Below, one piece after another: positions 1-64,000 of a stretch of DNA of 64,000 bases (position 1 is the stretch's first letter; each line of letters starts with the position of its first letter). Both the position numbers and the translations under genes were made by a program. The notes beneath the pieces were generated by a model, which worked only from the letters and a program-made list of their open reading frames with translations, had not been told where the DNA came from and did no database searches. This stretch comes from Verrucomicrobiota bacterium (GTDB lineage Bacteria; Verrucomicrobiota; Kiritimatiellia; SS1-B-03-39; UBA6053), in NCBI GenBank assembly GCA_020831625.1, contig JAFIGD010000020.1:1-64000 (forward strand). The letters run 5' to 3'.

Positions 1-62
1 GACAAACCGGACAAATCAGACCTGTCCGATGGCGTAGACCGATCCGACCGATCTGACGGCTT
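1..62. repeat. Low-complexity GACCGATC-like spacer
   Basis: The first 60 bases are built of loosely repeated GACAAA, GACCGATC and CCGATC words with no convincing open frame. They lie downstream of the minus-strand lipoprotein gene. The texture resembles the other simple-repeat spacers in this window. Function unknown, and the left boundary is outside the window. Confidence 0.35.
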
Positions 63-92
63 CGCCGGATAGGGGAGAGAAAGATAAACGGC

Positions 93-632
93 TCAGGGCG
101 TGGTGATTACCAGATTGGGCCCGCCTGTGGAGCCGTTGGCCGGTATGGGCGTCGGGGACGGCGTGGGACCGGGTTGAGGCGTGGGGGTCGGAGAGGGTGC
201 CGGGGCCACGGTGGCCTCGGCGGAAAAATTGGAGGTGAAACCGGGTTCCACCCAGAGTCCGACGATGCGGGCGTTGGTGCCGTCAATGCGGATATCCCCG
301 GTCATGGTGACTTCGCCACCGGCGGTGGTGGAGCCCTTCAGATTGAAGGTGGCGAACGTGTTTCCTTCCGCACGGGTAATGGAACCCTGCCACCGCCGGT
401 TGTGTTCATCCACGCCATAGAGCTGATTTCCGGATTGAGTGATGGAGAGACGGGTTGTTTTGGCACCGCTCTGTCTGGAGGGAATCCCTGAATCGTTCCG
501 GTAAGTGCCCGCCATATTGATTGAAACATTCCGGACGGTTTCGTTCCCGCTTTGAATGTCACAACTGAACATCAGAAAAGAAAAGAAGACTCCGAAAAGA
601 ATCAACGGCATAGAAGAGGTAAGGCGTTTCAT
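93..632 (-). CDS. Putative exported lipoprotein with proline-rich tail
   Basis: A 179-residue protein of unknown function. It begins with a basic N-terminus, a hydrophobic stretch and a Cys near residue 24 (sequence LMFSC), which suggests a signal peptide, possibly lipoprotein type, although the lipobox is imperfect. The middle part, about residues 35-140, is rich in beta-forming residues and glycine and resembles small extracellular beta-barrel proteins. It is followed by a low-complexity Pro/Thr/Ser linker of PTPTP type at about 145-165. It is divergent from the TPR lipoprotein gene, sharing a roughly 120-base intergenic region. No catalytic motif was recognised; surface localisation is inferred from the signal and linker. 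Confidence 0.6.
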   Translation of the reverse strand: MKRLTSSMPLILFGVFFSFLMFSCDIQSGNETVRNVSINMAGTYRNDSGIPSRQSGAKTTRLSITQSGNQLYGVDEHNRRWQGSITRAEGNTFATFNLKGSTTAGGEVTMTGDIRIDGTNARIVGLWVEPGFTSNFSAEATVAPAPSPTPTPQPGPTPSPTPIPANGSTGGPNLVITTP

Positions 633-750
633 GATTCGAGTCTGTCGGAAACCTTGAAGTTTCGCAAGTGAAATCGGTTTGCCAAAAAAAGGCGGGGAGG
701 CTTGATGACAAACACTTGTCGATCATGATTCTTTGTGCAATGAAGCCGGG

Positions 751-1983
751 GTGAATTATTCAACCTTCTTTCTGATCGCTTTGCTTGCTATTCTAACGGG
801 TTGCGGCCGTTCTCCCGACCGGTTGGCCCGACGCGGTTTGGCGCTGCTGGACGCCGGGAAACCCGCCGAGGCGGCGGAACTGCTGGAACGCGCGCTTGTG
901 AACCGGGAAGAGGATTCCGAAACCGCGGCGCTGTGGGGGGCTTTGGGACTGGCCCGGGGGCGGGCGGGGCGGTTGGCTCTTGCTGAAGACGCTTTCCGCA
1001 CGGCTTCGGGGCTGGCGGATGAGGATTTTTGGATTCATATCAACTATGGGGGACTGTTGATTCAGCAGGGGCGGTTTGCGGATGCGCTGGAGCCACTGGC
1101 GGTTGCGGTACGGGCGGACCTTTACCGGACCGAGGCGCTGGAGTTAATGGCGGATGCGGCGTTGAGGCTGGAGGATAAGGATTTGGCTCTGCGCATGCTG
1201 GAGGAGGCTTCGATCCGGGCCAATGACCCCAGGGTGATGACTTCACTGGCCACGTTGGCTGCGAATGATTCAGAGAGCCGCCTGAAATTGCAGGAGGCTC
1301 TGGATTTGGATCCGGCCTATGGGCCAGCCGCCTTGAATTTGGCTGTTTTAATTGACCGAAGCGGTTCTGAGATTCATCGGGCTTTGCATTATTATGAGCG
1401 CTATATGTCGATCACGCCCAGGGAGGAGATTGATCCGGCGGTACGTGACCGGGTGGATGTGTTGAAGCGCCGCCGGGACAATCCAGACGGGGTGGAGGAT
1501 GCCACTGTTGTGCAAATCAGGGAGTTTCTGTCCCGCAGCCGGGAGGCGGTGCGGGAGGGCAACCGCATGACGGCGCTGAATTATGCGACCCGCGCGGCCC
1601 AGCTGGCGCAGCGCGGCGGGCGGACGGATTTGGAGGAACAGGCTTTGCGGCAGGGAGTCTCGGCGGCGCCGGATCAGGGGCGCGCTCACGCGGCATTGGG
1701 GCAATTCTATCTGACCCAGGAACGGAATGAGGATGCGGTCCGGTCCTTTCGTGAGGCCGCCAGGCTGGCGCCCGACGCCTTGCCCGCACAAATGGGACTC
1801 GCGCGAGCGGCCTTGGCGGCCCGGCAGAACACTCTGGCCCGAGAGGCGCTGGAACGGGCGGAGGGTCTGGCGACAAGCGGGGCGGTTTTGGATGAAATCG
1901 CAGGGATCTATCGCGATGATTTACGGGATCGACGCTCCGTCCGTCGCGTGGAACGCCTGCGGGCGGAGCGTTTTCCCGAGTAA
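751..1983 (+). CDS. TPR-repeat lipoprotein
   Basis: A protein of about 410 residues with a short signal peptide ending in the lipobox LTGC, followed almost entirely by tetratricopeptide-type helical repeats (patterns such as ALLDAGKPAEAAELLERAL, and near the C-terminus GQFYLTQERNEDAVRSFREA). TPR arrays mediate protein-protein contacts, so a membrane-anchored scaffold role is inferred, partner unknown. The chosen start is the GTG at 751, which puts the signal peptide at the N-terminus; an in-frame TTG at 733 is possible and neither has a strong ribosome site. The gene converges on leuA with only 6 bases between the stop codons. Confidence 0.8.
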   Translation: MNYSTFFLIALLAILTGCGRSPDRLARRGLALLDAGKPAEAAELLERALVNREEDSETAALWGALGLARGRAGRLALAEDAFRTASGLADEDFWIHINYGGLLIQQGRFADALEPLAVAVRADLYRTEALELMADAALRLEDKDLALRMLEEASIRANDPRVMTSLATLAANDSESRLKLQEALDLDPAYGPAALNLAVLIDRSGSEIHRALHYYERYMSITPREEIDPAVRDRVDVLKRRRDNPDGVEDATVVQIREFLSRSREAVREGNRMTALNYATRAAQLAQRGGRTDLEEQALRQGVSAAPDQGRAHAALGQFYLTQERNEDAVRSFREAARLAPDALPAQMGLARAALAARQNTLAREALERAEGLATSGAVLDEIAGIYRDDLRDRRSVRRVERLRAERFPE

Positions 1984-1989
1984 GACCGC

Positions 1990-3537
1990 TCAGGCGTTCG
2001 CTTTTTTGGCCAGGTAGCGGTTTATGCAGTTCAGATAAGCCTTGGCTCCGGCCTCGACGATGTCGGTGCTGGACGCTTTTCCGCTCAGCAGACCCATATC
2101 CTCAAAGCGGACGGTCACGGTCACCTCGCCCTGGGCGTCTTTTCCGGTGGTGATCGCCTGGAGGGTGAAATCCTCCAGCGTGCCGTGAACCTGAGTAATC
2201 CGGTCAATGGTTTTAAGGGCGGCATCGACAGGGCCGTCTCCGCAGGCGGCGTCTTCGAGGATGTCATCGCCGTTCGCCAAACGGACGGTGGCGGTGGGCA
2301 CGGTGACATTTCCGGTGGACACATGCAGGTAGTTCAGCACATAGGCCCCGGGGGGCTGCTGGCTGATATTCTGCTGCATGATGGCGACAAGATCGTCATC
2401 GTAGACATGTTTCTTCTTGTCGGCCAGGTCAATGAAGGCGTTGAAGGCCTGCTCGAGCGCGTCTCCGCTCAATTTGAAGCCCAGCGTGTTCATGTGTTCT
2501 CGGAACGCGTGGCGTCCGGAATGCTTGCCCAGCACCAGTTCGGTGCCGGAGGTGACCCCCACATCCTCGGGATTCATGATTTCATAGGTGGTGCGTTCTT
2601 TCAGCATCCCGTCCTGATGAATCCCGGATTCGTGTGCAAAGGCGTTCGCGCCGACGATAGCCTTGTTCCGCTGCACATGCAGGCCGGTCAATTGACTGAC
2701 CAAACGGCTGGTGCGGAAAATTTCGGTGGTTTTGATATTCGTGTACGCGCCCCCGAAACAGTCGTGCCGGGTGCGCAGCGCCATGACGATTTCCTCCAGG
2801 GAGCAGTTTCCGGCGCGCTCACCGATGCCGTTGATGGTGCATTCCACGCCGCGGGCACCGTTGCGGACGGCCTCAAGCGAATTCGCCACCGCCAGACCCA
2901 AATCGTTATGGCAGTGCACATGGATGACCGCTTTGTCGATGTTGGGAACGTTTTCCTTCAAGTATCGGATGCATTTCCCGAATTCCTCCGGGACGGTATA
3001 GCCGACGGTGTCGGGAATATTGATTGTGGTCGCGCCGGCATCGATCACCGCCTCGACGACTTCGGCCAGGAAGTCCAGTTCGGTGCGCGAGGCGTCCTCG
3101 GGGCTGAACTGCACATCCTCCACATATTCCTTCGCTTTTTTCACCCCGGCGACGGCGGCTTTCACGATTTCCTCCTTGGCCTTGCGCAGCTTAAACTGCC
3201 GGTGAATGGCGGAAGTGGCCAGAAAGACGTGGATGCGGCCGCGTTTCCCGGCGGGCGCCACCGCTTTTCCGGCGGTTTCGATGTCTTTATCGACGCAGCG
3301 GGCGAGGGCGGCAATGCGGGGGCCTTTGACAGTGCGGGCGATTTCGTGAACCGCCTCGAAGTCGCCGGGCGAGGCAATGGGAAATCCGGCCTCGATGATG
3401 TCGACATTCAAACGCGCGAGGGCGCGGGCCACCTGCAGTTTTTCCTGCAGACCCATACTGGCGCCGGGGCACTGTTCCCCGTCGCGCAGGGTGGTGTCAA
3501 AAATCAATACCTGATCTTTTTTAGCTTTGCTTGTCAT
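1990..3537 (-). CDS. leuA: 2-isopropylmalate synthase
   Basis: Catalyses condensation of acetyl-CoA with 2-oxoisovalerate, the first committed step of leucine synthesis, in the cytosol. The 515-residue product has the HMGL-like TIM barrel: [13 protein letters not shown] near the N-terminus, the metal-binding [13 protein letters not shown], and [15 protein letters not shown]. It continues into a C-terminal LeuA allosteric domain (about residues 385-510) expected to bind leucine. Length is normal for the long form of LeuA. The ATG at 3537 was chosen because family homology starts directly after it; an in-frame extension to 3591 would run into the leader terminator. The 5' region carries a leucine-rich leader peptide and an intrinsic terminator, so attenuation by charged tRNA-Leu is expected. 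No other leu gene is adjacent. Confidence 0.95.
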
Positions 3538-3580
3538 GGTTTTTCTCGTTTTGGGGGTTGGAGCCCGCCGCGATTCGCGT

Positions 3581-3612
3581 AAAAAAAACACCCGCCAATC
3601 GCGGCGGGTGTT
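3581..3612 (-). terminator. leuA attenuator (intrinsic terminator)
   Basis: Read on the minus strand, a perfect 10-bp GC-rich stem (positions 3603-3612 with 3587-3596) and a 6-base loop are followed at once by eight T residues. It lies between the stop of the Leu-rich leader ORF (3641) and the leuA start (3537), exactly where a transcription attenuator belongs. A 12-base segment of the ascending arm and loop is also perfectly complementary to bases just after the T-tract (about 3563-3574), so an alternative fold near the leuA translation start is possible. Confidence 0.8.
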
Positions 3613-3640
3613 GTAAAGACTTTCGGGGTTCAGGTCAACG

Positions 3641-3712
3641 TCACACGCACGCGGAATCGTTCTTCCGTAGAAGAAGGAGAAGCGTGCTTAGAAGTTGACG
3701 TGTTTGAACCAT
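3641..3712 (-). CDS. leuL: Leucine leader peptide of the leuA attenuator
   Basis: A 23-codon open frame upstream of leuA. It encodes seven leucines: a Leu-Leu pair at residues 7-8 and five consecutive Leu codons at residues 11-15 (CTT CTC CTT CTT CTA). It ends in TGA 29 bases before the attenuator stem begins. Ribosome stalling at these codons under leucine starvation would change folding of the downstream RNA, as in classical leu operon attenuation. Bases GTCAAC and GCACGC around the Leu codons can pair with GCGTGC and GTTGAC just downstream, giving a plausible pause hairpin. No clear Shine-Dalgarno is seen, and the predicted transcription start lies only a few bases upstream of the ATG. The name follows the functional analogy, not sequence homology. 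Confidence 0.72.
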
Positions 3713-3720
3713 ATGACGCA

Positions 3721-3748
3721 ACTTTAGGATGATGCCCCAAGATGTCAA
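3721..3748 (-). promoter_or_regulatory. Candidate sigma70-type promoter for the leuL-leuA transcript
   Basis: On the minus strand a perfect -35 hexamer TTGACA (3748-3743) is followed after 16 bases by TAAAGT (3726-3721), a four-of-six match to the -10 consensus. The expected start point near 3714 is just upstream of the leader ATG at 3712, so the leader mRNA would be nearly leaderless. Confidence 0.55.
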
Positions 3749-3921
3749 GCGGGGATCGGGATTCTGTATATAAAAAAAGAAACCGCCCTTTTGTTCTCCA
3801 TCCGCCCCGAATGCGTGCATCGATGCGGCGTGAATTCAGTTCAATGGATTTGTCGCATTATTGTAAAACTTTTACGGTATACTCGATACACATCTTCTTT
3901 CCGGCAGGGTAGGGTAAGGCA

Positions 3922-6900
3922 ATGATGTTTATCTCGAAATCTGATTTCCACCGCCAGCCGTCGAAAAACGGTTCCGTCCTGTTGGTTACTTTGTTGGTGG
4001 TCAGTCTGCTTTTGGTTCTCGTGTTGACGTTTGTGACCACGGTGCGGATGGAGCTGCGCTCGGTGGTGGTGCAGCAGGAGCTGATGCAGGCGCGCGCAAA
4101 CGCCCGGCTGGGACTGGCTCTGGCGCTCGCCCGGCTGCAGGAAACCGCCGGCCCCGACCAGCGCGCCACCGCCGCCGCCGGCATCGGCACGTTCGGGGAC
4201 GGCGACCCGTCCACCCCCGAAAACGGCATTCACGCCGCCGGGGACGGAACCCGTCATTGGACCGGTGTGTGGGGCAACGCCGCCAATCCCCGCAACGCCA
4301 CGGTTCCCGGGGACGATTCCAAAGCCTCCCACGAGCCGGAGGTTCCGGTGCTCCTTTCCTGGCTGGTGAGCGGGAATGAGGCGCCGATGTCCACCGCCTC
4401 AACCCAATCGAATGATTTCGGGCGTGTCACCGCCCACCCGGACGCGGCCACCGCCGGCCAACTTGCCGGGATCGCACCCTGGGTGTCCTCCCCCCCGGCG
4501 TCCAGCGGCACGCTGCCCTTTCGTCCCGACCACATGATGGCCCGCCATGCGGATGGGTCGCTGACACTGGGCGATCAGCCCGCCGTGGAGTTGGTCGCCG
4601 CCCGCGGCGATGAGGCGCGCACCGTTGCCGCTCCGTTGGTGGAGGTGCTTTCTCCCGCCGGGAACACCGGCACGGGCCATTATGCATGGTGGGCGGGGGA
4701 TGAGGGCGTGAAAGCCCGGCTGGATTTACAGGATTTGCTGGCGGGGAGCGGCGGCCCGGAGGCCCTTCACCGTCCGGGAGCCATGAATCTGTCACTCCTG
4801 GAGGCCGACTGGGAGGGGGACTGGCCGGAAATGGGAAAACTCAGCTCCACCGCCCAATTGGCGTTTGCGCCCGGCGGTGACACGCTCCCGGATTCGGGAT
4901 TTCACGCATACACGCTGTTTTCACAGGGCCTGCCGGCCGACAGCGCCAAGGGCGGTTTGCGCAAAGATCTGACCGCCGGCTTCGATTCGTCGGTTCCCCC
5001 CGCGGAGATCGCGGTGGATGAGGCGTTTTTTACCCTGCCGCCGGACCCGGCGCCCCAGAACCACACTGTTCCCGACCGGAACAACCTGACCCGGACGCAG
5101 TGGAGCGGTGACGCCCCGGCTTCGGGAACGTTGCCGTCATGGGGCGGACTGCGCGGCTATGTGCGCCTGAAGGACGGTATTTCCGGCGAAACCCCGCTCG
5201 TCGCGCCCCGGGTGGGCACGTCCGACCTTGCCGGAATTTTTCCCATCGCCACCCGGGTTCACTACCATGTGCATGGCGCCGTGGTAAACGGACGCGCCTA
5301 TCTGCTGCATCTGCCCACGGTGGTATTCTGGAATCCGTACAACGTGCGCATGGCTCCGGCGGAATTCTGGTTTAATGTCGAACTGAATTATCACGGAGAT
5401 CCGCCTGCCGCATACCAGTCCGAATTCGGCCGCGCCTTTCCCGCAGTGCTGGTGGCCCACGGTCCGGTGGCGTTCGGCGAAAACCCCAACACTCTGTGGG
5501 GGGACGAAGATTACCGCCGCGATGAAATGGTTGCCGGACGCGGGGCCTCCGGTTTGATCAACGGTTCTGAGCGCATAGACTCTGCCCCCGATCAGGGCTT
5601 CCGTTTTCTGGTGCGCATGACCGAACCGCTGGAGCCCGGGGAGGCCAGGGTGTTCAGTCCTCTCGAACCTGAAGAACTGCACAGTGATCCCGCGCAGCGC
5701 GTGCTCATCGACGGCTTTGGGGAAAACACCTGGTTTCACGAAGAGATTCCCCTCGACCGATCCATCGGCGGCAATCACGTGTTCCGCATGTTCATCTCCT
5801 GGCCGATGGGGCTGATGAACCGTCCCTCCCGCTACGCGTATGGTTTGGGAACCGACTTCTCGGAGAGCACGCAACTGCGGCGTGTGGACGGCATCACCGG
5901 CCCCGGGTATCATAATCCCGGAAGTGTGACCACAATCTTAAAAATTCAAAGTCCCGGACAGGGGAATGTGGATCCCTTTCACGCCACAAGCAACCCCTTG
6001 ATCACCGGGGCTCCGGATTTTCCGCAGCCCGACAACGGCCGCGCCTCCGCGCGGGAGATCTCAAACTGGCTGACCACCCTCAACCCCGATCTGCCCGGCG
6101 GTCAGTTTCCGCCCGCGTTTTCCCCTTTCGGCTGGGATTACAAAATCCAGATGGCTCTCCCCACAGAAGAAGGGGAGCCTGCCGGATCCCCGCATGTGCA
6201 TATCCGCTGGCTGGGGCAGCACAATCCGCTCAGCGAAGCCATGGGAGCCTCCCTCACCGATGCCCAGGGGACCCGCGGCTACAACAACCACCCCCTTTTT
6301 CCCATGAACCTCGTGGGAACCGGTTCCGCCCGCAAACGGGTCTTTGACGTTTCCCCCGATTTTCCCGACAGCGAAGGGGCGACCTTTGTCGGCGGCTCTC
6401 ACTTTCTGACGCTTCCCATGTCGTCCGGACGGCTGGTGGTCCGCGATTTGCCCCGCCTGGAGACCGGTGTGTTGTCGCTGGGCGCTCTGTCCCACGCCAA
6501 TGTGCACCCCCGCCGCGGGCAGATCAGCAGTCACCGCGCCTACACCGCCGCCGCCATGCCCGCCTTTCCCATCGGCAACGCCCTGGCCGATCCCCGTGTG
6601 CATCCCGGCGATATCGACGGCTTTCCCGACAACTGGAACAGCACCATGGGCCACGGACCTTACTCGTATAACACCCCCCGGTCCGACGCGGTCAACCGCC
6701 GCCTGCATTTCGATCTCAGTTATCTGCTCAACCGCGCCCTCTTTGACCGGTATTTTTTCTCCGGCGTTCCCGGCAGCGGCAGTTTGGACGGACCCTTTGA
6801 CAACCCTCTCATTCGTCCCGCCACCGCCGGCATCGACCCGTCGGAACTCCGCGATTTCGACCGCGCCGCCGCGCATCTCCGCCTCTACGGGGCATTCAAT

Positions 6901-7821
6901 GTCAATTCCGTCTCCGTCGAAGCCTGGACCGCCCTGCTGACCTCCTTCCGCGGTCAATCCGTGCCCGGGGCAGGGGAGGTGTCGGATCTCACCCCCTATC
7001 CGAAAGCCCTGTTTCCCCTGTCGGATCCCCTGGAGAACGAGGGCGGCAACAACCTCACCTATGTGGCGGACCGCTTCCGGCGGCTCAGCGATGATGAGAT
7101 CCTCGCGCTCGCCGAGTCCATCGTCTCTGAAATCCGCGCCCGCGGCCCCGCGCTCAGTCTGGCGGGCTTCATCAACCGCCGCCCCCATGCGCTGGCCTCC
7201 GCCTCGCCCGCCGCCGCCGCCACCCTGGGCCGCACGCATGGTGACATCAACAGCTCCAACCCCCTGGAGCGCCGTGTGGGACATCAGGCCCTGCTGGGAA
7301 CCCTGCAGCACGCCATTGATCGGATTCAGACCCCCTCCGTCACCCAGCCCGGCACGGTCACCGGCATCAACGACCGACTGCGCACCTGGCTGGACACGCA
7401 GGACGGCACCACCCATGGCAACAACACCGCGCTGCTCAATCAGCCCTGGCTGCACCGGCCCGCCGCGATTGGATTCGAGGAGTCCATGAACCCCGGCGAG
7501 CCCAGTCTCGTGATGCCGGACATGCCGCTGGCGCTGCGCTCCCCGGCGGTGGGCATGCCCGGATACCTGACCCAGGCGGATCTGCTACGCGCCCTCGCGC
7601 CCGTTCTCAGCGCCCGATCCGACACCTTCAGGGTGCGCTTCTACGGTGACCACGCCGGGTCCCGCGCCTGGGGCGAGGCCGTCGTGCAACGCCAATCCGC
7701 CTATCTGGATGCGGGGGTCGACCCCGTCCTGCATCCCCGACTCACACCACCCGCGTCCCAACGCTTCGGCCGCCGCTTTGAAGTGGTCTCTTTCACCTGG
7801 CTCAACCCGGAGGAACTCTAA
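3922..7821 (+). CDS. Giant pilin-like (PilX/GspK-type) exported protein, Verru_Chthon cassette-like
   Basis: A 1299-residue protein. The N-terminus is a class III, type IV prepilin-like signal: a charged leader, then G-SVLLVTLLVVSLLLVLVLTF, without the usual Glu5, as in PilX or GspK minor pilins. Next come RMELRSVVVQQELMQARAN and a helix with GPDQRATAA, a pattern typical of large secreted verrucomicrobial proteins. The C-terminus (ending in FEVVSFTWLNPEEL) also recalls GspK. The body is Pro/Gly-rich and has no recognised enzyme domain. It overlaps the next gene in a TAATG junction, so the two are translationally coupled. A 1327-residue paralogue with the same partner arrangement lies at 21568-25551 on the other strand. 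Export through a type IV pilus or type II system is inferred; a pilMNOPQ cluster lies in this window. Confidence 0.75.
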   Translation: MMFISKSDFHRQPSKNGSVLLVTLLVVSLLLVLVLTFVTTVRMELRSVVVQQELMQARANARLGLALALARLQETAGPDQRATAAAGIGTFGDGDPSTPENGIHAAGDGTRHWTGVWGNAANPRNATVPGDDSKASHEPEVPVLLSWLVSGNEAPMSTASTQSNDFGRVTAHPDAATAGQLAGIAPWVSSPPASSGTLPFRPDHMMARHADGSLTLGDQPAVELVAARGDEARTVAAPLVEVLSPAGNTGTGHYAWWAGDEGVKARLDLQDLLAGSGGPEALHRPGAMNLSLLEADWEGDWPEMGKLSSTAQLAFAPGGDTLPDSGFHAYTLFSQGLPADSAKGGLRKDLTAGFDSSVPPAEIAVDEAFFTLPPDPAPQNHTVPDRNNLTRTQWSGDAPASGTLPSWGGLRGYVRLKDGISGETPLVAPRVGTSDLAGIFPIATRVHYHVHGAVVNGRAYLLHLPTVVFWNPYNVRMAPAEFWFNVELNYHGDPPAAYQSEFGRAFPAVLVAHGPVAFGENPNTLWGDEDYRRDEMVAGRGASGLINGSERIDSAPDQGFRFLVRMTEPLEPGEARVFSPLEPEELHSDPAQRVLIDGFGENTWFHEEIPLDRSIGGNHVFRMFISWPMGLMNRPSRYAYGLGTDFSESTQLRRVDGITGPGYHNPGSVTTILKIQSPGQGNVDPFHATSNPLITGAPDFPQPDNGRASAREISNWLTTLNPDLPGGQFPPAFSPFGWDYKIQMALPTEEGEPAGSPHVHIRWLGQHNPLSEAMGASLTDAQGTRGYNNHPLFPMNLVGTGSARKRVFDVSPDFPDSEGATFVGGSHFLTLPMSSGRLVVRDLPRLETGVLSLGALSHANVHPRRGQISSHRAYTAAAMPAFPIGNALADPRVHPGDIDGFPDNWNSTMGHGPYSYNTPRSDAVNRRLHFDLSYLLNRALFDRYFFSGVPGSGSLDGPFDNPLIRPATAGIDPSELRDFDRAAAHLRLYGAFNVNSVSVEAWTALLTSFRGQSVPGAGEVSDLTPYPKALFPLSDPLENEGGNNLTYVADRFRRLSDDEILALAESIVSEIRARGPALSLAGFINRRPHALASASPAAAATLGRTHGDINSSNPLERRVGHQALLGTLQHAIDRIQTPSVTQPGTVTGINDRLRTWLDTQDGTTHGNNTALLNQPWLHRPAAIGFEESMNPGEPSLVMPDMPLALRSPAVGMPGYLTQADLLRALAPVLSARSDTFRVRFYGDHAGSRAWGEAVVQRQSAYLDAGVDPVLHPRLTPPASQRFGRRFEVVSFTWLNPEEL

Positions 7822-8573
7822 TGTCCCGCTTTTTCTGTCTTTTCATGGTTCCTCTGCTGCTTCTTGCCGAAGAAGAGGCGCCGGCGCCGCCGCTGCAGAG
7901 TGTGACCCTTTTTCTGTTGGGAACATCGCTGGACCCGGAAGTGTCGGTGCCGGATGTGATCTTTCAGTTTGAAGACCATCAGGGTGTCAACGGCGTGTCC
8001 ATGCAGCCCGGCGGCATGGCCGGACCTTTTCTGCGGCACGCGACCCCCGGGTTTCAACTGTTCCGGGAAGAGCGGGTGCCTCCGCCCCCGGACTCCCCGC
8101 CGGACACGCCGCCCGAGGTCATCCGCCATCCGCTCGCCCGGGTGGACATCCCGGTGGAGTGGCGCAATGTGTTTTTGCTGGTGCACGTGGATTCACGCAG
8201 TGGAACGGTCCAAAGCCTCAGGCCGCTCAATCAAAGCGCGGACGTGTTGCCGGTCGGCCATTTGGGACTGATCAGTTTTCTGGACCGCTCCGTGACGGTT
8301 CGGCTGGGCGGGGCCAACGGGGATCTGGCGCCGGGGGGACGGCTTCTGCTCCCCGCAGAACGGCGCACCGGCCCCCGGGGCGACATGGTGCTCTTTCTCG
8401 CCGGCGCCCGGAACGGCAACGGGGAAATGGAGGTGCTCGCCTCCCGGCGTATCTCCGTCAACCCTGACTTCCGCCGCCTGGCTTTGCTTTTTCCTGACGC
8501 GGGTGGGCTCCTGCAAATCATTGTCCTCCCCCCCGCGCCCGAAGACCTGGAGGAGGAGGAGAGTGACGAATGA
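7821..8573 (+). CDS. Exported partner protein of the pilin-like cassette
   Basis: A 250-residue protein with a cleavable signal peptide (residues 1-16), an acidic linker and a mostly beta-predicted body with a proline run at about 90-105. It ends in a Glu/Asp-rich tail. No family was recognised. Its ATG shares a base with the stop of the giant pilin-like gene (TAATG), and the same large/small pairing recurs at 20684-25551, so the two probably act together, perhaps as a chaperone or surface partner. Sequence similarity between the two small partners is weak by eye, but both contain a PVEWRN- or FPVNARR-like segment followed by LIALP/LLVHV strands, consistent with distant paralogy. Confidence 0.65.
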   Translation: MSRFFCLFMVPLLLLAEEEAPAPPLQSVTLFLLGTSLDPEVSVPDVIFQFEDHQGVNGVSMQPGGMAGPFLRHATPGFQLFREERVPPPPDSPPDTPPEVIRHPLARVDIPVEWRNVFLLVHVDSRSGTVQSLRPLNQSADVLPVGHLGLISFLDRSVTVRLGGANGDLAPGGRLLLPAERRTGPRGDMVLFLAGARNGNGEMEVLASRRISVNPDFRRLALLFPDAGGLLQIIVLPPAPEDLEEEESDE

Positions 8574-8608
8574 CGAGTGACGAGTGACGAATGACGAAAG
8601 ACGAATGA
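8561..8608. repeat. RTGACGA heptamer tandem repeat
   Basis: Six consecutive heptamers, GTGACGA ATGACGA GTGACGA GTGACGA ATGACGA AAGACGA, followed by a degenerate ATGATA. The array starts inside the last codons of the preceding gene and its second unit contributes the TGA stop, so the repeat has grown into the 3' end of a coding region. Confidence 0.8.
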
Positions 8609-8635
8609 TAAATCAGAATGTTGATCCCGGAGTGA

Positions 8636-10618
8636 ATGATGCTTCATAAAATCTTATTTTTAACGTTACAAGTGTTGCTTTTGCCGGTCGGCGCGGCGCT
8701 TCGCGTCACCCCGGTGTTTCCGCTGCATGAAATCAGCGAATCCTGGCCGGAAAGCCGCGGCGGCGCGGTGGACAGCGTCAATCTGCTCGCCCCGGTGAAC
8801 GGCACCGCCTCCGCCCCCTTTGTGGTGGAGGCCTCCCCGGACCTTCTCCGGGAAATGACCCTGCGGATCTCTCCCGCCGCCGGACCGGACGGTACCCTGC
8901 CGCCCGAAACTTTTCAACTCCGCTACGGCGCCGCCGGGCCGTCGGGTCAGGAACGCCCCCTGGATGATCTCGATGTGCTGCTGGAGGAAAATCCCCAGGG
9001 GAACGCGTCCTTTCTGCCGGTGTGGGTCACCGTGCGGGTTCCCCACGATCAGCCGCCTGGAACCTACCGGGGGGAAATTGAGGTCCGCGCCGGCACGCAT
9101 CAGACGCGGGTGCCCTATGTGCTGGTGGTCAGTCCCTTTGTGATGCCGAATCCCGGCGAACTTATTACTCATGTTTCGCTTTACCAGTCTCCCGAAGCGG
9201 TGGCCTGGCACTACGGCGTGCCCCTGTGGTCCGATGCCCACCTCGAGAAAATGGAGGCCTCCTTCCGCATGTTGGGCCGGGTGGGGCAGCGGCATCTCAA
9301 TCTGTTTGTGTATCCCGATGCCTACTTCGGCAACACCGCCTCCATTCCCTTCCGGATGGAGAACGGCCGCCCGCGTCCCGACTATCGGCATGCCTTCCGA
9401 TATCTGCAGCGTTTCGGGGAGCATGCCGGTCCCCTGGATGTGCTCTCCATCGTTGTGTGGTCACCAGCGCTTCCCCGCAGGGGGAACGTCCTGCCCGACA
9501 AACTGGAGGTGGCCTTCGTGGACGACAACGGCACCTTCCGTCCCGGCACGCTGCCGATGTACGGCCCTCCGGAAACCAAGGCCCTCTGGACCGAGGTGAT
9601 TGACGGTGCCCGGACCCTGCTGCGCGAACTCGGGTGGAACGACACCCTCCTCACCATCGGCGTGGGCAGTGACCTGCGGCCCGACCCCGACACCGTGAAG
9701 TTTTTCCGCGACATCGCCCCGGATGTCGGCTGGTACCTGCTTACCCATGGGCGCGGCGATCCAAGAGAGCAGGGCGACCGCATGGAGATCCGCAGTCTGA
9801 AGTCCACCTATTACGTTTCCCCTTTCGGCCCCTTCCGCTCCCGCAGTGAGGAGCGCCCCGCTCTGCTTGGCGGCTGGGACAACGAATTCCGCCGCATCAG
9901 CAGCGCCCGCTTCGGACTGCTCACCCCCACCCGGCCGCTCATTAATTACCGCACCACCGCCGAGGGCATTCTCGAAGACCCCTGGCGCGGGCTCACCGGG
10001 CTTGGCCTCGATTTCTGGAGCGTGCGCGCCCCCGACGGCCGCACCGGCAGTCCGCTCGGGCGTCATGTCCCCGGCTGGCCCCGTATGCACACGAATAATA
10101 ACAAGGCTCTCGCCGCCCCCGGACCCGACGGAGCCATCGGCACCACCCGCTTCGAAATGCTCCTCGAAGGGATTCAGGAAAGCGAGGCCCGCATCACCCT
10201 CGAGCGCGTGCTTGGCAACGCCACCCACCGCCGCCGCCTCCCCGACGGCCGCGCCGCGGAAATGGAAGCCTACCTCAAAGACCGCGTTAATCACCGCTAT
10301 GCCCTCCTGCAAGAGGAGATTCAGGGGGACAGATCCCTTTGGGTGGACGCGGAGACCGCGTATACCCGGGCCCTGCAGCTCTTCACCTACGCCGCCGAGG
10401 CCCAGCGCATCCTGATCGCCGCAGGAGAACTGAAGACCCCCGGACCCGCTCTTCGGACCTGGACCGATGTGCAGGGCCGCCGCATTCAGGCCGCCCTCGT
10501 CGGGCGGGGCCCCGGCACGGTCCGTCTCCGTCTTGCCAACGGACAGGAATACGACATCCCCCTGACACAGCTTTCCGAGGCCGACCGCGCTCGTCTCAAT
10601 CCTCCCACCGCCCCCTGA
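8636..10618 (+). CDS. Secreted GH123/DUF4091-like protein with C-terminal SHD1 domain
   Basis: A 660-residue protein with a signal peptide (residues 1-21), a beta-rich N-terminal part of about 160 residues including VTVRVPHDQPPGTYRGEIEV, and a TIM-barrel-like region resembling GH123 or DUF4091 proteins. It ends in an SHD1-like module of about 50 residues (RTWTDVQGRRIQA ... IPLTQLSEADRARL). The protein at 35228-36976 is a paralogue: both have SPEAVAWHYGV/SPASVARHYGV and THGRGDPR. At the position where the paralogue has GDERN, and where GH123 enzymes carry an Asp-Glu pair, this copy reads SDLRP. The Glu may therefore be missing and the protein could bind rather than cleave glycans. It follows the pilin-like pair by 62 bases of heptamer repeat. 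Confidence 0.65.
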   Translation: MMLHKILFLTLQVLLLPVGAALRVTPVFPLHEISESWPESRGGAVDSVNLLAPVNGTASAPFVVEASPDLLREMTLRISPAAGPDGTLPPETFQLRYGAAGPSGQERPLDDLDVLLEENPQGNASFLPVWVTVRVPHDQPPGTYRGEIEVRAGTHQTRVPYVLVVSPFVMPNPGELITHVSLYQSPEAVAWHYGVPLWSDAHLEKMEASFRMLGRVGQRHLNLFVYPDAYFGNTASIPFRMENGRPRPDYRHAFRYLQRFGEHAGPLDVLSIVVWSPALPRRGNVLPDKLEVAFVDDNGTFRPGTLPMYGPPETKALWTEVIDGARTLLRELGWNDTLLTIGVGSDLRPDPDTVKFFRDIAPDVGWYLLTHGRGDPREQGDRMEIRSLKSTYYVSPFGPFRSRSEERPALLGGWDNEFRRISSARFGLLTPTRPLINYRTTAEGILEDPWRGLTGLGLDFWSVRAPDGRTGSPLGRHVPGWPRMHTNNNKALAAPGPDGAIGTTRFEMLLEGIQESEARITLERVLGNATHRRRLPDGRAAEMEAYLKDRVNHRYALLQEEIQGDRSLWVDAETAYTRALQLFTYAAEAQRILIAAGELKTPGPALRTWTDVQGRRIQAALVGRGPGTVRLRLANGQEYDIPLTQLSEADRARLNPPTAP

Positions 10619-10654
10619 CGCAGCTATCATCCGAAACCCAATCACATCTTTTCC

Positions 10655-10756
10655 GAATCTTCCTCATACTCGTAATCGTAATCATAATCTTAATCGACGA
10701 ACGGCTCGGTTTTTAGAGTACGATTAGGATTACGATTAGGATTAGGAGTACGGAAG
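10655..10756. repeat. Inverted GATTAN hexamer arrays forming a long imperfect hairpin
   Basis: The left arm (about 10660-10697) is made of GTAATC, ATAATC and TTAATC units. The right arm (about 10720-10752) is made of GATTAG and GATTAC units, so the arms pair imperfectly around a loop containing CGGTTTTTAG. It fills most of the space between the GH123-like gene and the HAD gene. The same hexamer family recurs at 47275-47334. Confidence 0.7.
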
Positions 10757-10796
10757 AAACGACTTTGAATATCATCTCTCTACAGAAAAATCTAAA

Positions 10797-11270
10797 ATGA
10801 CCCCACCCCTGCTTGGCATCGACATCGACGACACCCTCGCCCTCTGGACCGACGATCCCGCCGTGCCTCCCGCCCCCGCGCCGGGTTCCGCCGCCGTGCT
10901 GGAGGCCTGGCTGCGCGATGACCTGGTCCGCATCATCTACATCACCTCACGCAAACGCATCCGGCGCGAGGAAACCGTTCTCTGGCTTTCCTGGAACCAA
11001 TACCCCTCACCCAAACGCGTTCTCTTCGAGGAGGACATTCCCCGCGGAAAACCGAATGCCCTGCTCGCCCTCGGCGCGACCGGCCTGGTGGACGACATGC
11101 CCCGCACCCAGGAGGCCGCCAGCGCCGCCGGACTGCGCGCCTACTGGCGCGACATCCCCAAAAATAATCACATGCCTCCGCCCGCTTCCCATGCGAAACT
11201 TCATCCCTGGCACGACTGGTCCACCCTCGACGACCTCGTTCGAAGCCACTTTGCGGTATTGCCGCAATGA
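10797..11270 (+). CDS. HAD-superfamily hydrolase, small type
   Basis: A 157-residue cytosolic protein with the HAD signature. Motif I is DIDDTLALW (nucleophile Asp at about residue 9, second Asp at 11). Motif II is the Thr/Ser in IYITSRKR. A Lys lies near RGKPNALL, and motif IV is VDDMPRT. No cap domain is evident. Such small HAD proteins resemble 5'-deoxyribonucleotidase-like or uncharacterised phosphatases; the substrate cannot be deduced. It stands alone between a hexamer-repeat hairpin and a PEP-CTERM gene, all in the same direction. Confidence 0.75.
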   Translation: MTPPLLGIDIDDTLALWTDDPAVPPAPAPGSAAVLEAWLRDDLVRIIYITSRKRIRREETVLWLSWNQYPSPKRVLFEEDIPRGKPNALLALGATGLVDDMPRTQEAASAAGLRAYWRDIPKNNHMPPPASHAKLHPWHDWSTLDDLVRSHFAVLPQ

Positions 11271-11392
11271 CGCGATTTTTGATTTTATTTACGCGATGTT
11301 GAATATCATTCCTTCCCCCAACTCCCTATACTGTACAATGAAACATGAACCGATGTGACCGCAGCCACATCACAGCCTTGGAGACTTTGAAC

Positions 11393-12172
11393 ATGAAAAC
11401 AAAAACCATCCCCTTCCTCTTAACCTCCCTGCTGACCGCAGGCGCTGCTCACGCGGCGATTCTGTTTAGCGGCAGCTACACGCAGGACTTCGACTCCCTG
11501 GCCACAGCGTCTACAAATATAAGATTCACAGATTCGAATGCCCCGGCTTGGGAGAACAACAGCACCCTCCCCGGATGGTATGCGGGTGGTAACCAACCGT
11601 TGAATGAAAATTATGCGGTATTCAATGGCGGGGACGGTACCTCCGGGCTTAATGGTGAAGTCGGCGTGGGAAGTTTTGGAAGTTTCGACTCCACGGACCG
11701 GGCCATCGCTCCCCTGAAACGGAATAACAGCTCAGTCATCGCCTTGGCGTTGACCAATGACACCGCAGGAGTCCTGAGTAGTTTCACAGTCACCTACACC
11801 GGCGAGCAATGGCGGGACAACGCTACAGGAACCCCTAGATTGGATTTTACCTACCAAGTTGATCCCGACGAAATCTGGGGTACAGGCAGTTGGACTTCTG
11901 TTTCCGCCTTGGATTTTCATGGGCCCCAGAATGCAGGCACAGGTATTCTTGACGGTAATACAAGTGCAAACCGGACCGTGCTCAACGCGGTCATTCCAGA
12001 CCTGGCTCTGGCCCCTGGCGAAACGGTCTGGCTCCGCTGGCAGTTTGTCGGCAACAACGGCAGTTATGTAGCGGTGGACGACCTCTCCGTCACCGCCATC
12101 CCCGAACCCGGCACGCTTGCGCTGTTCGGCATCGCTCTCGGCGCGCTGGTGCTGTTCCGCCGCCGCCGCTGA
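11393..12172 (+). CDS. PEP-CTERM sorting-domain protein (copy 1)
   Basis: A 259-residue exported protein. It has a signal peptide (residues 1-21, ending AAHA), a beta-rich ectodomain of about 200 residues resembling lectin-like or concanavalin-like folds (DFDSLATAS, VAVDDLSVTAIPEPGT), and a C-terminal sorting tail of PEPGT motif, hydrophobic helix and RRRR. PEP-CTERM tails are recognised by exosortases and link proteins to the surface or exopolysaccharide; no exosortase gene is in the window. The start at 11393 has GGAG nine bases upstream and fits the signal peptide. The downstream gene is an AraC/LacI-type regulator, the same pairing as in copies 2-4. Confidence 0.88.
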   Translation: MKTKTIPFLLTSLLTAGAAHAAILFSGSYTQDFDSLATASTNIRFTDSNAPAWENNSTLPGWYAGGNQPLNENYAVFNGGDGTSGLNGEVGVGSFGSFDSTDRAIAPLKRNNSSVIALALTNDTAGVLSSFTVTYTGEQWRDNATGTPRLDFTYQVDPDEIWGTGSWTSVSALDFHGPQNAGTGILDGNTSANRTVLNAVIPDLALAPGETVWLRWQFVGNNGSYVAVDDLSVTAIPEPGTLALFGIALGALVLFRRRR

Positions 12173-12200
12173 GCGGTGTGGGCATCTCCCAAAACACCTT

Positions 12201-12250
12201 TTCCGAAGTTCGGAAACGCGGAGATGTCCGTTTCCGAACTTCGGAATTTT
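12201..12250 (+). terminator. Paired 15-bp palindromes forming an 18-bp hairpin, terminator-like
   Basis: Two TTCCGANNNTCGGAA palindromes lie at 12201-12215 (spacer AGT) and 12232-12246 (spacer ACT), exactly 31 bp apart. Because the spacers are complementary here, the whole forms a perfect 18-bp stem followed by TTTTT, so it can terminate the upstream PEP-CTERM transcript. It also lies 40 bases before the regulator start. The same paired element occurs at 42811 and 57998. Confidence 0.7.
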
Positions 12251-12285
12251 TATGTGAATTCAAAAATTGCGACAGAGGCGGGGCC

Positions 12286-13434
12286 ATGATACACGTTCCC
12301 GAAGTGAAGAAAGGACCCTACATCTACCTGCATTCCTCCATGGAGTCGATGCATCCCCTGCGCCTGATCCAGGGTGTGGCCGCCTATGGCCGGGAACAGA
12401 CGCCCCTTTGGAACGTGCGCTGGGGGCATTATTTATCCAAAAGCAGTGTGGCCGAACTGAATCAGATGGATGGTATTCTAACCTTTGGCTTGAGTCCGGA
12501 ACAGAGGCAACAGCTTGACAGTCTCACTCCCCCGGTTGTGAATCTCAGCTCCTCGAATCTTCCCTGGGACACCGTGGCTTCGGTCAGCCCGGATGATGTG
12601 GGGATCGGCCGCATGGCCGCTTTGTATTTTCAGGAGCGGCTCTATACGCAGTTCGCCTTTTTGGGGGTGGCGTCGCACGTGTACAGCCGCGAGCGGCTGG
12701 CGGGCTTTCAATCCGGACTGGGCCGCACTGATTTTCCGGTATTCACTGAAGAATTCAACTCCGTCAAATCCTACAGTGAACGACTGGGTGACTTTCTCCG
12801 CGCCCTTCCCCATCCGACCGCCCTGTTCTGCGCAAACGACTACTTCGCCCGCCGGGCCTGTCAGGCCGCGATGGAGATGGATCTGGCCGTGCCGGATCAA
12901 TTGGCGATTTTGGGGGTGGACGCGGATGAACTGATCTCGCAATCCAGTCCGGTGCCGCTCTCGAGTGTCGATCCTGACGCCTGCCGCATGGCCCGGCGGG
13001 GCGCGGAGTTGTTGGGACAGATCCTGCGGGGCGAAGCCGACCGTTGTCATCAGGAGCTGTTCCCGCCCGCAACGGTGCGGACCGAGCGTTCCACCGACGC
13101 GCTGGCCACGGAGGATCCCCATCTGGCCCGGGCCCTGGCCTTTATCCGGGAAAACGCCTATTCGGGCATCAATGTGGATGAAGTCGCCCGCGTTGCCGGT
13201 CTGGGCCGCCGCACGTTGGAGCGGCGGTTCAAAGAGGCCCTCGGACACGGTATCGATCCCTACATCCGCCGCACCCGCATCCACCGGGCAAAATCCCTGC
13301 TGCGGGACAGCCCCCTTTCCATCGCCGAGATTTCCGAGCGCTGCGGCTTCAACACCGTCTACTATTTCTCCACCGTCTTTAAAAAAGAAACCGGCCTCAC
13401 ACCCGGCGGGTACCGGCACCCGGTTTCGAAGTGA
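12286..13434 (+). CDS. XylR-like transcriptional regulator (LacI-type sensor plus AraC helix-turn-helix)
   Basis: A 382-residue DNA-binding protein. Residues 1-265 resemble a LacI/periplasmic-binding sugar sensor: DDVGIGRMAALYF, LGVASHVYSRERLAGF, FCANDYFARRACQAA, LAILGVDADELISQSSPVPLSS. Residues about 280-382 are an AraC-type double helix-turn-helix (VARVAGLGRRTLERRFKEALG, ISERCGFNTVYYFSTVFKKETGLTPGGYR). Chimeras of this type usually control carbohydrate genes. The ATG at 12286 is preferred; an in-frame upstream start at 12178 would place the palindromic terminator inside the gene. It follows a PEP-CTERM gene and precedes an SHD1 protein in the same direction, so one or both may be its targets. 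Confidence 0.88.
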   Translation: MIHVPEVKKGPYIYLHSSMESMHPLRLIQGVAAYGREQTPLWNVRWGHYLSKSSVAELNQMDGILTFGLSPEQRQQLDSLTPPVVNLSSSNLPWDTVASVSPDDVGIGRMAALYFQERLYTQFAFLGVASHVYSRERLAGFQSGLGRTDFPVFTEEFNSVKSYSERLGDFLRALPHPTALFCANDYFARRACQAAMEMDLAVPDQLAILGVDADELISQSSPVPLSSVDPDACRMARRGAELLGQILRGEADRCHQELFPPATVRTERSTDALATEDPHLARALAFIRENAYSGINVDEVARVAGLGRRTLERRFKEALGHGIDPYIRRTRIHRAKSLLRDSPLSIAEISERCGFNTVYYFSTVFKKETGLTPGGYRHPVSK

Positions 13435-13494
13435 ATTTCTGATTAGTTTTCCCCGTGTTTAAAACACACCCCTCACAATCCCGGAATCCATCCT

Positions 13495-15933
13495 ATGAAC
13501 ACATCGCAATCCAAAGGTCTTTTGACCCTCGGTATCCTCCTTTTGGCCGCCGTCCCCCCGGCGGGACGGGCCAACCGCTTTCGGGAATACACCGAACAAT
13601 ACGCGAGCCCGAAAGACGGCGCCCGGCCTCTGGCGGCCTCCTATCTGGGCGGAAACGGCGATGAATACCTGATCGCGGGGGACTTCCTGCTTGACGGCAC
13701 GCTCTTTCTGGCCGGAAACGCTTTCGGACCCGATTTCGACATCGGCGGTCACGCGCTTCCCGTTTTGGGACGGGATGAGCGTCCCCCGCGTTTTGAAATG
13801 CCTCTGCGCAACGACCGCCCGAACCCGCCCAAAAGCTGGGAATATACCGACGGGGCCGCGTTTATCGTTCGTCTCACCCCCGCGTATGACCGCATCACCC
13901 GCGCCGTCCGGTTTCCCTGGGGTGCGGGCGTGCTCACAGATCTCGTGACCGATCCGCAGGGAAATCTCTACATCACCGGATTGGTCGGCGCCCGCTTCGA
14001 TTCGGTGGGCTCCTCCCGCCGGATCACCCATGAGGAGTTCGAGGGAGACGGCGAAACGTTTATCGGCAAACTTAAACACGACCTCAGCGGCTTTGACTGG
14101 CTGATCCGCTTTCAGGACCATTCCCACAACACCCCGCAACTCCGCCACATCGGCAACGGGATCATGAGCTATGTGGGCCACAACGGATTTCATTTCAATG
14201 CCGACGGCGACATTGCCAACGCCACGCATGTGGGGGTTACCACCGGCTGGCAGCGCGGCGTGTGTTTCATCACCTTTGCCCAGGTGCGGGGTGACTTCCA
14301 CCGCAGCAACACCGGCCGTGAGCCGTGGCACCGCCCGTTTGTTCATATTCTGAATCCTGATCAGTCTCTGCGCTTCCGGTTTTACCAGTTCCACAACCGC
14401 ACGGTGGGCACGAACTGGAGCCGTCTGGTTTCCGATTCCGTCATGCGGCTGGCCGCATTCGACCGCAACGGACAGCCGGTGATCGGCGGCTGGTCCGACG
14501 GGGGCAATTCGCTTTGGGGCCGTGTGCCCTACGATATGACCCGGCATGTCGGGCCGGCCATCCGGGAGACCACCGGCCGCGAAAGCGGACTTCCCTTCAG
14601 CACCTGGGGCGCGGGAGTCGGTTCGTTTCTTCATCTGAACCGGTTGGATTTCGAAACCGGGAACCCGCTCAGCTACACGCTGTTTATTGCATACATGGGG
14701 CACCGGAATGTTCCCAGTTCCGTTCGCGGCGACAATTTGGATTTCAGCGTCGACAATGATCTCCTGCTGTCGGGCGGATCCGCCTGGGGCCTGATTCAAA
14801 CCCGGGATCATGTCGTCAACACCCTCGAATATGACAGCGAGGATTACATCGGCGGACCGTTTTTCGCCATTTTGAATGAGAACTGGAACAACATCCGGTA
14901 TTCCTCCGCGGTGCCCGGCGGCGGCGAGGTTGCTTTGCAGCGGCACTCCTCCGCTCAAAGCGGAACCTTCCGGTTCGGTTCCGCCCGGGTGAACGGTCGC
15001 ACCCGGGTGGTGGCGGTCACCGGTGCGGTTCAGAACGATAAATTCAAATCCGTCAACCCGGTGCAGCCCTCCTTTGGCGGCGGGTCGCTGGACGGACTTT
15101 TTGTGGTGCTGGAAATGGATTCTCTGCCCATGAGTCCGCCCGTCACCTTTCAGTTTCCCACCGCCGCCAGCCGCGATCTGACCACCGCGAAAACGGATGA
15201 CACCATGTCGGGACTTTTTCAGGTGTCGGATAAACTGCGTAACAACGACAGCATTCTGTTTCTCCGGGACAGCACCGCCAAAAAATGGCCGCTGCAGTAT
15301 CGCGCCAATCCGGTGGGAGAGCATGTGGTGGACGCCTCGGGCTCCGGCCGCTTTGTTCTCCGGGCGGAAGGCGACCGCGTGGAGCTGGGCGAAGAGGGCC
15401 AAAGCGGACAAACGCGCCGGCTGGCGGGTCAGGACGGAGGGGGAGGGACCTACCCGACCCTCGAACTCCGGATTGAACTCACCGGACGCAACACCGCAAG
15501 CGGCGAAATCCTTTTCGGGGACCATCGTCTGCGGCGTGAAGGACCCGTTAATATCCGGAATACCCGGCCCGCGAGGGACGGTATCGAACTTTCGGGTCAG
15601 TTCCAGGCCACCAAAGCGGAACTGGGACTGTCCGACGCTCCGACCGACGCGAACGATGTGATTCATATCGGCTGGTGGGCCCCCGGCCGCCATGCGCCTG
15701 AAGGCGCTTCCGCTCCTGCCGCCACAACCGCTCCGGCCTCCCGATCCTCCCCGGCGGCCCCGCAGAGCCTGCGGGTATGGACCGATGTTAACGGACGGAC
15801 CATCGAGGCCCGCATGATCAGCGCGACCGCCGATCAGGTAACCATCCAGCGCGCCGACGGAGCGCAGTTCACCATCCCCCTGGCGACGCTCAGTCCCGCC
15901 GATCAGCAGTGGGTGCGGGATCAACCGCGCTGA
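13495..15933 (+). CDS. Large secreted protein with C-terminal SHD1 domain
   Basis: An 812-residue exported protein with a signal peptide (residues 1-26). The main body (about 30-540) resembles beta-propeller or SBBP-like repeats: YLGGNGDEYLIAGDFLLDG, DPQGNLYITGLVG, DRNGQPVIGGWSDGG, DNDLLLSGGSAWG. A second beta region (about 560-740) follows, then a low-complexity Ala/Pro/Ser linker, then an SHD1-like module (RVWTDVNGRTIEARMI ... IPLATLSPADQQWV). No catalytic residues were recognised. The same terminal module is present in the GH123-like protein at 8636-10618, suggesting a shared anchoring or interaction role. It converges on the GH63-like gene with a gap of 38 bases. Confidence 0.7.
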   Translation: MNTSQSKGLLTLGILLLAAVPPAGRANRFREYTEQYASPKDGARPLAASYLGGNGDEYLIAGDFLLDGTLFLAGNAFGPDFDIGGHALPVLGRDERPPRFEMPLRNDRPNPPKSWEYTDGAAFIVRLTPAYDRITRAVRFPWGAGVLTDLVTDPQGNLYITGLVGARFDSVGSSRRITHEEFEGDGETFIGKLKHDLSGFDWLIRFQDHSHNTPQLRHIGNGIMSYVGHNGFHFNADGDIANATHVGVTTGWQRGVCFITFAQVRGDFHRSNTGREPWHRPFVHILNPDQSLRFRFYQFHNRTVGTNWSRLVSDSVMRLAAFDRNGQPVIGGWSDGGNSLWGRVPYDMTRHVGPAIRETTGRESGLPFSTWGAGVGSFLHLNRLDFETGNPLSYTLFIAYMGHRNVPSSVRGDNLDFSVDNDLLLSGGSAWGLIQTRDHVVNTLEYDSEDYIGGPFFAILNENWNNIRYSSAVPGGGEVALQRHSSAQSGTFRFGSARVNGRTRVVAVTGAVQNDKFKSVNPVQPSFGGGSLDGLFVVLEMDSLPMSPPVTFQFPTAASRDLTTAKTDDTMSGLFQVSDKLRNNDSILFLRDSTAKKWPLQYRANPVGEHVVDASGSGRFVLRAEGDRVELGEEGQSGQTRRLAGQDGGGGTYPTLELRIELTGRNTASGEILFGDHRLRREGPVNIRNTRPARDGIELSGQFQATKAELGLSDAPTDANDVIHIGWWAPGRHAPEGASAPAATTAPASRSSPAAPQSLRVWTDVNGRTIEARMISATADQVTIQRADGAQFTIPLATLSPADQQWVRDQPR

Positions 15934-15971
15934 CCGGGTGTGGACGTGCAGGGTCGTCCACGGTTCCGGCA

Positions 15972-17666
15972 TTATTGTCCGGCTGCGAGCAGCAGGAATA
16001 CACTGGAGGTCCAGGTGTAGGCTTTGTCGCGGAGGGGGGCGCCGGTGAGGGCGTCGAAGTTTTCGGAGAAGCCGGAGGCGGCGCACATGCGGAGAAAGCG
16101 GTTGGCAATGTCATCGGCCAAGGCCGTTTCACCGCTGCGGCGCAATCCATCCACGATCAGGCAGGTGCTGGGCGCCCAAATCGGGCCGCGCCAATAGCCG
16201 TCGGGGGTGTAGTGCGGACTTTCCGGCCACTCGGTGGCGAGTCCGTGCGGGGTGAGATAGCGGTGCAGGCGGGAGACGACTTTTGCGCGGATGTCCGTGG
16301 GGAGTTCCCCGCCGAGAACCAGGGGGATGGTTTCGATCAGGGTGTCGGCCTCGACAAATTCGCCACTGGGCAGATGTTTGGCGACGAAGCGTTCGCCGTT
16401 CCAAAGTTCGCGGAGGACGGTGGCGCGGAGCTGATCGGCCCGGGTCGACCAGAATTCCGCATCCACGTTTTGCCCGAGGATGCGGTGGATGGCCGCCAGT
16501 TCACGACACTGCAGGACGAGGAAGCAGGGCAGGTCGGGGGTGAGGACGGGCACGCCCTTGAGGAAAAAGGTGCTGTTGTCCCAGCCGCTGTCATTGCCGT
16601 GCAGGTAGTAGGGCAGTCCGCCGTCCTCCCAGACGCGGTGGTTGAGCCACCAGCGGGTCCAGGGCTCCAGCCAGGAGAGAGCCTCGCGCAGGCGGGGGGC
16701 GTCAAAAAAATCGGGACGTGTGGCCCGGAGTTTGCTGAGGGCCCAGCCATGGATGGGCGGCTTGCAGAAAGAGAAATGCTCAATGCCGTCGTTTTGCTGA
16801 TCGGGAAAGGCACCGTGAATATCCTGGCGGTCCGCCATCAGCATCATCTGATCCCAGGCGAAGTCCGGGGTTCCCCGCATGTGGGCCATGGCGTTGAAGG
16901 CGTGGTCCCAGCTCCACACGAAGTCCATGTGGTTTTTGCTCATCAGCATGGCGTGACGCCGAAAGTGACCGTGGGGGCGCACGGTCGAGGACCAATTGAC
17001 GTAGGCGGCCCGCACGCGTGCTTCGGCCAACTCCGGGGAAGCCTGGGGAATCTTGGCGAGCCATTCCGAAAAGTCCGCGCGGGTGGCGGCCTCCACCTCT
17101 TCGAAGGGGGAATAGGTCCGCGGGGTCCAAGTGCCGTGGAAATGGTCGAGGGCCAGTTCCCATTCTCCTTCAGGGGTGTCGGCGCTGAGGCGGGCTTCGA
17201 TTGTTTCACTGGCTTCGCCCTGCCAATCGGTGAGGGCCTCCAGTTTCCCGGCGAGAACATGGAGGAGAATCTTGCTGGCGCTGCCGCGGGAATTGATTTC
17301 CCAGTCCCCTCCGCGGGCGGGATACATGGAGGCGTGATAGATGGGCGGAATGCAAAGACTCAGGCTGACCCCGCGTCCGCGCAGGCGCAACGCCTCGGTC
17401 CCGTCAAAGAGGATTTCCACCTGTCCGGATCCTCCGGGCGTGCGCAGGGTGAGGCGGGCCGCGTCCCATTCGCTCTCCGGCTCCTGGCCGTCGAGGAGCA
17501 GCAGGGCCAGCTCGTGAACGGCGAACTGCACGCCATGGTGCTGACGAAGATAAAGACCGGGACCGAAATGAGGCCGTTTGTGATTCGTCAACCGACTGAG
17601 GGAAAGGTAGCTGCCGAAGCGGGAGAAGGGTTCAAATGTGAGGTCTTGATGAGGAGAGATTTGCAT
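15972..17666 (-). CDS. GH63-like (MGH1-type) (alpha/alpha)6 glycoside hydrolase
   Basis: A 564-residue protein without an obvious signal peptide. An N-terminal beta-domain (about 1-200) precedes an (alpha/alpha)6 barrel. Diagnostic segments are FVWSWDHAFNAMAH, GNDSGWDNSTFF, GYWRGPIWAPSTCLIVDGL and SENFDALTG near the C-terminus. In GH63/GH37 enzymes, Asp of the SGWDNS loop and Glu of the SENFD-type loop act in catalysis, and both are present. Likely action is hydrolysis of an alpha-linked glycoside or oligosaccharide; exact substrate unknown. The gene begins 6 bases after the GH31 gene on the same strand, so the two form an operon for stepwise degradation of an alpha-glucan or related sugar. 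Confidence 0.85.
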   Translation of the reverse strand: MQISPHQDLTFEPFSRFGSYLSLSRLTNHKRPHFGPGLYLRQHHGVQFAVHELALLLLDGQEPESEWDAARLTLRTPGGSGQVEILFDGTEALRLRGRGVSLSLCIPPIYHASMYPARGGDWEINSRGSASKILLHVLAGKLEALTDWQGEASETIEARLSADTPEGEWELALDHFHGTWTPRTYSPFEEVEAATRADFSEWLAKIPQASPELAEARVRAAYVNWSSTVRPHGHFRRHAMLMSKNHMDFVWSWDHAFNAMAHMRGTPDFAWDQMMLMADRQDIHGAFPDQQNDGIEHFSFCKPPIHGWALSKLRATRPDFFDAPRLREALSWLEPWTRWWLNHRVWEDGGLPYYLHGNDSGWDNSTFFLKGVPVLTPDLPCFLVLQCRELAAIHRILGQNVDAEFWSTRADQLRATVLRELWNGERFVAKHLPSGEFVEADTLIETIPLVLGGELPTDIRAKVVSRLHRYLTPHGLATEWPESPHYTPDGYWRGPIWAPSTCLIVDGLRRSGETALADDIANRFLRMCAASGFSENFDALTGAPLRDKAYTWTSSVFLLLAAGQ

Positions 17667-17672
17667 AAGGGT

Positions 17673-20585
17673 TCAGTTTAGGGGTTCACCCAGTCCGGTG
17701 AGGACTTTTCGATCGGGGGTGTAGGCGATGACGTTGAGCAGGCGGAAATAGCGGGCGGCCTGGGCTACATCGATGTCCACCAGCAACACCTGAATGCGAT
17801 GACGTCCGGGTGAGAGTGTCAGGACCGGCGTGAACCCTTCCGCGTCCAGGGGTATTCTCCGGCCGTCCACGGCGAGTTGTATTTGCCTGCTGAGAGCTTT
17901 GACGTTGAACTGAACCTCCCGTTCTTCCGGAGTCTGCACGATGGAGACCGCCGCGAGGTGGGCGGAGGCGTTGTCCGGGACGGTTCCGGCGGTGAAATTT
18001 CCGGTCGAAAGCCCGAAGCGGCGGGCCATGGCCGCGTCGCACCAGAGGCGGGGGCCGTCCAGCAGCGAGTCGTCGCGCAGAGCCCGGTGGCTTTGTCGAA
18101 ACCAGGGCGTCCCGTCGGACAGGGGCGCAGAGGGGTCGAGCGCCTCCACCTGAATGCCGGCCGGATCCGGCAGCACCGCGACATCCCATTCCCCCAGGCC
18201 GGTATAAAGATCCCATTGGCTGCCATCGGTGTCGGTTTGATCGATGCCGTCCCCCCGCCAGATGACGTCAACCCGCCAGCGAAGCGAGCCCGCATCCGGC
18301 CGCCACGCCAGAGGGCAGCGCACCACCCGGGGGGCGGTGACGGGGCCGATTTCCTGGGTTTCCGTGCGTGTGCGCACCTGTTGCACCGTCCAGCGCACGG
18401 TTGCGGAGGCGCCCTTTGCGGGCGGGATCAGCACCACATCCGCGAGCGAGCGCTGTGCGGCGTGCCGGTCGTAGCGGGGCACGCATTCGGTGACCGGGTG
18501 TTCCGGTGAAATCCCGATAGAACCGGCTTTGTTCTCCGCCGCGCGGATGTGGAATTCCGCGGCCCGCGAGCTGTCGTGGCCGGGCAGGGTAAGCGTCAGC
18601 GTATCCTCCTCCCAGTGCCATTCGAGGGCGTCCGGCCCGCAGACCCCGGCCGGTCGGGCGCAATTCCGGAGGTGAACACAAACCGTCCGGGTGGCGGGAC
18701 ACCCCGGAAATGTTCCTTCAGCGGGGGCGAGCCGCAGGTGCAGGTTTTCCCCGGTGCGCACCTGTTGCAGGCGGGTGCGGACGACTTCCCCGCGCTGCCA
18801 GCCGCGGCCCTCGCCCGCATCCTCGACGGCGGTGCCATCGCCGTTGCCCGGCCAGCATTCAAAGTGAAGTTCGTCCGGTTGCAGGTCGGCCATCGCCCGG
18901 CGCGGACGCGGATCAATGGGCAGGACCGCTCCCTCCCGCACCATGACCGGGATCCGGTTCAAATCCCCGCGGACCACGATAAAGGTGTTTCCGGACTGTT
19001 TTTCGCCGGTTTGGACATCAAACCAGTCTCCGGGCGGCAGATAAATGACCCGTTCGGCCAGTCCGTCGCGCATGGGGGTGACAAACGGGGCGATGAGCAT
19101 GTCGCCGCCGAGCATGGCCTGGCGCCGGGCGGCGCGCGCGGCCGCGTCGCCGGGGGCATCGAACCACATCGGGGTGAGCGGCGTGACCCCCTCATCGGCA
19201 AAACGGTGCGCGGCCGCGATCCAGACGGGAAAATAGCGCATCCGCAGGTTGACACCGATGCGACAGGCCTCCATGACCTCTTCGCCATACGCCCAGGGAC
19301 GGCGCTCGTGGTTCGGATTACAGGAGGAGTGCAGGCGGAGGGCCGGCGACAAGGCGCCCCATTGCACCCAGCGGGTGAACAGTTCAGGAGGCGTGGGTTG
19401 CAGGTGTCCTCCGATATCGTGGCTCCACCAGCCGGCCAGAGACGAAACGCTTTCGGCGGTGAAATCCACCTGGGAGGCCAGGGTGTCCCAGCGGGTGTGG
19501 GTGTCGCCGGAAAACTGGATCGGATACCGGTGACCGCCGACCCCGCCCCAGCGGGAAAGCATGACGCCGCGGCGGTCTTCGCGGTCGTGATCGACATGAT
19601 GCACATGGTTCAGCCAGGCCAGCGGGTCGAGGCCCGGCATTTCGCAGACATCGCCCTGCTGCCAGTCCATCCACCAAAAATCCACGCCCTCGGCCTCCAG
19701 CGGATGGTGTAAACGGCGGAAGTATTCCCGCATGTATTTCGGGTTGCTGCACGTGAAGGGCACCGGGGTACCGTCGGCCGGATGCCCCAGCGCGTTGGCA
19801 AAGCCCTCATAGTCCGCTTCAAAGGCCTGGACACCGTTGGAGGGATGCAGATTCAGCGTGGTTTTGAGCCCTTGCCGGTGGCACCATGCTAAAAACGCGG
19901 GCGGATCGGGGAACAGGTCGCGGTTCCAGGTGTATCCGGTCCAGTCTTTGGCCAGATGCCAGTCCATGTCCAGGACCAGAACATCCAGGGGAAAGTCGTG
20001 TTTCCGGAATTCCCCCACGATGGTTTGCAGATCCCCGGCGGAGTATTTCCAGTAGCGGCTCCACCACATGCCCAGCACCGCGCGGGGCGGCAGGGGGGGG
20101 CGGCCGGAAATCGCGATGAAATCCCGCAGTGCCGCGCGGAAATCATGTCCGTGCAGAAAGAGATAGAAATCCTGCCCTGTTGGATCGCCGGGAAAAATAT
20201 TGAGTGAGGCGTCCGGGAACCGAACCGAGCCGGAATCGTCGACCAGTGCCCAGCCGTCCTCTGACAGAATCCCCGGGGTGACGGGGGGATACCCGGCGGT
20301 GCCGTCCAGCGTGCGGGCGGTGCCGCCCAGCGTACCGGTCGGCGCCTGACCCGGCCGCCATGTTCCCGCGGGAAAGGTCACCTGTGTGTTTTCAGCCGTC
20401 ATGGGGCCGGGGCCTGAAATCTGAACCGCCACCGCGTTTGTGCGGTAGATCCCGTCGGTGCCGGGCTGAAGCACCCGGCCGTGCCTGCGGTCCCGCGCGA
20501 AAAAGGAGGGGCGGTCATCCCAATGTCCTTCAGGGTGATATTCAAGCCGGATAAGCGCATCGGAAAAAGCGGTGACACGAAACAT
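17673..20585 (-). CDS. GH31 family alpha-glycosidase
   Basis: A 970-residue protein with a GH31 core at about residues 120-600: PPRAVLGMWWSRYWKYSAGDL, VLVLDMDWHLAKDWTGYTWN, the nucleophile segment VDFWWMDWQQGD, the acid/base segment FSGDTHTRWDTL, and WWSHDIGGHL. GH31 enzymes hydrolyse alpha-glucosides, alpha-xylosides and related bonds. A long C-terminal extension (about 700-970) is beta-rich and ends in a carbohydrate-binding-like or NPCBM-like region, unusual in size. No signal peptide is apparent at the predicted ATG, so the enzyme may be intracellular. It is the first gene of a two-gene operon with the GH63-like enzyme. Confidence 0.92.
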   Translation of the reverse strand: MFRVTAFSDALIRLEYHPEGHWDDRPSFFARDRRHGRVLQPGTDGIYRTNAVAVQISGPGPMTAENTQVTFPAGTWRPGQAPTGTLGGTARTLDGTAGYPPVTPGILSEDGWALVDDSGSVRFPDASLNIFPGDPTGQDFYLFLHGHDFRAALRDFIAISGRPPLPPRAVLGMWWSRYWKYSAGDLQTIVGEFRKHDFPLDVLVLDMDWHLAKDWTGYTWNRDLFPDPPAFLAWCHRQGLKTTLNLHPSNGVQAFEADYEGFANALGHPADGTPVPFTCSNPKYMREYFRRLHHPLEAEGVDFWWMDWQQGDVCEMPGLDPLAWLNHVHHVDHDREDRRGVMLSRWGGVGGHRYPIQFSGDTHTRWDTLASQVDFTAESVSSLAGWWSHDIGGHLQPTPPELFTRWVQWGALSPALRLHSSCNPNHERRPWAYGEEVMEACRIGVNLRMRYFPVWIAAAHRFADEGVTPLTPMWFDAPGDAAARAARRQAMLGGDMLIAPFVTPMRDGLAERVIYLPPGDWFDVQTGEKQSGNTFIVVRGDLNRIPVMVREGAVLPIDPRPRRAMADLQPDELHFECWPGNGDGTAVEDAGEGRGWQRGEVVRTRLQQVRTGENLHLRLAPAEGTFPGCPATRTVCVHLRNCARPAGVCGPDALEWHWEEDTLTLTLPGHDSSRAAEFHIRAAENKAGSIGISPEHPVTECVPRYDRHAAQRSLADVVLIPPAKGASATVRWTVQQVRTRTETQEIGPVTAPRVVRCPLAWRPDAGSLRWRVDVIWRGDGIDQTDTDGSQWDLYTGLGEWDVAVLPDPAGIQVEALDPSAPLSDGTPWFRQSHRALRDDSLLDGPRLWCDAAMARRFGLSTGNFTAGTVPDNASAHLAAVSIVQTPEEREVQFNVKALSRQIQLAVDGRRIPLDAEGFTPVLTLSPGRHRIQVLLVDIDVAQAARYFRLLNVIAYTPDRKVLTGLGEPLN

Positions 20586-20683
20586 AATGTGAAAGACCTC
20601 AAATTAGAAAAGCCGGGATTGTACCCGCGAACATGACAGAATAAAATGGAAGATTGCGTAAATATTTTGTTAAACAGCGACAG

Positions 20684-21571
20684 TTATTCAGAGGGGGTTT
20701 GCAGTGCGGCGGCCGGGAGATTATGAGCGCCCACCCGTAAAAGCCGCATGTTTCGTTCCCCCTTTGGGTAGAGAAAAAAATAATTCACTTTTTCGGGGTC
20801 AACATACATTCGGGTGGAGGCCGCAAGGCGGGGGTTGCCGGAATCATCCTGCCGATGAATGCGGACCCTGGGATTGCGGCTGTCGAAGCGCCGGCCGGAC
20901 AACATCAGGGTTTGAAGAGACTGGATGACAAAATAAGGGTCGCCGTCCCCCAGGCTGAAAACCACGGGGCGGTCTCCGGCATTGTACACACTCACATCGC
21001 CATTGGAGAGGGAGCGGTTCAGCAGCGGCATCGGGAAGCTGACCATGGCTCCGTCCGAATCGCGTTCATGGGGGAGGGCAATAAGAATCATTCTGCGGGC
21101 ATTCACGGGAAATGAGGCGCGCAACACGGGAAGACGTGTCTCCAAAAGAATCGGTTCCGCGTCGGGTCCGGCTTCTTCCGGCGCGGGAACAAAAACCCGT
21201 TCCACATCGTAAATTTTCAGGGGCAACGGGCCCTGATAGCGGTGGACTTCGCTGGTTCCGCCCCGGTGAAGATGAATCCGCTCCATGCCGTGAATTCCGT
21301 CAAAGTATGTGCGGGGGAGGGGCGCAACCTGGCTGTCGGCGGTCAAAATCCCTTCCGTGGGCCAAATATAAACGGAAAAATACACATCCGCCATCGGTTC
21401 GGGTTTTGCGGGTTCGGGTTTTGCGGGTTCGGGTTCGGAGGGGGCCTCAACCGGGGGGGCCCGCGAATCCGCGTCGGCGGCCGGCGCGGAGGCGGGATCA
21501 GACTGCGCATAGGCTCCGGTACCGAAAAGAAGAACGAGAAACCATGGACGCAGCGGTCCCGGGACGCTCAT
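20684..21571 (-). CDS. Exported partner protein of the second pilin-like cassette
   Basis: A 295-residue protein with a signal peptide (residues 1-22, ending AYA) and a Pro/Glu/Lys-rich linker at about 40-60 containing repeated EPAKP units. The body is mostly beta (YIWPTEGILTADSQ, FPVNARRMILIALP, GDVSVYNAGDRPVVFS). No known domain was recognised. Its ATG overlaps the stop of the giant pilin-like gene in an ATGA junction, the same coupled order as at 3922-8573. A structural or chaperone role together with the pilin-like protein is inferred. The GH31 operon follows 98 bases downstream on the same strand. Confidence 0.65.
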   Translation of the reverse strand: MSVPGPLRPWFLVLLFGTGAYAQSDPASAPAADADSRAPPVEAPSEPEPAKPEPAKPEPMADVYFSVYIWPTEGILTADSQVAPLPRTYFDGIHGMERIHLHRGGTSEVHRYQGPLPLKIYDVERVFVPAPEEAGPDAEPILLETRLPVLRASFPVNARRMILIALPHERDSDGAMVSFPMPLLNRSLSNGDVSVYNAGDRPVVFSLGDGDPYFVIQSLQTLMLSGRRFDSRNPRVRIHRQDDSGNPRLAASTRMYVDPEKVNYFFLYPKGERNMRLLRVGAHNLPAAALQTPSE

Positions 21572-24500
21572 ATTTCATCTCCGCTCAGCCACCGGAAAGA
21601 TATCACGCGGAAACGACGTCCGAACAGGGTGTTCAGGGGAGTAAGCTCCAGAGGCAGATCCCCCGGACTGTTGGCGGGGTCCACATATTCAGCATCCCGC
21701 TGGACCACGACTTCGCACCAGGCGCGGGCATTGGTTGTGTCCCCGGCGCCCGTGCTGCCATAGGCGCGGATGGTAAAGGTGTCGGACCGGGCCTGAAGAA
21801 CCGCGCCCACCCGGCTGAGCAAATCCGCCTGCGTCAGTTCCGCAGAGGCGCTTCCGGTTTTCCGTCCCCGGGTGTTTTCCAGGGAAAGTCCGTAGAACAT
21901 GCTGCCGCCATCCTTTTCGCCCGGGTAATCGGTTTCGGGATTAATCCAGAGGTCGGAGCCTTCCGATCCAAGCGTCTCGTTCAGGCCTGCGGCTTCGAGT
22001 GCCGCCTGAAGCGCCCCCGCATGGGCTTCGGGACGGGACGCGTCCATCAGGGCCCGGTTCACAAAATCGGACAGTGAGAGAAAAGGTCCCCGCTGTTTCA
22101 CCTGATGAACAATTTCGACCGCCAGGCCGGTATCTGAATCAGGATCCCAGATTTGCTCCGGGGAGAGGACGCGGTGGCCCGCATGGGAGCGAACCGAATC
22201 AATGTCATCCCCGTCGGGATCAAACACGCCTGCGGATTCATCTAAAAACCGGCTGAACACCGCCGCATCGGCCGCGCCGCCGGGGGTGTCCACACCGAGC
22301 ATGGATTCCAGAAGCATGGCCCAGGCGGCCACGGAGGTGGAGTTGACATTGAACACCCCGTTGATCAGCACCCGTTCGGCACTTTCGGTGAAATCCCGAT
22401 GCGTTCCAAACCGGGGATTTCCGGGAAGGCGGTAATCGGGATCCTCATAAGGCGGTGTCCATTGCAGGCGGGTGTTGTAGTCAGAGGTGAAGATAAAATC
22501 GTCCCAAAGGATTTCGTTGTAGATCCAGGAGCTGTCATAGCCCGGGAAAAAGGACCCCAGGAGGCCGTCATGGTGGGCGTAGCTCCCGTAATCCCGGGGA
22601 GAGCGGGTGCTCGCGAAGGGAATGGTTTCGCCGGGGATGTCGTCGGGTGAGGTGTTCTCAACCGATGGATAAAAGGACTGCACCGCCCGCCGGCTGTCCA
22701 CCAGCAAGTGACTGAAGGCGTTGCCGATGGTGTGGGCCGGCATCATGTAGCCGTAATTCGTGGTGTGATCCGCAAGCGTTCTTGCATTCCCCTGCGTGCC
22801 GCCGTGCCGGGTGGGGTGCAGGCGGGCGTGTTGGAGCGAGGCGGGGCTGGTGATTTCATGAAGACTCCGCGGCACCTCATACAGGACCGCTTTCGGCGTT
22901 TCGCCATCGGTTTCAAACGGAAAATCGCTGAATCCGATAAAAACGTTCCCCTCATCGTTAAACGAAAACGAGTCGATATCCGCATAGGCGGTATCCCCCA
23001 TATAAAAGCCGCCGATATACATCGGACTGCTTTGAAACCCGAAACGGTTAAAGCGGCTGCCCACCAGACGGGAGGCCGGATCGCGGATTTGAAACGGAGC
23101 CGTCGGATTAAAATCACGGAGCCACCGGATCGGGGCGGACATCGCCGCCGCATTCGGATCGGTATCGTTGAATTCAAAAGAGGGTTCCGGCAGACGCAGT
23201 CCCCAGGACATTCCCCAGGAGGGATAAGAAGGGGTGACGCCGATGATGAAGGGTTCATCATCCGCCGGAATGGATAAAGGGACATACACCGGCACGATGT
23301 TCTGCCCGTCGTCGGGAGAGGCAAAATGAATCCATCTGGGCAGTTCCATGTTGGCGAAGCGTGATTTCACCCATTCATTTTGATCCTGATTGGAAAAGGC
23401 CTCGCCCTTGAGGTCAAAGCTCAACCCCATTAAGTTGGAGCTGCCCTGTCCCCCTTTTCCTAAAATGACGCCCAACTCAAGAATGTCCCAATTTTTGAGC
23501 CCGTTCACATTCACGGCGATATCCTCCAGCGGGGCGTCCACTTCATTTTTGGCCCAGGAGGGTTCGTTTCGGGGATGTCCATTGTCATCACGGTCTAAAA
23601 AGAACGGAAAGGGATATCCCCAGGTTGTTCGATTGTCGGTCACACGTTTTTCACGGTCGTGATCCCAGGCGGAGACGCCCTGCATGTAGCCGTGAGGGGA
23701 ACTGATGGCCGATTCGATGACCTGTTTATTCACATCCTCTTTAACATAAAAACTGAACTGACCCAGGTCGGGAAGGCCCTGACGTAATTCGATGGTGGTT
23801 CCGGCGGGGACCTGATAGGTTCTGTAATCCGAGCTGACTCTCCGGGAGCTGGTGATTTCCTGATGTTGGTGCATCGTGAACACCACCGCCTCGCCGGGGG
23901 GAAGCACCACCTGCCCGCCGCCGCCCTCGCCCGCAAGCCGGAAAATAAACGGACCCTCTGTGTTCCGGGGGTCATAGCCGACGGTCAGGCGGGGTGTCCA
24001 CAGCTCCTGGTTAATGATATGCGCATAGGAGGGGCTCCAGTCGTTGGTCCGCACCTTCAGCCGAAAAGGATATCGGTCTCCTTCATTTAAAAACACGGTG
24101 GTCCCGTACCGCAGGCGGATATGCCATTGCCGTCCCGGCGGAAGGCTGATCGGTTCGGAGTAGGGGTTCCACAACACGACAAAGGGCACCATATGAAGCG
24201 CCACATGCGGCCAGTCCACGGTGTAGTGGTACGAAATATTGATCCGGGCGATCACGGGGGTTATCTCAAGAGGCTCCAGCGGATCCGAATTGCCGTTCCA
24301 GGGTTTCGCGGCCCGCAGGGTATGGCCGTCCCCCCGCCGCCCGCGCAGGGTCGTATGGGTCAGCAGTTGCGTCCAGGGGGCGCCGCCCGGATCGTAGGTG
24401 ATATTCAGATCGGACAGGGGCGGAAACATGTTTTCGCGGAAATGTTCAACGGGCGCGGCCTGATCTTCGCGCAGGGTCATGGCGTTGAGCGCATTCCAAT

Positions 24501-25551
24501 GCCGGTCGGAAAGGGTGGGCGGTGGCTCGGCGGGCAGGGCGAGCGTCTCGGCCCGCCAGCGGTTGATTCGGGATGCCTGATGGCTGAGCAGTTGCTCATA
24601 CTGGCCTCCGCCCGGCAATCCGTCCGCGTTTTCGGCGGTTTCCTGCAACACGGCGGTGAGATCCCGCTTCAAGCCGCCGCGGCGCGGATTGGAGGGAAGC
24701 CCCAGGCTGCGCAGGGTGACATCATGAAAGTGACGTCTTGAAAAATCGGGGGGACCGTATCCGGTGAGATCCAATTGTGTTTTCAGAATGGAACGGCCGA
24801 GGAAACGGTTGTGCTCGGGAAGGTCGGGATTGTAGGCGGGAAGGAGCCGTTCAGTGGCGTTCCGCTGGGCGGTGGTCCTTCGCGCCCGCTGATCGTTCTC
24901 GCCGGAAGCCTCCCGAAACGGATCGGTAATATTGATTTGCGCCTTCAGTCCCTCATCCGAAATCCAGAAGGCGTATCCGCCCCGGCGTTCATGCTGATGA
25001 TCCCGTATCGGGCGTTCCGGCGCGGCCACCCGGTCTTCCGCGAACGCCACAGAACCGAAATCAACCAACGGGGCATATCCTTCCCGAAGGCGGCCGTCAT
25101 CGTGGAACGGATTGAACGTCCCCAGGTCAAAGTCCTGGTCGGGATCGTGCGACAGAAAATAGCCAACGGTCCGGCTGAATCGCGGGTTGTATGCCAGGGT
25201 TCCCTCCACGTCTCCCGGCCGATAAGCCGCCGAGTCCACCGCATGACCAATCAGACGCCGCACGGCGGGCTCTCCGTCACTGACAGACGACGGCGCCGTC
25301 ACCCGGGTGTCCGGACCCGCCAGGATCTGAAGATGCGCAATGGCCAACTCCGCGCTCAGACGGGCATTGGCGCGGGCCTGAAGCATTTCCTGATGCGTCA
25401 CAACGTTGCGAAGCTCCATCCGCACCACCGCCACAAGCGTCAAGACGATCACCAACAGCAGACTCACCACCAACAGGGTGACCAGCAGGGCCGAACCCTT
25501 TCGCGTGGCGCGTTCAGAATCTGGAATCTGTATGTGGGGTGGCTTCTTCAT
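21568..25551 (-). CDS. Giant pilin-like exported protein, second copy
   Basis: A 1327-residue paralogue of the protein at 3922-7821. The N-terminus has a type IV prepilin-like signal, KGSALLVTLLVVSLLLVIVL, followed by RMELRNVVTHQEMLQARANA and an AGPDTRVTA segment. The C-terminus, ending RRFRVISFRWLSGDEI, again recalls GspK. Internal segments such as LINGVFNVNSTSVAAWAMLL correspond to AFNVNSVSVEAWTALL of the first copy, so homology spans the whole length. The ATG at 25551 has GGAA upstream and is preferred to an upstream GTG. It is translationally coupled to the small exported gene. A conserved 48-bp block lies just upstream at 25598-25645. Confidence 0.75.
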   Translation of the reverse strand: MKKPPHIQIPDSERATRKGSALLVTLLVVSLLLVIVLTLVAVVRMELRNVVTHQEMLQARANARLSAELAIAHLQILAGPDTRVTAPSSVSDGEPAVRRLIGHAVDSAAYRPGDVEGTLAYNPRFSRTVGYFLSHDPDQDFDLGTFNPFHDDGRLREGYAPLVDFGSVAFAEDRVAAPERPIRDHQHERRGGYAFWISDEGLKAQINITDPFREASGENDQRARRTTAQRNATERLLPAYNPDLPEHNRFLGRSILKTQLDLTGYGPPDFSRRHFHDVTLRSLGLPSNPRRGGLKRDLTAVLQETAENADGLPGGGQYEQLLSHQASRINRWRAETLALPAEPPPTLSDRHWNALNAMTLREDQAAPVEHFRENMFPPLSDLNITYDPGGAPWTQLLTHTTLRGRRGDGHTLRAAKPWNGNSDPLEPLEITPVIARINISYHYTVDWPHVALHMVPFVVLWNPYSEPISLPPGRQWHIRLRYGTTVFLNEGDRYPFRLKVRTNDWSPSYAHIINQELWTPRLTVGYDPRNTEGPFIFRLAGEGGGGQVVLPPGEAVVFTMHQHQEITSSRRVSSDYRTYQVPAGTTIELRQGLPDLGQFSFYVKEDVNKQVIESAISSPHGYMQGVSAWDHDREKRVTDNRTTWGYPFPFFLDRDDNGHPRNEPSWAKNEVDAPLEDIAVNVNGLKNWDILELGVILGKGGQGSSNLMGLSFDLKGEAFSNQDQNEWVKSRFANMELPRWIHFASPDDGQNIVPVYVPLSIPADDEPFIIGVTPSYPSWGMSWGLRLPEPSFEFNDTDPNAAAMSAPIRWLRDFNPTAPFQIRDPASRLVGSRFNRFGFQSSPMYIGGFYMGDTAYADIDSFSFNDEGNVFIGFSDFPFETDGETPKAVLYEVPRSLHEITSPASLQHARLHPTRHGGTQGNARTLADHTTNYGYMMPAHTIGNAFSHLLVDSRRAVQSFYPSVENTSPDDIPGETIPFASTRSPRDYGSYAHHDGLLGSFFPGYDSSWIYNEILWDDFIFTSDYNTRLQWTPPYEDPDYRLPGNPRFGTHRDFTESAERVLINGVFNVNSTSVAAWAMLLESMLGVDTPGGAADAAVFSRFLDESAGVFDPDGDDIDSVRSHAGHRVLSPEQIWDPDSDTGLAVEIVHQVKQRGPFLSLSDFVNRALMDASRPEAHAGALQAALEAAGLNETLGSEGSDLWINPETDYPGEKDGGSMFYGLSLENTRGRKTGSASAELTQADLLSRVGAVLQARSDTFTIRAYGSTGAGDTTNARAWCEVVVQRDAEYVDPANSPGDLPLELTPLNTLFGRRFRVISFRWLSGDEI

Positions 25552-25597
25552 ATTGATTTCCGGAAAGCCCACACTCTACTCTATTCTTCGATTTTTC

Positions 25598-25645
25598 GTT
25601 AGACTAGAAACCGACAAGTCAGGGTGTATTTTGGACAAGCAGGGT
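25598..25645. promoter_or_regulatory. Conserved 48-bp block, candidate AraC-type operator
   Basis: This block aligns without gaps to 31433-31480 at roughly two-thirds of positions, including GTTAGACTA, two GACAA words exactly 21 bp apart, and a terminal GGG. At 31433 the block sits immediately before a regulator gene. Here it lies between the pilin-like gene and a PEP-CTERM gene, with no regulator reading rightward from it. Confidence 0.5.
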
Positions 25646-25675
25646 GGATAAATTGAAGATCCACAAGATTACGGT

Positions 25676-26587
25676 TCAGCGGCGGCGGCGGAACAGAACC
25701 AGCGATCCCAGCGCGATCCCCACCAGCGCCAGCGTGCCGGGCTCGGGGATGGCGACGATGTCGGAGAGGCTGGTGGTGATGGTGAATTCATCGAGGCTGA
25801 CCGAGCCACTGTTGAGGCTGTGACGGAAATGAAGGCTGTTATAGGCCAGCGGTGTGCCGTTCCCGTTAAAACTGCGCATGATGCCAAATCCGCTTGCGTC
25901 GGGGGTTCCCAAATCGGCGGAGGTGGGGGCCGCCGACGCGGTGAGGGTGGGATTGATCCAGAATTCCACACGGTCATAGAAGGCCGCATTCGGATTCCCG
26001 GCCGTGTTGATTCCAAAATCATAAATGGCCCGGACCACAACCAGGTTGGCCCCGGAATTCAAACCAAAATCAGTGGTCTCAAGCCCCGACCCGCCCCCCG
26101 CGCTGAACATCAAGGTGTTGTCGGTGTGATTAATGTCAAAAAACGCGTCGCGATTTCCATCTGGCGCGCTGAGGCCCTGGAGCCAGAGTCGTGTATCCGC
26201 CACCGCATTGGCGGAATCGTTTTGAATCAAAAAGGCCATGTAAAAATCCCCGGTGCCGGGGGCCGCGTAGTCAAAGTCGCGGCTGACTTGCTTGTATCCG
26301 CCCGAATGGGACCCACTGCTCCGATACGCTTCCAAGGATCCACCTGAACTTGGTGCGAAATTCGTGTAGGTCAGGTTGTTTATCCGGGGACGATAATCGA
26401 CGGTTGCGGCCAAGGTCCCGCCTGTGTCGGTCCAATTTCCAGAGAAACCCGTGGTGGACGGCCCTTGCCCGACCACAGTCGTGTCCACGGTATATCCGGA
26501 AAACCCGTCATAGACCCGCAAGCTGGCGGAAGCGGTGGAGCCGAAGCTCAGCAGAAACGAGAGCGTAAAAAGCGATAGTATTTTCAT
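25676..26587 (-). CDS. PEP-CTERM sorting-domain protein (copy 2)
   Basis: A 303-residue exported protein with a signal peptide (residues 1-22), a lectin-like or concanavalin-like beta ectodomain (DGFSGYTVDTTVVGQG, FDYAAPGTGDFYMAFLIQ) and the sorting tail IPEPGT, hydrophobic helix, RRRR. The overall pattern is common in verrucomicrobial PEP-CTERM autotransporter-like families. It is divergent from the AraC-type regulator at 26748, and the shared intergenic region of about 160 bases probably holds both promoters. The last roughly 80 bases of coding DNA are nearly identical to those of copies 1, 3 and 4 although the ectodomains are unrelated. Confidence 0.88.
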   Translation of the reverse strand: MKILSLFTLSFLLSFGSTASASLRVYDGFSGYTVDTTVVGQGPSTTGFSGNWTDTGGTLAATVDYRPRINNLTYTNFAPSSGGSLEAYRSSGSHSGGYKQVSRDFDYAAPGTGDFYMAFLIQNDSANAVADTRLWLQGLSAPDGNRDAFFDINHTDNTLMFSAGGGSGLETTDFGLNSGANLVVVRAIYDFGINTAGNPNAAFYDRVEFWINPTLTASAAPTSADLGTPDASGFGIMRSFNGNGTPLAYNSLHFRHSLNSGSVSLDEFTITTSLSDIVAIPEPGTLALVGIALGSLVLFRRRR

Positions 26588-26747
26588 TGTGGCGGTCTCC
26601 TCAATAGGGGGTTGGTAACTTCATGTTCATCCTACCCCGAAACCTCTTTTTATGTGAAGCCGAATGCCTTGTCCGGATAACTCAAATAGTTGTTCGATTT
26701 GCGCATCAGGCTTGTTTTTTGGAGATTTGTGTGCAAAAAATCGGGAG

Positions 26748-27650
26748 ATGGACCCTTTATCGAACCATGCACTCCTTTTACGTCAGGCGGACTGGGCCTC
26801 GCTGTTGTTGTCGATTCAGTGGATCTATGAGGGGGCGATTCCCGCGGACGGCACCGGGCCTCGCACGAACCCCGATCTGGGGGCCTGGCTGTTGCTGGAG
26901 GGTTCGGTGCGGGTTCGCTTCGATGCGGGCGGATCGGCTGAAGCCGGGGCCGGGAAGTGGGTCTTTCTGCCCGCCGGACCGCGCTTTCAGGATTTCTCGG
27001 AGGACGCGCGTATCCTCTCGCTCTGCTGGCGCGCGCGCTGGCCGGACGGCCGCAATCTTTTTGAACACGGGCTGCCCGTCACGGTGCCCGCTTCGGATCA
27101 TCCCGGTCTGCAGACCGCGGCGGCGGAGTTGTTGCGCTTCTCCGAGAGGTATTTGGGAAACGATCCCCAGCCCGGCTGGCGGCTGCGCGCGTCGGCACGA
27201 ATCGAGGGGGCACGTTTTTTGGAAGGTGAAATTCTATTGATGAAGTGGCTGGGCGAAGTCTTTCCCGCGCTGGCGGAGCGGCAGGTCCATCCCTCCCTGC
27301 ACGACATTCCCGATGAGCGGGTGCTGCGGGCGTTGGAACTGATGGAATACCTGCCGCTGCGGCGGGCGGAAAAACCCGAGAAAATCGCCAGATCGGTGGG
27401 GCTGAGTGTCAGTCAACTCAACCGCCTCTTTTCGCAGCACATGGGCCACACGCCGACGGCGCATGTGCAGGCCCGCCGCCTTTCCGAGGCCCGCCACCTG
27501 TTGCAGAGCGGAGATATGCCCATCAAGGAAATCGCGTTTCAGGTCGGCTTCGCCTCCCAAAGCGCGTTTACCCACTGGTTTCGCAAAGCCATGGGTTGCA
27601 ATCCCCGGAGTTTTCAGCAACAGTTCCTCCACAACAACACGGAACTTTAA
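26748..27650 (+). CDS. AraC-family regulator with cupin-like sensor
   Basis: A protein of about 300 residues. The N-terminal half resembles an AraC-type arabinose-binding or cupin domain (LGAWLLLEGSVRVRF, GKWVFLPAGPRF). The C-terminal 100 residues are a double helix-turn-helix (IARSVGLSVSQLNRLFSQHMG, IKEIAFQVGFASQSAFTHWFRKAMGCNPRSF). Unlike the other three regulators here it lacks the LacI-type sensor. The start is uncertain: ATG 26748 has GGGAG directly adjacent, and an in-frame ATG at 26664 or TTG at 26727 is possible. It overlaps the next gene in a TAATG junction and is divergent from PEP-CTERM copy 2. Confidence 0.85.
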   Translation: MDPLSNHALLLRQADWASLLLSIQWIYEGAIPADGTGPRTNPDLGAWLLLEGSVRVRFDAGGSAEAGAGKWVFLPAGPRFQDFSEDARILSLCWRARWPDGRNLFEHGLPVTVPASDHPGLQTAAAELLRFSERYLGNDPQPGWRLRASARIEGARFLEGEILLMKWLGEVFPALAERQVHPSLHDIPDERVLRALELMEYLPLRRAEKPEKIARSVGLSVSQLNRLFSQHMGHTPTAHVQARRLSEARHLLQSGDMPIKEIAFQVGFASQSAFTHWFRKAMGCNPRSFQQQFLHNNTEL

Positions 27651-28222
27651 TGCATACTCCTCCCCTTTGGAAAGAAGGCCGTCAAGGCGCGGTCAGTCTC
27701 TGTTATCTCGGCTTGAATCCTCCCGAACGCGACTGGGTGCTGGCGCATCACGCCGCCGTCGGCATCCGCGCCTCGCGGGTCTGTGACCGCGCGGAACCGT
27801 GTCTGTCACTTCCCGTCGAACGCAACTGGGATCTGCTCAGCGACCGGGAGGATGCGGATTTGCACACCGCCCTGTCGGCGCTGGACGGGCGCAGCGAACG
27901 GGGATGTTTCGTGCCGGAGACGCATCCCGCTGTTCCCGCCGGAACGCTCTACACGCTCTCCACGCGGGAAGAGGTGATTGAAGCGCCGGAACCCGATCTG
28001 TCGAAACCGCTGCCGTCCTTTGCCGTTTCGGCGGATGCCGACTTCGTGTTGGACTGGATCGAGTGTGTGGTGGCGAAGGGGCACTGGCTGATCCTGCGTC
28101 TCGATGCCAAGTGCCTCTCCGAAATGAACCGGGCCGGGCACCAAACGCTCTTGCAGCGGCTCGGCGATCATCATGCCCGTATCTGGTGCGCCCCTGTCCG
28201 CGACATCGCCACTTGGCGCTGA
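27650..28222 (+). CDS. Hypothetical protein, degenerate polysaccharide-deacetylase-like C-terminus
   Basis: A 190-residue soluble protein translationally coupled to the AraC regulator (TAATG). The C-terminal part (DFVLDWIECVVAKGHWLIL ... LQRLGDHHARIWCAPVRDIATW) resembles the end of NodB-type polysaccharide deacetylases. There the corresponding segment reads GGWVIFLFHG... IWVAPVGEVA; here the HG-containing part is replaced by RLDAK and no DD/HXXXH metal site is visible. It may be a non-catalytic sugar-binding derivative. The co-translation implies a link to regulation. Confidence in the family assignment is low; confidence in the gene itself is good. Confidence 0.5.
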   Translation: MHTPPLWKEGRQGAVSLCYLGLNPPERDWVLAHHAAVGIRASRVCDRAEPCLSLPVERNWDLLSDREDADLHTALSALDGRSERGCFVPETHPAVPAGTLYTLSTREEVIEAPEPDLSKPLPSFAVSADADFVLDWIECVVAKGHWLILRLDAKCLSEMNRAGHQTLLQRLGDHHARIWCAPVRDIATWR

Positions 28223-28270
28223 TTTCATCGCCCTTGCGCACTCCAGGGACGCTTCGCGTCGAATTCCGAA

Positions 28271-28312
28271 GGAAAACAAAAACCCCGGGTTTCCGAACGT
28301 CGGAAACCCGGG
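28271..28312 (-). terminator. Intrinsic terminator of PEP-CTERM copy 3 containing a TTCCGANNNTCGGAA palindrome
   Basis: A stem CCCGGGTTTCCGA/TCGGAAACCCGGG (28285-28312) surrounds one copy of the 15-bp palindrome (28291-28305, spacer ACG). Read on the minus strand it is followed by GGTTTTTGTTTT, so it terminates the minus-strand PEP-CTERM transcript. It lies in the convergent gap with the gene ending at 28222. Confidence 0.75.
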
Positions 28313-28334
28313 ATTGGATGACAAACCGCCTGTC

Positions 28335-29216
28335 TTACTTCCGACGGCGGAGGAGCAGCAGTGAACCCAGTGCAATCCCCACCAGCACCAACGTGCCGGG
28401 TTCGGGAATGGCGGTGACTTGAAGGTCTTGAACAGTGAAATTACTGGTGGTTGTCCCGAAAGTAAAGCCGGATATGGTAGTAGGGCCATCACTGATGTTG
28501 TAGGTGGAAACCAGAGTACCAACTCCAGATGCGGCGGACCAAGTGTTTGGAATTCCATCAGTAGTACGTGTGGCAGTACCATCTGCACGAGCGGTGGTGT
28601 AAACTGTTGATAATTGCAGTTGCGTGTCCGAAATGCGCGTAAGGGTCATGGTGACGGTTTGGCTTACAGTTTGATTCAGTGCTGGACGGACCCCACTAGT
28701 GATGCGCCCGTATGCACCATCCACAGTTCCGGCTGCGTTTCCCCATCCAAGAGTACGGGCCATCAGGGGGTCAGAGCCTGCGCCTTGGCGATAAACCCCG
28801 CCGTTCACATCTCCAGAACTATTACGCGTGCCGATTGACTGAAAATATCCAGTCCATGCATCTGTAACAGCGGTGTGCGCATTTTGCGTCACAGCAGCTC
28901 CGCTGAACAAACCCAATGCGATCTGAAAACCAGAATTGTTTTCGCCGATCCCCGAGAGCGTGAACTGCGCCTGAACGGAGTGACCAACCGTTTCAAGATT
29001 AAATTGGTTAAAGCTCACGGCAACGCCTTGGCCCACGTCAATACCGGTATCAGCGGCGGTGCGGGTAAAGGCCCCCGTCGCTTGGTTAAAGGAGCCATTG
29101 TTGATGACATACATATTGTCGCTTGCTTGCGAAAAGATAATCCCACCTTGCAGAACAAGGGGAGCGGCCAGAAGGGTAGCACTGGCGGTTAAGATACCTG
29201 TCATTGTTTTGTTCAT
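28335..29216 (-). CDS. PEP-CTERM sorting-domain protein (copy 3)
   Basis: A 293-residue exported protein with a signal peptide (residues 1-24), a Thr/Ser/Asn-rich beta ectodomain of unknown specificity (NNGSFNQATGAFTRTAADTG, GFTFGTTTSNFTVQDLQV) and the tail IPEPGT, hydrophobic helix, RRRK. Base composition is visibly less GC-rich than neighbouring enzyme genes, except for the 3' end, which is nearly identical to the other PEP-CTERM genes. AGGAG seven bases before the ATG at 29216 fixes the start. It is divergent from the regulator at 29331, with an intergenic region of 114 bases. Confidence 0.88.
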   Translation of the reverse strand: MNKTMTGILTASATLLAAPLVLQGGIIFSQASDNMYVINNGSFNQATGAFTRTAADTGIDVGQGVAVSFNQFNLETVGHSVQAQFTLSGIGENNSGFQIALGLFSGAAVTQNAHTAVTDAWTGYFQSIGTRNSSGDVNGGVYRQGAGSDPLMARTLGWGNAAGTVDGAYGRITSGVRPALNQTVSQTVTMTLTRISDTQLQLSTVYTTARADGTATRTTDGIPNTWSAASGVGTLVSTYNISDGPTTISGFTFGTTTSNFTVQDLQVTAIPEPGTLVLVGIALGSLLLLRRRK

Positions 29217-29296
29217 CTTCAAGCTCCTGAGTATATCCGGTTTAAATTATTCTTAACAGTATACCACGCATCCGCATTTCCTGATACCTTTGCTCT

Positions 29297-29324
29297 GGAC
29301 AAATTATTTTATATTATTAGACAT
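29297..29324 (+). promoter_or_regulatory. GGACAA-N16-AGACA direct repeat before the regulator
   Basis: Two GACA words 22 bp apart end six bases before the regulator start, inside an AT-rich stretch. The arrangement resembles the 48-bp block at 31433-31480, where the two GACAA words are 21 bp apart. AraC-family proteins typically bind direct repeats about two helical turns apart, so autoregulation or control of the divergent PEP-CTERM gene is plausible. Confidence 0.35.
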
Positions 29325-29330
29325 ATTGGA

Positions 29331-30536
29331 ATGAGTTCAGCATCAGAAAATTTCAAGCGGTTAGGGTCGGGATATCTGGCGGGGTACGGACACCGGGGTG
29401 TATTGATGGAGCAGGCGGTGGTGGGGATGTTGGAGACGGCGCGGGGAGAGCGGTCGGACTGGATGGTGCGGCCAATTTTTGATCTCAAAGGCTTGTCGGA
29501 TCCAAGCATCCGGGGGTTGGCGGCGGTGCTCTGGCCGTTTGGGAATTCCACAGCGTTCTCTTACCCCGTGCTCAATCTCAGCAACAGTGTGGGGCGCCGT
29601 GCGGGTGTGGGAAATTTCCTGAGCGACGATGCGGCGATTGGCCGGATGGCGGTGGAGTTTTTTCAGAAAAAAGGCGTCACTCAACTGCTGGTGCTCGGAA
29701 TTTCCGGGCGGGCGGTGCATGAGGAGCGTTACGCGGCGGCTGTGGAACACGGCGAACGGCTGGGCATGAAGGTCACGGGCTTTGCACATGATTTTAATGT
29801 CTTCGATGTGGATGTCACCGGCTTTGCAGACTACACGGACGCGCTGTGCGAACTGATGCGACCCGTTTTCCGCACCCTGCCGCTGGGGGCGGGCGTCTTT
29901 TGCAGCAACGACTGGCTGGCTCAGCAGATCCTCTTTCTCATGCAGCGTCATTTCCCGGGGCATCTCGACAGCAGTCCGGTGCTGGGAGTGGATAACGACG
30001 CGGAGCAGAATATCTACTTCGGCACGCAACTGCCCGGCCTTTCCTCGATCGTGCCCGCCTTCCGCGAAATGGGGGCGGCGGCTTTTCGCTGGCTGGCGGA
30101 ACATCCCGGAGACAAGGGCGTGGAACGAATGGCGGAGGTCTATCGGCGTTTTCCGCCGGTTGCGCTGATCGAACGCGGCTCCACGGCGGCCGGAGGCTGC
30201 GCGGATCCGATGACCGCGCGCATGATCCGCTGGGCCTGGGAACGGGTCCAGCGCGGGGAAAAAGTCTCTGTCAGCGATATGGCCCGCGCCCACCGCATGC
30301 ATGTGAAAAGTGTGGAGCGGCGTTTTCAGGAGCATACCGGCGGCAACGCCGTGGATCTGCTGGTCCGCCTGAAACTCAATCTGGCCAAATCCATGCTGCG
30401 CGAAACCGACCTGCCCATCTCCGAGATTTCCCTCCGCTGCGGCTACAGCAAGCAGGACATTCTCTCCCGTGCTCTCCGCGCCGCCGAGGGCTGCACCCCG
30501 AGGGAATACCGGATGCGGAAACGCGGGGCCGGATGA
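29331..30536 (+). CDS. XylR-like transcriptional regulator (LacI-type sensor plus AraC helix-turn-helix)
   Basis: A 401-residue regulator. The sensor half has the LacI-like marks SDDAAIGRMAVEFFQKKGV, FCSNDWLAQQILFLMQ and VLGVDNDAEQNIYFGT. The C-terminal 100 residues are an AraC double helix-turn-helix (MARAHRMHVKSVERRFQEHTG, ISEISLRCGYSKQDILSRAL). It probably binds a sugar ligand and acts on the divergent PEP-CTERM gene (copy 3) or on itself; the candidate direct-repeat site lies immediately upstream. It converges on PEP-CTERM copy 4 with a gap of 16 bases. Overall sequence similarity to the regulators at 12286 and 31485 is domain-level only. Confidence 0.88.
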   Translation: MSSASENFKRLGSGYLAGYGHRGVLMEQAVVGMLETARGERSDWMVRPIFDLKGLSDPSIRGLAAVLWPFGNSTAFSYPVLNLSNSVGRRAGVGNFLSDDAAIGRMAVEFFQKKGVTQLLVLGISGRAVHEERYAAAVEHGERLGMKVTGFAHDFNVFDVDVTGFADYTDALCELMRPVFRTLPLGAGVFCSNDWLAQQILFLMQRHFPGHLDSSPVLGVDNDAEQNIYFGTQLPGLSSIVPAFREMGAAAFRWLAEHPGDKGVERMAEVYRRFPPVALIERGSTAAGGCADPMTARMIRWAWERVQRGEKVSVSDMARAHRMHVKSVERRFQEHTGGNAVDLLVRLKLNLAKSMLRETDLPISEISLRCGYSKQDILSRALRAAEGCTPREYRMRKRGAG

Positions 30537-30552
30537 CGACGAATCGCCCGGC

Positions 30553-31368
30553 TTACTTGCGGCGGCGGAAGAGCAGCAGCGAACCCAGCGCGATCCCCAC
30601 CAGCGCCAGCGTGCCGGGCTCGGGAATGGCGGTGACGGTGAGGTTGTCGATATCAAAACTGGTGCCGCGGTTATTGATGCCGATCCATACCTGGTCCAGG
30701 TCGAACTCCAGAGACGAGTTCACCACGAAGGGATTGAAGGTCAAGGCACCATAGGTGGAGGTCAGGGTGTACTGATCGGAAGCAGTTCTTTCAATTCGCA
30801 GGTTGGCGGCGGTCCATTCGCCACCCACAATCTGAGCCCCGGTGGTGTTGGAGGTGCTGACGCTGGGCTGGTCCACCAAAAATTGATTGCTGGTTGTACT
30901 CAGATCCGCAGCCAACCGGCTATTGTTGTTGCCAGTGGTGGTTCCCGCTACAAAAAAACCGGTGGCTTCGTTAATGTCCGCGCCGGATTCGAACAACCCG
31001 AAGCGCAAAACCCGGTTTCCTGTACCACCACCTACTGTACGAAAATCCAAGGAGATGTTCACCCAGTCCCCGATTTCCGCAAGCGACACGCTGGAGGGAA
31101 GGTTGGCCGTGAAGAAGCTGGTCGTGCCGGTACTGTGCCCGTAGGCAAGATATTCTCCGGGGTTTCCGCCACTGGCTTCCACACCGAGAGATGTGCTGGT
31201 GGTATTGCTCAGCGGACCGTAATCCATGGCGGAGCTGAGAATTCCGTTATCGGAATCAAAGGTGGCTCCGGTAAAAGTGTCGCTGACAATCACGGCAGCC
31301 ATGGCGTGACCGGTAGCGAGAAGCAGAGCGGTTAAAAAAGTGCGGATGAAAGCGGATCGATTCGTCAT
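30553..31368 (-). CDS. PEP-CTERM sorting-domain protein (copy 4)
   Basis: A 271-residue exported protein with a signal peptide (residues 1-24, ending HAMA), a concanavalin-like beta ectodomain (FDSDNGILSSAMDYGP, GDWVNISLDFRTVGGG, FDIDNLTVTAIPEPGT) and the tail IPEPGT, hydrophobic helix, RRRK. AGGAG lies a few bases upstream of the ATG. It is divergent from the regulator at 31485; the intergenic region contains TATAAT on the minus strand near 31400 and the conserved 48-bp block next to the regulator. Surface attachment by an exosortase encoded elsewhere is expected. Confidence 0.88.
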   Translation of the reverse strand: MTNRSAFIRTFLTALLLATGHAMAAVIVSDTFTGATFDSDNGILSSAMDYGPLSNTTSTSLGVEASGGNPGEYLAYGHSTGTTSFFTANLPSSVSLAEIGDWVNISLDFRTVGGGTGNRVLRFGLFESGADINEATGFFVAGTTTGNNNSRLAADLSTTSNQFLVDQPSVSTSNTTGAQIVGGEWTAANLRIERTASDQYTLTSTYGALTFNPFVVNSSLEFDLDQVWIGINNRGTSFDIDNLTVTAIPEPGTLALVGIALGSLLLFRRRK

Positions 31369-31432
31369 AGGGGTTCTCCTGTGAGGTGTTCATTAAAGGT
31401 TGATTATAGAGTACATCAATTTCTGGCTTGCG

Positions 31433-31480
31433 GTTAGACTAAAAAAAGACAATGTTGGGAAATATTTAGACAAAAAGGGG
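31433..31480 (+). promoter_or_regulatory. Conserved 48-bp block, candidate regulator-binding site
   Basis: Contains TTAGAC twice, 32 bp apart, and GACAA twice, 21 bp apart (31448-31452 and 31469-31473), ending four bases before the regulator ATG and including its AGGGG ribosome site. It aligns without gaps to 25598-25645. The position over the start region suggests autorepression by the adjacent AraC-type protein. Confidence 0.5.
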
Positions 31481-31484
31481 CTTT

Positions 31485-32609
31485 ATGCAGAGAAATGATA
31501 AAAACACGTTGGGCGTACTCCTTGAGCTGAATCCGATGCTGGGCTATCACCTGCAGATTGCCCGCGGCATCGCGCGGTTTCGCGCCACACGCAGTCATTG
31601 GAATTTTTTAGAAGGACTTTCGGAGCAGAGGTATGGAAACCTGCCGTTTGATTTGGTGGGCGCGATTGGCCAGATCCGCGCATCTGATGAGGCGACACGG
31701 TCGTATCGCCGACTGGGCATCCAGCACCGGGTGAGCACATCCAATCGGGATGCGGGTCCGTTTCTCTGGCCGCAGGTGATCAGCGATGACGAGGCGGTGG
31801 GCCGCATGGCTGCGCGGTATTTCCTGAGGAAACGGTTTCAGCGTTTTGCGGTGGTTGGATTCAGGGATCTGCTCTTTTCAAAGGAGAGAGCCGACGGATT
31901 TATCGAAGAATTGCATGCCCACGGCCAAAAGGATGTCCATGTTTTGATGATGCATGACCGTCTGCGGATGGAGACGCTTGCTCCCCTGTTTCCCCTGGCG
32001 CTGTTTGCGGTGACCGACACCGCCGCGCGGAGTTTTCTGCTCTTCGCGATGGAGGCGGGCATCCGGGTGCCGGAGGATCTTGCGGTGCTGGGGGTGGATA
32101 ATGATGAGCGGGTGGAACTGTTTTCGCCGGTGCCGCTGTCCTCTATCCAGATCGCCGGAGAAGCCATCGGGTTCAAGGCCTGCGAGGTGTTGGAGGAAAT
32201 GATTCAAACCGGCGGCGTCACCCAAAAGATCTATCGCCTGCCCCCGGTTGGGGTCATTGAGCGGCACTCCACCGAAATCATCGCCGTGGAAGACGCTCTG
32301 GTGCGCAGGGTACAGGATTATTTGGACACCCATCTGGCCGAAATTGAGGGGATGACCGACGTGGCGGCGGCGCTGAACCTGCACCGCCGCAGTCTGGACC
32401 GTCGTTTTATCGCCGCGGTGGGCATCACCCCCGCCGACTGGCTGGCGCGTCGGCGGGTGGAGCGGGCCGAGAAACTGCTGTTGGAAACGGATTATACCGT
32501 GGACGACATCGCCGAGCGCGTGGGCCTGCACGAACGCCGCCGTCTGGCCATGACCTTCCGCAAATTCTCACGCCCCATGCCTTCCGTTCTGCGGAAGGCC
32601 GGGCGCTGA
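31485..32609 (+). CDS. XylR-like transcriptional regulator (LacI-type sensor plus AraC helix-turn-helix)
   Basis: A 374-residue regulator. Residues about 1-265 form a LacI-like sensor (ISDDEAVGRMAARYFLRKRF, LFAVTDTAARSFLLFAMEAG, LAVLGVDNDERVELFSPVPLSS). Residues about 275-374 form an AraC-type double helix-turn-helix (VAAALNLHRRSLDRRFIAAVG, VDDIAERVGLHERRRLAMTF). The second helix-turn-helix diverges from the usual pattern (LHERRRLAMTFRKF instead of CGF...FSRxFKK), which may change specificity. AGGGG four bases upstream supports the ATG. It is divergent from PEP-CTERM copy 4 and upstream of a large exported protein in the same direction. Confidence 0.88.
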   Translation: MQRNDKNTLGVLLELNPMLGYHLQIARGIARFRATRSHWNFLEGLSEQRYGNLPFDLVGAIGQIRASDEATRSYRRLGIQHRVSTSNRDAGPFLWPQVISDDEAVGRMAARYFLRKRFQRFAVVGFRDLLFSKERADGFIEELHAHGQKDVHVLMMHDRLRMETLAPLFPLALFAVTDTAARSFLLFAMEAGIRVPEDLAVLGVDNDERVELFSPVPLSSIQIAGEAIGFKACEVLEEMIQTGGVTQKIYRLPPVGVIERHSTEIIAVEDALVRRVQDYLDTHLAEIEGMTDVAAALNLHRRSLDRRFIAAVGITPADWLARRRVERAEKLLLETDYTVDDIAERVGLHERRRLAMTFRKFSRPMPSVLRKAGR

Positions 32610-32694
32610 TGTTTTCATCATCCTCTGTCAATCTGTCCGCGACATTGCGGTGTGGATGGCGTAAGGAAACCGGGTGCCCTGGCGAACCGTTAAA

Positions 32695-35241
32695 ATGAAC
32701 TTATTTCGAATTTTTCTGATTTGCTTCTGTTTTCATGTGCAGGTCTTTTCATCGGGGGACGACATTCAGGGGTTCTTTTCTTTGAAGAACGGCGACGTGC
32801 TCAAAGGCAATCAGGTGAATCTGCGTGGAGACGCGTTCGAATTTTTTGCAAGGTCTTTCGATGCCCGCCTGACGCTGGAGCCGGAGGATTTGTCCGCATG
32901 GCAAGCGGCTGGTCTTCAGCCTTTGCGCGGCGATTCCCTTTCCCGGGTGCAACTTATCGGCGGCGAAGGGTTGGACGTCCGCGTTCTGGGTTTGGATGAT
33001 GCCTGGCTGTATGTGGAAACCGCATGGGGTCAACGAAGCGCGATCCGGGTGGCCGATCTCGCCCGGATCTCCCTGCCCGAAGCCACCGGGCCCCTATATC
33101 ACGGACCCCAGCCGCTTTCCGGTTTTCAAATCCCCAATGCTCCCGACGGGACGGTTCCGGGCTGGGTGGAGGTTGCCGGGGGAATCTCTTCGTTCTCCGG
33201 ACCCCGGGCCGCGCTGCCGCTGAATCTCCCGGACACCGATCCGGTCTTTCGGCTCTCCATGACGGTCCGGTCGCGGGGGGAAACAAATCTCGCCCTGGAT
33301 TTGGAGGGAAGCGGTTCCAGGGCGACCGGTCCCAACCGCATTTCCATTCGGCAGCGGCAAAACCAACTCACGGTGAATTCCTACACTCGAATCGGTTCAC
33401 TGACCGCCGGCGCCCGAACCCTGCCGGAGGACAGACTCGAAACGTATCACCTGGAATTCTATGTCAACCCCCGTGAAAATCACTACGTGCTCCGGTGGAA
33501 CGGCGTTCCGGTATGGGAGGGGCGGGAAGCGCCGGCGGATTCCTCCGAATCGTTTTCCTTTGAGAGACTCCGGATTCAGTTCATCGGCAACGCTCCGGTG
33601 TTGATTCAGGAGCTTAGGCTCAGTTCCTGGAACGGTCATCCGCCCCGTGAGTCGGAGGCTCCGGCATCGGGTGTGAGGGTCATTTTCAGGAATCAGGACG
33701 GGCTCACCGCCTCAAGCGTTCGAATGCGGGATGACGCATGGGTGCTGTCACCCGGAGAGGAGGCTGAACTCACGCTTCCGTTCGACAGAATTGCTGAATT
33801 GGTTTTTCCCGCTCCCGCGGGCGGGGATTCGGGACCGCCGCGGTTTGACGCGGAACTGCGTTTCGCTTTTCCTGGAAACCGGCTAAGGGTGACGGACCTT
33901 CAATTAAGTGGCGGCGCCGTTTCCGCACATCATCCGGCGTTTCGCGATCCATTGTCGGTACCCTTGCGGACGGTGCAGGGAATCGAATGGCGCGGGACCG
34001 AACCGCTCCCGCCGGTCACCGACGCCGGGACCGCGACCCTGCGGCTTCTCAGCGGTGAAATTCTCCGGGGAACGCTTGAGGGGTTCGCGGATGACCGCCT
34101 GAAGTTCCGCCCCGCCTGGCGCGACACGCCACTGACGGTTCCGCTGGCCGCCGTGGATACACTTTCACCGGCGGGTGAAGATGTTTTGACAGATTCGCCG
34201 CACCGCTTTCGGTTGATGAACCGGGACACGTTTCGGGGAACGCTGCAGGCGGTTAGCGAACGGGATGTTTCGGTTCTCGCTCCCTGGGGCGATGTTTTGC
34301 GCGTCGCGCGCGGCGGGTTGACGGAGATTTCCGCAATGGACGGGGAGCCGGGGGACTGGATTGACCGCTGGGGGAGCGATGCGGACTGGCGGATGACCCG
34401 GGGCTGGCGGCCCAATCCGCCCCCTCCGGACCCGGACGGGCCCTCCGTCGCCAGGGGGGGAATGATCTACGCCCGTCGGCTTCCCGACAGTCCCGATAAG
34501 GTGATGCTGGATCTGCCTTTGGAGGCGAATGCATCCGTGGGCCTTTTGTTTAATCTTTATGCCGCCGGGCCCGAACGGGGACGTCCGCTGGAAGGGGTTG
34601 AGGTCAATGTCACCTCCCGTCAGATTCTCGCGCGGGTTTCGGGCGGGGCTGAATGGGTGAACTATGAGCGAATTCCGGTTGCGCCCAATCGGCTGCAGTT
34701 CTTTTTTGATCCTGAGGCGGACACAATTTCCATATTTTTGAACGGGGAGGAGATCCCTTCGATAAACCTTCCTTTGCCAAAAGGGTTGGAGAATCGGTGG
34801 ATGTGGTTCCAATCGATCGGAAACAATTTCTCCACCGCCGGACTGCAGGTACACCCCTGGAGCGGCAAACCCGACCCGGAGATGCGGAGAATGAAAGCCC
34901 GGGCGCTGGACGAAATTCTGATGGCAGGGGCCCCGCCGCTTCGCGGCCGTCTGCTCCCGGACGCGCCGGGCCGGCTCGCGTTCCTTCCCGAAGGAGCACA
35001 TGAAGCCCTCACGTTCCCGGTCCGGGAACTGCAACGGTTGCGATTCCAGGCCGACACGCAATATGAGTCCCGTTCGAAAGCGGGGGACGTTCAGGTGTTG
35101 TTTCGCGGCGGTGGCTCCTTCTTGACGCTGACGTGGCTGAAGGGCGATGGGGACACCATCGTCGGGAACGGCGAAGCCTGGCGGGATCCGGTGTCGATTC
35201 CCCTCCGCTTTGTCGAAACGATTCTCTTCAACGAGCCGTAA
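32695..35241 (+). CDS. Large exported protein with repeated small beta modules and two LamG-like segments
   Basis: An 848-residue protein with a signal peptide (about residues 1-20). It appears to be built from about seven copies of a 45-residue beta module of the form LxxGdxLxGxlxxxxddxlxxxxxWgxxLxVPLxxVxxI. Examples are LLSGEILRGTLEGFADDRLKF, LMNRDTFRGTLQAVSERDVSV, and the N-terminal SLKNGDVLKGNQVNLRGDAFEF. Two concanavalin/LamG-like segments sit between them (about 135-310 and 555-735, the latter with INLPLPKGLENRWMWFQSIG). No catalytic site was seen; an extracellular structural or glycan-binding role is inferred. ATG 32695 is preferred over an in-frame upstream start because it begins the signal peptide. 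Its 3' end overlaps the convergent GH123-like gene by 14 bases. Confidence 0.7.
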   Translation: MNLFRIFLICFCFHVQVFSSGDDIQGFFSLKNGDVLKGNQVNLRGDAFEFFARSFDARLTLEPEDLSAWQAAGLQPLRGDSLSRVQLIGGEGLDVRVLGLDDAWLYVETAWGQRSAIRVADLARISLPEATGPLYHGPQPLSGFQIPNAPDGTVPGWVEVAGGISSFSGPRAALPLNLPDTDPVFRLSMTVRSRGETNLALDLEGSGSRATGPNRISIRQRQNQLTVNSYTRIGSLTAGARTLPEDRLETYHLEFYVNPRENHYVLRWNGVPVWEGREAPADSSESFSFERLRIQFIGNAPVLIQELRLSSWNGHPPRESEAPASGVRVIFRNQDGLTASSVRMRDDAWVLSPGEEAELTLPFDRIAELVFPAPAGGDSGPPRFDAELRFAFPGNRLRVTDLQLSGGAVSAHHPAFRDPLSVPLRTVQGIEWRGTEPLPPVTDAGTATLRLLSGEILRGTLEGFADDRLKFRPAWRDTPLTVPLAAVDTLSPAGEDVLTDSPHRFRLMNRDTFRGTLQAVSERDVSVLAPWGDVLRVARGGLTEISAMDGEPGDWIDRWGSDADWRMTRGWRPNPPPPDPDGPSVARGGMIYARRLPDSPDKVMLDLPLEANASVGLLFNLYAAGPERGRPLEGVEVNVTSRQILARVSGGAEWVNYERIPVAPNRLQFFFDPEADTISIFLNGEEIPSINLPLPKGLENRWMWFQSIGNNFSTAGLQVHPWSGKPDPEMRRMKARALDEILMAGAPPLRGRLLPDAPGRLAFLPEGAHEALTFPVRELQRLRFQADTQYESRSKAGDVQVLFRGGGSFLTLTWLKGDGDTIVGNGEAWRDPVSIPLRFVETILFNEP

Positions 35242-36976
35242 TTTCGTCGGCGGCGTCATACACCCGCCGCAGGACGTCCTGCCAGTCCGTGAACGCGAGT
35301 TCGCTCTGACGATTTCTGGCTTCGCTGGTGGTGCCAAACCAAATGTTGTGAAAAATCCGATACATGTCCATATACGCCTCGGCACCGCGTTCTTTCACCT
35401 CGGGCGGCAGGTCGGCGGTCTTGTCGGTAAGCGCGATGTGGAGAATGCGCATGGCTTCGGCGAGAGTGGTGCCCATGCGGAGGGCTTCGGAGTGTTGGGA
35501 GGCGAGGGCCCCCGCGGGGCCGGGCGGCAGCATCCAGCGGGGATTGTCGCGGTAGAGATTGTGCCAGCGTTCAAAACGGCCGATGAGGGTGCCGCCGGAG
35601 GTGTTCCAGAAATCCATCCCGAGTCTGCCGATGCCGACATAGGTTCGGCCGGGACTGTTGTACGCGGCGAATGGCATGAAGAAATAAAGCCCGGGTTCGT
35701 CGTTTTGAACGGGATTGGCGGAGGGATATCCGCGGAAGGAGGTGAGGACCGGAAAGTTGTCGGTTCCCCGGTCCGGCGGGCTGTCGAGCGGCGCGTCGGT
35801 CAGCCGGCGGTTGTCGGGCGCGTAGGGGAACTCCACAAAGGCGAAGTCGAGCCCGGCGAGGGTGTGGGTGGTGTCATTCTTCTCCGGGACCCGCGGATCC
35901 CCGCGGCCGTGCGTGTATGCGGCCCAGCGCAATCCGGGGGCGGCGGTCTCATAAAAGGAGGTCATTTCGTCGGAGAAATTCCGCTCATCGCCGATCATGC
36001 CGATCAGCACCTCGGTGTCGCGCCACCCCTGCCGACGGACCCGCTCGACAATGCCGCCCACGGCGGCGCGCCAGCGTTCGGCCTGACCGGATTCGGAATA
36101 GTGGGGCCATTCGGTGATTTCACCGCCGGCGGCCCCGGGGCGGTCAATCGTGGTCACGCGCACCGGTCTCGAATCCCGCCACCAGCGTCCCTCGTTCATG
36201 TAGATGATGACTTTCCGGGGCGGGCCGATGTGTTCGGCCCAGAGGTCCAGATAGCGTTCGAGGACTCTGAATTCGGGGCGCGGGTTGTTGCCGCCGGTCC
36301 AGCGGATCATGCTCAGGTCGTCGCCAAAATGGGTGCGGCCGACCGGGGTGATGTAGAGCACATGATTGCCCACCCGGCCCATTTCGCGCAGGGTGGGGGT
36401 CAGGAGGTCAAAGTGTTCGTCCGACCATTTTTCGACTCCGTAGTGTCTCGCCACCGACGCCGGAGAATTGAGCAGGCTGATCCAGCCGCCAAAATTGTTC
36501 GGGGAGGGCGCGATCCAGGTTCCCACCTCGAGCAGCACCGGGACAGAAACGCCGGTATCGAGGGTCAAGTGACCACCATAGCGGCCGGGCGGGGCGTTCG
36601 GCGGGACCTGAACGGTGACCCACACCACCTGACCGGCCTCATGGGGTTCCGCGTCGGGGGCCAGGCCCTCCCATCCGTAGCGGATTTCGAACAGTTCGGC
36701 GGGAAATCGGGCGGTGCCGTGTTCATGGCGAAGGTCGGATATGCGGGCCTGAACGGGTTGACGGATGTCGGGAAAGACCACCGGGGCGGTGGCACCGCTG
36801 TTTCGCGGGGACACCAGACGAATACGCGGGGCGGCGGAACGGTCCCAGCGCGTGTCGGGCCGCACGGGTGTCAGGGGATTGGGGGTGACGATTGCGGATT
36901 GCGCCCAGGCCGCCGGGGCGAGGAGTCCGAGATACAGGAGTCGGAAGAGTTTGTGGAGGGAATCTGAGGTACGCAT
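35228..36976 (-). CDS. Secreted GH123/DUF4091-like glycoside hydrolase homologue
   Basis: A 582-residue protein with a signal peptide (residues 1-26, ending AWA), a beta-rich N-terminal domain of about 150 residues (VWVTVQVPPNAPPGRYGGHL) and a TIM-barrel-like region. Landmarks are SPASVARHYGVEKWSDEH, IGMIGDERNFSDEM, THGRGDPRVPEKND and RLGMDFWNTSGGT. The adjacent Asp-Glu in GDERN fits the substrate-assisted pair of GH123 hexosaminidases, so activity on N-acetylgalactosamine-type glycans is possible. It is paralogous to the protein at 8636-10618 but lacks the SHD1 module. ATG 36976 begins the signal peptide. It is followed by a convergent gene and preceded by the ABC transporter operon on the same strand. 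Confidence 0.65.
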   Translation of the reverse strand: MRTSDSLHKLFRLLYLGLLAPAAWAQSAIVTPNPLTPVRPDTRWDRSAAPRIRLVSPRNSGATAPVVFPDIRQPVQARISDLRHEHGTARFPAELFEIRYGWEGLAPDAEPHEAGQVVWVTVQVPPNAPPGRYGGHLTLDTGVSVPVLLEVGTWIAPSPNNFGGWISLLNSPASVARHYGVEKWSDEHFDLLTPTLREMGRVGNHVLYITPVGRTHFGDDLSMIRWTGGNNPRPEFRVLERYLDLWAEHIGPPRKVIIYMNEGRWWRDSRPVRVTTIDRPGAAGGEITEWPHYSESGQAERWRAAVGGIVERVRRQGWRDTEVLIGMIGDERNFSDEMTSFYETAAPGLRWAAYTHGRGDPRVPEKNDTTHTLAGLDFAFVEFPYAPDNRRLTDAPLDSPPDRGTDNFPVLTSFRGYPSANPVQNDEPGLYFFMPFAAYNSPGRTYVGIGRLGMDFWNTSGGTLIGRFERWHNLYRDNPRWMLPPGPAGALASQHSEALRMGTTLAEAMRILHIALTDKTADLPPEVKERGAEAYMDMYRIFHNIWFGTTSEARNRQSELAFTDWQDVLRRVYDAADEITAR

Positions 36977-37020
36977 TGAGAATGCTGTACAACAAAACCG
37001 ATGAAGATGCAAAAGGCGAT

Positions 37021-37926
37021 TCAAATCACATCATCGCCGACCACGGTCATGCGGGTGAGGGGGAGTTTGTCTTCTTTGTGGAGTGACGGGGGATGGATGA
37101 GGGCGTCGAGGCGGGCGCGGAGGGCCTGGAAGGGTTCTGACTGGAACTGCTCGGGGGTGCGGGGCTGGGGGACGGGATTTTCGATGAGTTCCATAACGCG
37201 GCCGGGGTTGGCGCCGAGCACGAGAATGCGGTCGGCGAGATAGACGGCCTCGTCGAGATCGTGGGTGATGAAGAGGATGGTGACATCGATCTGCCGCCAG
37301 ATCTGCATGAGGTAGGACTGCATCTGGGCGCGGGTCTGGGCGTCGAGCGCCCCGAAGGGTTCGTCCATGAGCAGGATGCGGGGGTTGTTGGCGAGGGCGC
37401 GGGCGATGGCCACCCGCTGTTTCATGCCGCCGGAGAGCTGGTGGGGGTAGTGGTTCTCGAATTTGGAGAGGCCGACGAGAGCGATCCATTCGCGTGCCTC
37501 GCTTTCGGCGAGGTGTCCGGGTTTTCCACCCACCTTGAGGCCGAACATGACGTTCTGTTTCACGGTGAGCCAGGGGAAAAGGGTGTAGCCCTGAAAAACC
37601 ATGCCGCGGTCGGATCCGGGGCCGCGCACCGTTTTGCCGTCGAGGCGGACGTCGCCGCCGGTGGGGAAATCGAGGCCGGCGAGAATGCGGATGAGGGTCG
37701 ATTTTCCGCAGCCGGAGGGACCGAGCACGCAGACGAATTCGCGGCGGCGGACCTGAAAGGAGATCTCTTCAATGGCGACATGGCTGCCGTGGGCGGAGTC
37801 GAATTCTTTGCGGAGTTTGTCGACCTCGAGGATGATGGGGCGCTGCTTCAGCTTTTCGAAGCGGGCGGCGACTTCCGGGCTTTGGCGGCGGTAGGCGTCG
37901 GGATCGATGATGAGCGGGGCGGTCAT
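37021..37926 (-). CDS. ABC transporter ATPase, nitrate/taurine/urea-guanidine type
   Basis: A 301-residue ATP-binding subunit. It has Walker [11 protein letters not shown]-loop [10 protein letters not shown], signature [15 protein letters not shown], Walker [14 protein letters not shown]-loop and switch His [11 protein letters not shown], as in the SsuB/TauB/NrtD class. An N-terminal extension of about 40 residues precedes the fold, as is common in transporters near urea-carboxylase-type genes. It overlaps the permease gene by ATGA. The operon order binding protein, permease, ATPase and its location next to allophanate hydrolase suggest import of a nitrogenous substrate such as guanidine or urea; the substrate itself cannot be read from sequence. 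Confidence 0.9.
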
Positions 37927-38939
37927 GCGGCGTCTCCGGCGGGGGGCGGGGGATTGCGGACGAGGAACCGGAACAGCAGCGGCTTTTTGCCTTCGGATTT
38001 CCAGGGAAAGACTGCGAGGCGGAGGTCGTCGAGAATGCGGTCGGTCACAAAACCGATGATGCCGATGATGAGAATGGCGGCGAAGACGTTGTCGTAGTTG
38101 CGGTAGCGGGCCTGCTGATTGATGAAGAAGGTGATGCCGGAGCTGGCGCCGATGTATTCGGCGACCACGAGGTAGGTCCAGGCCCAGCCGAGCAGGATGC
38201 GCATGTCGTTGTAGAGATCGGAGGCTATGCCGGGAAGGACCACTTTGAAAAGGAGATGCCGGGGTTTGGCCCCGAGGGTTTGCGCGGCTTCGATCAGGGA
38301 GGGATCCATTTTGCGGGTGGTGTTGGCGACCACGAGGATTTGCTGAAAAAAGGTGCCGATGAAAATGATGGCGACTTTGGGGGCGTCGTGAATGCCGAGA
38401 ATGGCCACGGCCAGGGCTCCGAAGGCGGGGGCGGGCATGTAGCGGATGAAATCGACGACCGGTTCGGTCAGCCGCGAGACGCTTCCGTACACTCCGCAGA
38501 GAATGCCGAGGGGGAGTCCGATGATTGAACTCCAGACAAAGCCGGTGAAGATGATGCGGATACTGTGGCCGATGCTTTCATGGAACCAGGGTTCGTTGGC
38601 GCGGCGGGGCGGGGTTTTGAAGGCGCGGTAGAGGGCGGTGCCCACCTCGTGGGGCGCGGGCAGGAAAATAGGGTTGCTGCGCTTGCCGGTGGCGGGCGTG
38701 CCCCCGATGGCTTCGATGCGAGCGTTTTCGCGGGCGAGGGTATGGCGGTCGATCAGCTGACCGGGCTGCAGGTAGGTGATGTCCCCGCGGTCCTGAATGC
38801 GGACCATGGGATGCCAAAGCACGGGCACATAACTGACGGCGCACCAGACCATCAGCGGGAGCAAAAAAGACCCCCACCCCAGACACGCCCTTAACCGGGG
38901 AGACAGGGGCGCGAAGGGGATGAGGGGCGAACGGCGCAT
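37923..38939 (-). CDS. ABC transporter permease, urea carboxylase-associated type
   Basis: A 338-residue inner membrane protein with an N-terminal transmembrane segment and then a hydrophilic loop of about 60 residues ([20 protein letters not shown] ... [11 protein letters not shown]). The BPD-type permease domain follows, with five to six helices and the EAA loop [20 protein letters not shown], which contacts the ATPase. The long periplasmic insertion after the first helix is characteristic of permeases linked to urea/guanidine carboxylase clusters. It starts 8 bases after the binding-protein gene and overlaps the ATPase gene by 4 bases. Confidence 0.88.
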
Positions 38940-38947
38940 GGACAGAA

Positions 38948-39955
38948 TTACAGTCCGAGGCCGAGCGTGATGGCGGGGTAGATGTAATCGGCGACGTTTT
39001 GCGGCGTGTCGTACACTTCGTTGGCCACGTTGAAGGCGTCGGCGATTTTGCTGGATCCGAAGATCGAGGACAGTTCATCGGACACCGCGAAGGCGGCCTG
39101 CGCCTCCTCAAGGGTCAGGATTTGCGTTCCGTCCACGAATTCCGCATAGGCTTCGGCGGTGAGACCCACACGCGAGGCCATAATGGCGATGGCGCTGTCG
39201 CGGGTGTCTTCGTTGAGGATATAGTCGACCACGCGGTACCAGACCTGCACCACTTTCTCCCAGTCCTCCATGCGTTCGGACAGGCTGGTGGGGCTGACGG
39301 CCAGAACGTCGTAGATGAGACCCGGCACGTCGGCGCTGGTGAAGATCGCGGTGGAGCCCGCGACCGCCTGCAGGGCCTGGGAGGAGTTGGGCTGCCAGGC
39401 GACCACCGCATCCACATCCCCGGCGGCGAAGGCCTGCGGCAGATCGTGGGTGGGGATGTTGATCAGGGTGACATCGCTTTCGGTCATGTCATGGGCCTCC
39501 AGCGCTTTGAGCAGGAGCAGATGGCAGACATAACCCACCTCAACGCCGACGCGTTTTCCGGCCAGTTCCGGCACCGAAGTGATTCCCGGGGCGGCGACCA
39601 GCATGTCGTTGCCGTTGCTGAAATCGTTGATGAGGATGGCGAGGCTCGGCGCGCCCGCTTCACCGGTGACCAGCGCGTCGCCGTTGGTCATGGTGACCGC
39701 ATCGAGCTGTCCGGCGGCAAAGGCGTCCATGGATTCGACGTAATCGAACCATTCGAATTTGACCGGGACTCCGGCCTCCTCGAACCAGCCCTTTTGGATG
39801 GCGATTTCCCAGGCGACCCAGCCCGGCCAGTCGCTGTAGCCGATCACCAGCGGCGCGGCGGAGGTTTCGGGGGCGGGCGAGCGGCCGCAGCCGACAAAGG
39901 TCATCAGGGCCAGCGACAGCGCGGCACTCCATTTTAGAGAATGTTTAAGCTTCAT
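38948..39955 (-). CDS. ABC transporter substrate-binding lipoprotein, urea/guanidine cluster
   Basis: A 335-residue periplasmic binding protein of the NMT1/TauA/SsuA type, with a signal peptide and lipobox FVGC (Cys near residue 23). Segments typical of the fold are VIGYSDWPGWVAWEIAIQKG, VKFEWFDYVESMDAFAAGQL, TMTNGDALV, LAGKRVGVEVG and VAWQPNSSQAL. It is the first gene of the transporter operon, with AAGGAA four bases before the ATG. No guanidine riboswitch (ykkC, mini-ykkC or guanidine-III) could be recognised in the roughly 230 bases upstream. A role in uptake of guanidine or urea is inferred from neighbouring catabolic genes. Confidence 0.88.
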   Translation of the reverse strand: MKLKHSLKWSAALSLALMTFVGCGRSPAPETSAAPLVIGYSDWPGWVAWEIAIQKGWFEEAGVPVKFEWFDYVESMDAFAAGQLDAVTMTNGDALVTGEAGAPSLAILINDFSNGNDMLVAAPGITSVPELAGKRVGVEVGYVCHLLLLKALEAHDMTESDVTLINIPTHDLPQAFAAGDVDAVVAWQPNSSQALQAVAGSTAIFTSADVPGLIYDVLAVSPTSLSERMEDWEKVVQVWYRVVDYILNEDTRDSAIAIMASRVGLTAEAYAEFVDGTQILTLEEAQAAFAVSDELSSIFGSSKIADAFNVANEVYDTPQNVADYIYPAITLGLGL

Positions 39956-40219
39956 AAGGTTCCTTGGGTTGAGAATCGATCAATCATCGACAAGAAGACA
40001 TTAGCAGTCCATATGCCAAGACCACATTTCAGGACGAAAACGGGGGAATTATGGGTTTAATTAATTAAATAAGGTTTATATAAATCACCAGGCCGATATT
40101 TTACAGATACAAAAATGTACTAAACGGCATCAGTAGTATGATAAAAATACATATTCGTATGATGAAAGAGGCGGGATCTCGTTCTTGATTTGATTCAGAG
40201 GGCATGGCAAAATAACGGC

Positions 40220-41182
40220 ATGAAACAGGCGGGGAATTACGATCCGGAGAAGCATCATCGTAGGAGTATTCGGCTGAAGGGGCATGATTATGCCGGCGGC
40301 GGGGTATATTTTGTGACCATTTGCGCGCATCGGGAAATCATCGGGGTTACAGGCCGGAAGCCGTTCACGGGGGAGATGAGGGAATTGATTGAGGAGCGCA
40401 TTCGGATCACGGCGGAAAAATGCGCGCAAATGCGCTGGGGCGAATGGGTGATTATGCCGGATCATTTTCATGCGATTATTTATATGGAAAAGGGAAAATT
40501 GGGGTTGGGCGATGTGGTGGGCGGATTTAAGGCAGCGGTTTCGCGGGAATGGAATCGGGCGACGCAGGCGTCGCCCATACGGGCCGTAGGGGCGAGGCCT
40601 GCCTCGCCCCATGCCTCGCCCGTACGGGCGGGGCCTGCTCCGCCCAATGCCCCGCCCAATGCACCGCGCCCCCGCATATGGCATCGCAATTTTTATGAGC
40701 GCATTGTGCGCTCGCGGGAGGCTGAGGCGCGCATCGCCGAATATATCCGCATGAATCCCTGGCGCTGTGTGCAGGACTTGGGCGCGGGATTGCGGGGCAT
40801 CGGGAATCCCGCCCTTTGGAGCGGGGAAAAGCTGGGGGTGCTGTGCAGCCGCAACGCGCCGAAAATCGGTCGGTTGCCTGAAGCGGATGTGTATTTTAGC
40901 GGATGGCATTCGCCCAAAGAGAAAGAGATTCTCCAATGGCTGTTGGCCAACGGACGGCGGGTGATTGCCTGTCCAGCGTGGGGCATTGAAAACAGCGCCT
41001 TCGCGCCCGGCGTACGTCAGGCGCTGGAGGAAAACCGAATGCTGATCCTGGAAATGCGCGACACCTCGGGCAATCTGGCGGCGGCGGAGGCCCGGAACCG
41101 ATTTGTTATCGAAGCGGCGGACGGGCTGTTTACGCCGTATGTGACCCCGGGCGGGATGCTGGCGCGGCTGTTGCGGTGGTGA
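40220..41182 (+). CDS. Y1/RAYT-like transposase fused to a DprA-like domain
   Basis: A 320-residue protein. Residues 1-175 are an IS200/REP-associated tyrosine transposase-like HUH domain: YFVTICAHRE, then the metal-binding segment VIMPDHFHAIIYM, and NFYERIVRSREAEARIAEYIRMNPWRC carrying the candidate catalytic Tyr. Residues about 190-320 resemble the Rossmann fold of DprA/Smf (LGVLCSRNAPK, FSGWHSPKEKEILQWLLANG, RVIACPAWGIEN, AAEARNRFVIEAADG). A block of palindromic repeats is translated between the YxxxY-like parts at residues 113-152. The 3' end overlaps the convergent allophanate hydrolase gene by 53 bases. It probably mobilises or processes short palindromic repeats. ATG 40220 is preferred to an upstream in-frame start at 40190. 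Confidence 0.7.
   Translation: MKQAGNYDPEKHHRRSIRLKGHDYAGGGVYFVTICAHREIIGVTGRKPFTGEMRELIEERIRITAEKCAQMRWGEWVIMPDHFHAIIYMEKGKLGLGDVVGGFKAAVSREWNRATQASPIRAVGARPASPHASPVRAGPAPPNAPPNAPRPRIWHRNFYERIVRSREAEARIAEYIRMNPWRCVQDLGAGLRGIGNPALWSGEKLGVLCSRNAPKIGRLPEADVYFSGWHSPKEKEILQWLLANGRRVIACPAWGIENSAFAPGVRQALEENRMLILEMRDTSGNLAAAEARNRFVIEAADGLFTPYVTPGGMLARLLRW
40558..40676. repeat. Palindromic GC-rich repeats embedded in the transposase gene
   Basis: A chain of short inverted repeats of one design: GGGCGACGCAGGCGTCGCCC, GGGGCGAGGCCTGCCTCGCCCC and GGGCGGGGCCTGCTCCGCCC, separated by ATACGGGCC/GTACGG linkers. It is kept in frame and adds about 40 Ala/Pro/Arg-rich residues to the transposase domain, at a position where relatives normally have a short loop. 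Confidence 0.75.
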
Positions 41183-42731
41183 ATCCCCGCCAGCCGCCGT
41201 GATGGGTGATGTCCTCGGCACCGCGGAGGCCTTCAGGTTCGCAGAGAAAGCCTTTGACGCGCCCGCCGTCTTCGAGCTGCAGGGTGCCGATGCCGAGGGG
41301 GGCCGGGATGTTGGCGACGAATTCGCCAAAGGCGGCGGGGGTGAGTTCGTAGAGTTCGATCTCAATGGCAGCGCCGCCCTCGGCGACCCGGAGCAGACCT
41401 GGCTTGGGCGGATTTGTCTCGGCCAGGGCGTAGAGGCGGTAGCAGGGGGCGGTGCGCGCGGCGCGAAGAAAGCGGGCGTTGAGTGTCTCGAGCTGACCGT
41501 GCAGCGCCATGCCGCGGAGGTGGGCCCCGACCACGGCAAGGGCCACCATGTTTTGGGGTTGCGCCTCCGCTTCGCCGAGAAACACTTCGGCGGCATGAAA
41601 GAGGGCCTCGTCTTGAAAGGCGGGCGCGAGCAGGGTGACCCCGGTGGGAATGCCGCTGGCGAGGGTGCCACAGGGCACGGCGATGGCGCAGAGATCAAGC
41701 AGGTTCACGAAATTGGTGTAGGTACCGAGATTGGAGTTCAGGCGCACGGGATCCGCCTGCACGGCTTCGATTGTGTAGCAGGTGGGCGCGGTGGGGAGCA
41801 TGAGCAGATCCATCTGCTGCCAGCGTTCCGCAGCTTGTGCTTGAAGCTCCCGCAGTCGATCCATGGCCTCGAACAGGGCTTGCGCAGGGTGCTTGGCCCC
41901 GCCGCGAATGATGGCGGAAACAGTGGGTTCGGCATCAGCGGGTTCGGTGTCGAGAAAGGCACCCACGGCGGCGTAGCGTTCGGCGACAAACGGGCCTTCG
42001 TAGAGGAGCCGCGCGGCGGCGAGAAAGGGGGCGGGGTCGATAAACACGAGGGTGTGGCCTCGCGCCTGCCACTGTGCGAGGGCGGCGGCATAGGCGGCCT
42101 GGGCGGAGGGGTCGTTGTCGAAAAAGAGCGATGCCGGATCGGCGACCCCGATGCGCCAGGGTCCGCCGGGAAAGGAGGTGGAAGTGGGCGGGGCGCAGGC
42201 GCGGAACACGCTCCGCGCCATGTCCACGGTTTTGCTGAAGATGGAGACGCAGTCCAGCGAGGCGCAGGCGGGCACCACGCCTTGGGTGCTGAGCAGGCCT
42301 TTGGTGGGTTTGAAGCCGATGAGCCCGTTGAAGGCGGCGGGCACGCGGCCCGAGCCCGCGGTGTCGGTTCCGAGAGCGAAATCCGCTTCACCGGTGGACA
42401 CGGCCACCGCCGATCCGGAGCTGGAGCCGCCGGAGATGTAGTCGGGATGGTGCGGATTGCGGCAGGGACCGTACGGAGAGCGGGTGCCGACGAGTCCGGT
42501 GGCGAATTGATCCAGATTGGTTTTGCCGATACAGACCGCGCCGGCGTTCAGCAGTGCCTCCACCACCGGGGCGGACTGTTCTGGCAGGTAGGCGTAGGAG
42601 GGGCAGGCGGCGGTCGTGGGCATCCCGGCGACATCAATGTTATCCTTCACCGCCATGCGGAGTCCGCCCAGCGGACCGGTCAGATTGCGGGACGGGGCGG
42701 GAGAGGCGGGTTTGTGGATCCAGGTGGTCAT
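41130..42731 (-). CDS. atzF: Allophanate hydrolase
   Basis: A 533-residue amidase-signature enzyme that hydrolyses allophanate to ammonia and CO2. Catalytic Lys is in MAVKDNIDVAG, and the Ser-cisSer-Lys signature is seen in YISGGSSSGSAVAVSTG and GTDTAGSGRVPAA. The C-terminal AtzF domain (about 415-515; FGEFVANIPAPLGIGTL, VKGFLCEPEGL, GAEDITHHGGW) is present. After the usual end near GGWRGF the protein runs on for about 17 unrelated residues that overlap the convergent transposase, suggesting the native stop was lost when the element inserted. It acts last in the carboxylase/deiminase route. A small two-gene module and a palindrome pair separate it from the carboxylase gene. Confidence 0.93.
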   Translation of the reverse strand: MTTWIHKPASPAPSRNLTGPLGGLRMAVKDNIDVAGMPTTAACPSYAYLPEQSAPVVEALLNAGAVCIGKTNLDQFATGLVGTRSPYGPCRNPHHPDYISGGSSSGSAVAVSTGEADFALGTDTAGSGRVPAAFNGLIGFKPTKGLLSTQGVVPACASLDCVSIFSKTVDMARSVFRACAPPTSTSFPGGPWRIGVADPASLFFDNDPSAQAAYAAALAQWQARGHTLVFIDPAPFLAAARLLYEGPFVAERYAAVGAFLDTEPADAEPTVSAIIRGGAKHPAQALFEAMDRLRELQAQAAERWQQMDLLMLPTAPTCYTIEAVQADPVRLNSNLGTYTNFVNLLDLCAIAVPCGTLASGIPTGVTLLAPAFQDEALFHAAEVFLGEAEAQPQNMVALAVVGAHLRGMALHGQLETLNARFLRAARTAPCYRLYALAETNPPKPGLLRVAEGGAAIEIELYELTPAAFGEFVANIPAPLGIGTLQLEDGGRVKGFLCEPEGLRGAEDITHHGGWRGFTTATAAPASRPGSHTA

Positions 42732-42810
42732 GACAAAAAAGGCGGAGGGTTGGAGAAGGTTTTGTGCAGGAATTTGGAGTTAACGGCATAAATCACAGAA
42801 ATCAAAAGTT

Positions 42811-42856
42811 TTCCGACTGTCGGAAAAGGATAAAGCGATTTTTCCGAGGGTCGGAA
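42811..42856. repeat. Pair of TTCCGANNNTCGGAA palindromes, 31-bp spacing
   Basis: Palindromes at 42811-42825 (spacer CTG) and 42842-42856 (spacer GGG) are separated by 16 bases, the same geometry as at 12201 and 57998. They lie between the divergent allophanate hydrolase gene and the small gene at 42893. Spacers are not complementary here, so the pair cannot form one perfect long stem. Confidence 0.8.
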
Positions 42857-42892
42857 TTGCTATCATAAGCGGGTTAGGTTATACTTGTGAGT

Positions 42893-43192
42893 ATGGAAAA
42901 TGCAGATACAGATCAGGTGAAGGCCTATTTGCGGGAAATCGGCGCGAAAGGCGGACGGAAAAGCCGCCGCAGGCTGGATCCTGCCCAGGCGCGGCGCATG
43001 GTGGCGGTGCGCGAGGCCCGGCGGGCGTTTCGGGCGTACAAAACCCAATGCTTCTGGAGTTTCAACCCCGACTGGGATATACAATTTAATCAGGTGCCGA
43101 TTATCATTCAAACGCTGAGAGTTGAAGGGAATGCAAAAACGTATGCCTTGGCAAAACGCCTGAAAAAACTCCATTCAGGACTGGAGGTTTAA
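42893..43192 (+). CDS. Small conserved protein, probable antitoxin-like partner
   Basis: A 99-residue basic protein. The N-terminal half has a GGRKSRRRLDPAQARRMVA segment rich in Arg/Lys that suggests nucleic acid binding. The C-terminal half contains QCFWSFNPDWDI and VPIIIQTL. Similar small proteins occur upstream of nucleotidyltransferase-like genes in verrucomicrobial and related genomes, which fits a toxin-antitoxin or abortive-infection-type module. Here the partner gene, starting two bases after the stop, is broken. ATG 42893 is preferred; GTG 42887 is in frame. A TATACT box lies just upstream at 42880-42885. It interrupts the nitrogen cluster on the opposite strand. Confidence 0.6.
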   Translation: MENADTDQVKAYLREIGAKGGRKSRRRLDPAQARRMVAVREARRAFRAYKTQCFWSFNPDWDIQFNQVPIIIQTLRVEGNAKTYALAKRLKKLHSGLEV

Positions 43193-43193
43193 G

Positions 43194-43558
43194 ATGCCCG
43201 TCGGACCCTTTGAAACGGAAGTGTTGCGGACACTCGCAGCCAACAGGAATCCGGAAAGTTTTATTGGAGGAGCGACGGTATTAAACCACGAACCCATCAT
43301 TATGATGCTTTGGCATATGACGGCCTGAAGTTTTCCCAACCGGCCGACCCCCAAAAATTAAAAATGAGTTGGCTTGCGGCAATTCGGGAGGCTAAGATTT
43401 TATTCGATGTTCTGTCAGATCAGGATGCGCCTTACGGCTGTTTTTTCCTGGATCAAAACGGCGAGCCTCAAACCCCGACCGCTGAGACGCTCTCGACGCT
43501 GCACCCGCATTACGGCTCGCTGCGCGGCTGCTGGCCGAGGATTGTGGACGAAGAATAG
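43194..43558 (+). pseudogene. Nucleotidyltransferase-like gene with internal deletion and frameshift
   Basis: The first 31 codons (MPVGPFETEVLRTLAANRN, then IGGATVLN) look like the start of an AbiEii-like or DUF-type nucleotidyltransferase gene. The reading frame then hits TGA at 43323. From about 43280 another frame continues with HHYDALAYDGLKFS, KMSWLAAIREAKILFDVL and HYGSLRGCWPRIV, which is the expected C-terminal part. The central region carrying the usual GG...DxD active site residues is missing. The gene is therefore the remnant of an effector whose small partner at 42893 is still intact. Confidence 0.65.
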
Positions 43559-43573
43559 TCCTGGCGTTTGGCA

Positions 43574-46500
43574 CTAATTTTTTCCGTCCAATACCGCCAG
43601 GATTTGTCCGGCGGTGACGGGTTTGCCTTCGGGGAGGCGGAGTTCGGTGACGGTGCCGCCGCAGGGGGCGGGAACGTTGGTTTCCATTTTCATGGCTTCG
43701 ATGACCGCGAGGGTGTCGCCTTCGCGGACGGTGTCGCCGGGCAGGACGGTCCATTTCCAGAGGCTGCCGCTGAGGGGGGAGCGGAGGGCTTCGCAGCCGT
43801 CGGGGATGTCGTCTTCGCTTTCGGGCGGCGGGGCGAGGTCGTCGCTTTCGGGAAGGGGCGGGAGGAGCTTCCAGCGTTCGCGCTCTTCATTAAAGGCCTG
43901 ACGCTGGGTGGCGCGGAAGCTTTCGATTTCACCCGCGTTTTCATCGAGGAAGCGGTGGTAGTCGCGGGGGCGGAAGGTTTCGGTTTCGATGCGCAGTTTG
44001 TGGCGTCCGAGCAGGAAGTCCTTGCGGAGCCGCAGGAGTTCTTCGGCGCTGACGGGATAGAAGCGGATCTGATCGAAGAAGCGGAGCAGCCAGGGCTTGC
44101 CGTCTTTGAAGTCGGCGGTTTGACGGAAGGTGTTCCAGACCTGCAGGGTGCGGCCGACGAACTGATAGCCGCCGGGTCCCTCCATCCCGTAGATGCACAG
44201 GTAGGCGCCGCCGATGCCGACGGAGTTTTCGGCTGTCCAGGTGCGGGCGGGATTGTATTTGGTGGTGACGAGGCGGTGGCGCGGATCGAGCGGTGTGGCC
44301 ACGGGGGCGCCAAGGTACACATCGCCGAGGCCGAGCACGAGGTAGCGGGCGTCGAAGACGATGCGCTTGACGTCCTCGATGCTGTCGAGTCCGTTGATGC
44401 GGCGGATGAATTCGATGTTGCTGGGACACCAGGGCGCGTCGGGGCGCACGGACTGGGTGTATTTTTCGATGGCGAGGCGGGTGGCGGGGTCGTCCCAGGA
44501 GAGGGGGAGGTACACGACGCGGGAGGTGACTTCGACATCGAGGGTGTCGCCGAGTTCCTCTTCGCCCTGGATGAGGCGTTCGAGGAGGGTTTGCCGGGGG
44601 AGTTCGGCGGTGTTGTAGTGGATTTGCAGGGAGCGGATGCCGGGGGTGAGTTCCCACATGCCGGGAAGGTTCTGCTCCTTGAGCCACTGCATGAGTCCGT
44701 GGGCGCGGAGGCGCAGATCGAGGTCGAGGACGATGGGGCCGTATTCGACGAGCAGATATTTATCGCCCTGGGCGCGGTAACAGACGGAGGGGCGTTCTGG
44801 GGTTTCGGGCAGGGTGGCGAGAATGGGCGAGGTAAGCGCGGCGGGATCGAAGGCGGGCGCTTCGGGGAGGGTTGCGGGGTAGGAGGCACCGTCGCGGGCG
44901 GCTTCGACGGCGGTGGCCTCCTCCTGGGAGACGGGCACGAAGCGGAGGGTGTCTTCGGGGCGGAGCTGGCCCATGATCCAGCGGTCGCCGGCAATGATGA
45001 CGGCGGGGCAGACGAAGCCGCCGAGGCTGGGGCCGTCGGGTCCGAGAATGATGGGCATGTCACCGGTGAAATCGACGGCGCCGATGGCGTAGGCGTTGTC
45101 GTGAATGTTGGAGGGGTGCAGGCCGGCTTCGCCGCCGTCGGACCGGGCCCATTCGGGTTTGGGGCCGATGAGGCGGATGCCGGTGGGGTTGGAGTTGTAG
45201 TGGACTTTCCAGTCGGTGGTGAAGAACATGGAAATGTCTTTGCCGGTGAAAAAGTCGGGTGCGCCGTGGGGGCCGTAGAGGACGCGGATGTTCCAGTGGC
45301 GTCCCCAGACGGGCGGAGCGAGGACTGGGAGCGGTGCGTCGGTGTGGGGTTCGGGATGCAGGTGGAGCACATCGCCGGGACGCAGGGCGCGTCCGGCGGG
45401 TCCGCCGAAGCCGCCGAGGGTGAAGGTGGCGCGGGAGCCGAGGTATTCGGGACAGTCGATGCCGCCGGCGATGGCGAGATAGGTTCGGCATCCGGCGTCG
45501 GCAATGCGCTTGAGGCGCACAACCTGTCCGGCTTTGACGGGCACGGCCCGGTCCATGGGCAGGTCGGTTTCGATGCGGGCCCCGGTGAGGGCGATGACGG
45601 TGTCGCAGTTGAATTGCAGTGCGGGGCCGGTGAGGGTGATCTCCAGGGCGGGTGCGCCTTCGGGATTGCCGAGGAGGCGGTTGGCGAGGCGGAAGGAGGC
45701 GTCGTCCATGGGACCGGAGGGGGGGACACCAACATCCCAGTGGCCGATGCGTCCGGGCCAGTCCTGCACCGTGGTCATGGCCCCGCCGTCGAGCACGTCG
45801 ACGCAGTGGGCGAGGTAGGGAAAGCTGTCGAGAAAGCGGGTGGTGGCATAAAAAGGTGGAGGCGCCGCATCCTGCGGCGGAAGACCGGGGCAGGATGCCC
45901 CGCGTCCAAGTTTACCGGGGCAGGATGCCCCGCGTCCAAGTTTACCGGGGCAGGATGCCCCGCGTCCGGAGATAACGGTGAGGAGTTCCCAGAGGTATTC
46001 GAGATTGGTTTCGATGCCGGAGAGGGTGGTGTGTTCGAGGGCGTTGCGGAGGGCGGACAGGGCCTGATCGCGGGTGTCGGCTTTGGTGATGATCTTGGCG
46101 ATCATGGGATCGTAGTCGGAGGGAACGACGGTGCCGCGCTCGACCCAGGTTTCGATTCGCGCGGTTTCGGGGAACTGCGCTTCGAGGAGCAGTCCGGCGC
46201 TGGGCTGGAAGCCGCGGTGGGGCGCTTCGGCATAGACGCGGGCCTGTATGCTGTGGCCCTGGGGCTCAAGGATTTGGTCGAACATGCTTTCGTCGCCAAA
46301 GGCGAGGCGGATCATCCATTCGACCAGATCGATGCCGTAGATTTCCTCGGTGACCCCGTGTTCGACCTGCAGGCGGGTGTTGACTTCGAGAAAGTAGAAC
46401 GCGCCGGTGTCGGCATCCATCACGAACTCGACGGTGCCGGCGGAGCGGTAGCGGACGGATTCGCCGAGGGCGCGGGCGGCGTCCGCGAGGGCGGCGCGGG

Positions 46501-47263
46501 TGGTGTCGTCGAGGCCGGGCGCGGGGGTTTCCTCCACGACTTTCTGATTGCGCCGCTGCAGGGAGCAGTCGCGCTCGCCGAGGGTTAACACCCGGCCCTT
46601 TCCGTCGCCGAAGAGCTGAACCTCGATGTGGCGGGCGTGGCGGACGTATTTCTCCAGAAAGACGCCCGCGTCTTTGAAGGTGCGGGAAGCAAGGCCGCGC
46701 ACGGCTTCGAACTGTTCGCGGAGGGCGTCGGGGCTTTCGCAGACCTTCATGCCGATGCCGCCGCCGCCGGCGGTGCTTTTGAGCATGACCGGATAGCCAA
46801 TGTCTTCGGCGGCGGTGAGGGCTTGGTCGAGGGAGTCAAGGAGTCCGGTGCCCGGCAGCAGCGGAACCCCGGCGGCTTTGGCGAGGGCTTTGGCCTCGTG
46901 CTTGAGGCCGAAGGAGACCATTTGTTCGGGGGTGGGACCGATGAAACGGATGCCTTCGGCTTCGAGACGGCGGGCGAAATCGGCGTTTTCACTGAGAAAG
47001 CCGTAGCCGGGATGGACGGCGGCGGCGCCGGTGGCGCGGCAGGCTGCGAGGATTTTATCGGTATCCAGATAGCTCTGCGCTGCCGGGGCGGGACCGAGGC
47101 AGACGGATTCATCCGCCTGGGAGACGTGCAGGGAACCGTGATCGGCGTCGGAGTACACCGCCACCCCCCGGAGATTCATGTGTTTGAGGCTGCGCAGGAC
47201 GCGGCAGGCGATGGCGCCGCGGTTGGCGACGAGGACGGGTTGGGAGGTGAGGGAGGCGGGCAT
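43574..47263 (-). CDS. Urea/guanidine carboxylase (biotin-dependent)
   Basis: A 1229-residue multifunctional enzyme that carboxylates urea or guanidine with bicarbonate and ATP. The biotin carboxylase part (about 1-430) has the ATP-grasp loop STAGGGGIGMK and EVNTRLQVEHGVTEEIYG. The carboxyltransferase part (about 475-1130) is of KipA/KipI type (TVQDWPGRIGHWDVGVPPSG; ELTPGIRSLQIHYN). A C-terminal biotinyl domain carries EAMKMETN, the Lys being the biotin site. Linkage to DUF1989 genes and to allophanate hydrolase without urease genes favours guanidine as substrate, but the choice rests on an active-site residue not resolved here. The linker between the two enzyme parts contains three in-frame 10-residue repeats. 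Confidence 0.92.
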   Translation of the reverse strand: MPASLTSQPVLVANRGAIACRVLRSLKHMNLRGVAVYSDADHGSLHVSQADESVCLGPAPAAQSYLDTDKILAACRATGAAAVHPGYGFLSENADFARRLEAEGIRFIGPTPEQMVSFGLKHEAKALAKAAGVPLLPGTGLLDSLDQALTAAEDIGYPVMLKSTAGGGGIGMKVCESPDALREQFEAVRGLASRTFKDAGVFLEKYVRHARHIEVQLFGDGKGRVLTLGERDCSLQRRNQKVVEETPAPGLDDTTRAALADAARALGESVRYRSAGTVEFVMDADTGAFYFLEVNTRLQVEHGVTEEIYGIDLVEWMIRLAFGDESMFDQILEPQGHSIQARVYAEAPHRGFQPSAGLLLEAQFPETARIETWVERGTVVPSDYDPMIAKIITKADTRDQALSALRNALEHTTLSGIETNLEYLWELLTVISGRGASCPGKLGRGASCPGKLGRGASCPGLPPQDAAPPPFYATTRFLDSFPYLAHCVDVLDGGAMTTVQDWPGRIGHWDVGVPPSGPMDDASFRLANRLLGNPEGAPALEITLTGPALQFNCDTVIALTGARIETDLPMDRAVPVKAGQVVRLKRIADAGCRTYLAIAGGIDCPEYLGSRATFTLGGFGGPAGRALRPGDVLHLHPEPHTDAPLPVLAPPVWGRHWNIRVLYGPHGAPDFFTGKDISMFFTTDWKVHYNSNPTGIRLIGPKPEWARSDGGEAGLHPSNIHDNAYAIGAVDFTGDMPIILGPDGPSLGGFVCPAVIIAGDRWIMGQLRPEDTLRFVPVSQEEATAVEAARDGASYPATLPEAPAFDPAALTSPILATLPETPERPSVCYRAQGDKYLLVEYGPIVLDLDLRLRAHGLMQWLKEQNLPGMWELTPGIRSLQIHYNTAELPRQTLLERLIQGEEELGDTLDVEVTSRVVYLPLSWDDPATRLAIEKYTQSVRPDAPWCPSNIEFIRRINGLDSIEDVKRIVFDARYLVLGLGDVYLGAPVATPLDPRHRLVTTKYNPARTWTAENSVGIGGAYLCIYGMEGPGGYQFVGRTLQVWNTFRQTADFKDGKPWLLRFFDQIRFYPVSAEELLRLRKDFLLGRHKLRIETETFRPRDYHRFLDENAGEIESFRATQRQAFNEERERWKLLPPLPESDDLAPPPESEDDIPDGCEALRSPLSGSLWKWTVLPGDTVREGDTLAVIEAMKMETNVPAPCGGTVTELRLPEGKPVTAGQILAVLDGKN
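45884..45967. repeat. 30-bp tandem repeat (2.8 copies) inside the carboxylase gene
   Basis: Unit ACCGGGGCAGGATGCCCCGC plus GTCCAAGTTT, present at 45884-45913, 45914-45943 and, partially, 45944-45967. Each unit contains the palindrome GGGGCAGGATGCCCC. Being a multiple of three it stays in frame and encodes GRGASCPGKL repeats in the linker (residues about 432-460). A related inverted sequence, CGCCGCATCCTGCGGCG, lies just to the left. Confidence 0.9.
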
Positions 47264-47274
47264 GGGGTGGGTTC

Positions 47275-47334
47275 GATTACGATTACGATTACGATTACGA
47301 TTAGGATTAGGATTAAGATTAGGATTAAGATCAA
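47275..47334. repeat. GATTAN hexamer tandem array
   Basis: Ten hexamers in a row: four GATTAC, two GATTAG, GATTAA, GATTAG, GATTAA and a degenerate GATCAA. The array fills the gap between the carboxylase start and the end of the DUF1989 gene upstream in the operon. It is telomere-like in appearance and related to the inverted hexamer arrays at 10655-10756. Confidence 0.9.
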
Positions 47335-47355
47335 GAAAAGAGGGAGAGGAGGGGA

Positions 47356-48009
47356 TTAGGGGTTCCAGAGGAGGACGCGGATGGGAGTGGGGTTGTAGGC
47401 GTTGCAGGGGTTGTTGAGCTGGGGGCAGTTGGAGATGAGGGCGATGACATCGCGTTCGGCGCGCATCTCGACGTATTTGCCGGGGGCGGAGACGCCGTCC
47501 TCGAAGGTGAGGCCGCCTTCGGGGGTAACGGGGACGTTCATGAAGAAGTTGATGTTGTGACCGAGTTCGCGTTTGCCCAGAAGTTTTCCGGTCTCCATGC
47601 CGAATTCCGACAACTTGAGCAGAAAGGTGTCGCGGCAGTTGTGCATGTGATGCTTGTCGAGGGCGTAGCGGACCTGATTGCTTTCGGCGGCGCAGGCACC
47701 GCCGAAGGTGTCGTGGCGGCCGCAGGTGTCGGCGGTGATGGTGAGCAGGGTCTTGCCGCTGAGGGATTTCAGTTCGGTGCCGGTGGTGAGGTAGATGCCG
47801 TTTTGCGCGCGGACGGTGTCCTGGGCGCTGTAGCGGTCGGACGGATCGGCGGCGTCAAAGAAAATGGTGTCGGCGGCCTGATTGCCTTCGAGGTCAATGA
47901 TGCGGAAGGTCTGGCCGGCTTTGATTTCGAGGATCCAGCCGTCGCCGGCGGGAACGGTGTGGTCGTAGACGGCGGTGGCGGGATCGAGGGGGGATTCGGT
48001 GAGGCTCAT
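47356..48009 (-). CDS. DUF1989 protein, urea carboxylase-associated (carboxyguanidine deiminase subunit-like)
   Basis: A 217-residue cytosolic protein of the DUF1989/UAAP2 family: [71 protein letters not shown]. Family members next to carboxylase and allophanate hydrolase have been shown to form the heteromeric carboxyguanidine deiminase (CgdAB), which converts carboxyguanidine to allophanate. Conserved Cys, His and Asn positions fit a metal- or substrate-binding site. The ATG overlaps the stop of the companion DUF1989 gene (ATGA), consistent with stoichiometric expression. Which of CgdA or CgdB this is was not decided. Confidence 0.88.
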
Positions 48010-48740
48010 AAGAAGTACCGTTCGGTGAGGGTGAAACCGCGGGCGTTCTCGGGACGGGAGACGCGGCAGATGTCGTCGGCGGCCGGGGGCGGAGAGGTGA
48101 AGCCGGTGAGGTCGAGCGGGGCGCGGGGATACGACCCGCCGGGATGCAGCGGATGGGGGCAGGTGTTGAGAATCACCAGCGTGTTCATTTCCGCACGAAG
48201 ATCCACGGTGCCGCCGGGGACGGCGTGTTCGGGATGGTAACGGAAGGCTCCGGATTCATCGACCATGACTTTGGCGAAGAAATTGATGTTCATGACCAGG
48301 TCTTCCAGCCCTAGACCATATTTGCCGAGTTCCATGAGGAAATTGTCACGGGCGTTGCGGTGGTAGTCGTTGCGGGCCTCCTGATAGGATTTGACCCCGA
48401 AGGTGGCTTCGACGGTGGCGCGGGTGGCGTGACCGGTCAGCGGATCGTGCCAGCCGAGGCTGTCGGAGGGAATGGAGAGGAGGATGCGGCCCATGTCGGA
48501 ATAGAGGCAGTGACCGGTGGTGAGTTTGGCGGTGTGCTGGGCCTTGAGGGTGTCGGGCAGATTGAGGCGTTCGGTAAGGTTGTCGGCATTGAAGGCGAGC
48601 AGGGAGACGTTGAGTCCGCCCTGCGGATCGCGGAGGCGCAGGGTGGTGCCGCGTTTTAAAATATGTGACCAGTTGGCGCCGGGCTGGACGGTTTCGGTGA
48701 AGCGGATGGATTCGGGCTTGAGATTGGGAGGTGTTTTCAT
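48006..48740 (-). CDS. DUF1989 protein, urea carboxylase-associated (second deiminase subunit-like)
   Basis: A 244-residue protein of the DUF1989/UAAP1 family, longer than its partner. Landmarks are [60 protein letters not shown] and [11 protein letters not shown]. It is expected to pair with the 217-residue DUF1989 protein encoded directly downstream, with ATGA overlap, to deiminate the carboxylated substrate. It begins 4 bases after the NikR-family gene, so the order nikR-like, DUF1989, DUF1989, carboxylase forms one transcription unit under the operator at 49178-49205. Confidence 0.88.
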
Positions 48741-48744
48741 GGGG

Positions 48745-49176
48745 TCAGTGGTCGTGAAGGGGTGGCAGGAGGGTGCTGTTGAGCTGGAGGGCGGCGTGTT
48801 TGACGCCTTTGAGGGAGCCGAAGGTGTCGCGCATGCCGCGGAGCAGTTTGCAGGGACCCTGCACGAGGAGAATCTGCAGGCTTTGATCGGCTTCGAGGTG
48901 CACGAGCTGTATGGTGATGATTTCTTTGAGGAACTCGTGTTGGAGGTCGGTGATGCGGTTCTGCAGGTTGCGCCGCTGGTGTTCGTAAATGAAGGTGAGC
49001 ACGCCCATCATCACCGTGTCGTCATGCGAGGCGTCGAAGGCGTTCACCGCCTCGGTGACGATGCCGGCGATGGCCTGGGAGCGGTTCGGAAAGCCCCGCC
49101 CCTCCGTCAGCCGGTCCAGACCGGCAAGGGTTTCATCGGGGATACTGACAGTAATGCGGCGCAGTTCTTGGCTCAT
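48745..49176 (-). CDS. NikR-family ribbon-helix-helix repressor with altered metal site
   Basis: A 143-residue regulator aligning over its whole length to NikR. The ribbon-helix-helix part (residues 6-45) reads RRITVSIPD then GRGFPNRSQAI, keeping Arg, Thr and a Ser/Thr at the base-contacting strand positions of E. coli NikR (R3, T5, T7). In the ACT-like metal domain, E. coli ligands H76, H87, H89 and C95 correspond to His80, Leu91, His93 and Ser99 here, so two of four nickel ligands are missing. It is the first gene of the nitrogen operon and the operator overlaps its own start region. Response to nickel is therefore doubtful; another ligand is possible. Confidence 0.88.
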   Translation of the reverse strand: MSQELRRITVSIPDETLAGLDRLTEGRGFPNRSQAIAGIVTEAVNAFDASHDDTVMMGVLTFIYEHQRRNLQNRITDLQHEFLKEIITIQLVHLEADQSLQILLVQGPCKLLRGMRDTFGSLKGVKHAALQLNSTLLPPLHDH

Positions 49177-49177
49177 A

Positions 49178-49205
49178 GTATGACGAATTTACTTAAACAT
49201 CATAC
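49178..49205 (-). promoter_or_regulatory. NikR-type operator GTATGA-N16-TCATAC
   Basis: GTATGA at 49178-49183 and TCATAC at 49200-49205 are separated by exactly 16 bases, a perfect match to the E. coli NikR operator consensus. It ends one base before the start codon of the nikR-like gene. On the minus strand it also contains TATGAT, a possible -10 element. Autorepression and control of the downstream nitrogen genes is expected. Confidence 0.85.
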
Positions 49206-49255
49206 TTTTGCAAGATGCAAACGCGTTTTTTTCGGTTGAATTCCGCAGAGTGTTG

Positions 49256-50464
49256 TCAGGCGTGATGATGAAGCAGAGCTTCGGCGGCGCGTTTACCGGA
49301 AAGAAGCGCGCCGTCAATCGATGCGGTTTCCAGAAAATCGCCGCATCGGATGATGCCGTTTGCCTGAAAGCCGGTTTTGGATACCGCCGACAAATGCCCA
49401 GGGGGTTGCGCGGGGAGGGCGTTGGGTATTTCCATGCGGGCGATCGGTTTCCATTTTCTGGCCTGATCGCCGAACAGTTCGGACAGATCGGACAGAACCT
49501 CCTGTTCGCCCACGCCTGTATTCAGGCAGGACACGGAGAGGAGATGTTTTCCCGGAGGAGCCCACTGTGCGTGAAGCTGGCTTAAATCGGTCAGGGTGTT
49601 GATATGCTCCTGTTCCGGGCAAAGGACCAGCCAGGGGCCGGTCCACGGCACGTGATCACATGCAAAATAGAAACAAACGGTTCCGCAGGCGTCAGGCGCT
49701 TCGTCCGGGGATGTCCAGGGGTCCCGGGCATCGACGACGTGTTCACCTTCAATCCACGGGCCGGACGCGAGGCGGATGCCTTGAGCCTGAAGTTCGGTTA
49801 CGGGTGTGTTCAGTTTGAGAGCATCGATCGGCAGGTTTCCGGCTATCTGATCCGGAATGGCCTGCATTCCTTCGCGGGGCAGCGTTGCCCGGCCGCGGGC
49901 GAAAAGGCTAAAGACAAAGTGAAACATCCGCGAGGAGGTCGCCAGGTCTGGCTCCAAAAAAATTCCCCCGAGAAAGGGGCGCCAGAATGATTCCACCGCC
50001 TGATGAGAAAATCCCCGGCTTTTAAGGAATTCAAGGGCGCTTTCATCCTGAACGGAAAGAGCCTTTTCACGGGTCATCCCCTTCAGGCGGAACGTTAAGC
50101 GCCCCAGCCGGAGAAGATCGGCGGGGGAGAGGGGGCCTTTCAGGGTGTCCCGGAGGTGTTTGGGATGCCGGAAAGGATCCGCCACGGTCTGGAATCGGCC
50201 GGATCGGGCCACAAGGGCTCCGGAGCAAAAAGGCTTCAGGTTGAGGGCGTCGAGATCCAGGAATTCCGCCGCGGTGGGATAGGCGTCCAAAAACACTTGA
50301 AATCCCCGGTCCAGGATAAAGCCGTCTTTGCGGTCGGATCCCGCCCGACCTCCCCAGCGGTTGGACGATTCAAAGAGTGCAAACGGTTTCCCCGCTTTTT
50401 GCAGGGATACCGCACACGCGAGACCGGAGAGACCGCCGCCAACAATGAGTACAGGTTTGTTCAT
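49256..50464 (-). CDS. FAD-dependent amine oxidase / phytoene dehydrogenase-like oxidoreductase
   Basis: A 402-residue flavoprotein. The N-terminal dinucleotide-binding motif is VLIVGGGLSGLACAVSL, followed by FESSNRWGGRAGSD, typical of phytoene desaturase, protoporphyrinogen oxidase and amine oxidase families. The C-terminal FAD-contacting segment is IIRCGDFLETASIDGALLSGKRAAE. The substrate cannot be assigned, and no carotenoid or haem gene is adjacent. The start ATG gives the Rossmann motif at residues 4-20, as expected. It is separated from the nitrogen operon by the operator region and from xseA by 54 bases, all on the minus strand. Confidence 0.85.
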   Translation of the reverse strand: MNKPVLIVGGGLSGLACAVSLQKAGKPFALFESSNRWGGRAGSDRKDGFILDRGFQVFLDAYPTAAEFLDLDALNLKPFCSGALVARSGRFQTVADPFRHPKHLRDTLKGPLSPADLLRLGRLTFRLKGMTREKALSVQDESALEFLKSRGFSHQAVESFWRPFLGGIFLEPDLATSSRMFHFVFSLFARGRATLPREGMQAIPDQIAGNLPIDALKLNTPVTELQAQGIRLASGPWIEGEHVVDARDPWTSPDEAPDACGTVCFYFACDHVPWTGPWLVLCPEQEHINTLTDLSQLHAQWAPPGKHLLSVSCLNTGVGEQEVLSDLSELFGDQARKWKPIARMEIPNALPAQPPGHLSAVSKTGFQANGIIRCGDFLETASIDGALLSGKRAAEALLHHHA

Positions 50465-50518
50465 GCTGAAAGGTATACTTGAAGACGGTTAAAAATCCAT
50501 TTGAACAGGAAGGGTTTC

Positions 50519-51862
50519 TCAGCCCGTTGTGGAAACAACCGACCGGATGGAGCCGTCCTGCAGGAGGGTTTCGAGTTCGGTGCCGGGAGGCGCGTCGCCG
50601 GTTTGTTTGATGACCCGGCCGTCGGCGGCGCGGGTGATGGAGAAGCCGCGGCGGAGGACCTGGTAGGGACTGAGGGCGCGCAGTTGGCGTTCGAGGGCGT
50701 TGAGGCGGTCGCGCTGCATTCGGAGCTGATCGGTCATGCGGGTTTGGCGGATACGGTCGAGGTCGTCGATGCGGCGCTGGGTTTCGTGCAGGCGGTGCTC
50801 CATGAGGTGGCGGAGCTGGATGCGGTGTTCGGCGAGGGCGCGCTGGGGATCGGTGGCGCGGCGGCGGAGGGCGGTGCGCATGCGTTCGTCGAGGCGTTCC
50901 ACATGCTGGACTTTGGCGCGGATGAGGTGGCGGGGTTCGTGAAAAAGTTTGTGACCCCGGGCGCGGTCGAGGCGGCTTTTGTATTGGAGCAGCCGGTGTT
51001 GCAGGGCGGTGTTCAGGCGCTGCTGTCCGCGGCGGACCTGAAGTTCGAAGTCGGCTTTGCGGCCGATGACCAGTTCGGCGGCGGCGGAGGGGGTGGGGGC
51101 GCGGAGGTCGGCGACAAAATCGCTGATGGTGAAGTCGACTTCGTGGCCGACGGCGGAGATGACCGGGATGTTGGAGGCGGCAATGGCGCGGGCGACGATC
51201 TCCTCGTTGAAACTCCAGAGATCCTCGAGGCTGCCGCCGCCGCGGCCGACGATCATGACATCCACGAGTTTTCGGGCGTTGAGAAATTGAATGGCGGCGA
51301 CAATGCCCCGCGCGGAGCCGTCGCCCTGGGCCATGACCGGAGCGAGCAGGATGTGCCGGTCGGGGTAGCGGCGGGTCAGCACCTGGAGAATATCGCGGAT
51401 GGCGGCGCCGGTGGGGGAGGTGACGATCCCGATCCGGGCGGGGAGCAGGGGCAGCGGTTTTTTGCGGGCGGCATCGAAGAGGCCTTCGGTCTGCAGACGC
51501 TTTTTGAGTTCCTCGAAGCGTTTTTGGAGATCGCCGGCGCCCGCGTCCTCCGCCTGTTCGACGAGGACCTGGATTTGGCTGCCGCGTTCGTAGGCGGTGA
51601 TGAGACCGTAGATCCGCAGTTTCATCCCGTCTTTGGGGGTCAGCGCGCCGGGCAGACGGCGGCCGCGGAACCAGGCGGCTTGAATCTGGCTGGTTTCGTC
51701 TTTGAGGGTGAAATAGATGTGGCCGGAGGCGGGCGCGCTGACGTTGGAGCATTCGCCTTCGACCCAGATTTTGCCGATGGAGCGCTCCAGCAACAGACGG
51801 ACTTTCGCGGTCAGCTCGCGGACCGGGATCGCTTTTTGATCGAATGGACTGTCAGCACTCAT
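50519..51862 (-). CDS. xseA: Exodeoxyribonuclease VII large subunit
   Basis: A 447-residue protein that with XseB degrades single-stranded DNA in both directions. It has an N-terminal OB fold (VRELTAKVRLLLERSIGKIWVEGE; GHIYFTLKDETSQIQAAWFRG). The catalytic domain contains IGIVTSPTGAAIRDI, VMIVGRGGGSLEDLWSFN, and HEVDFTISDFVADLRAPTPSAA. A coiled-coil C-terminus (about 300-400) precedes the usual final segment, LRRGFSITR. Length is normal. No xseB lies next to it. The start overlaps the stop of the nucleotidyltransferase gene by ATGA. Confidence 0.95.
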   Translation of the reverse strand: MSADSPFDQKAIPVRELTAKVRLLLERSIGKIWVEGECSNVSAPASGHIYFTLKDETSQIQAAWFRGRRLPGALTPKDGMKLRIYGLITAYERGSQIQVLVEQAEDAGAGDLQKRFEELKKRLQTEGLFDAARKKPLPLLPARIGIVTSPTGAAIRDILQVLTRRYPDRHILLAPVMAQGDGSARGIVAAIQFLNARKLVDVMIVGRGGGSLEDLWSFNEEIVARAIAASNIPVISAVGHEVDFTISDFVADLRAPTPSAAAELVIGRKADFELQVRRGQQRLNTALQHRLLQYKSRLDRARGHKLFHEPRHLIRAKVQHVERLDERMRTALRRRATDPQRALAEHRIQLRHLMEHRLHETQRRIDDLDRIRQTRMTDQLRMQRDRLNALERQLRALSPYQVLRRGFSITRAADGRVIKQTGDAPPGTELETLLQDGSIRSVVSTTG

Positions 51863-52437
51863 GCGTTCTTGAAAATTTCCGGCAGTGCAAATTCGAGTTC
51901 GGACATCAGTCCCCTTTTTGCGGCCCAGTCTTTGAGGATCTGTGTTCGGAGCAGGTCCCCGGAAACTTCCTGAATTCCGCGGATGTCCAGAATATGTTTC
52001 TCGGACTGTCCTTCGCGGAAAAATTCAAGTTTTCTCAGAATGACATACTCCGGCGGCGCAATCCAGACGGCATTTTCCTTGTCCACTTCAATGTGACGGC
52101 GTTCCTGCAGGCCCCAGGCCTGCAGGGGATCTTCGTTGTGCAAATACACATCCGCTTTAAAGCCTGAATCATGGTGGATCAGGTTGAAATGTCCACGGGT
52201 GGCGCGAAAGGCTTCCATTCGGATCACTTCAACCGGCGGGCAGTAAAATTCAGCGGGCGGGAAAAGACGGACAAGGTTCGCGATGTGCTCGTTTTTCAAT
52301 TCAATGACCAGATCCAGATCGTGCGTGAAGCGCGGAATGCCGTAGATCATGCAGGCCACGGATCCCGTGGCCATGTAAACCAGGCCGGCTTTATTCAGCG
52401 GGCGGCAATATATCGCAAAGAGCTCATTTGTTTCCAT
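51859..52437 (-). CDS. Nucleotidyltransferase-like (DUF6036-type) protein
   Basis: A 192-residue protein with a minimal nucleotidyltransferase fold. YMATGSVACMIYGIPRFTHDLDLVIEL carries the Gly-Ser and two Asp of the active site. KADVYLHNEDPL gives a third acidic residue. VWIAPPEYVILRKLEFF is the segment typical of DUF6036 and AbiEii-like proteins. Such proteins often act as toxins or antitoxins with a small partner; here the 71-residue gene upstream overlaps by 14 bases. It is also overlapped by xseA (ATGA), so the three may be cotranscribed. Confidence 0.75.
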   Translation of the reverse strand: METNELFAIYCRPLNKAGLVYMATGSVACMIYGIPRFTHDLDLVIELKNEHIANLVRLFPPAEFYCPPVEVIRMEAFRATRGHFNLIHHDSGFKADVYLHNEDPLQAWGLQERRHIEVDKENAVWIAPPEYVILRKLEFFREGQSEKHILDIRGIQEVSGDLLRTQILKDWAAKRGLMSELEFALPEIFKNA

Positions 52438-52639
52438 GGAGAAACAGTTCCCGCACTTTTTGGTTCAGTTGGGACTCCGTCCATTCGGGATGCAAGGCTT
52501 TCAAACCTGCTTTTTTCCAGCGTCTCGCCTCCAAATGAGACCGGGCCGCCAGCTCCAGTTTTTTTTGCGGCGTCATCTTCCGATAGAGTTCGATCTCTTC
52601 CGGAGTATAGGTCGATGGGGGGAGGGTGGCGTTCATCAT
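52424..52639 (-). CDS. Small partner protein of the nucleotidyltransferase
   Basis: A 71-residue protein of mostly helical prediction: EEIELYRKMTPQKKLELAA, then RRWKKAGLKALHP, then QKVRELFLHG. Small proteins of this kind commonly precede nucleotidyltransferase-like genes, as a likely toxin-antitoxin or regulatory pair. Its 3' end overlaps the nucleotidyltransferase gene by 14 bases in a different frame, showing translational coupling. The start is either of two adjacent ATGs (52639 or 52636); GGAT lies just upstream. Confidence 0.7.
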   Translation of the reverse strand: MMNATLPPSTYTPEEIELYRKMTPQKKLELAARSHLEARRWKKAGLKALHPEWTESQLNQKVRELFLHGNK

Positions 52640-52746
52640 CCGAAAGGATTAACAAGCAGGTCAAGGGGTGTCAATTGATTTGGACGGACCATAAAGGCCG
52701 GGGGATTTTGGCGTTCCTCTTCCCATCACACCATTAAAACACTGCC

Positions 52747-53529
52747 TCATACCGCCGGATGCGGAATCCGCACGCGCTCGATGGCGGTGGCTTTGCCGCC
52801 GTGGGATTCGCAGGTGATGATCGCGCCTTCGAGACTGCAGTCCTCTTTGGCGGGCTCGAAGCGGGCGGGCAGGCCGGTGAGAAAGCGCTTGAGGACGGCG
52901 TCTTTTTCGCAGCCGATGATGGAATCTTTGGATCCGGTCATGCCCGCGTCGGTGAGGTAGGCGGTATGGTCTTTGAGGAGACGGTTGTCGGAGGTCTGCA
53001 CATGGGTGTGGGTGCCGACCACGGCGGTGACGCGTCCGGCGAGATAGTGGCCCATGGCGACCTTTTCGGAGGTGGCCTCGGCGTGGATTTCCACAAAGGT
53101 GGGGATGTTTTTGGGCAGTTGGGCCAGGATTTGATCCGCCTTGCGGAAGGGGCAGTCGTAGGGGTTCATGAACACCCGGCCGATGAGGCTGACGACATTG
53201 ACGCGTCCGGCGCCGGTTTCGACGGTGACAAATCCGTGACCCGGACAGCCGGGCGCGAAATTCGCGGGCCGAATGATGCGGGATTCCTCATTCAGAAAGC
53301 CCATGACTTCGCGCTGATCGTAGGTGTGATCCCCGAGGGTGATCACATCCGCGCCCGCCTCCAGAAACTGTTTGGCAATTTTGGTGGAAATCCCTTTGCC
53401 TGCGGCGGAATTCTCGCCGTTCACAATGATCATGTCCACTTTCCGCTCCCGTTTCATCGGAATCGCCAGATCCAGAAACGCCTGGCGGCCCGCCGAACCC
53501 ATAATGTCACCAACAAATAGAATTTTCAT
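52747..53529 (-). CDS. YmdB-type metallophosphoesterase
   Basis: A 260-residue cytosolic phosphodiesterase of the TIGR00282/YmdB family, which acts on cyclic nucleotides such as 2',3'-cAMP. Metal-binding motifs are VGDIMGSAGR at the N-terminus, VNGENSAAGKGI, LGDHTYDQREV, VEIHAEATSEKVAMG, VVGTHTHVQTSDNR and the final LTDAGMTG. Length matches the family. ATG 53529 is chosen because the first strand starts there; the region upstream to 53565 is repetitive-looking. A 396-base repeat-bearing spacer separates it from clpB on the same strand. Confidence 0.93.
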   Translation of the reverse strand: MKILFVGDIMGSAGRQAFLDLAIPMKRERKVDMIIVNGENSAAGKGISTKIAKQFLEAGADVITLGDHTYDQREVMGFLNEESRIIRPANFAPGCPGHGFVTVETGAGRVNVVSLIGRVFMNPYDCPFRKADQILAQLPKNIPTFVEIHAEATSEKVAMGHYLAGRVTAVVGTHTHVQTSDNRLLKDHTAYLTDAGMTGSKDSIIGCEKDAVLKRFLTGLPARFEPAKEDCSLEGAIITCESHGGKATAIERVRIPHPAV

Positions 53530-53639
53530 AAGAAACGCCCTACCGCACGGTCCGCCAAGAGTCAAGCCGGGGCCGGGGCTGGCGCGTTAGCCTGGCGCAT
53601 CTCGGATTTCGTGAAAGAGAATGCCCTTAAAAGCCCCGA

Positions 53640-53910
53640 GTGATGCTCATTGTTTCTCTTCTCACGCCCCCGGATGGGGGTAAAGCGTATAGCCCAAGGC
53701 AAGGGAGGCACGACCGCAGCCTTGGGAGATCGTCGATAAGAATTACGCGCCCCGGATGGGGTGCAAGCGAACGTTTCAGGGTAAATGTGACGCGGAACGG
53801 TTCGATTGGCCCCTCCGGGGCCTTATAAAATTTTGTCTCTTTTTCCCGGGGCTGCGCTCCTTCGTCGCTGACCCCGGGCTATCCGCTCAAACCCCTCCGG
53901 GGTTACATAC
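53640..53910. repeat. Multi-hairpin GC-rich interspersed element
   Basis: The spacer between clpB and the phosphodiesterase gene holds at least six stem-loops: CCCCC/GGGGG (53667-53680), CCCAAGGC/GCCTTGGG (53693-53726), CCCCGGATGGGG (about 53749-53762), GGCCCC/GGGGCC (53808-53822), CCCGGGG/CCCCGGG (53845-53879) and ACCCC/GGGGT (53891-53904). No credible gene was found in it. The CCCCGGATGGGG and GCCCGGGG words are typical of interspersed intergenic repeats in several phyla. Confidence 0.75.
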
Positions 53911-53925
53911 AACCTTAAGTTACCG

Positions 53926-56091
53926 TCAGCTCCGAAACCGGATGCGGTCGGGGAGTTCGGGGTCGAGGTCGCCTTTGAGGTGCTGTCCCTCCTGTATGCG
54001 GCCTTCGAGGATGTCATCGGCGAGTTGGTCGACGACCAGGCGCTGGATGGCGCGTTTGAGGGGCCGGGCACCGAAGGCGGGATCGTAGCCGGAGGTGGCG
54101 AGGAGCGCCTTGGCGTCGGGGCTCAGCTCCAGGGTCATGCGATGATCCTTGAGCAGGTTTTCGACGCGGGCGAGCTGCAGATCCACGATGGTGTGGAGCT
54201 GATCGGCGCGCAGGCTGTGGAAGACGATGGTTTCGTCGACGCGGTTGAGGAACTCGGGCCGGAAGTGATGGCGCAGTTCCAGAAAGACCTCGTCCTCAAG
54301 ACGGGTGTGGGCGGCAGTGTCATCGGGATCGAGCGTTTTGAGCCGGTCGTGGATGAGGGTGCCACCGATGTTGGAGGTCATGATTAGGATGGTGTTGGTG
54401 AAATCGACGGTGCGGCCCTGGCCGTCGGTCAGTCGTCCGTCGTCGAGGACCTGCAGGAGGATGTTGAAGACATCGGGGTGGGCCTTTTCGATTTCGTCGA
54501 AGAGAAGCACGCTGTAGGGTTTGCGGCGGACGGCTTCGGTGAGGTAGCCTCCTTCGTCGTAGCCGACATATCCGGGCGGGGCGCCGACGAGGCGGCTGAC
54601 GGCGTGTTTCTCCATGAACTCGGACATGTCGATGCGGACCATGGCCTGCTCGTCGTCGAAGAGGAATTCGGCGAGGGCGCGGGCGAGTTCGGTTTTGCCG
54701 ACCCCGGTGGGGCCGAGGAAGATGAAGGAGCCGATGGGGCGGTTGGGATCCTGGAGGCCGGAGCGGGATCGGCGCACGGCGGCGGAGACGGCCTGCACGG
54801 CGCGGTCCTGGCCGACGACGCGTTTGCGGAGATTTTCTTCGATGGCGCGGAGCTTGTCGCGCTCGCCCTGGAGGAGTTTGCTGACGGGTACATGGGTCCA
54901 CATGGAGACGATGTTGGCGATGTCCTCTTCGTCGACTTCCTGTTTGAGCATGGAATTGTCTTTTTGGTAGTCCGCGAGCCGGGCTTTGGCCTCTTCGAGC
55001 TGCTTTTCGGTGGCGGGAATTTTACCGTAAAGAATTTCGGCGGCTTTGCTGAGGTCGTTTTCGCGTTTGGCCTGCTCCTGCTGGGCGCGGAGAAGGTCCA
55101 GGGCCTCGGTGAGGGTGGAGATATTGCTGATGAGCTTTTTCTCCTGTTGCCAGTGGGCTTTCATGCCGGCACTCTTCTCCTGGAGGTCGGCGAGGGTGCT
55201 TTCGAGATCGGCCAGCCGCTGACGGGAGGGTTCGTCTTTTTCTTTGCGGAGGGCCTCGCGCTCGATTTCAAGCTGCATGACTTTGCGCTGCACCTCGTCG
55301 ATTTCGGTGGGCATGGAATCGATTTCCATGCGGATGCGGGAGGCGGCCTCGTCGACGAGGTCGATGGCTTTGTCCGGCAGAAAGCGGTCGCTGATGTAGC
55401 GGTGGGAGAGGGTGGCGGCGGCGACGAGGGCGGCATCCTGAATGCGGACGCCGTGGTGAACCTCGTAGCGCTCCTTGAGACCGCGGAGAATGCCGATGGT
55501 GTCCTCGACGGTGGGTTCATCGACGAGCACCTGTTGGAAGCGGCGTTCGAGGGCGGGGTCTTTTTCGATGTGTTTTCGGAATTCATCGAGGGTGGTGGCG
55601 CCGATACAGCGCAGTTCGCCGCGGGCGAGGGGCGGTTTGATCATGTTGGAGGCGTCCACCGCGCCCTCCGCGCCGCCGGCGCCGACGAGGGTGTGGAGTT
55701 CATCGATGAAGAGAATGATTTCGCCGCTGGATTCCATGACCTCTTTGATGAAGGCTTTGAAGCGGTCCTCGAATTCTCCCCGGTATTTGGCACCCGCGAG
55801 CATGGAGCCGATGTCCAGCGAGATGACCCGCTTGTTTTTAAGGCCCTCGGGCACATCGCCGATGACAATGCGGAGGGCGAGACCCTCGGCGATGGCGGTT
55901 TTGCCCACACCGGGTTCACCGATGAGAACGGGATTGTTTTTGGTGCGGCGCGAAAGCACCTGCATCACCCGGCGGATTTCCGCGTCGCGGCCGATGACGG
56001 GGTCGAGTTTCTGATCGCGCGCGGCCTGCGTGAGATCGCGCCCGTATTTTTCCAGCACGTTGTATTTATCTTCCGGATTCTGGTCGTTCAC
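53926..56091 (-). CDS. clpB: ClpB-type AAA+ disaggregase lacking the N-domain
   Basis: A 721-residue Hsp100 ATPase that refolds aggregated proteins with the DnaK system. AAA-1 has Walker [16 protein letters not shown] and Walker [17 protein letters not shown] long coiled-coil middle domain (about 260-400) identifies ClpB and not ClpA or ClpC. AAA-2 has [30 protein letters not shown] and [14 protein letters not shown]. The usual N-terminal domain of about 140 residues is absent: the protein begins just before [21 protein letters not shown]. The GTG start with GGGAGG six bases upstream is unambiguous, so this is a genuinely short ClpB. A 30-codon ORF with its own ribosome site overlaps the start. 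Confidence 0.93.
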
Positions 56092-56158
56092 GGTTTGCCT
56101 CCCTCTGAGTGATGTTACGGCTTCTTAAATTTTTTTCGGTCATTTGATCCGGCTGCAT
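56066..56158 (-). CDS. Small upstream ORF overlapping the clpB start
   Basis: A 30-residue frame ([20 protein letters not shown], then ten more residues) with AAAGGAG eight bases before its ATG. It runs through the clpB ribosome site and GTG and stops 26 bases inside clpB in another frame. Product is hydrophilic and charged, with no known family. The arrangement suggests translational coupling or upstream control of clpB; a functional peptide is also possible. Confidence 0.45.
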
Positions 56159-56756
56159 GATGAAATCTCCTTTGTGTTCTATTCTATGATTAATAGACGT
56201 ATTTTTCTATAAAATGTTGCACAAAAGTTATTTGTAGATCAATTTTTCAAAAAAAAGTGACAGAATGACACAATGAAATCGAAAAATGTACTTTGGCGCT
56301 TTATTTTTGGCGGTTGGTGTAATTTTGACTCACCCGGGTGGATTTTCGGGGGTGAGTGGATAACCACGATATCCACGACTTCCCCCGTATTTTGACAGGA
56401 CCTGATTTAACAAGGTTTAGAATTTTTTGACAGGATAACGGGATCATCCGGGTATTTATAGGGAGTATAACCCCTTCAGTGTTGAACGATATGGATTGTA
56501 TGATTCCAGGGACGTTGTCCCTGGCTGGTGAGTAAAATGCCGTTGGCATTAAAAAGTGAAACCGCTTCGAACCGGCTACATGTCCAACAATTTAACAGGT
56601 AATTTAAAAAGATGCAGAAAGATGCAGCAGGACCTGATCCAGCTCAAAAAAGAATTCGGCCTTTAGAGCGGTGTGGCTTTGCGCTTGCGGTGCGGGGGGA
56701 AATCGGATATCCGGTGTCGCGTTTCTTGAATTCAACCTCTTAAAAAGGAAATCATT
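56159..56756. other. Long divergent intergenic region with small perfect hairpins
   Basis: About 600 bases between divergent clpB and the phosphofructokinase gene contain no credible gene. The half next to clpB is AT-rich. Around 56380-56460 there are GACAGGA-type direct words. Two perfect stem-loops with the same GTT loop follow: CCAGGGAC/GTCCCTGG (56506-56524) and AATGCC/GGCATT (56536-56550). These resemble interspersed short palindromic repeats. Promoters for both flanking genes must also lie here but were not resolved. Confidence 0.6.
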
Positions 56757-57986
56757 ATGGCTGAAGTGAAAAAAGTGGCGTTTTTGACGGCGGGCGGTCT
56801 GGCTCCGTGTTTGTCTTCCGCGCTGGCGGCGTTGATTGAACGGTATACGGAAGTGGCTCCGGATGTGGAGTTGATTGCGTACACCAGCGGGTATAAGGGT
56901 CTGCTGCTGGGGGAATCGATTCCGGTGACGGATGAAATCCGCAAGCAGGCGGCGGTTCTCTACAAGCACGGCGGAAGTCCGATCGGCAACAGCCGGGTGA
57001 AACTGACCAATGTGAAAGACTGCGTGAAGCGCGGTCTGGTGAAGGAGGGCGAGAATCCTCTGGAGGTTGCGGCGGCGCAGTTGACCCAAGACGGGGTGGA
57101 TGTGCTCCACACCATTGGCGGGGACGACACCAACACGACGGCGGCGGATCTGGCCGCGTTTCTGGCGGAGAATCAGTACGAACTCACGGTGGTGGGGCTG
57201 CCGAAAACGATTGATAACGATGTGATTCCGATTCGTCAGTCGCTGGGCGCCTGGACGGCGGCGGAGGAGGGCGCGAAGTATTTCGCGAATGTGGTGGCGG
57301 AGCACAACGCGAATCCGCGGATGCTGATCATCCATGAGGTGATGGGGCGCAACTGCGGCTGGCTGACGGCGGCGACGGCGGCGGAGTACCGCAAGCTGCT
57401 GGACGGGATGGATTTTGTGCCGGGGATCGGTCTGAGCCGGGAGCGCAAAGAGGTGCATGCGGTGTTTGTTCCGGAAATGAATGTGGACCTGGAGGCGGAG
57501 GCCGCGCGGCTGAAGGCCATCATGGATGAGCACGATTGTGTGAACATCTTTATTTCCGAGGGCGCGGGTGTGGAAAGCATCGTCGCGCAGATGGAGGCCA
57601 AGGGGGAGACGGTTCCCCGTGACGCGTTTGGTCACATCAAGCTCGACGCGGTGAATCCGGGGGCGTGGTTCGGCAAGCAGTTCGCGGAGATGCTGGGGGC
57701 GGAGAAAGTGCTGGTGCAGAAGAGCGGCTATTACAGCCGGGCCGCGCCGAGCAACGCCGCCGACATTGAACTGATCCAAAAATGCGCCCGCCTGGCGGCC
57801 GACTGCGCTCTGAAGCGCGAAACCGGCGTCGTGGGCGAGGATGAGGACCGGGGCAATGAATTGCGGGCGATTGAGTTCACCCGGATTAAAGGCGGCAAAC
57901 CGTTCGATATTGATGTGAGCTGGTTCGGCGGTCTGCTTGCCGGTATTGGACAGAGCAAGGGCGCGAAGGTCCACGTTTCGCACTGA
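56757..57986 (+). CDS. pfp: Pyrophosphate-dependent 6-phosphofructokinase
   Basis: A 409-residue glycolytic enzyme phosphorylating fructose 6-phosphate with pyrophosphate. Diagnostic segments: FLTAGGLAPCLSSALAAL at the N-terminus, TIGGDDTNTTAADLA (the Gly-Asp-Asp typical of PPi-type enzymes, where ATP enzymes have Gly-Gly-Asp-Gly), GLPKTIDND with the catalytic Asp and Lys, MGRNCGWLTA, and FISEGAGVES. AAAAAGGAAA lies nine bases before the ATG. The PPi type makes this step reversible. The gene is followed by a palindrome pair and a strong bidirectional terminator. Confidence 0.95.
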   Translation: MAEVKKVAFLTAGGLAPCLSSALAALIERYTEVAPDVELIAYTSGYKGLLLGESIPVTDEIRKQAAVLYKHGGSPIGNSRVKLTNVKDCVKRGLVKEGENPLEVAAAQLTQDGVDVLHTIGGDDTNTTAADLAAFLAENQYELTVVGLPKTIDNDVIPIRQSLGAWTAAEEGAKYFANVVAEHNANPRMLIIHEVMGRNCGWLTAATAAEYRKLLDGMDFVPGIGLSRERKEVHAVFVPEMNVDLEAEAARLKAIMDEHDCVNIFISEGAGVESIVAQMEAKGETVPRDAFGHIKLDAVNPGAWFGKQFAEMLGAEKVLVQKSGYYSRAAPSNAADIELIQKCARLAADCALKRETGVVGEDEDRGNELRAIEFTRIKGGKPFDIDVSWFGGLLAGIGQSKGAKVHVSH

Positions 57987-57997
57987 GTTGGCGGATT

Positions 57998-58043
57998 TTC
58001 CGAGGTTCGGAAACGGGGCGGCCCTGTTTTCCGAAGGTCGGAA
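57998..58043. repeat. Pair of TTCCGANNNTCGGAA palindromes, 31-bp spacing
   Basis: Palindromes at 57998-58012 (spacer GGT) and 58029-58043 (spacer AGG), separated by 16 bases, directly after the phosphofructokinase stop. Geometry is identical to the pairs at 12201 and 42811. A separate canonical terminator follows a few bases later, so the pair is not needed for termination here. Confidence 0.8.
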
Positions 58044-58048
58044 CCGAC

Positions 58049-58090
58049 ATCAAAAACCCCGCAGGGCTTTCGCCTTGCGGGGTTTTTGAT
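58049..58090. terminator. Bidirectional intrinsic terminator between pfp and pilQ
   Basis: A perfect 15-bp stem ATCAAAAACCCCGCA/TGCGGGGTTTTTGAT with a 12-base loop. A-rich and T-rich tracts on the two sides make it functional in both directions. It sits in the convergent gap between the phosphofructokinase gene and the secretin gene. Confidence 0.9.
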
Positions 58091-58107
58091 TTCAGAGTCG
58101 CGGTGAT

Positions 58108-59952
58108 TTATTCCGCGGCGGCTTCTCTGGCAGCCTGGTCGACGGCTCTCTGGCGGGCGGCGCGGCGGACGGTTTCGTTTTGGAGCCAGCCGTGGATCAG
58201 TTCACCCTCATCCGGCAGTCCGGAGCGGTTGTTGAGGGTGCCGGCTTCGGCGATCTGCACGGAAACGAAGATGATGATTTCCTCTTGTTGTTTTTCGGTG
58301 CGGGTGTAGCGAAAGAGGTATTTACCGATGAGGGGGAGGTCGCCCAGGAGCGGCACTTTGCGGGTGGTTTCGCGGTCGAAGCCCTCGGTGAGGCCGCCGA
58401 TGGCGACGGTGTTGCCGGATTCGAGGGAGAATTCGGTTTCGATGCGCCGGGAGGTGGTGACCGGGAAGTCGGAACCGTCGGGGAACTGTTTGCGCTCAAT
58501 GATCCGGCTGAGTTCGGGGATGATGCTGAGGCTGATGTTCCGTTCGGTGCTGACGGAGGGGGTGACTTCAAGTTTGACCCCGGTTTCGATGAAGCCGTCG
58601 AGTTCAAAGATGAAGTTGGTGCCCTGGTCGCCTGAGGGCAGGGCGCGGATATTGGGTTCGTTGCGCCCGACGTGAATCCGGGCGGTTTGTCCGTTGGCGA
58701 CCAGCATTTTGGGGTTGGAGACGATGCTGACACCGTTGAGGGACTGCAGGGCGCGAAGGGTGAGGGCAAAGTCGCTGGCGGTCATGATGGCGCTGCGGAC
58801 GACTTCGCTTTCCATGGTGGTGATGGGGTCGACCACGCCGGTTTCATTGATGCCGCTGATGTTCCGGCCAGTGATTTGTCCGGTGGCGCGGTTGCGGGCA
58901 CTGACGTTGGTGTCGATCAAGCTGGGCGGGAGGGCTTCTGTGGCGGTGGTGGTGACGGTGCCGGTGTTGGCCCGGGTGGAAATGGAGCCGGTGCCGTCGA
59001 CCTGGTTGCGGAAGTTGGTGCGCTCATAGCCGCGGGCGATGTCGCGCACGCCGAAGGTGAGCCCCTGTTCTCCGAGGACCTGCCAGTCGATGCCGAGATC
59101 CTGACGGGCGCTGTCGTTGAGTTCAACGAATTTGGCTTCGATGAAGACCTGCTGGCGGGGCACGTCGATGAGCCGCACGATGTTGCGGATTTCCTCGAGC
59201 TGGCGGGGGGTTTCGCGGACAATGAGGACGTTGGCGGCGGGGAGGGGGGTGACGCGGGCGTTACTGGTGACGATCATGCCCTGCACGGCGGGGAGGGCGT
59301 TTTCCACGGTGACGAATTTGAGGTCGATGGTCTCGGTGGAGAGGGGTTCGGTTGCGAGCTGGTCGAGCCGGGAGATGGCGAAGATGCCGGGGCGGCGCTG
59401 AACGAGGACGTATTCTTTGTCGGCGAGGATCACTTCGAGGGCCTCGCGCCAGTTGACATCGTTGAGGTTGGCGCTGACGAGTTCGTCGAGGCCTTCGGGG
59501 ATGATGATATTGGCGCCGGAGCTGCGGGCGAAGATGCGGACGACGTCGGCGAGGCGGACGTTGTCGAGGGTGATGGAGATGAGGTCATCATCGGGAGTGG
59601 CCTGGGTCATTTCCAGGCCGGGAACGCCGCGGGCCTCTTCGAGGCGGATGGAGGGGATGGTGTCTGAATCTGTGGCGGGGGGGGCGGGTTCGGCCACGAC
59701 TTCCGGCTCGTCGGCGGGTTCAGGTTCCGAAGCGATTTCGGGTTCGGCGGGCGGGAGGATTTCTTCAAGGGATTCGTCGGTGACCGCCCCGGTCTCGTCG
59801 GCGCTGTCTTCGGTGCCGTTGAGGTCGGAGAGGATGCGGTCGACTTCCTCGAGTTCATCGGCTTCGCTTTGGGCGAAGAGGGCCGTGCCGCCGAGGAGGA
59901 GGAGGGAGGCGAGGAGGTGTCGCGGGAGGTATTGGGTGAACAGGAGTCTCAT
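58108..59952 (-). CDS. pilQ: Type IV pilus secretin PilQ
   Basis: A 614-residue outer-membrane secretin that forms the exit channel for the pilus fibre. Signal peptide residues 1-27, then an acidic Glu/Asp/Ala/Pro-rich linker (about 30-100). Next come an STN-like and an N-domain region (ITLDNVRLADVVRIFARSSG; LKFVTVENALPAVQGM). The C-terminal secretin domain (about 330-580) carries VSNPKMLVANGQTARIHVG and the hallmark GLTEGFDRETTRKVPLLGDLPLIGKYLF. It is the last gene of a pilMNOPQ-type operon. The acidic linker is longer than in proteobacterial PilQ and no AMIN domain was recognised. Confidence 0.92.
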   Translation of the reverse strand: MRLLFTQYLPRHLLASLLLLGGTALFAQSEADELEEVDRILSDLNGTEDSADETGAVTDESLEEILPPAEPEIASEPEPADEPEVVAEPAPPATDSDTIPSIRLEEARGVPGLEMTQATPDDDLISITLDNVRLADVVRIFARSSGANIIIPEGLDELVSANLNDVNWREALEVILADKEYVLVQRRPGIFAISRLDQLATEPLSTETIDLKFVTVENALPAVQGMIVTSNARVTPLPAANVLIVRETPRQLEEIRNIVRLIDVPRQQVFIEAKFVELNDSARQDLGIDWQVLGEQGLTFGVRDIARGYERTNFRNQVDGTGSISTRANTGTVTTTATEALPPSLIDTNVSARNRATGQITGRNISGINETGVVDPITTMESEVVRSAIMTASDFALTLRALQSLNGVSIVSNPKMLVANGQTARIHVGRNEPNIRALPSGDQGTNFIFELDGFIETGVKLEVTPSVSTERNISLSIIPELSRIIERKQFPDGSDFPVTTSRRIETEFSLESGNTVAIGGLTEGFDRETTRKVPLLGDLPLIGKYLFRYTRTEKQQEEIIIFVSVQIAEAGTLNNRSGLPDEGELIHGWLQNETVRRAARQRAVDQAAREAAAE

Positions 59953-59967
59953 AGGATGGGTTCCGGG

Positions 59968-60369
59968 TTATTGGGTTGGGATTCGAAAGGGTTCGAGTTC
60001 GATTTCGGTGGCGGTGAGCCGGGTGATGAGGAGGCGGTATTCGCGTCCGAGGACCTGAGTGGTAAAGCTGTCGCCGACGGTGACCCATCGGCCTTGAATA
60101 AAGCCGTAGATGCGTCCGCCCATGATGGCGATGCCCTGGGTTTCGAGGGAGGCCTGGATGTTGCGGGCCTCTTCGCGGGCGAGTTCGCGGAGTTCGTCAT
60201 CGGAGAGGACAACGGGAGCGGCTTCGGGTTCGACGGGCTCCGGACCGGCGGCGGGGGTGTCGTGTCCGGGGGTGAAGCCGATGGGCCAGAAGGGATCGCG
60301 GAGCGGCTGATTTTCGGCAGGAGCCGTGAGGGTGAAAATGAAGGCGGCAAGACAGAGAAGGGGGCGCAT
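59968..60369 (-). CDS. PilP-like pilus assembly protein
   Basis: A 133-residue exported protein (signal residues 1-20) with RDPFWPIGF, typical of PilP/GspC-type linkers between the inner-membrane PilMNO complex and the secretin. A small beta domain (GIAIMGGRIYGFIQGRWVTVGDSF) follows. Position between pilO and pilQ supports the role, since sequence similarity to PilP is modest. ATG 60369 shares one base with the stop of the preceding gene and begins the signal peptide. Confidence 0.75.
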   Translation of the reverse strand: MRPLLCLAAFIFTLTAPAENQPLRDPFWPIGFTPGHDTPAAGPEPVEPEAAPVVLSDDELRELAREEARNIQASLETQGIAIMGGRIYGFIQGRWVTVGDSFTTQVLGREYRLLITRLTATEIELEPFRIPTQ

Positions 60370-61010
60370 CAGGGGGTGGCTCCTTTCGAGGCGGTCAGAA
60401 ATTCCTTGTCTTCCGGGTGGCGGAAGACGGGCCATTCGATGATGAGATTGACGAGGTGGTTTTGGGGGTCGTCGGGGTTGGCGCGTATGGTGAGCTGTCC
60501 GACGGAGGCGAGGGGATCCTCCTCGTGGAGGGCTCTGAGAAATTGCATGGTTTGGGTGTAGCTGGTGCGGAAATCGACTTCGATGGCGTAGGGAATCCAC
60601 ATGCCGCTTTTGTCACGGATCTGGGGGTAGTTTTGCCGGTGGGGCATGTAGCGCTGTCCGCCGAATTCCCGAATTTGAGGGAAAATGTCGTTTTGTCGGG
60701 CGATACGGGAGATGCGCCCGAGGGCCCAGGTGTAGCGGCTGAAATCGGGCGGCGCCTCTCTTTCCATTCTTTCGAGAATTTCGCCGGATACGGTTTGAAG
60801 GCGGTTGCGGTTGGTTCGGTCCCGGGCGAGAATGGATTCACCGGTGCGGACATCGGATTCGAGTTTGCCGATGGTTTCCCGTGCGGCGGCGGCTTTGGCG
60901 CGGGTGGGGGCGATGACCAGGTTTTGGAGAACCGCGATGGTGGTAATTACGCCCATGACGCCCAGGATGAGATATTCTTTCTGCTGTTTGTTCAGTTCGG
61001 AGAACTTCAC
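60369..61010 (-). CDS. PilO-like pilus assembly protein
   Basis: A 213-residue bitopic inner-membrane protein: a short cytoplasmic N-terminus, one transmembrane helix (about 13-32), a coiled coil (about 35-90), and a periplasmic ferredoxin-like domain ending in LVNLIIEWPVFRHPEDKEF. This is the architecture of PilO, which pairs with PilN to align the pilus machine. It overlaps the preceding PilN-like gene by ATGA and the following PilP-like gene by one base. Confidence 0.8.
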   Translation of the reverse strand: MKFSELNKQQKEYLILGVMGVITTIAVLQNLVIAPTRAKAAAARETIGKLESDVRTGESILARDRTNRNRLQTVSGEILERMEREAPPDFSRYTWALGRISRIARQNDIFPQIREFGGQRYMPHRQNYPQIRDKSGMWIPYAIEVDFRTSYTQTMQFLRALHEEDPLASVGQLTIRANPDDPQNHLVNLIIEWPVFRHPEDKEFLTASKGATP

Positions 61011-61684
61011 GGGCGGTCCTCCCCGGGCACAATTCTTCTGGGACTGAGATTCATGGAGAAGTTAAACAGGAAGAGGGGGGCTTCACGATTCGCGGTTCCG
61101 GCCTGGAGGGTGCTGTTTTCGAGCAGGGCGCTGCTGAAGAGGGGCGGGGTGCCGTTTTCGGCGCGAACAAGGTTTCGCTCGATTTCCGCGTAAGCGGATT
61201 CGGCGCCGAATCCGGTGATGAGGCCCCGGAGTTCGCCGCGGGCCTCGCGGGTCCAGGGGTGAGCGAGGTCATCGACTCCGGGGCGATGGCGGCGGAGTCC
61301 GACGATTTCCTCATCGAAATGAAGACGTGTGAACTGGAAGCGGGTACGGGGTTCGGGCAGTTCGTCCTGAATGCGCTGGAGCGCGTCCGCCCAGTTGTGG
61401 CGGGAGGGGGACCATCCCAGCAGGGTGTTGTGGCTGTCCTCGATCCGCCGGAGCGCGGTGGCGCGTTCGCGGGCGGCACTGACATCGTCTTTAATTTGGT
61501 CCCAGCGACGGGTGAGCTGGTCGGCTTCGCGGATGGTTGAGGTCATCGAACTCACCATGAAATACACCAGTCCAAGAGCAAGGGCCACCCCGGCGACCGC
61601 CCCGATTTTGAGCAGGGGGCTGGTTTCAGCGGCGCTGAAGAAGCGCTTTTCTGATTCCTCCAGGAGATTGATGTAATGATTCAT
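61007..61684 (-). CDS. PilN-like pilus assembly protein
   Basis: A 225-residue inner-membrane protein beginning MNHYINLLEE, similar to the conserved INLLP-type N-terminus of PilN that binds PilM. One transmembrane helix follows (about 25-48), then a coiled coil and a periplasmic domain. Its final hydrophilic end overlaps pilO by 4 bases, and its own start overlaps pilM by 4 bases. The order and N-terminal motif support PilN despite low overall similarity. Confidence 0.8.
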   Translation of the reverse strand: MNHYINLLEESEKRFFSAAETSPLLKIGAVAGVALALGLVYFMVSSMTSTIREADQLTRRWDQIKDDVSAARERATALRRIEDSHNTLLGWSPSRHNWADALQRIQDELPEPRTRFQFTRLHFDEEIVGLRRHRPGVDDLAHPWTREARGELRGLITGFGAESAYAEIERNLVRAENGTPPLFSSALLENSTLQAGTANREAPLFLFNFSMNLSPRRIVPGEDRP

Positions 61685-62685
61685 GTGTTTTTGATCAAAG
61701 CAAGAGCCGCGCCAACTGCGGGAGCAAACATGCTTTCCACGCCTTGAACGCCTTTGGGGTAATTGGTCATTCCGTTTGCGGTGAACGGGTTCCAGATTTG
61801 GATTTCCACGCCCATGACCTGTTCCATGATAAAATTCCAGTAGGGGGAGTAGCTGAGGCCGCCGGAGGCATAGACACGGGAAATGCCGGCGTTTTCGTTG
61901 CGTTCGACAAATTTTTTCGAAATCGAGATTTCCTGCAGCAGGCTGCCGATGGGGTCGAGGGACTGTTCGAGCAGCGGGGTGGCGTCTTCGAAGAGGATGT
62001 CGATGGCGTCGTCTTCGCCGACGCTGAGCACATCCTGGATCCGCTGTTGGATGTAGACGGAGCCGTAGTCGAATTTGCGGACGAGGCGGAGTTCGCCGTT
62101 GAGGAAGAAGCTGATCATGGTGGCCTCGGCACCGGCCTCGAGGTAGCAGACCGCGCCTTCGGCTTGTTGGACTTCCTCGACATGGCTGAAACTGTTGAGG
62201 GCGGCGAGGCCGGCGATTTCGAGGGAGACGAGGCTGGGCCGGCTGGCGGAGAAGAGCTTGCGGGTGGTTTGCACTTCGGCTTTGGGCATGGCGGCGGCGA
62301 GGACTTTGTGATCGAGGCCCTCTTTGCCGCGCTCGACGATGGAAAATCCGATGCGGTAGTCGTTTCCGAGTCCCAGAGATTTGCCGACGCGGTTTTGAAT
62401 CGACTTGGCGTCCTGCATTTTGTTGGACACAAACATGAAGCGGACGTGATCGGAGGTGCCGGTGAGACAGGCGGCGCCGTAGGGCGCGCAGAGCTTTTTG
62501 GGCACGCTGAATTTTTGGGGGATATCCCCGCCGTGAAGGTCGTATGCGGGCATGACGTCCGCATCCACGAGCGTGTATCCGGACACGGTTTTCCGTATCC
62601 GGACCAGTTTGGTGCTGGTGGAGCCGAAGTCGATCCCGACGACGTCGGTGATTTTTTTACTTTTAGGTTGTTCGTTTTTGGCCAA
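61681..62685 (-). CDS. pilM: PilM-like actin-fold ATPase
   Basis: A 334-residue cytoplasmic protein of the PilM/FtsA fold. It has the phosphate-1 loop VVGIDFGSTSTKLVRI near the N-terminus, a phosphate-2-like segment AVCYLEAGAEATMISFF, and an adenosine-type motif VYASGGLSYSPYW. In type IV pilus machines PilM binds the N-terminal tail of PilN. The TTG at 62685 is chosen because GGAGA lies five bases upstream and the phosphate loop then starts at about residue 16; an in-frame TTG at 62736 lacks a ribosome site. First gene of the operon pilM, N, O, P, Q with every junction overlapping or close. Confidence 0.85.
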   Translation of the reverse strand: MAKNEQPKSKKITDVVGIDFGSTSTKLVRIRKTVSGYTLVDADVMPAYDLHGGDIPQKFSVPKKLCAPYGAACLTGTSDHVRFMFVSNKMQDAKSIQNRVGKSLGLGNDYRIGFSIVERGKEGLDHKVLAAAMPKAEVQTTRKLFSASRPSLVSLEIAGLAALNSFSHVEEVQQAEGAVCYLEAGAEATMISFFLNGELRLVRKFDYGSVYIQQRIQDVLSVGEDDAIDILFEDATPLLEQSLDPIGSLLQEISISKKFVERNENAGISRVYASGGLSYSPYWNFIMEQVMGVEIQIWNPFTANGMTNYPKGVQGVESMFAPAVGAALALIKNT

Positions 62686-62819
62686 GATGATCTCCAGGAG
62701 GTTGCTACCGTTCGCGAAAATGCGAAGGTTTTTCAAGGCGAGAATGTGAAAAAGAACATGAAAACGCTTTCCAGGGCTTTCTGCTTGTTCATTTAGCCCT
62801 TTCGGCGTAGCGTAATGGC

Positions 62820-64000
62820 ATGGAAAATATCAGAGTCCCCCGCCGGCGGTTTGGCCGGACCGAGTTGTCGATGCCGGTTTTCACGACCGGCGGCATGCGG
62901 TATCAGCAGGATTGGAACGATTTGCCGGAGGCGGAGATTTCGAAGGAGTCCACCGAGCATGTGGGGGCCTGCATTGAAGCGTCGTTCGCCTGCGGGATAG
63001 ACCACATTGAGACGGCCCGGGGGTACGGCAGTTCGGAGGCCCAGTTGGGGAAGATCTTCCCCCGCTATCGGCGGGAGGACTTTATCCTGCAGACCAAGAT
63101 CGGAATCAAGGAGTCGCGGGAGGCGTTTGAGGAATCGTTTGAGACGAGTATGGCCCGGTTGAAGGTGGATCATGTGGATTTGCTTTCTATTCACGGTATC
63201 AATACTGAAGGGGATTTGCAACAGGCTTTAGCATATGGCGTGCCGCAGATGCGGAAATGGCGGGATCAGGGGCGAATTCGGTTCATCGGCTTTTCGACGC
63301 ACGGTCCGGCGGATGTGGTCATGCGCGCGGTGTTCAGCGGGATGTTTGATTACATGAATGTCCATTGGTATTTTGTGAATCACGATAATTGGCCGGCGGT
63401 GCAGGCGGCGGCGCATCAGGATATGGGGGTGTTTATTATCAGTCCGAACGACAAGGGGGGACGGCTGTGGGAGCCGCCGCAAAAGCTCAGGGATTTCTGC
63501 GCGCCGCTGACGCCGATGCAGTTTAATGATTTGTACTGTTTGTCGCGTCCGGAAGTGCACACGCTGAGTCTGGGAACCTCGCGGCCTTCGGATTACGATG
63601 AGCATGTGGCGGGCATGAAGTGGTACGATGACCGGGTTGCGGTTTCGGAAACGGTCGCGCGCCGGATCCGCGCGGAGATCGATGCGCAGTTTGTGCCGGG
63701 CTGGCACCGGAGTTACGCGGCGGGGATTCCGACGCAGGACCGGTGTCCGGGGGGAATTCATGTGCGGGAGATTTTGAGGCTGTTCACCTGGGCCAAGGCG
63801 ATGGATATGGTGGACTTTGCGAAGAGCCGGTACAATATGTTCACCAACGGGGGGCCGTGGTTCCCGGGAAATGATCCGGAGGGCTTTGATGAATCGGAGA
63901 TGGCGGCGGCACTGGCGGGGAGTCCGCACCGGGACCGGATTATCGGATATCTGCACGAGGCGCACGACCTCCTGAAGGGGGAGAAGGTGAAGCGTCAGAG
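62820..64000 (+). CDS. Aldo/keto reductase, partial at window end
   Basis: An open frame of at least 393 codons running off the right edge. It starts MENIRVPRRRFGRTELSMPV, then FTTGGMRY and IDHIETARGYGSSEAQLG. These carry the Asp and Tyr of the aldo/keto reductase tetrad. Lys is in LQTKIGIK and His in LLSIHGIN. A C-terminal extension of the type found in aldo/keto reductases with an added 4Fe-4S ferredoxin region begins around residue 280; whether the Cys cluster is present cannot be seen. Substrate unknown. It is divergent from the pilus operon. ATG 62820 is preferred to an out-of-frame ATG at 62815. Confidence 0.85.
   Translation, partial: MENIRVPRRRFGRTELSMPVFTTGGMRYQQDWNDLPEAEISKESTEHVGACIEASFACGIDHIETARGYGSSEAQLGKIFPRYRREDFILQTKIGIKESREAFEESFETSMARLKVDHVDLLSIHGINTEGDLQQALAYGVPQMRKWRDQGRIRFIGFSTHGPADVVMRAVFSGMFDYMNVHWYFVNHDNWPAVQAAAHQDMGVFIISPNDKGGRLWEPPQKLRDFCAPLTPMQFNDLYCLSRPEVHTLSLGTSRPSDYDEHVAGMKWYDDRVAVSETVARRIRAEIDAQFVPGWHRSYAAGIPTQDRCPGGIHVREILRLFTWAKAMDMVDFAKSRYNMFTNGGPWFPGNDPEGFDESEMAAALAGSPHRDRIIGYLHEAHDLLKGEKVKRQ

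Follow-up and report, generated by a model that had tools for sequence, protein, structure and literature searches.

A NikR-like clade without the nickel thiolate accompanies guanidine operons and occupies the position of the guanidine-I riboswitch

A 64,000-nucleotide stretch of DNA from a Verrucomicrobiota bacterium (assembly GCA_020831625.1, contig JAFIGD010000020.1; hereafter the window) encodes a NikR-fold protein that has lost two of the four nickel ligands of NikR. This protein heads a guanidine operon directly behind a NikR-type operator and is part of a large, separate NikR-fold clade rather than a lone oddity; genome comparison revealed that the NikR-like protein replaces the guanidine-I riboswitch at the operon head. 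Control of the guanidine operon by the protein is strongly supported, in the absence of binding or expression data, and guanidine as the effector is inferred only from the genomic substitution.

The regulator gene is a complete open reading frame whose product contains both Pfam domains of NikR (RHH_1, E=4e-6; NikR_C, E=2e-20), meeting the architectural criterion of an RHH domain joined to an ACT-like NikR_C domain, and it is the only NikR_C protein of the host genome. An AlphaFold model built from 52 relatives showed a mean pLDDT of 90.4 and the expected order of structural elements; Foldseek with this model returned NikR as the leading PDB matches (all 50 listed matches being NikR), and a sequence search of solved structures with the same protein gave no matches other than NikRs. 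The alignments to E. coli NikR and P. horikoshii 2bj1 are gap-free across the entire nickel site, so the register there is clear: the E. coli ligands H76, H87, H89 and C95 (PMC7055735) correspond to H80, L91, H93 and S99, and E30 and D34, which are among the ligands of the K+/low-affinity site (PMC7055735), to Gln34 and Gly38. His76, His87, His89 and Cys95 hold nickel in a square-planar geometry, and the window protein does not meet the criterion of this ligand set. The DNA-contacting strand residues R7, T9 and S11 are retained. Against the NCBIfam cut-offs, the protein narrowly passed PRK02967.1 (84 versus 83) and remained below PRK04460.1 (97.5 versus 105) and TIGR02793 (78 versus 175). It belongs to the NikR family by structure, yet fails the ligand test that defines a nickel-responsive NikR.

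A profile scan with one genome per species matched 445 related loci, 80 of which were kept. The resulting clade spans Verrucomicrobiota and alpha-, beta- and gammaproteobacteria, and its four ligand columns vary widely (HLHS, HHHY, HHHT, YHHM, RHLT, AHFS and more), Cys95 being present in none of its members. No histidine or cysteine is invariant in the clade alignment, and this speaks against a new metal site common to its members; nor did the alignment show an invariant acidic pocket that could hold guanidinium, Glu85 being conserved at 89% only. The clade is marked instead by Gln106 (100%, versus Arg/Lys), Pro138 (100%) and Pro139 (87%) within a Pro-Pro-Leu tail, and its DNA-contact strand is unchanged throughout. 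In an IQ-TREE phylogeny of 90 proteins, all 71 proteins with a ligand set other than HHHC fell on one side of a branch with 100/99 support, placing the window protein opposite the HHHC NikRs; the split persisted when the four ligand columns were removed (SH-aLRT 99). Parsimony required one change for Cys95, at least seven for His76, and four each for His87 and His89. In the sampled tree, a single basal loss of Cys95 was followed by repeated erosion of the three histidines; the parsimony counts suggest, as the likely order, that the thiolate went first and that the remaining ligands drifted later. Another distant NikR-like group of the phylum (L272, L273 and L274; ligands DRLS/DRAS) was found in genomes without UAAP1.

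A preliminary description, made from sequence alone, had proposed that H87 and C95 are replaced by Leu91 and Ser99, that H76 and H89 remain and that the DNA-contacting strand is conserved, and all of this held; the outcome named there as a refutation, an alignment restoring all four ligands, did not arise, as no gap or register shift in the alignments of the window protein restores them. Its suggestion that the Leu and Ser substitutions might define a clade failed: on the tree this pair is confined to a small verrucomicrobial sub-branch and was rejected as a clade definition, which we refine to the loss of Cys95, Gln106 and the Pro-Pro tail.

The neighbourhood of the regulator is a guanidine operon, with no nickel transport or nickel enzyme genes beside it. 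On the minus strand, the regulator is followed by UAAP1, UAAP2, the carboxylase, the allophanate hydrolase, a small insertion and an ABC importer (Table 1), the four enzyme genes all exceeding curated cut-offs. All genes of the known pathway of guanidine carboxylase, CgdAB carboxyguanidine deiminase and allophanate hydrolase are thus present together with the importer; relative to that pathway, the window adds a protein regulator and has its importer genes downstream of the hydrolase. The substrate-binding protein is related by homology to that of the transporters in other NikR-like operons. Asp731 of the carboxylase aligns to Asn1330 of yeast urea amidolyase (5i8i; 3va7 was also aligned). According to a 2025 review (PMC12186494), Asp marks guanidine carboxylases and Asn urea carboxylases; that the residue meant there is this alignment column is our own inference, a likely one supported by controls, in which operons with urtABCDE and without UAAP carried Asn and operons with UAAP genes carried Asp. 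The guanidine-type residue therefore points to guanidine rather than urea as the substrate, and urea was rejected on Asp731 and gene content. No match to urease alpha was found in the host genome.

Table 1. Features of the guanidine operon and its regulatory sites in the window.
Feature	Position	Strand	Details
NikR-fold regulator, RHH DNA-binding domain + NikR_C domain	48745..49176	-	143 aa, ligand set H80/L91/H93/S99
Operator GTATGACGAATTTACTTAAACATCATAC, perfect GTATGA-N16-TCATAC	49178..49205	.	one base upstream of regulator start codon
UAAP1 (DUF1989; carboxyguanidine deiminase subunit by homology)	48006..48740	-	TIGR03425 312.7 bits, cut-off 206
UAAP2 (DUF1989; carboxyguanidine deiminase subunit by homology)	47356..48009	-	TIGR03424 318.9 bits, cut-off 284.7
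Urea/guanidine carboxylase, Asp731 (GAVDFTGD)	43574..47263	-	TIGR02712 1777.7 bits
Allophanate hydrolase	41130..42731	-	TIGR02713 688.5 bits
Two direct GTATGAT half-site-like repeats (40136 and 40157)	40136..40163	.	upstream of substrate-binding protein gene
ABC transporter substrate-binding protein (NMT1-like)	38948..39955	-	homology; NMT1_2 in Pfam
ABC transporter permease	37923..38939	-	BPD_transp_1
ABC transporter ATPase	37021..37926	-	ABC_tran

Several further elements of the window were observed in and around the operon. The carboxylase gene contains, at 45884-45967, three perfect in-frame copies of a 30-bp palindrome-bearing unit (core GCGGGGCATCCTGCCCC), which add GRGASCPGKL repeats between the biotin-carboxylase and carboxyltransferase parts and have no further copies elsewhere in the window. 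Carboxylase and hydrolase are separated by 843 bp, within which lie two small open reading frames on the plus strand (101 and 82 aa; 42863-43558), neither with a Pfam match. Between the hydrolase and transporter genes, on the opposite strand, lies an IS200/REP-type Y1 transposase-like open reading frame (40190-41182, plus strand) that scored below the Pfam cut-off. A minus-strand gene at 35228-37024, with a weak match to glycoside hydrolase 123, shares four bases with the end of the gene for the transporter ATPase and is possibly co-transcribed with the transporter genes.

The linkage between clade and operon was evident across genomes. Among 129 NikR_C-like open reading frames, a set partly selected by clade-specific patterns, none of the 21 with HHHC and 100 of the 108 without it were near UAAP/carboxylase genes, and every associated carboxylase in which the column was covered carried the guanidine-type Asp. 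For an unselected test, NikR matches in a phylum sample of 241 genomes were read for their ligands; a non-HHHC protein was present in 22 of the 29 UAAP1-positive genomes and in 5 of the 212 others (Fisher P~1e-20, uncorrected for shared ancestry), only one of these five having the clade's Gln106. In one genome (G130) the two kinds coexist: the non-HHHC copy is adjacent to UAAP1 and the HHHC copy is on a different contig. Six of the seven UAAP1-positive genomes lacking the regulator have an extra UAAP copy. Asn-type urea operons with urtABCDE contained no NikR-like gene; for instance, two GntR-regulated urea carboxylase-urtABCDE operons (L171 and L175) share the carboxylase and allophanate hydrolase with the window operon, but have an Asn-type carboxylase and a urea transporter and lack both UAAP and NikR-like genes. 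Two loci depart from the usual arrangement: in L035, whose protein is 92% identical, the gene is not in the operon but on a short contig, fragments of the carboxylase being found in other parts of the genome, and genome G085 has a truncated clade member and no full carboxylase.

Additional arrangements were noted in this comparison. Six genomes (G002, G009, G011, G070, G089 and G112; loci L223, L225, L229, L231, L232 and L236) have three UAAP homologues each, and neither a NikR-like protein nor a guanidine-I riboswitch was found in them. In eight Novosphingobium loci (L053, L085, L087, L090, L095, L099, L101 and L113), the transporter genes lie between two NikR-like genes, both of which have a separate operator in part of these loci. 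At two loci of another kind (L046:7755-9892 and L062:7654-9812), a NikR-like gene with operators adjoins creatininase-family and glutamine-synthetase-like genes, possibly representing a second guanidine-related pathway; the L062 operator scores 16/16.

The perfect operator occurs once in the window and was absent from 100 shuffles; it shares 22 of its 28 bases with the genuine nik operator of E. coli, with no other site in the window reaching 18. The only other perfect copy in the host genome lies within the coding sequence of a serine-hydrolase gene, which fits chance, and it was rejected as evidence for a regulon. When promoters of the regulator and of transporter-type genes were scanned with the family pattern GTATKACG-N12-CGTMATAC, 61 of 80 loci yielded a site scoring 13/16 or higher, compared with 1 of 80 when the same promoter regions were read backwards; at 14/16, the background over whole loci was one site in 1.7 Mb. 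This count is not fully independent, as the consensus was drawn partly from inspecting some of the counted loci together with the E. coli site. The GTATGAT repeats upstream of the substrate-binding protein gene may possibly form a second, imperfect operator, which remains unproven. A sigma-70 scan of the regulator promoter found nothing, and therefore no exact geometry of repression is claimed.

A guanidine riboswitch is a common, though not a universal, feature of guanidine carboxylase operons. The guanidine-I riboswitch (RF00442, ykkC) shares with the NikR-like protein its target operon and head position, and is often paired with guanidine-II before the carboxylase; in enterobacterial operons, guanidine-I stands at the head and guanidine-II before the carboxylase (PMC12186494). 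The window operon differs in having a DNA-binding protein and an operator, with no Rfam match in the window, no guanidine-I in the host genome and, under stricter filters, none in the 241 genomes of the phylum sample. Guanidine-II was found exactly between UAAP2 and the carboxylase in nine proteobacterial NikR-like operons; because this element is kept and enterobacteria place guanidine-I at the head, the protein and its operator occupy the guanidine-I position. Conversely, guanidine-I preceded six Asp-type plasmid operons, in all of which UAAP1 lacked an adjacent NikR-like gene; the Acinetobacter operon of this set does have one at a later point, ahead of atzF. No riboswitch accompanied the NikR-like operon of Novosphingobium humi, and in Novosphingobium pentaromativorans the guanidine operon had neither regulator nor riboswitch. 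Guanidine-I was present in 8 of 50 NikR-like genomes; in four of these eight (L046, L051, L062 and L079) the NikR-like gene and the carboxylase are not neighbours, and guanidine-I lies upstream of a UAAP/carboxylase operon located elsewhere in the genome.

We favour, with only a modest margin of confidence, the reading that the protein represses guanidine uptake and assimilation locally, independently of nickel, and leaves its operator when guanidine or a closely related metabolite is present. The fold, the ligand loss, the clade, the operon linkage, the conservation of the operator and the riboswitch replacement are observed; that the protein represses, that it binds as a tetramer, what its effector is and in which direction this acts are all inferred. 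The RHH domain would still read the NikR half-site, and a tetramer would bind the 28-bp operator immediately preceding the regulator gene and, among relatives, a further operator at the ABC transporter promoter. Nickel sensing would have been lost at the clade base on replacement of Cys95, and the ACT-like C-terminal domain, with its clade-specific Gln106 and Pro-Pro-Leu tail, would now most likely respond to guanidine or a close metabolite such as methylguanidine or carboxyguanidine. Effector binding is predicted to free the operator, so that the regulator, UAAP1/2, carboxylase, hydrolase and importer are expressed. Several points count against this reading: the co-occurrence counts are not phylogenetically independent; seven of the 29 UAAP1-positive genomes of the phylum sample, and the operon of Novosphingobium pentaromativorans, lack the regulator; the clade shows no invariant acidic pocket; and, since the window protein retains two of the four ligands and some relatives three, nickel or another metal may still be bound weakly.

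The remaining claims of the preliminary description fared well. A perfect operator one base upstream of the gene was confirmed; the placement of the gene as the first of a urea/guanidine carboxylase operon held and is refined to the guanidine type by Asp731; and the view that DNA recognition is kept while the effector site changed is supported by cross-genome comparison, with the effector itself inferred. Of the two inputs suggested there, another metal or a nitrogen metabolite, the latter is favoured because the clade has no invariant His or Cys, again by inference.

The main rival, which remains possible, is that the regulator responds to overall nitrogen status or to a metabolite from further down the pathway (glutamine, ammonium, allophanate or urea). 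The ACT-like fold of the NikR C-terminal domain often binds amino acids, and some NikR-like loci, including the one with the 16/16 operator, adjoin glutamine-synthetase-like and creatininase genes; however, with the guanidine-I slot taken and guanidine-II kept in nine operons, the replaced input would be guanidine, and the NikR-like gene is absent from urea-type operons. A metal-sensing role that persists through a modified site (for Ni, Zn, Co or Cu) is unlikely, one example being a sensor that limits a nickel-free nitrogen route when nickel-dependent urease is usable. In its favour, H80 and H93 remain, HHHS/HHHT/HHHY relatives keep three ligands, and the NikR site tolerates redesign, as in engineered uranyl binding via V72, H76 and C95 (PMC4101488); against it, the nickel thiolate is missing from every clade member with no His or Cys invariant, and the operon is a guanidine rather than urea operon without nickel genes in a host lacking a urease alpha match, which leaves urease/nickel switching unsupported. 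Very unlikely is a degenerate NikR that binds DNA without effector as a constitutive damper or simple autorepressor: the operator does lie directly at the regulator start and the ligand columns vary widely, but the C-terminal domain is full length and gap-free with clade-invariant Gln106 and Pro138, suggesting that its function is kept rather than decaying.

The clade shares with NikR (E. coli 1q5v/2hzv, P. horikoshii 2bj7 and H. pylori 2cad) its architecture and fold, the Arg-x-Ser/Thr-x-Ser/Thr strand, GTATKAC-type half-sites at identical 28-bp spacing and, by inference, control of an ABC uptake system. It differs from NikR in the absent Cys95 and eroded histidines, in its Gln106 and Pro-Pro-Leu tail, in its separate tree branch and in its guanidine rather than nickel operon, the window protein additionally lacking E30 and D34. 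Since the window protein passes a nickel-regulator annotation model, proteins of this clade are likely mislabelled as nickel-responsive.

To our knowledge, no guanidine-responsive regulators other than riboswitches are known; guanidine-binding transcription factors have been named as a possible future discovery (PMC12186494), and the open-access literature searched contained no link between NikR and guanidine or urea carboxylase. A bolder reading, which could as easily prove wrong as right, is that guanidine-binding transcription factors have their first family in this clade, which would replace guanidine-I in Verrucomicrobiota and many proteobacteria, its NikR scaffold binding guanidinium instead of nickel at or near the old metal site after a single cysteine loss. 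The clade is a concrete candidate for the first known guanidine-sensing repressor protein, with a defined operator. If this is true, the clade would clearly illustrate how a metalloregulator can become a small-molecule sensor without losing its DNA recognition, and how a protein can take over from a riboswitch at the same operon.
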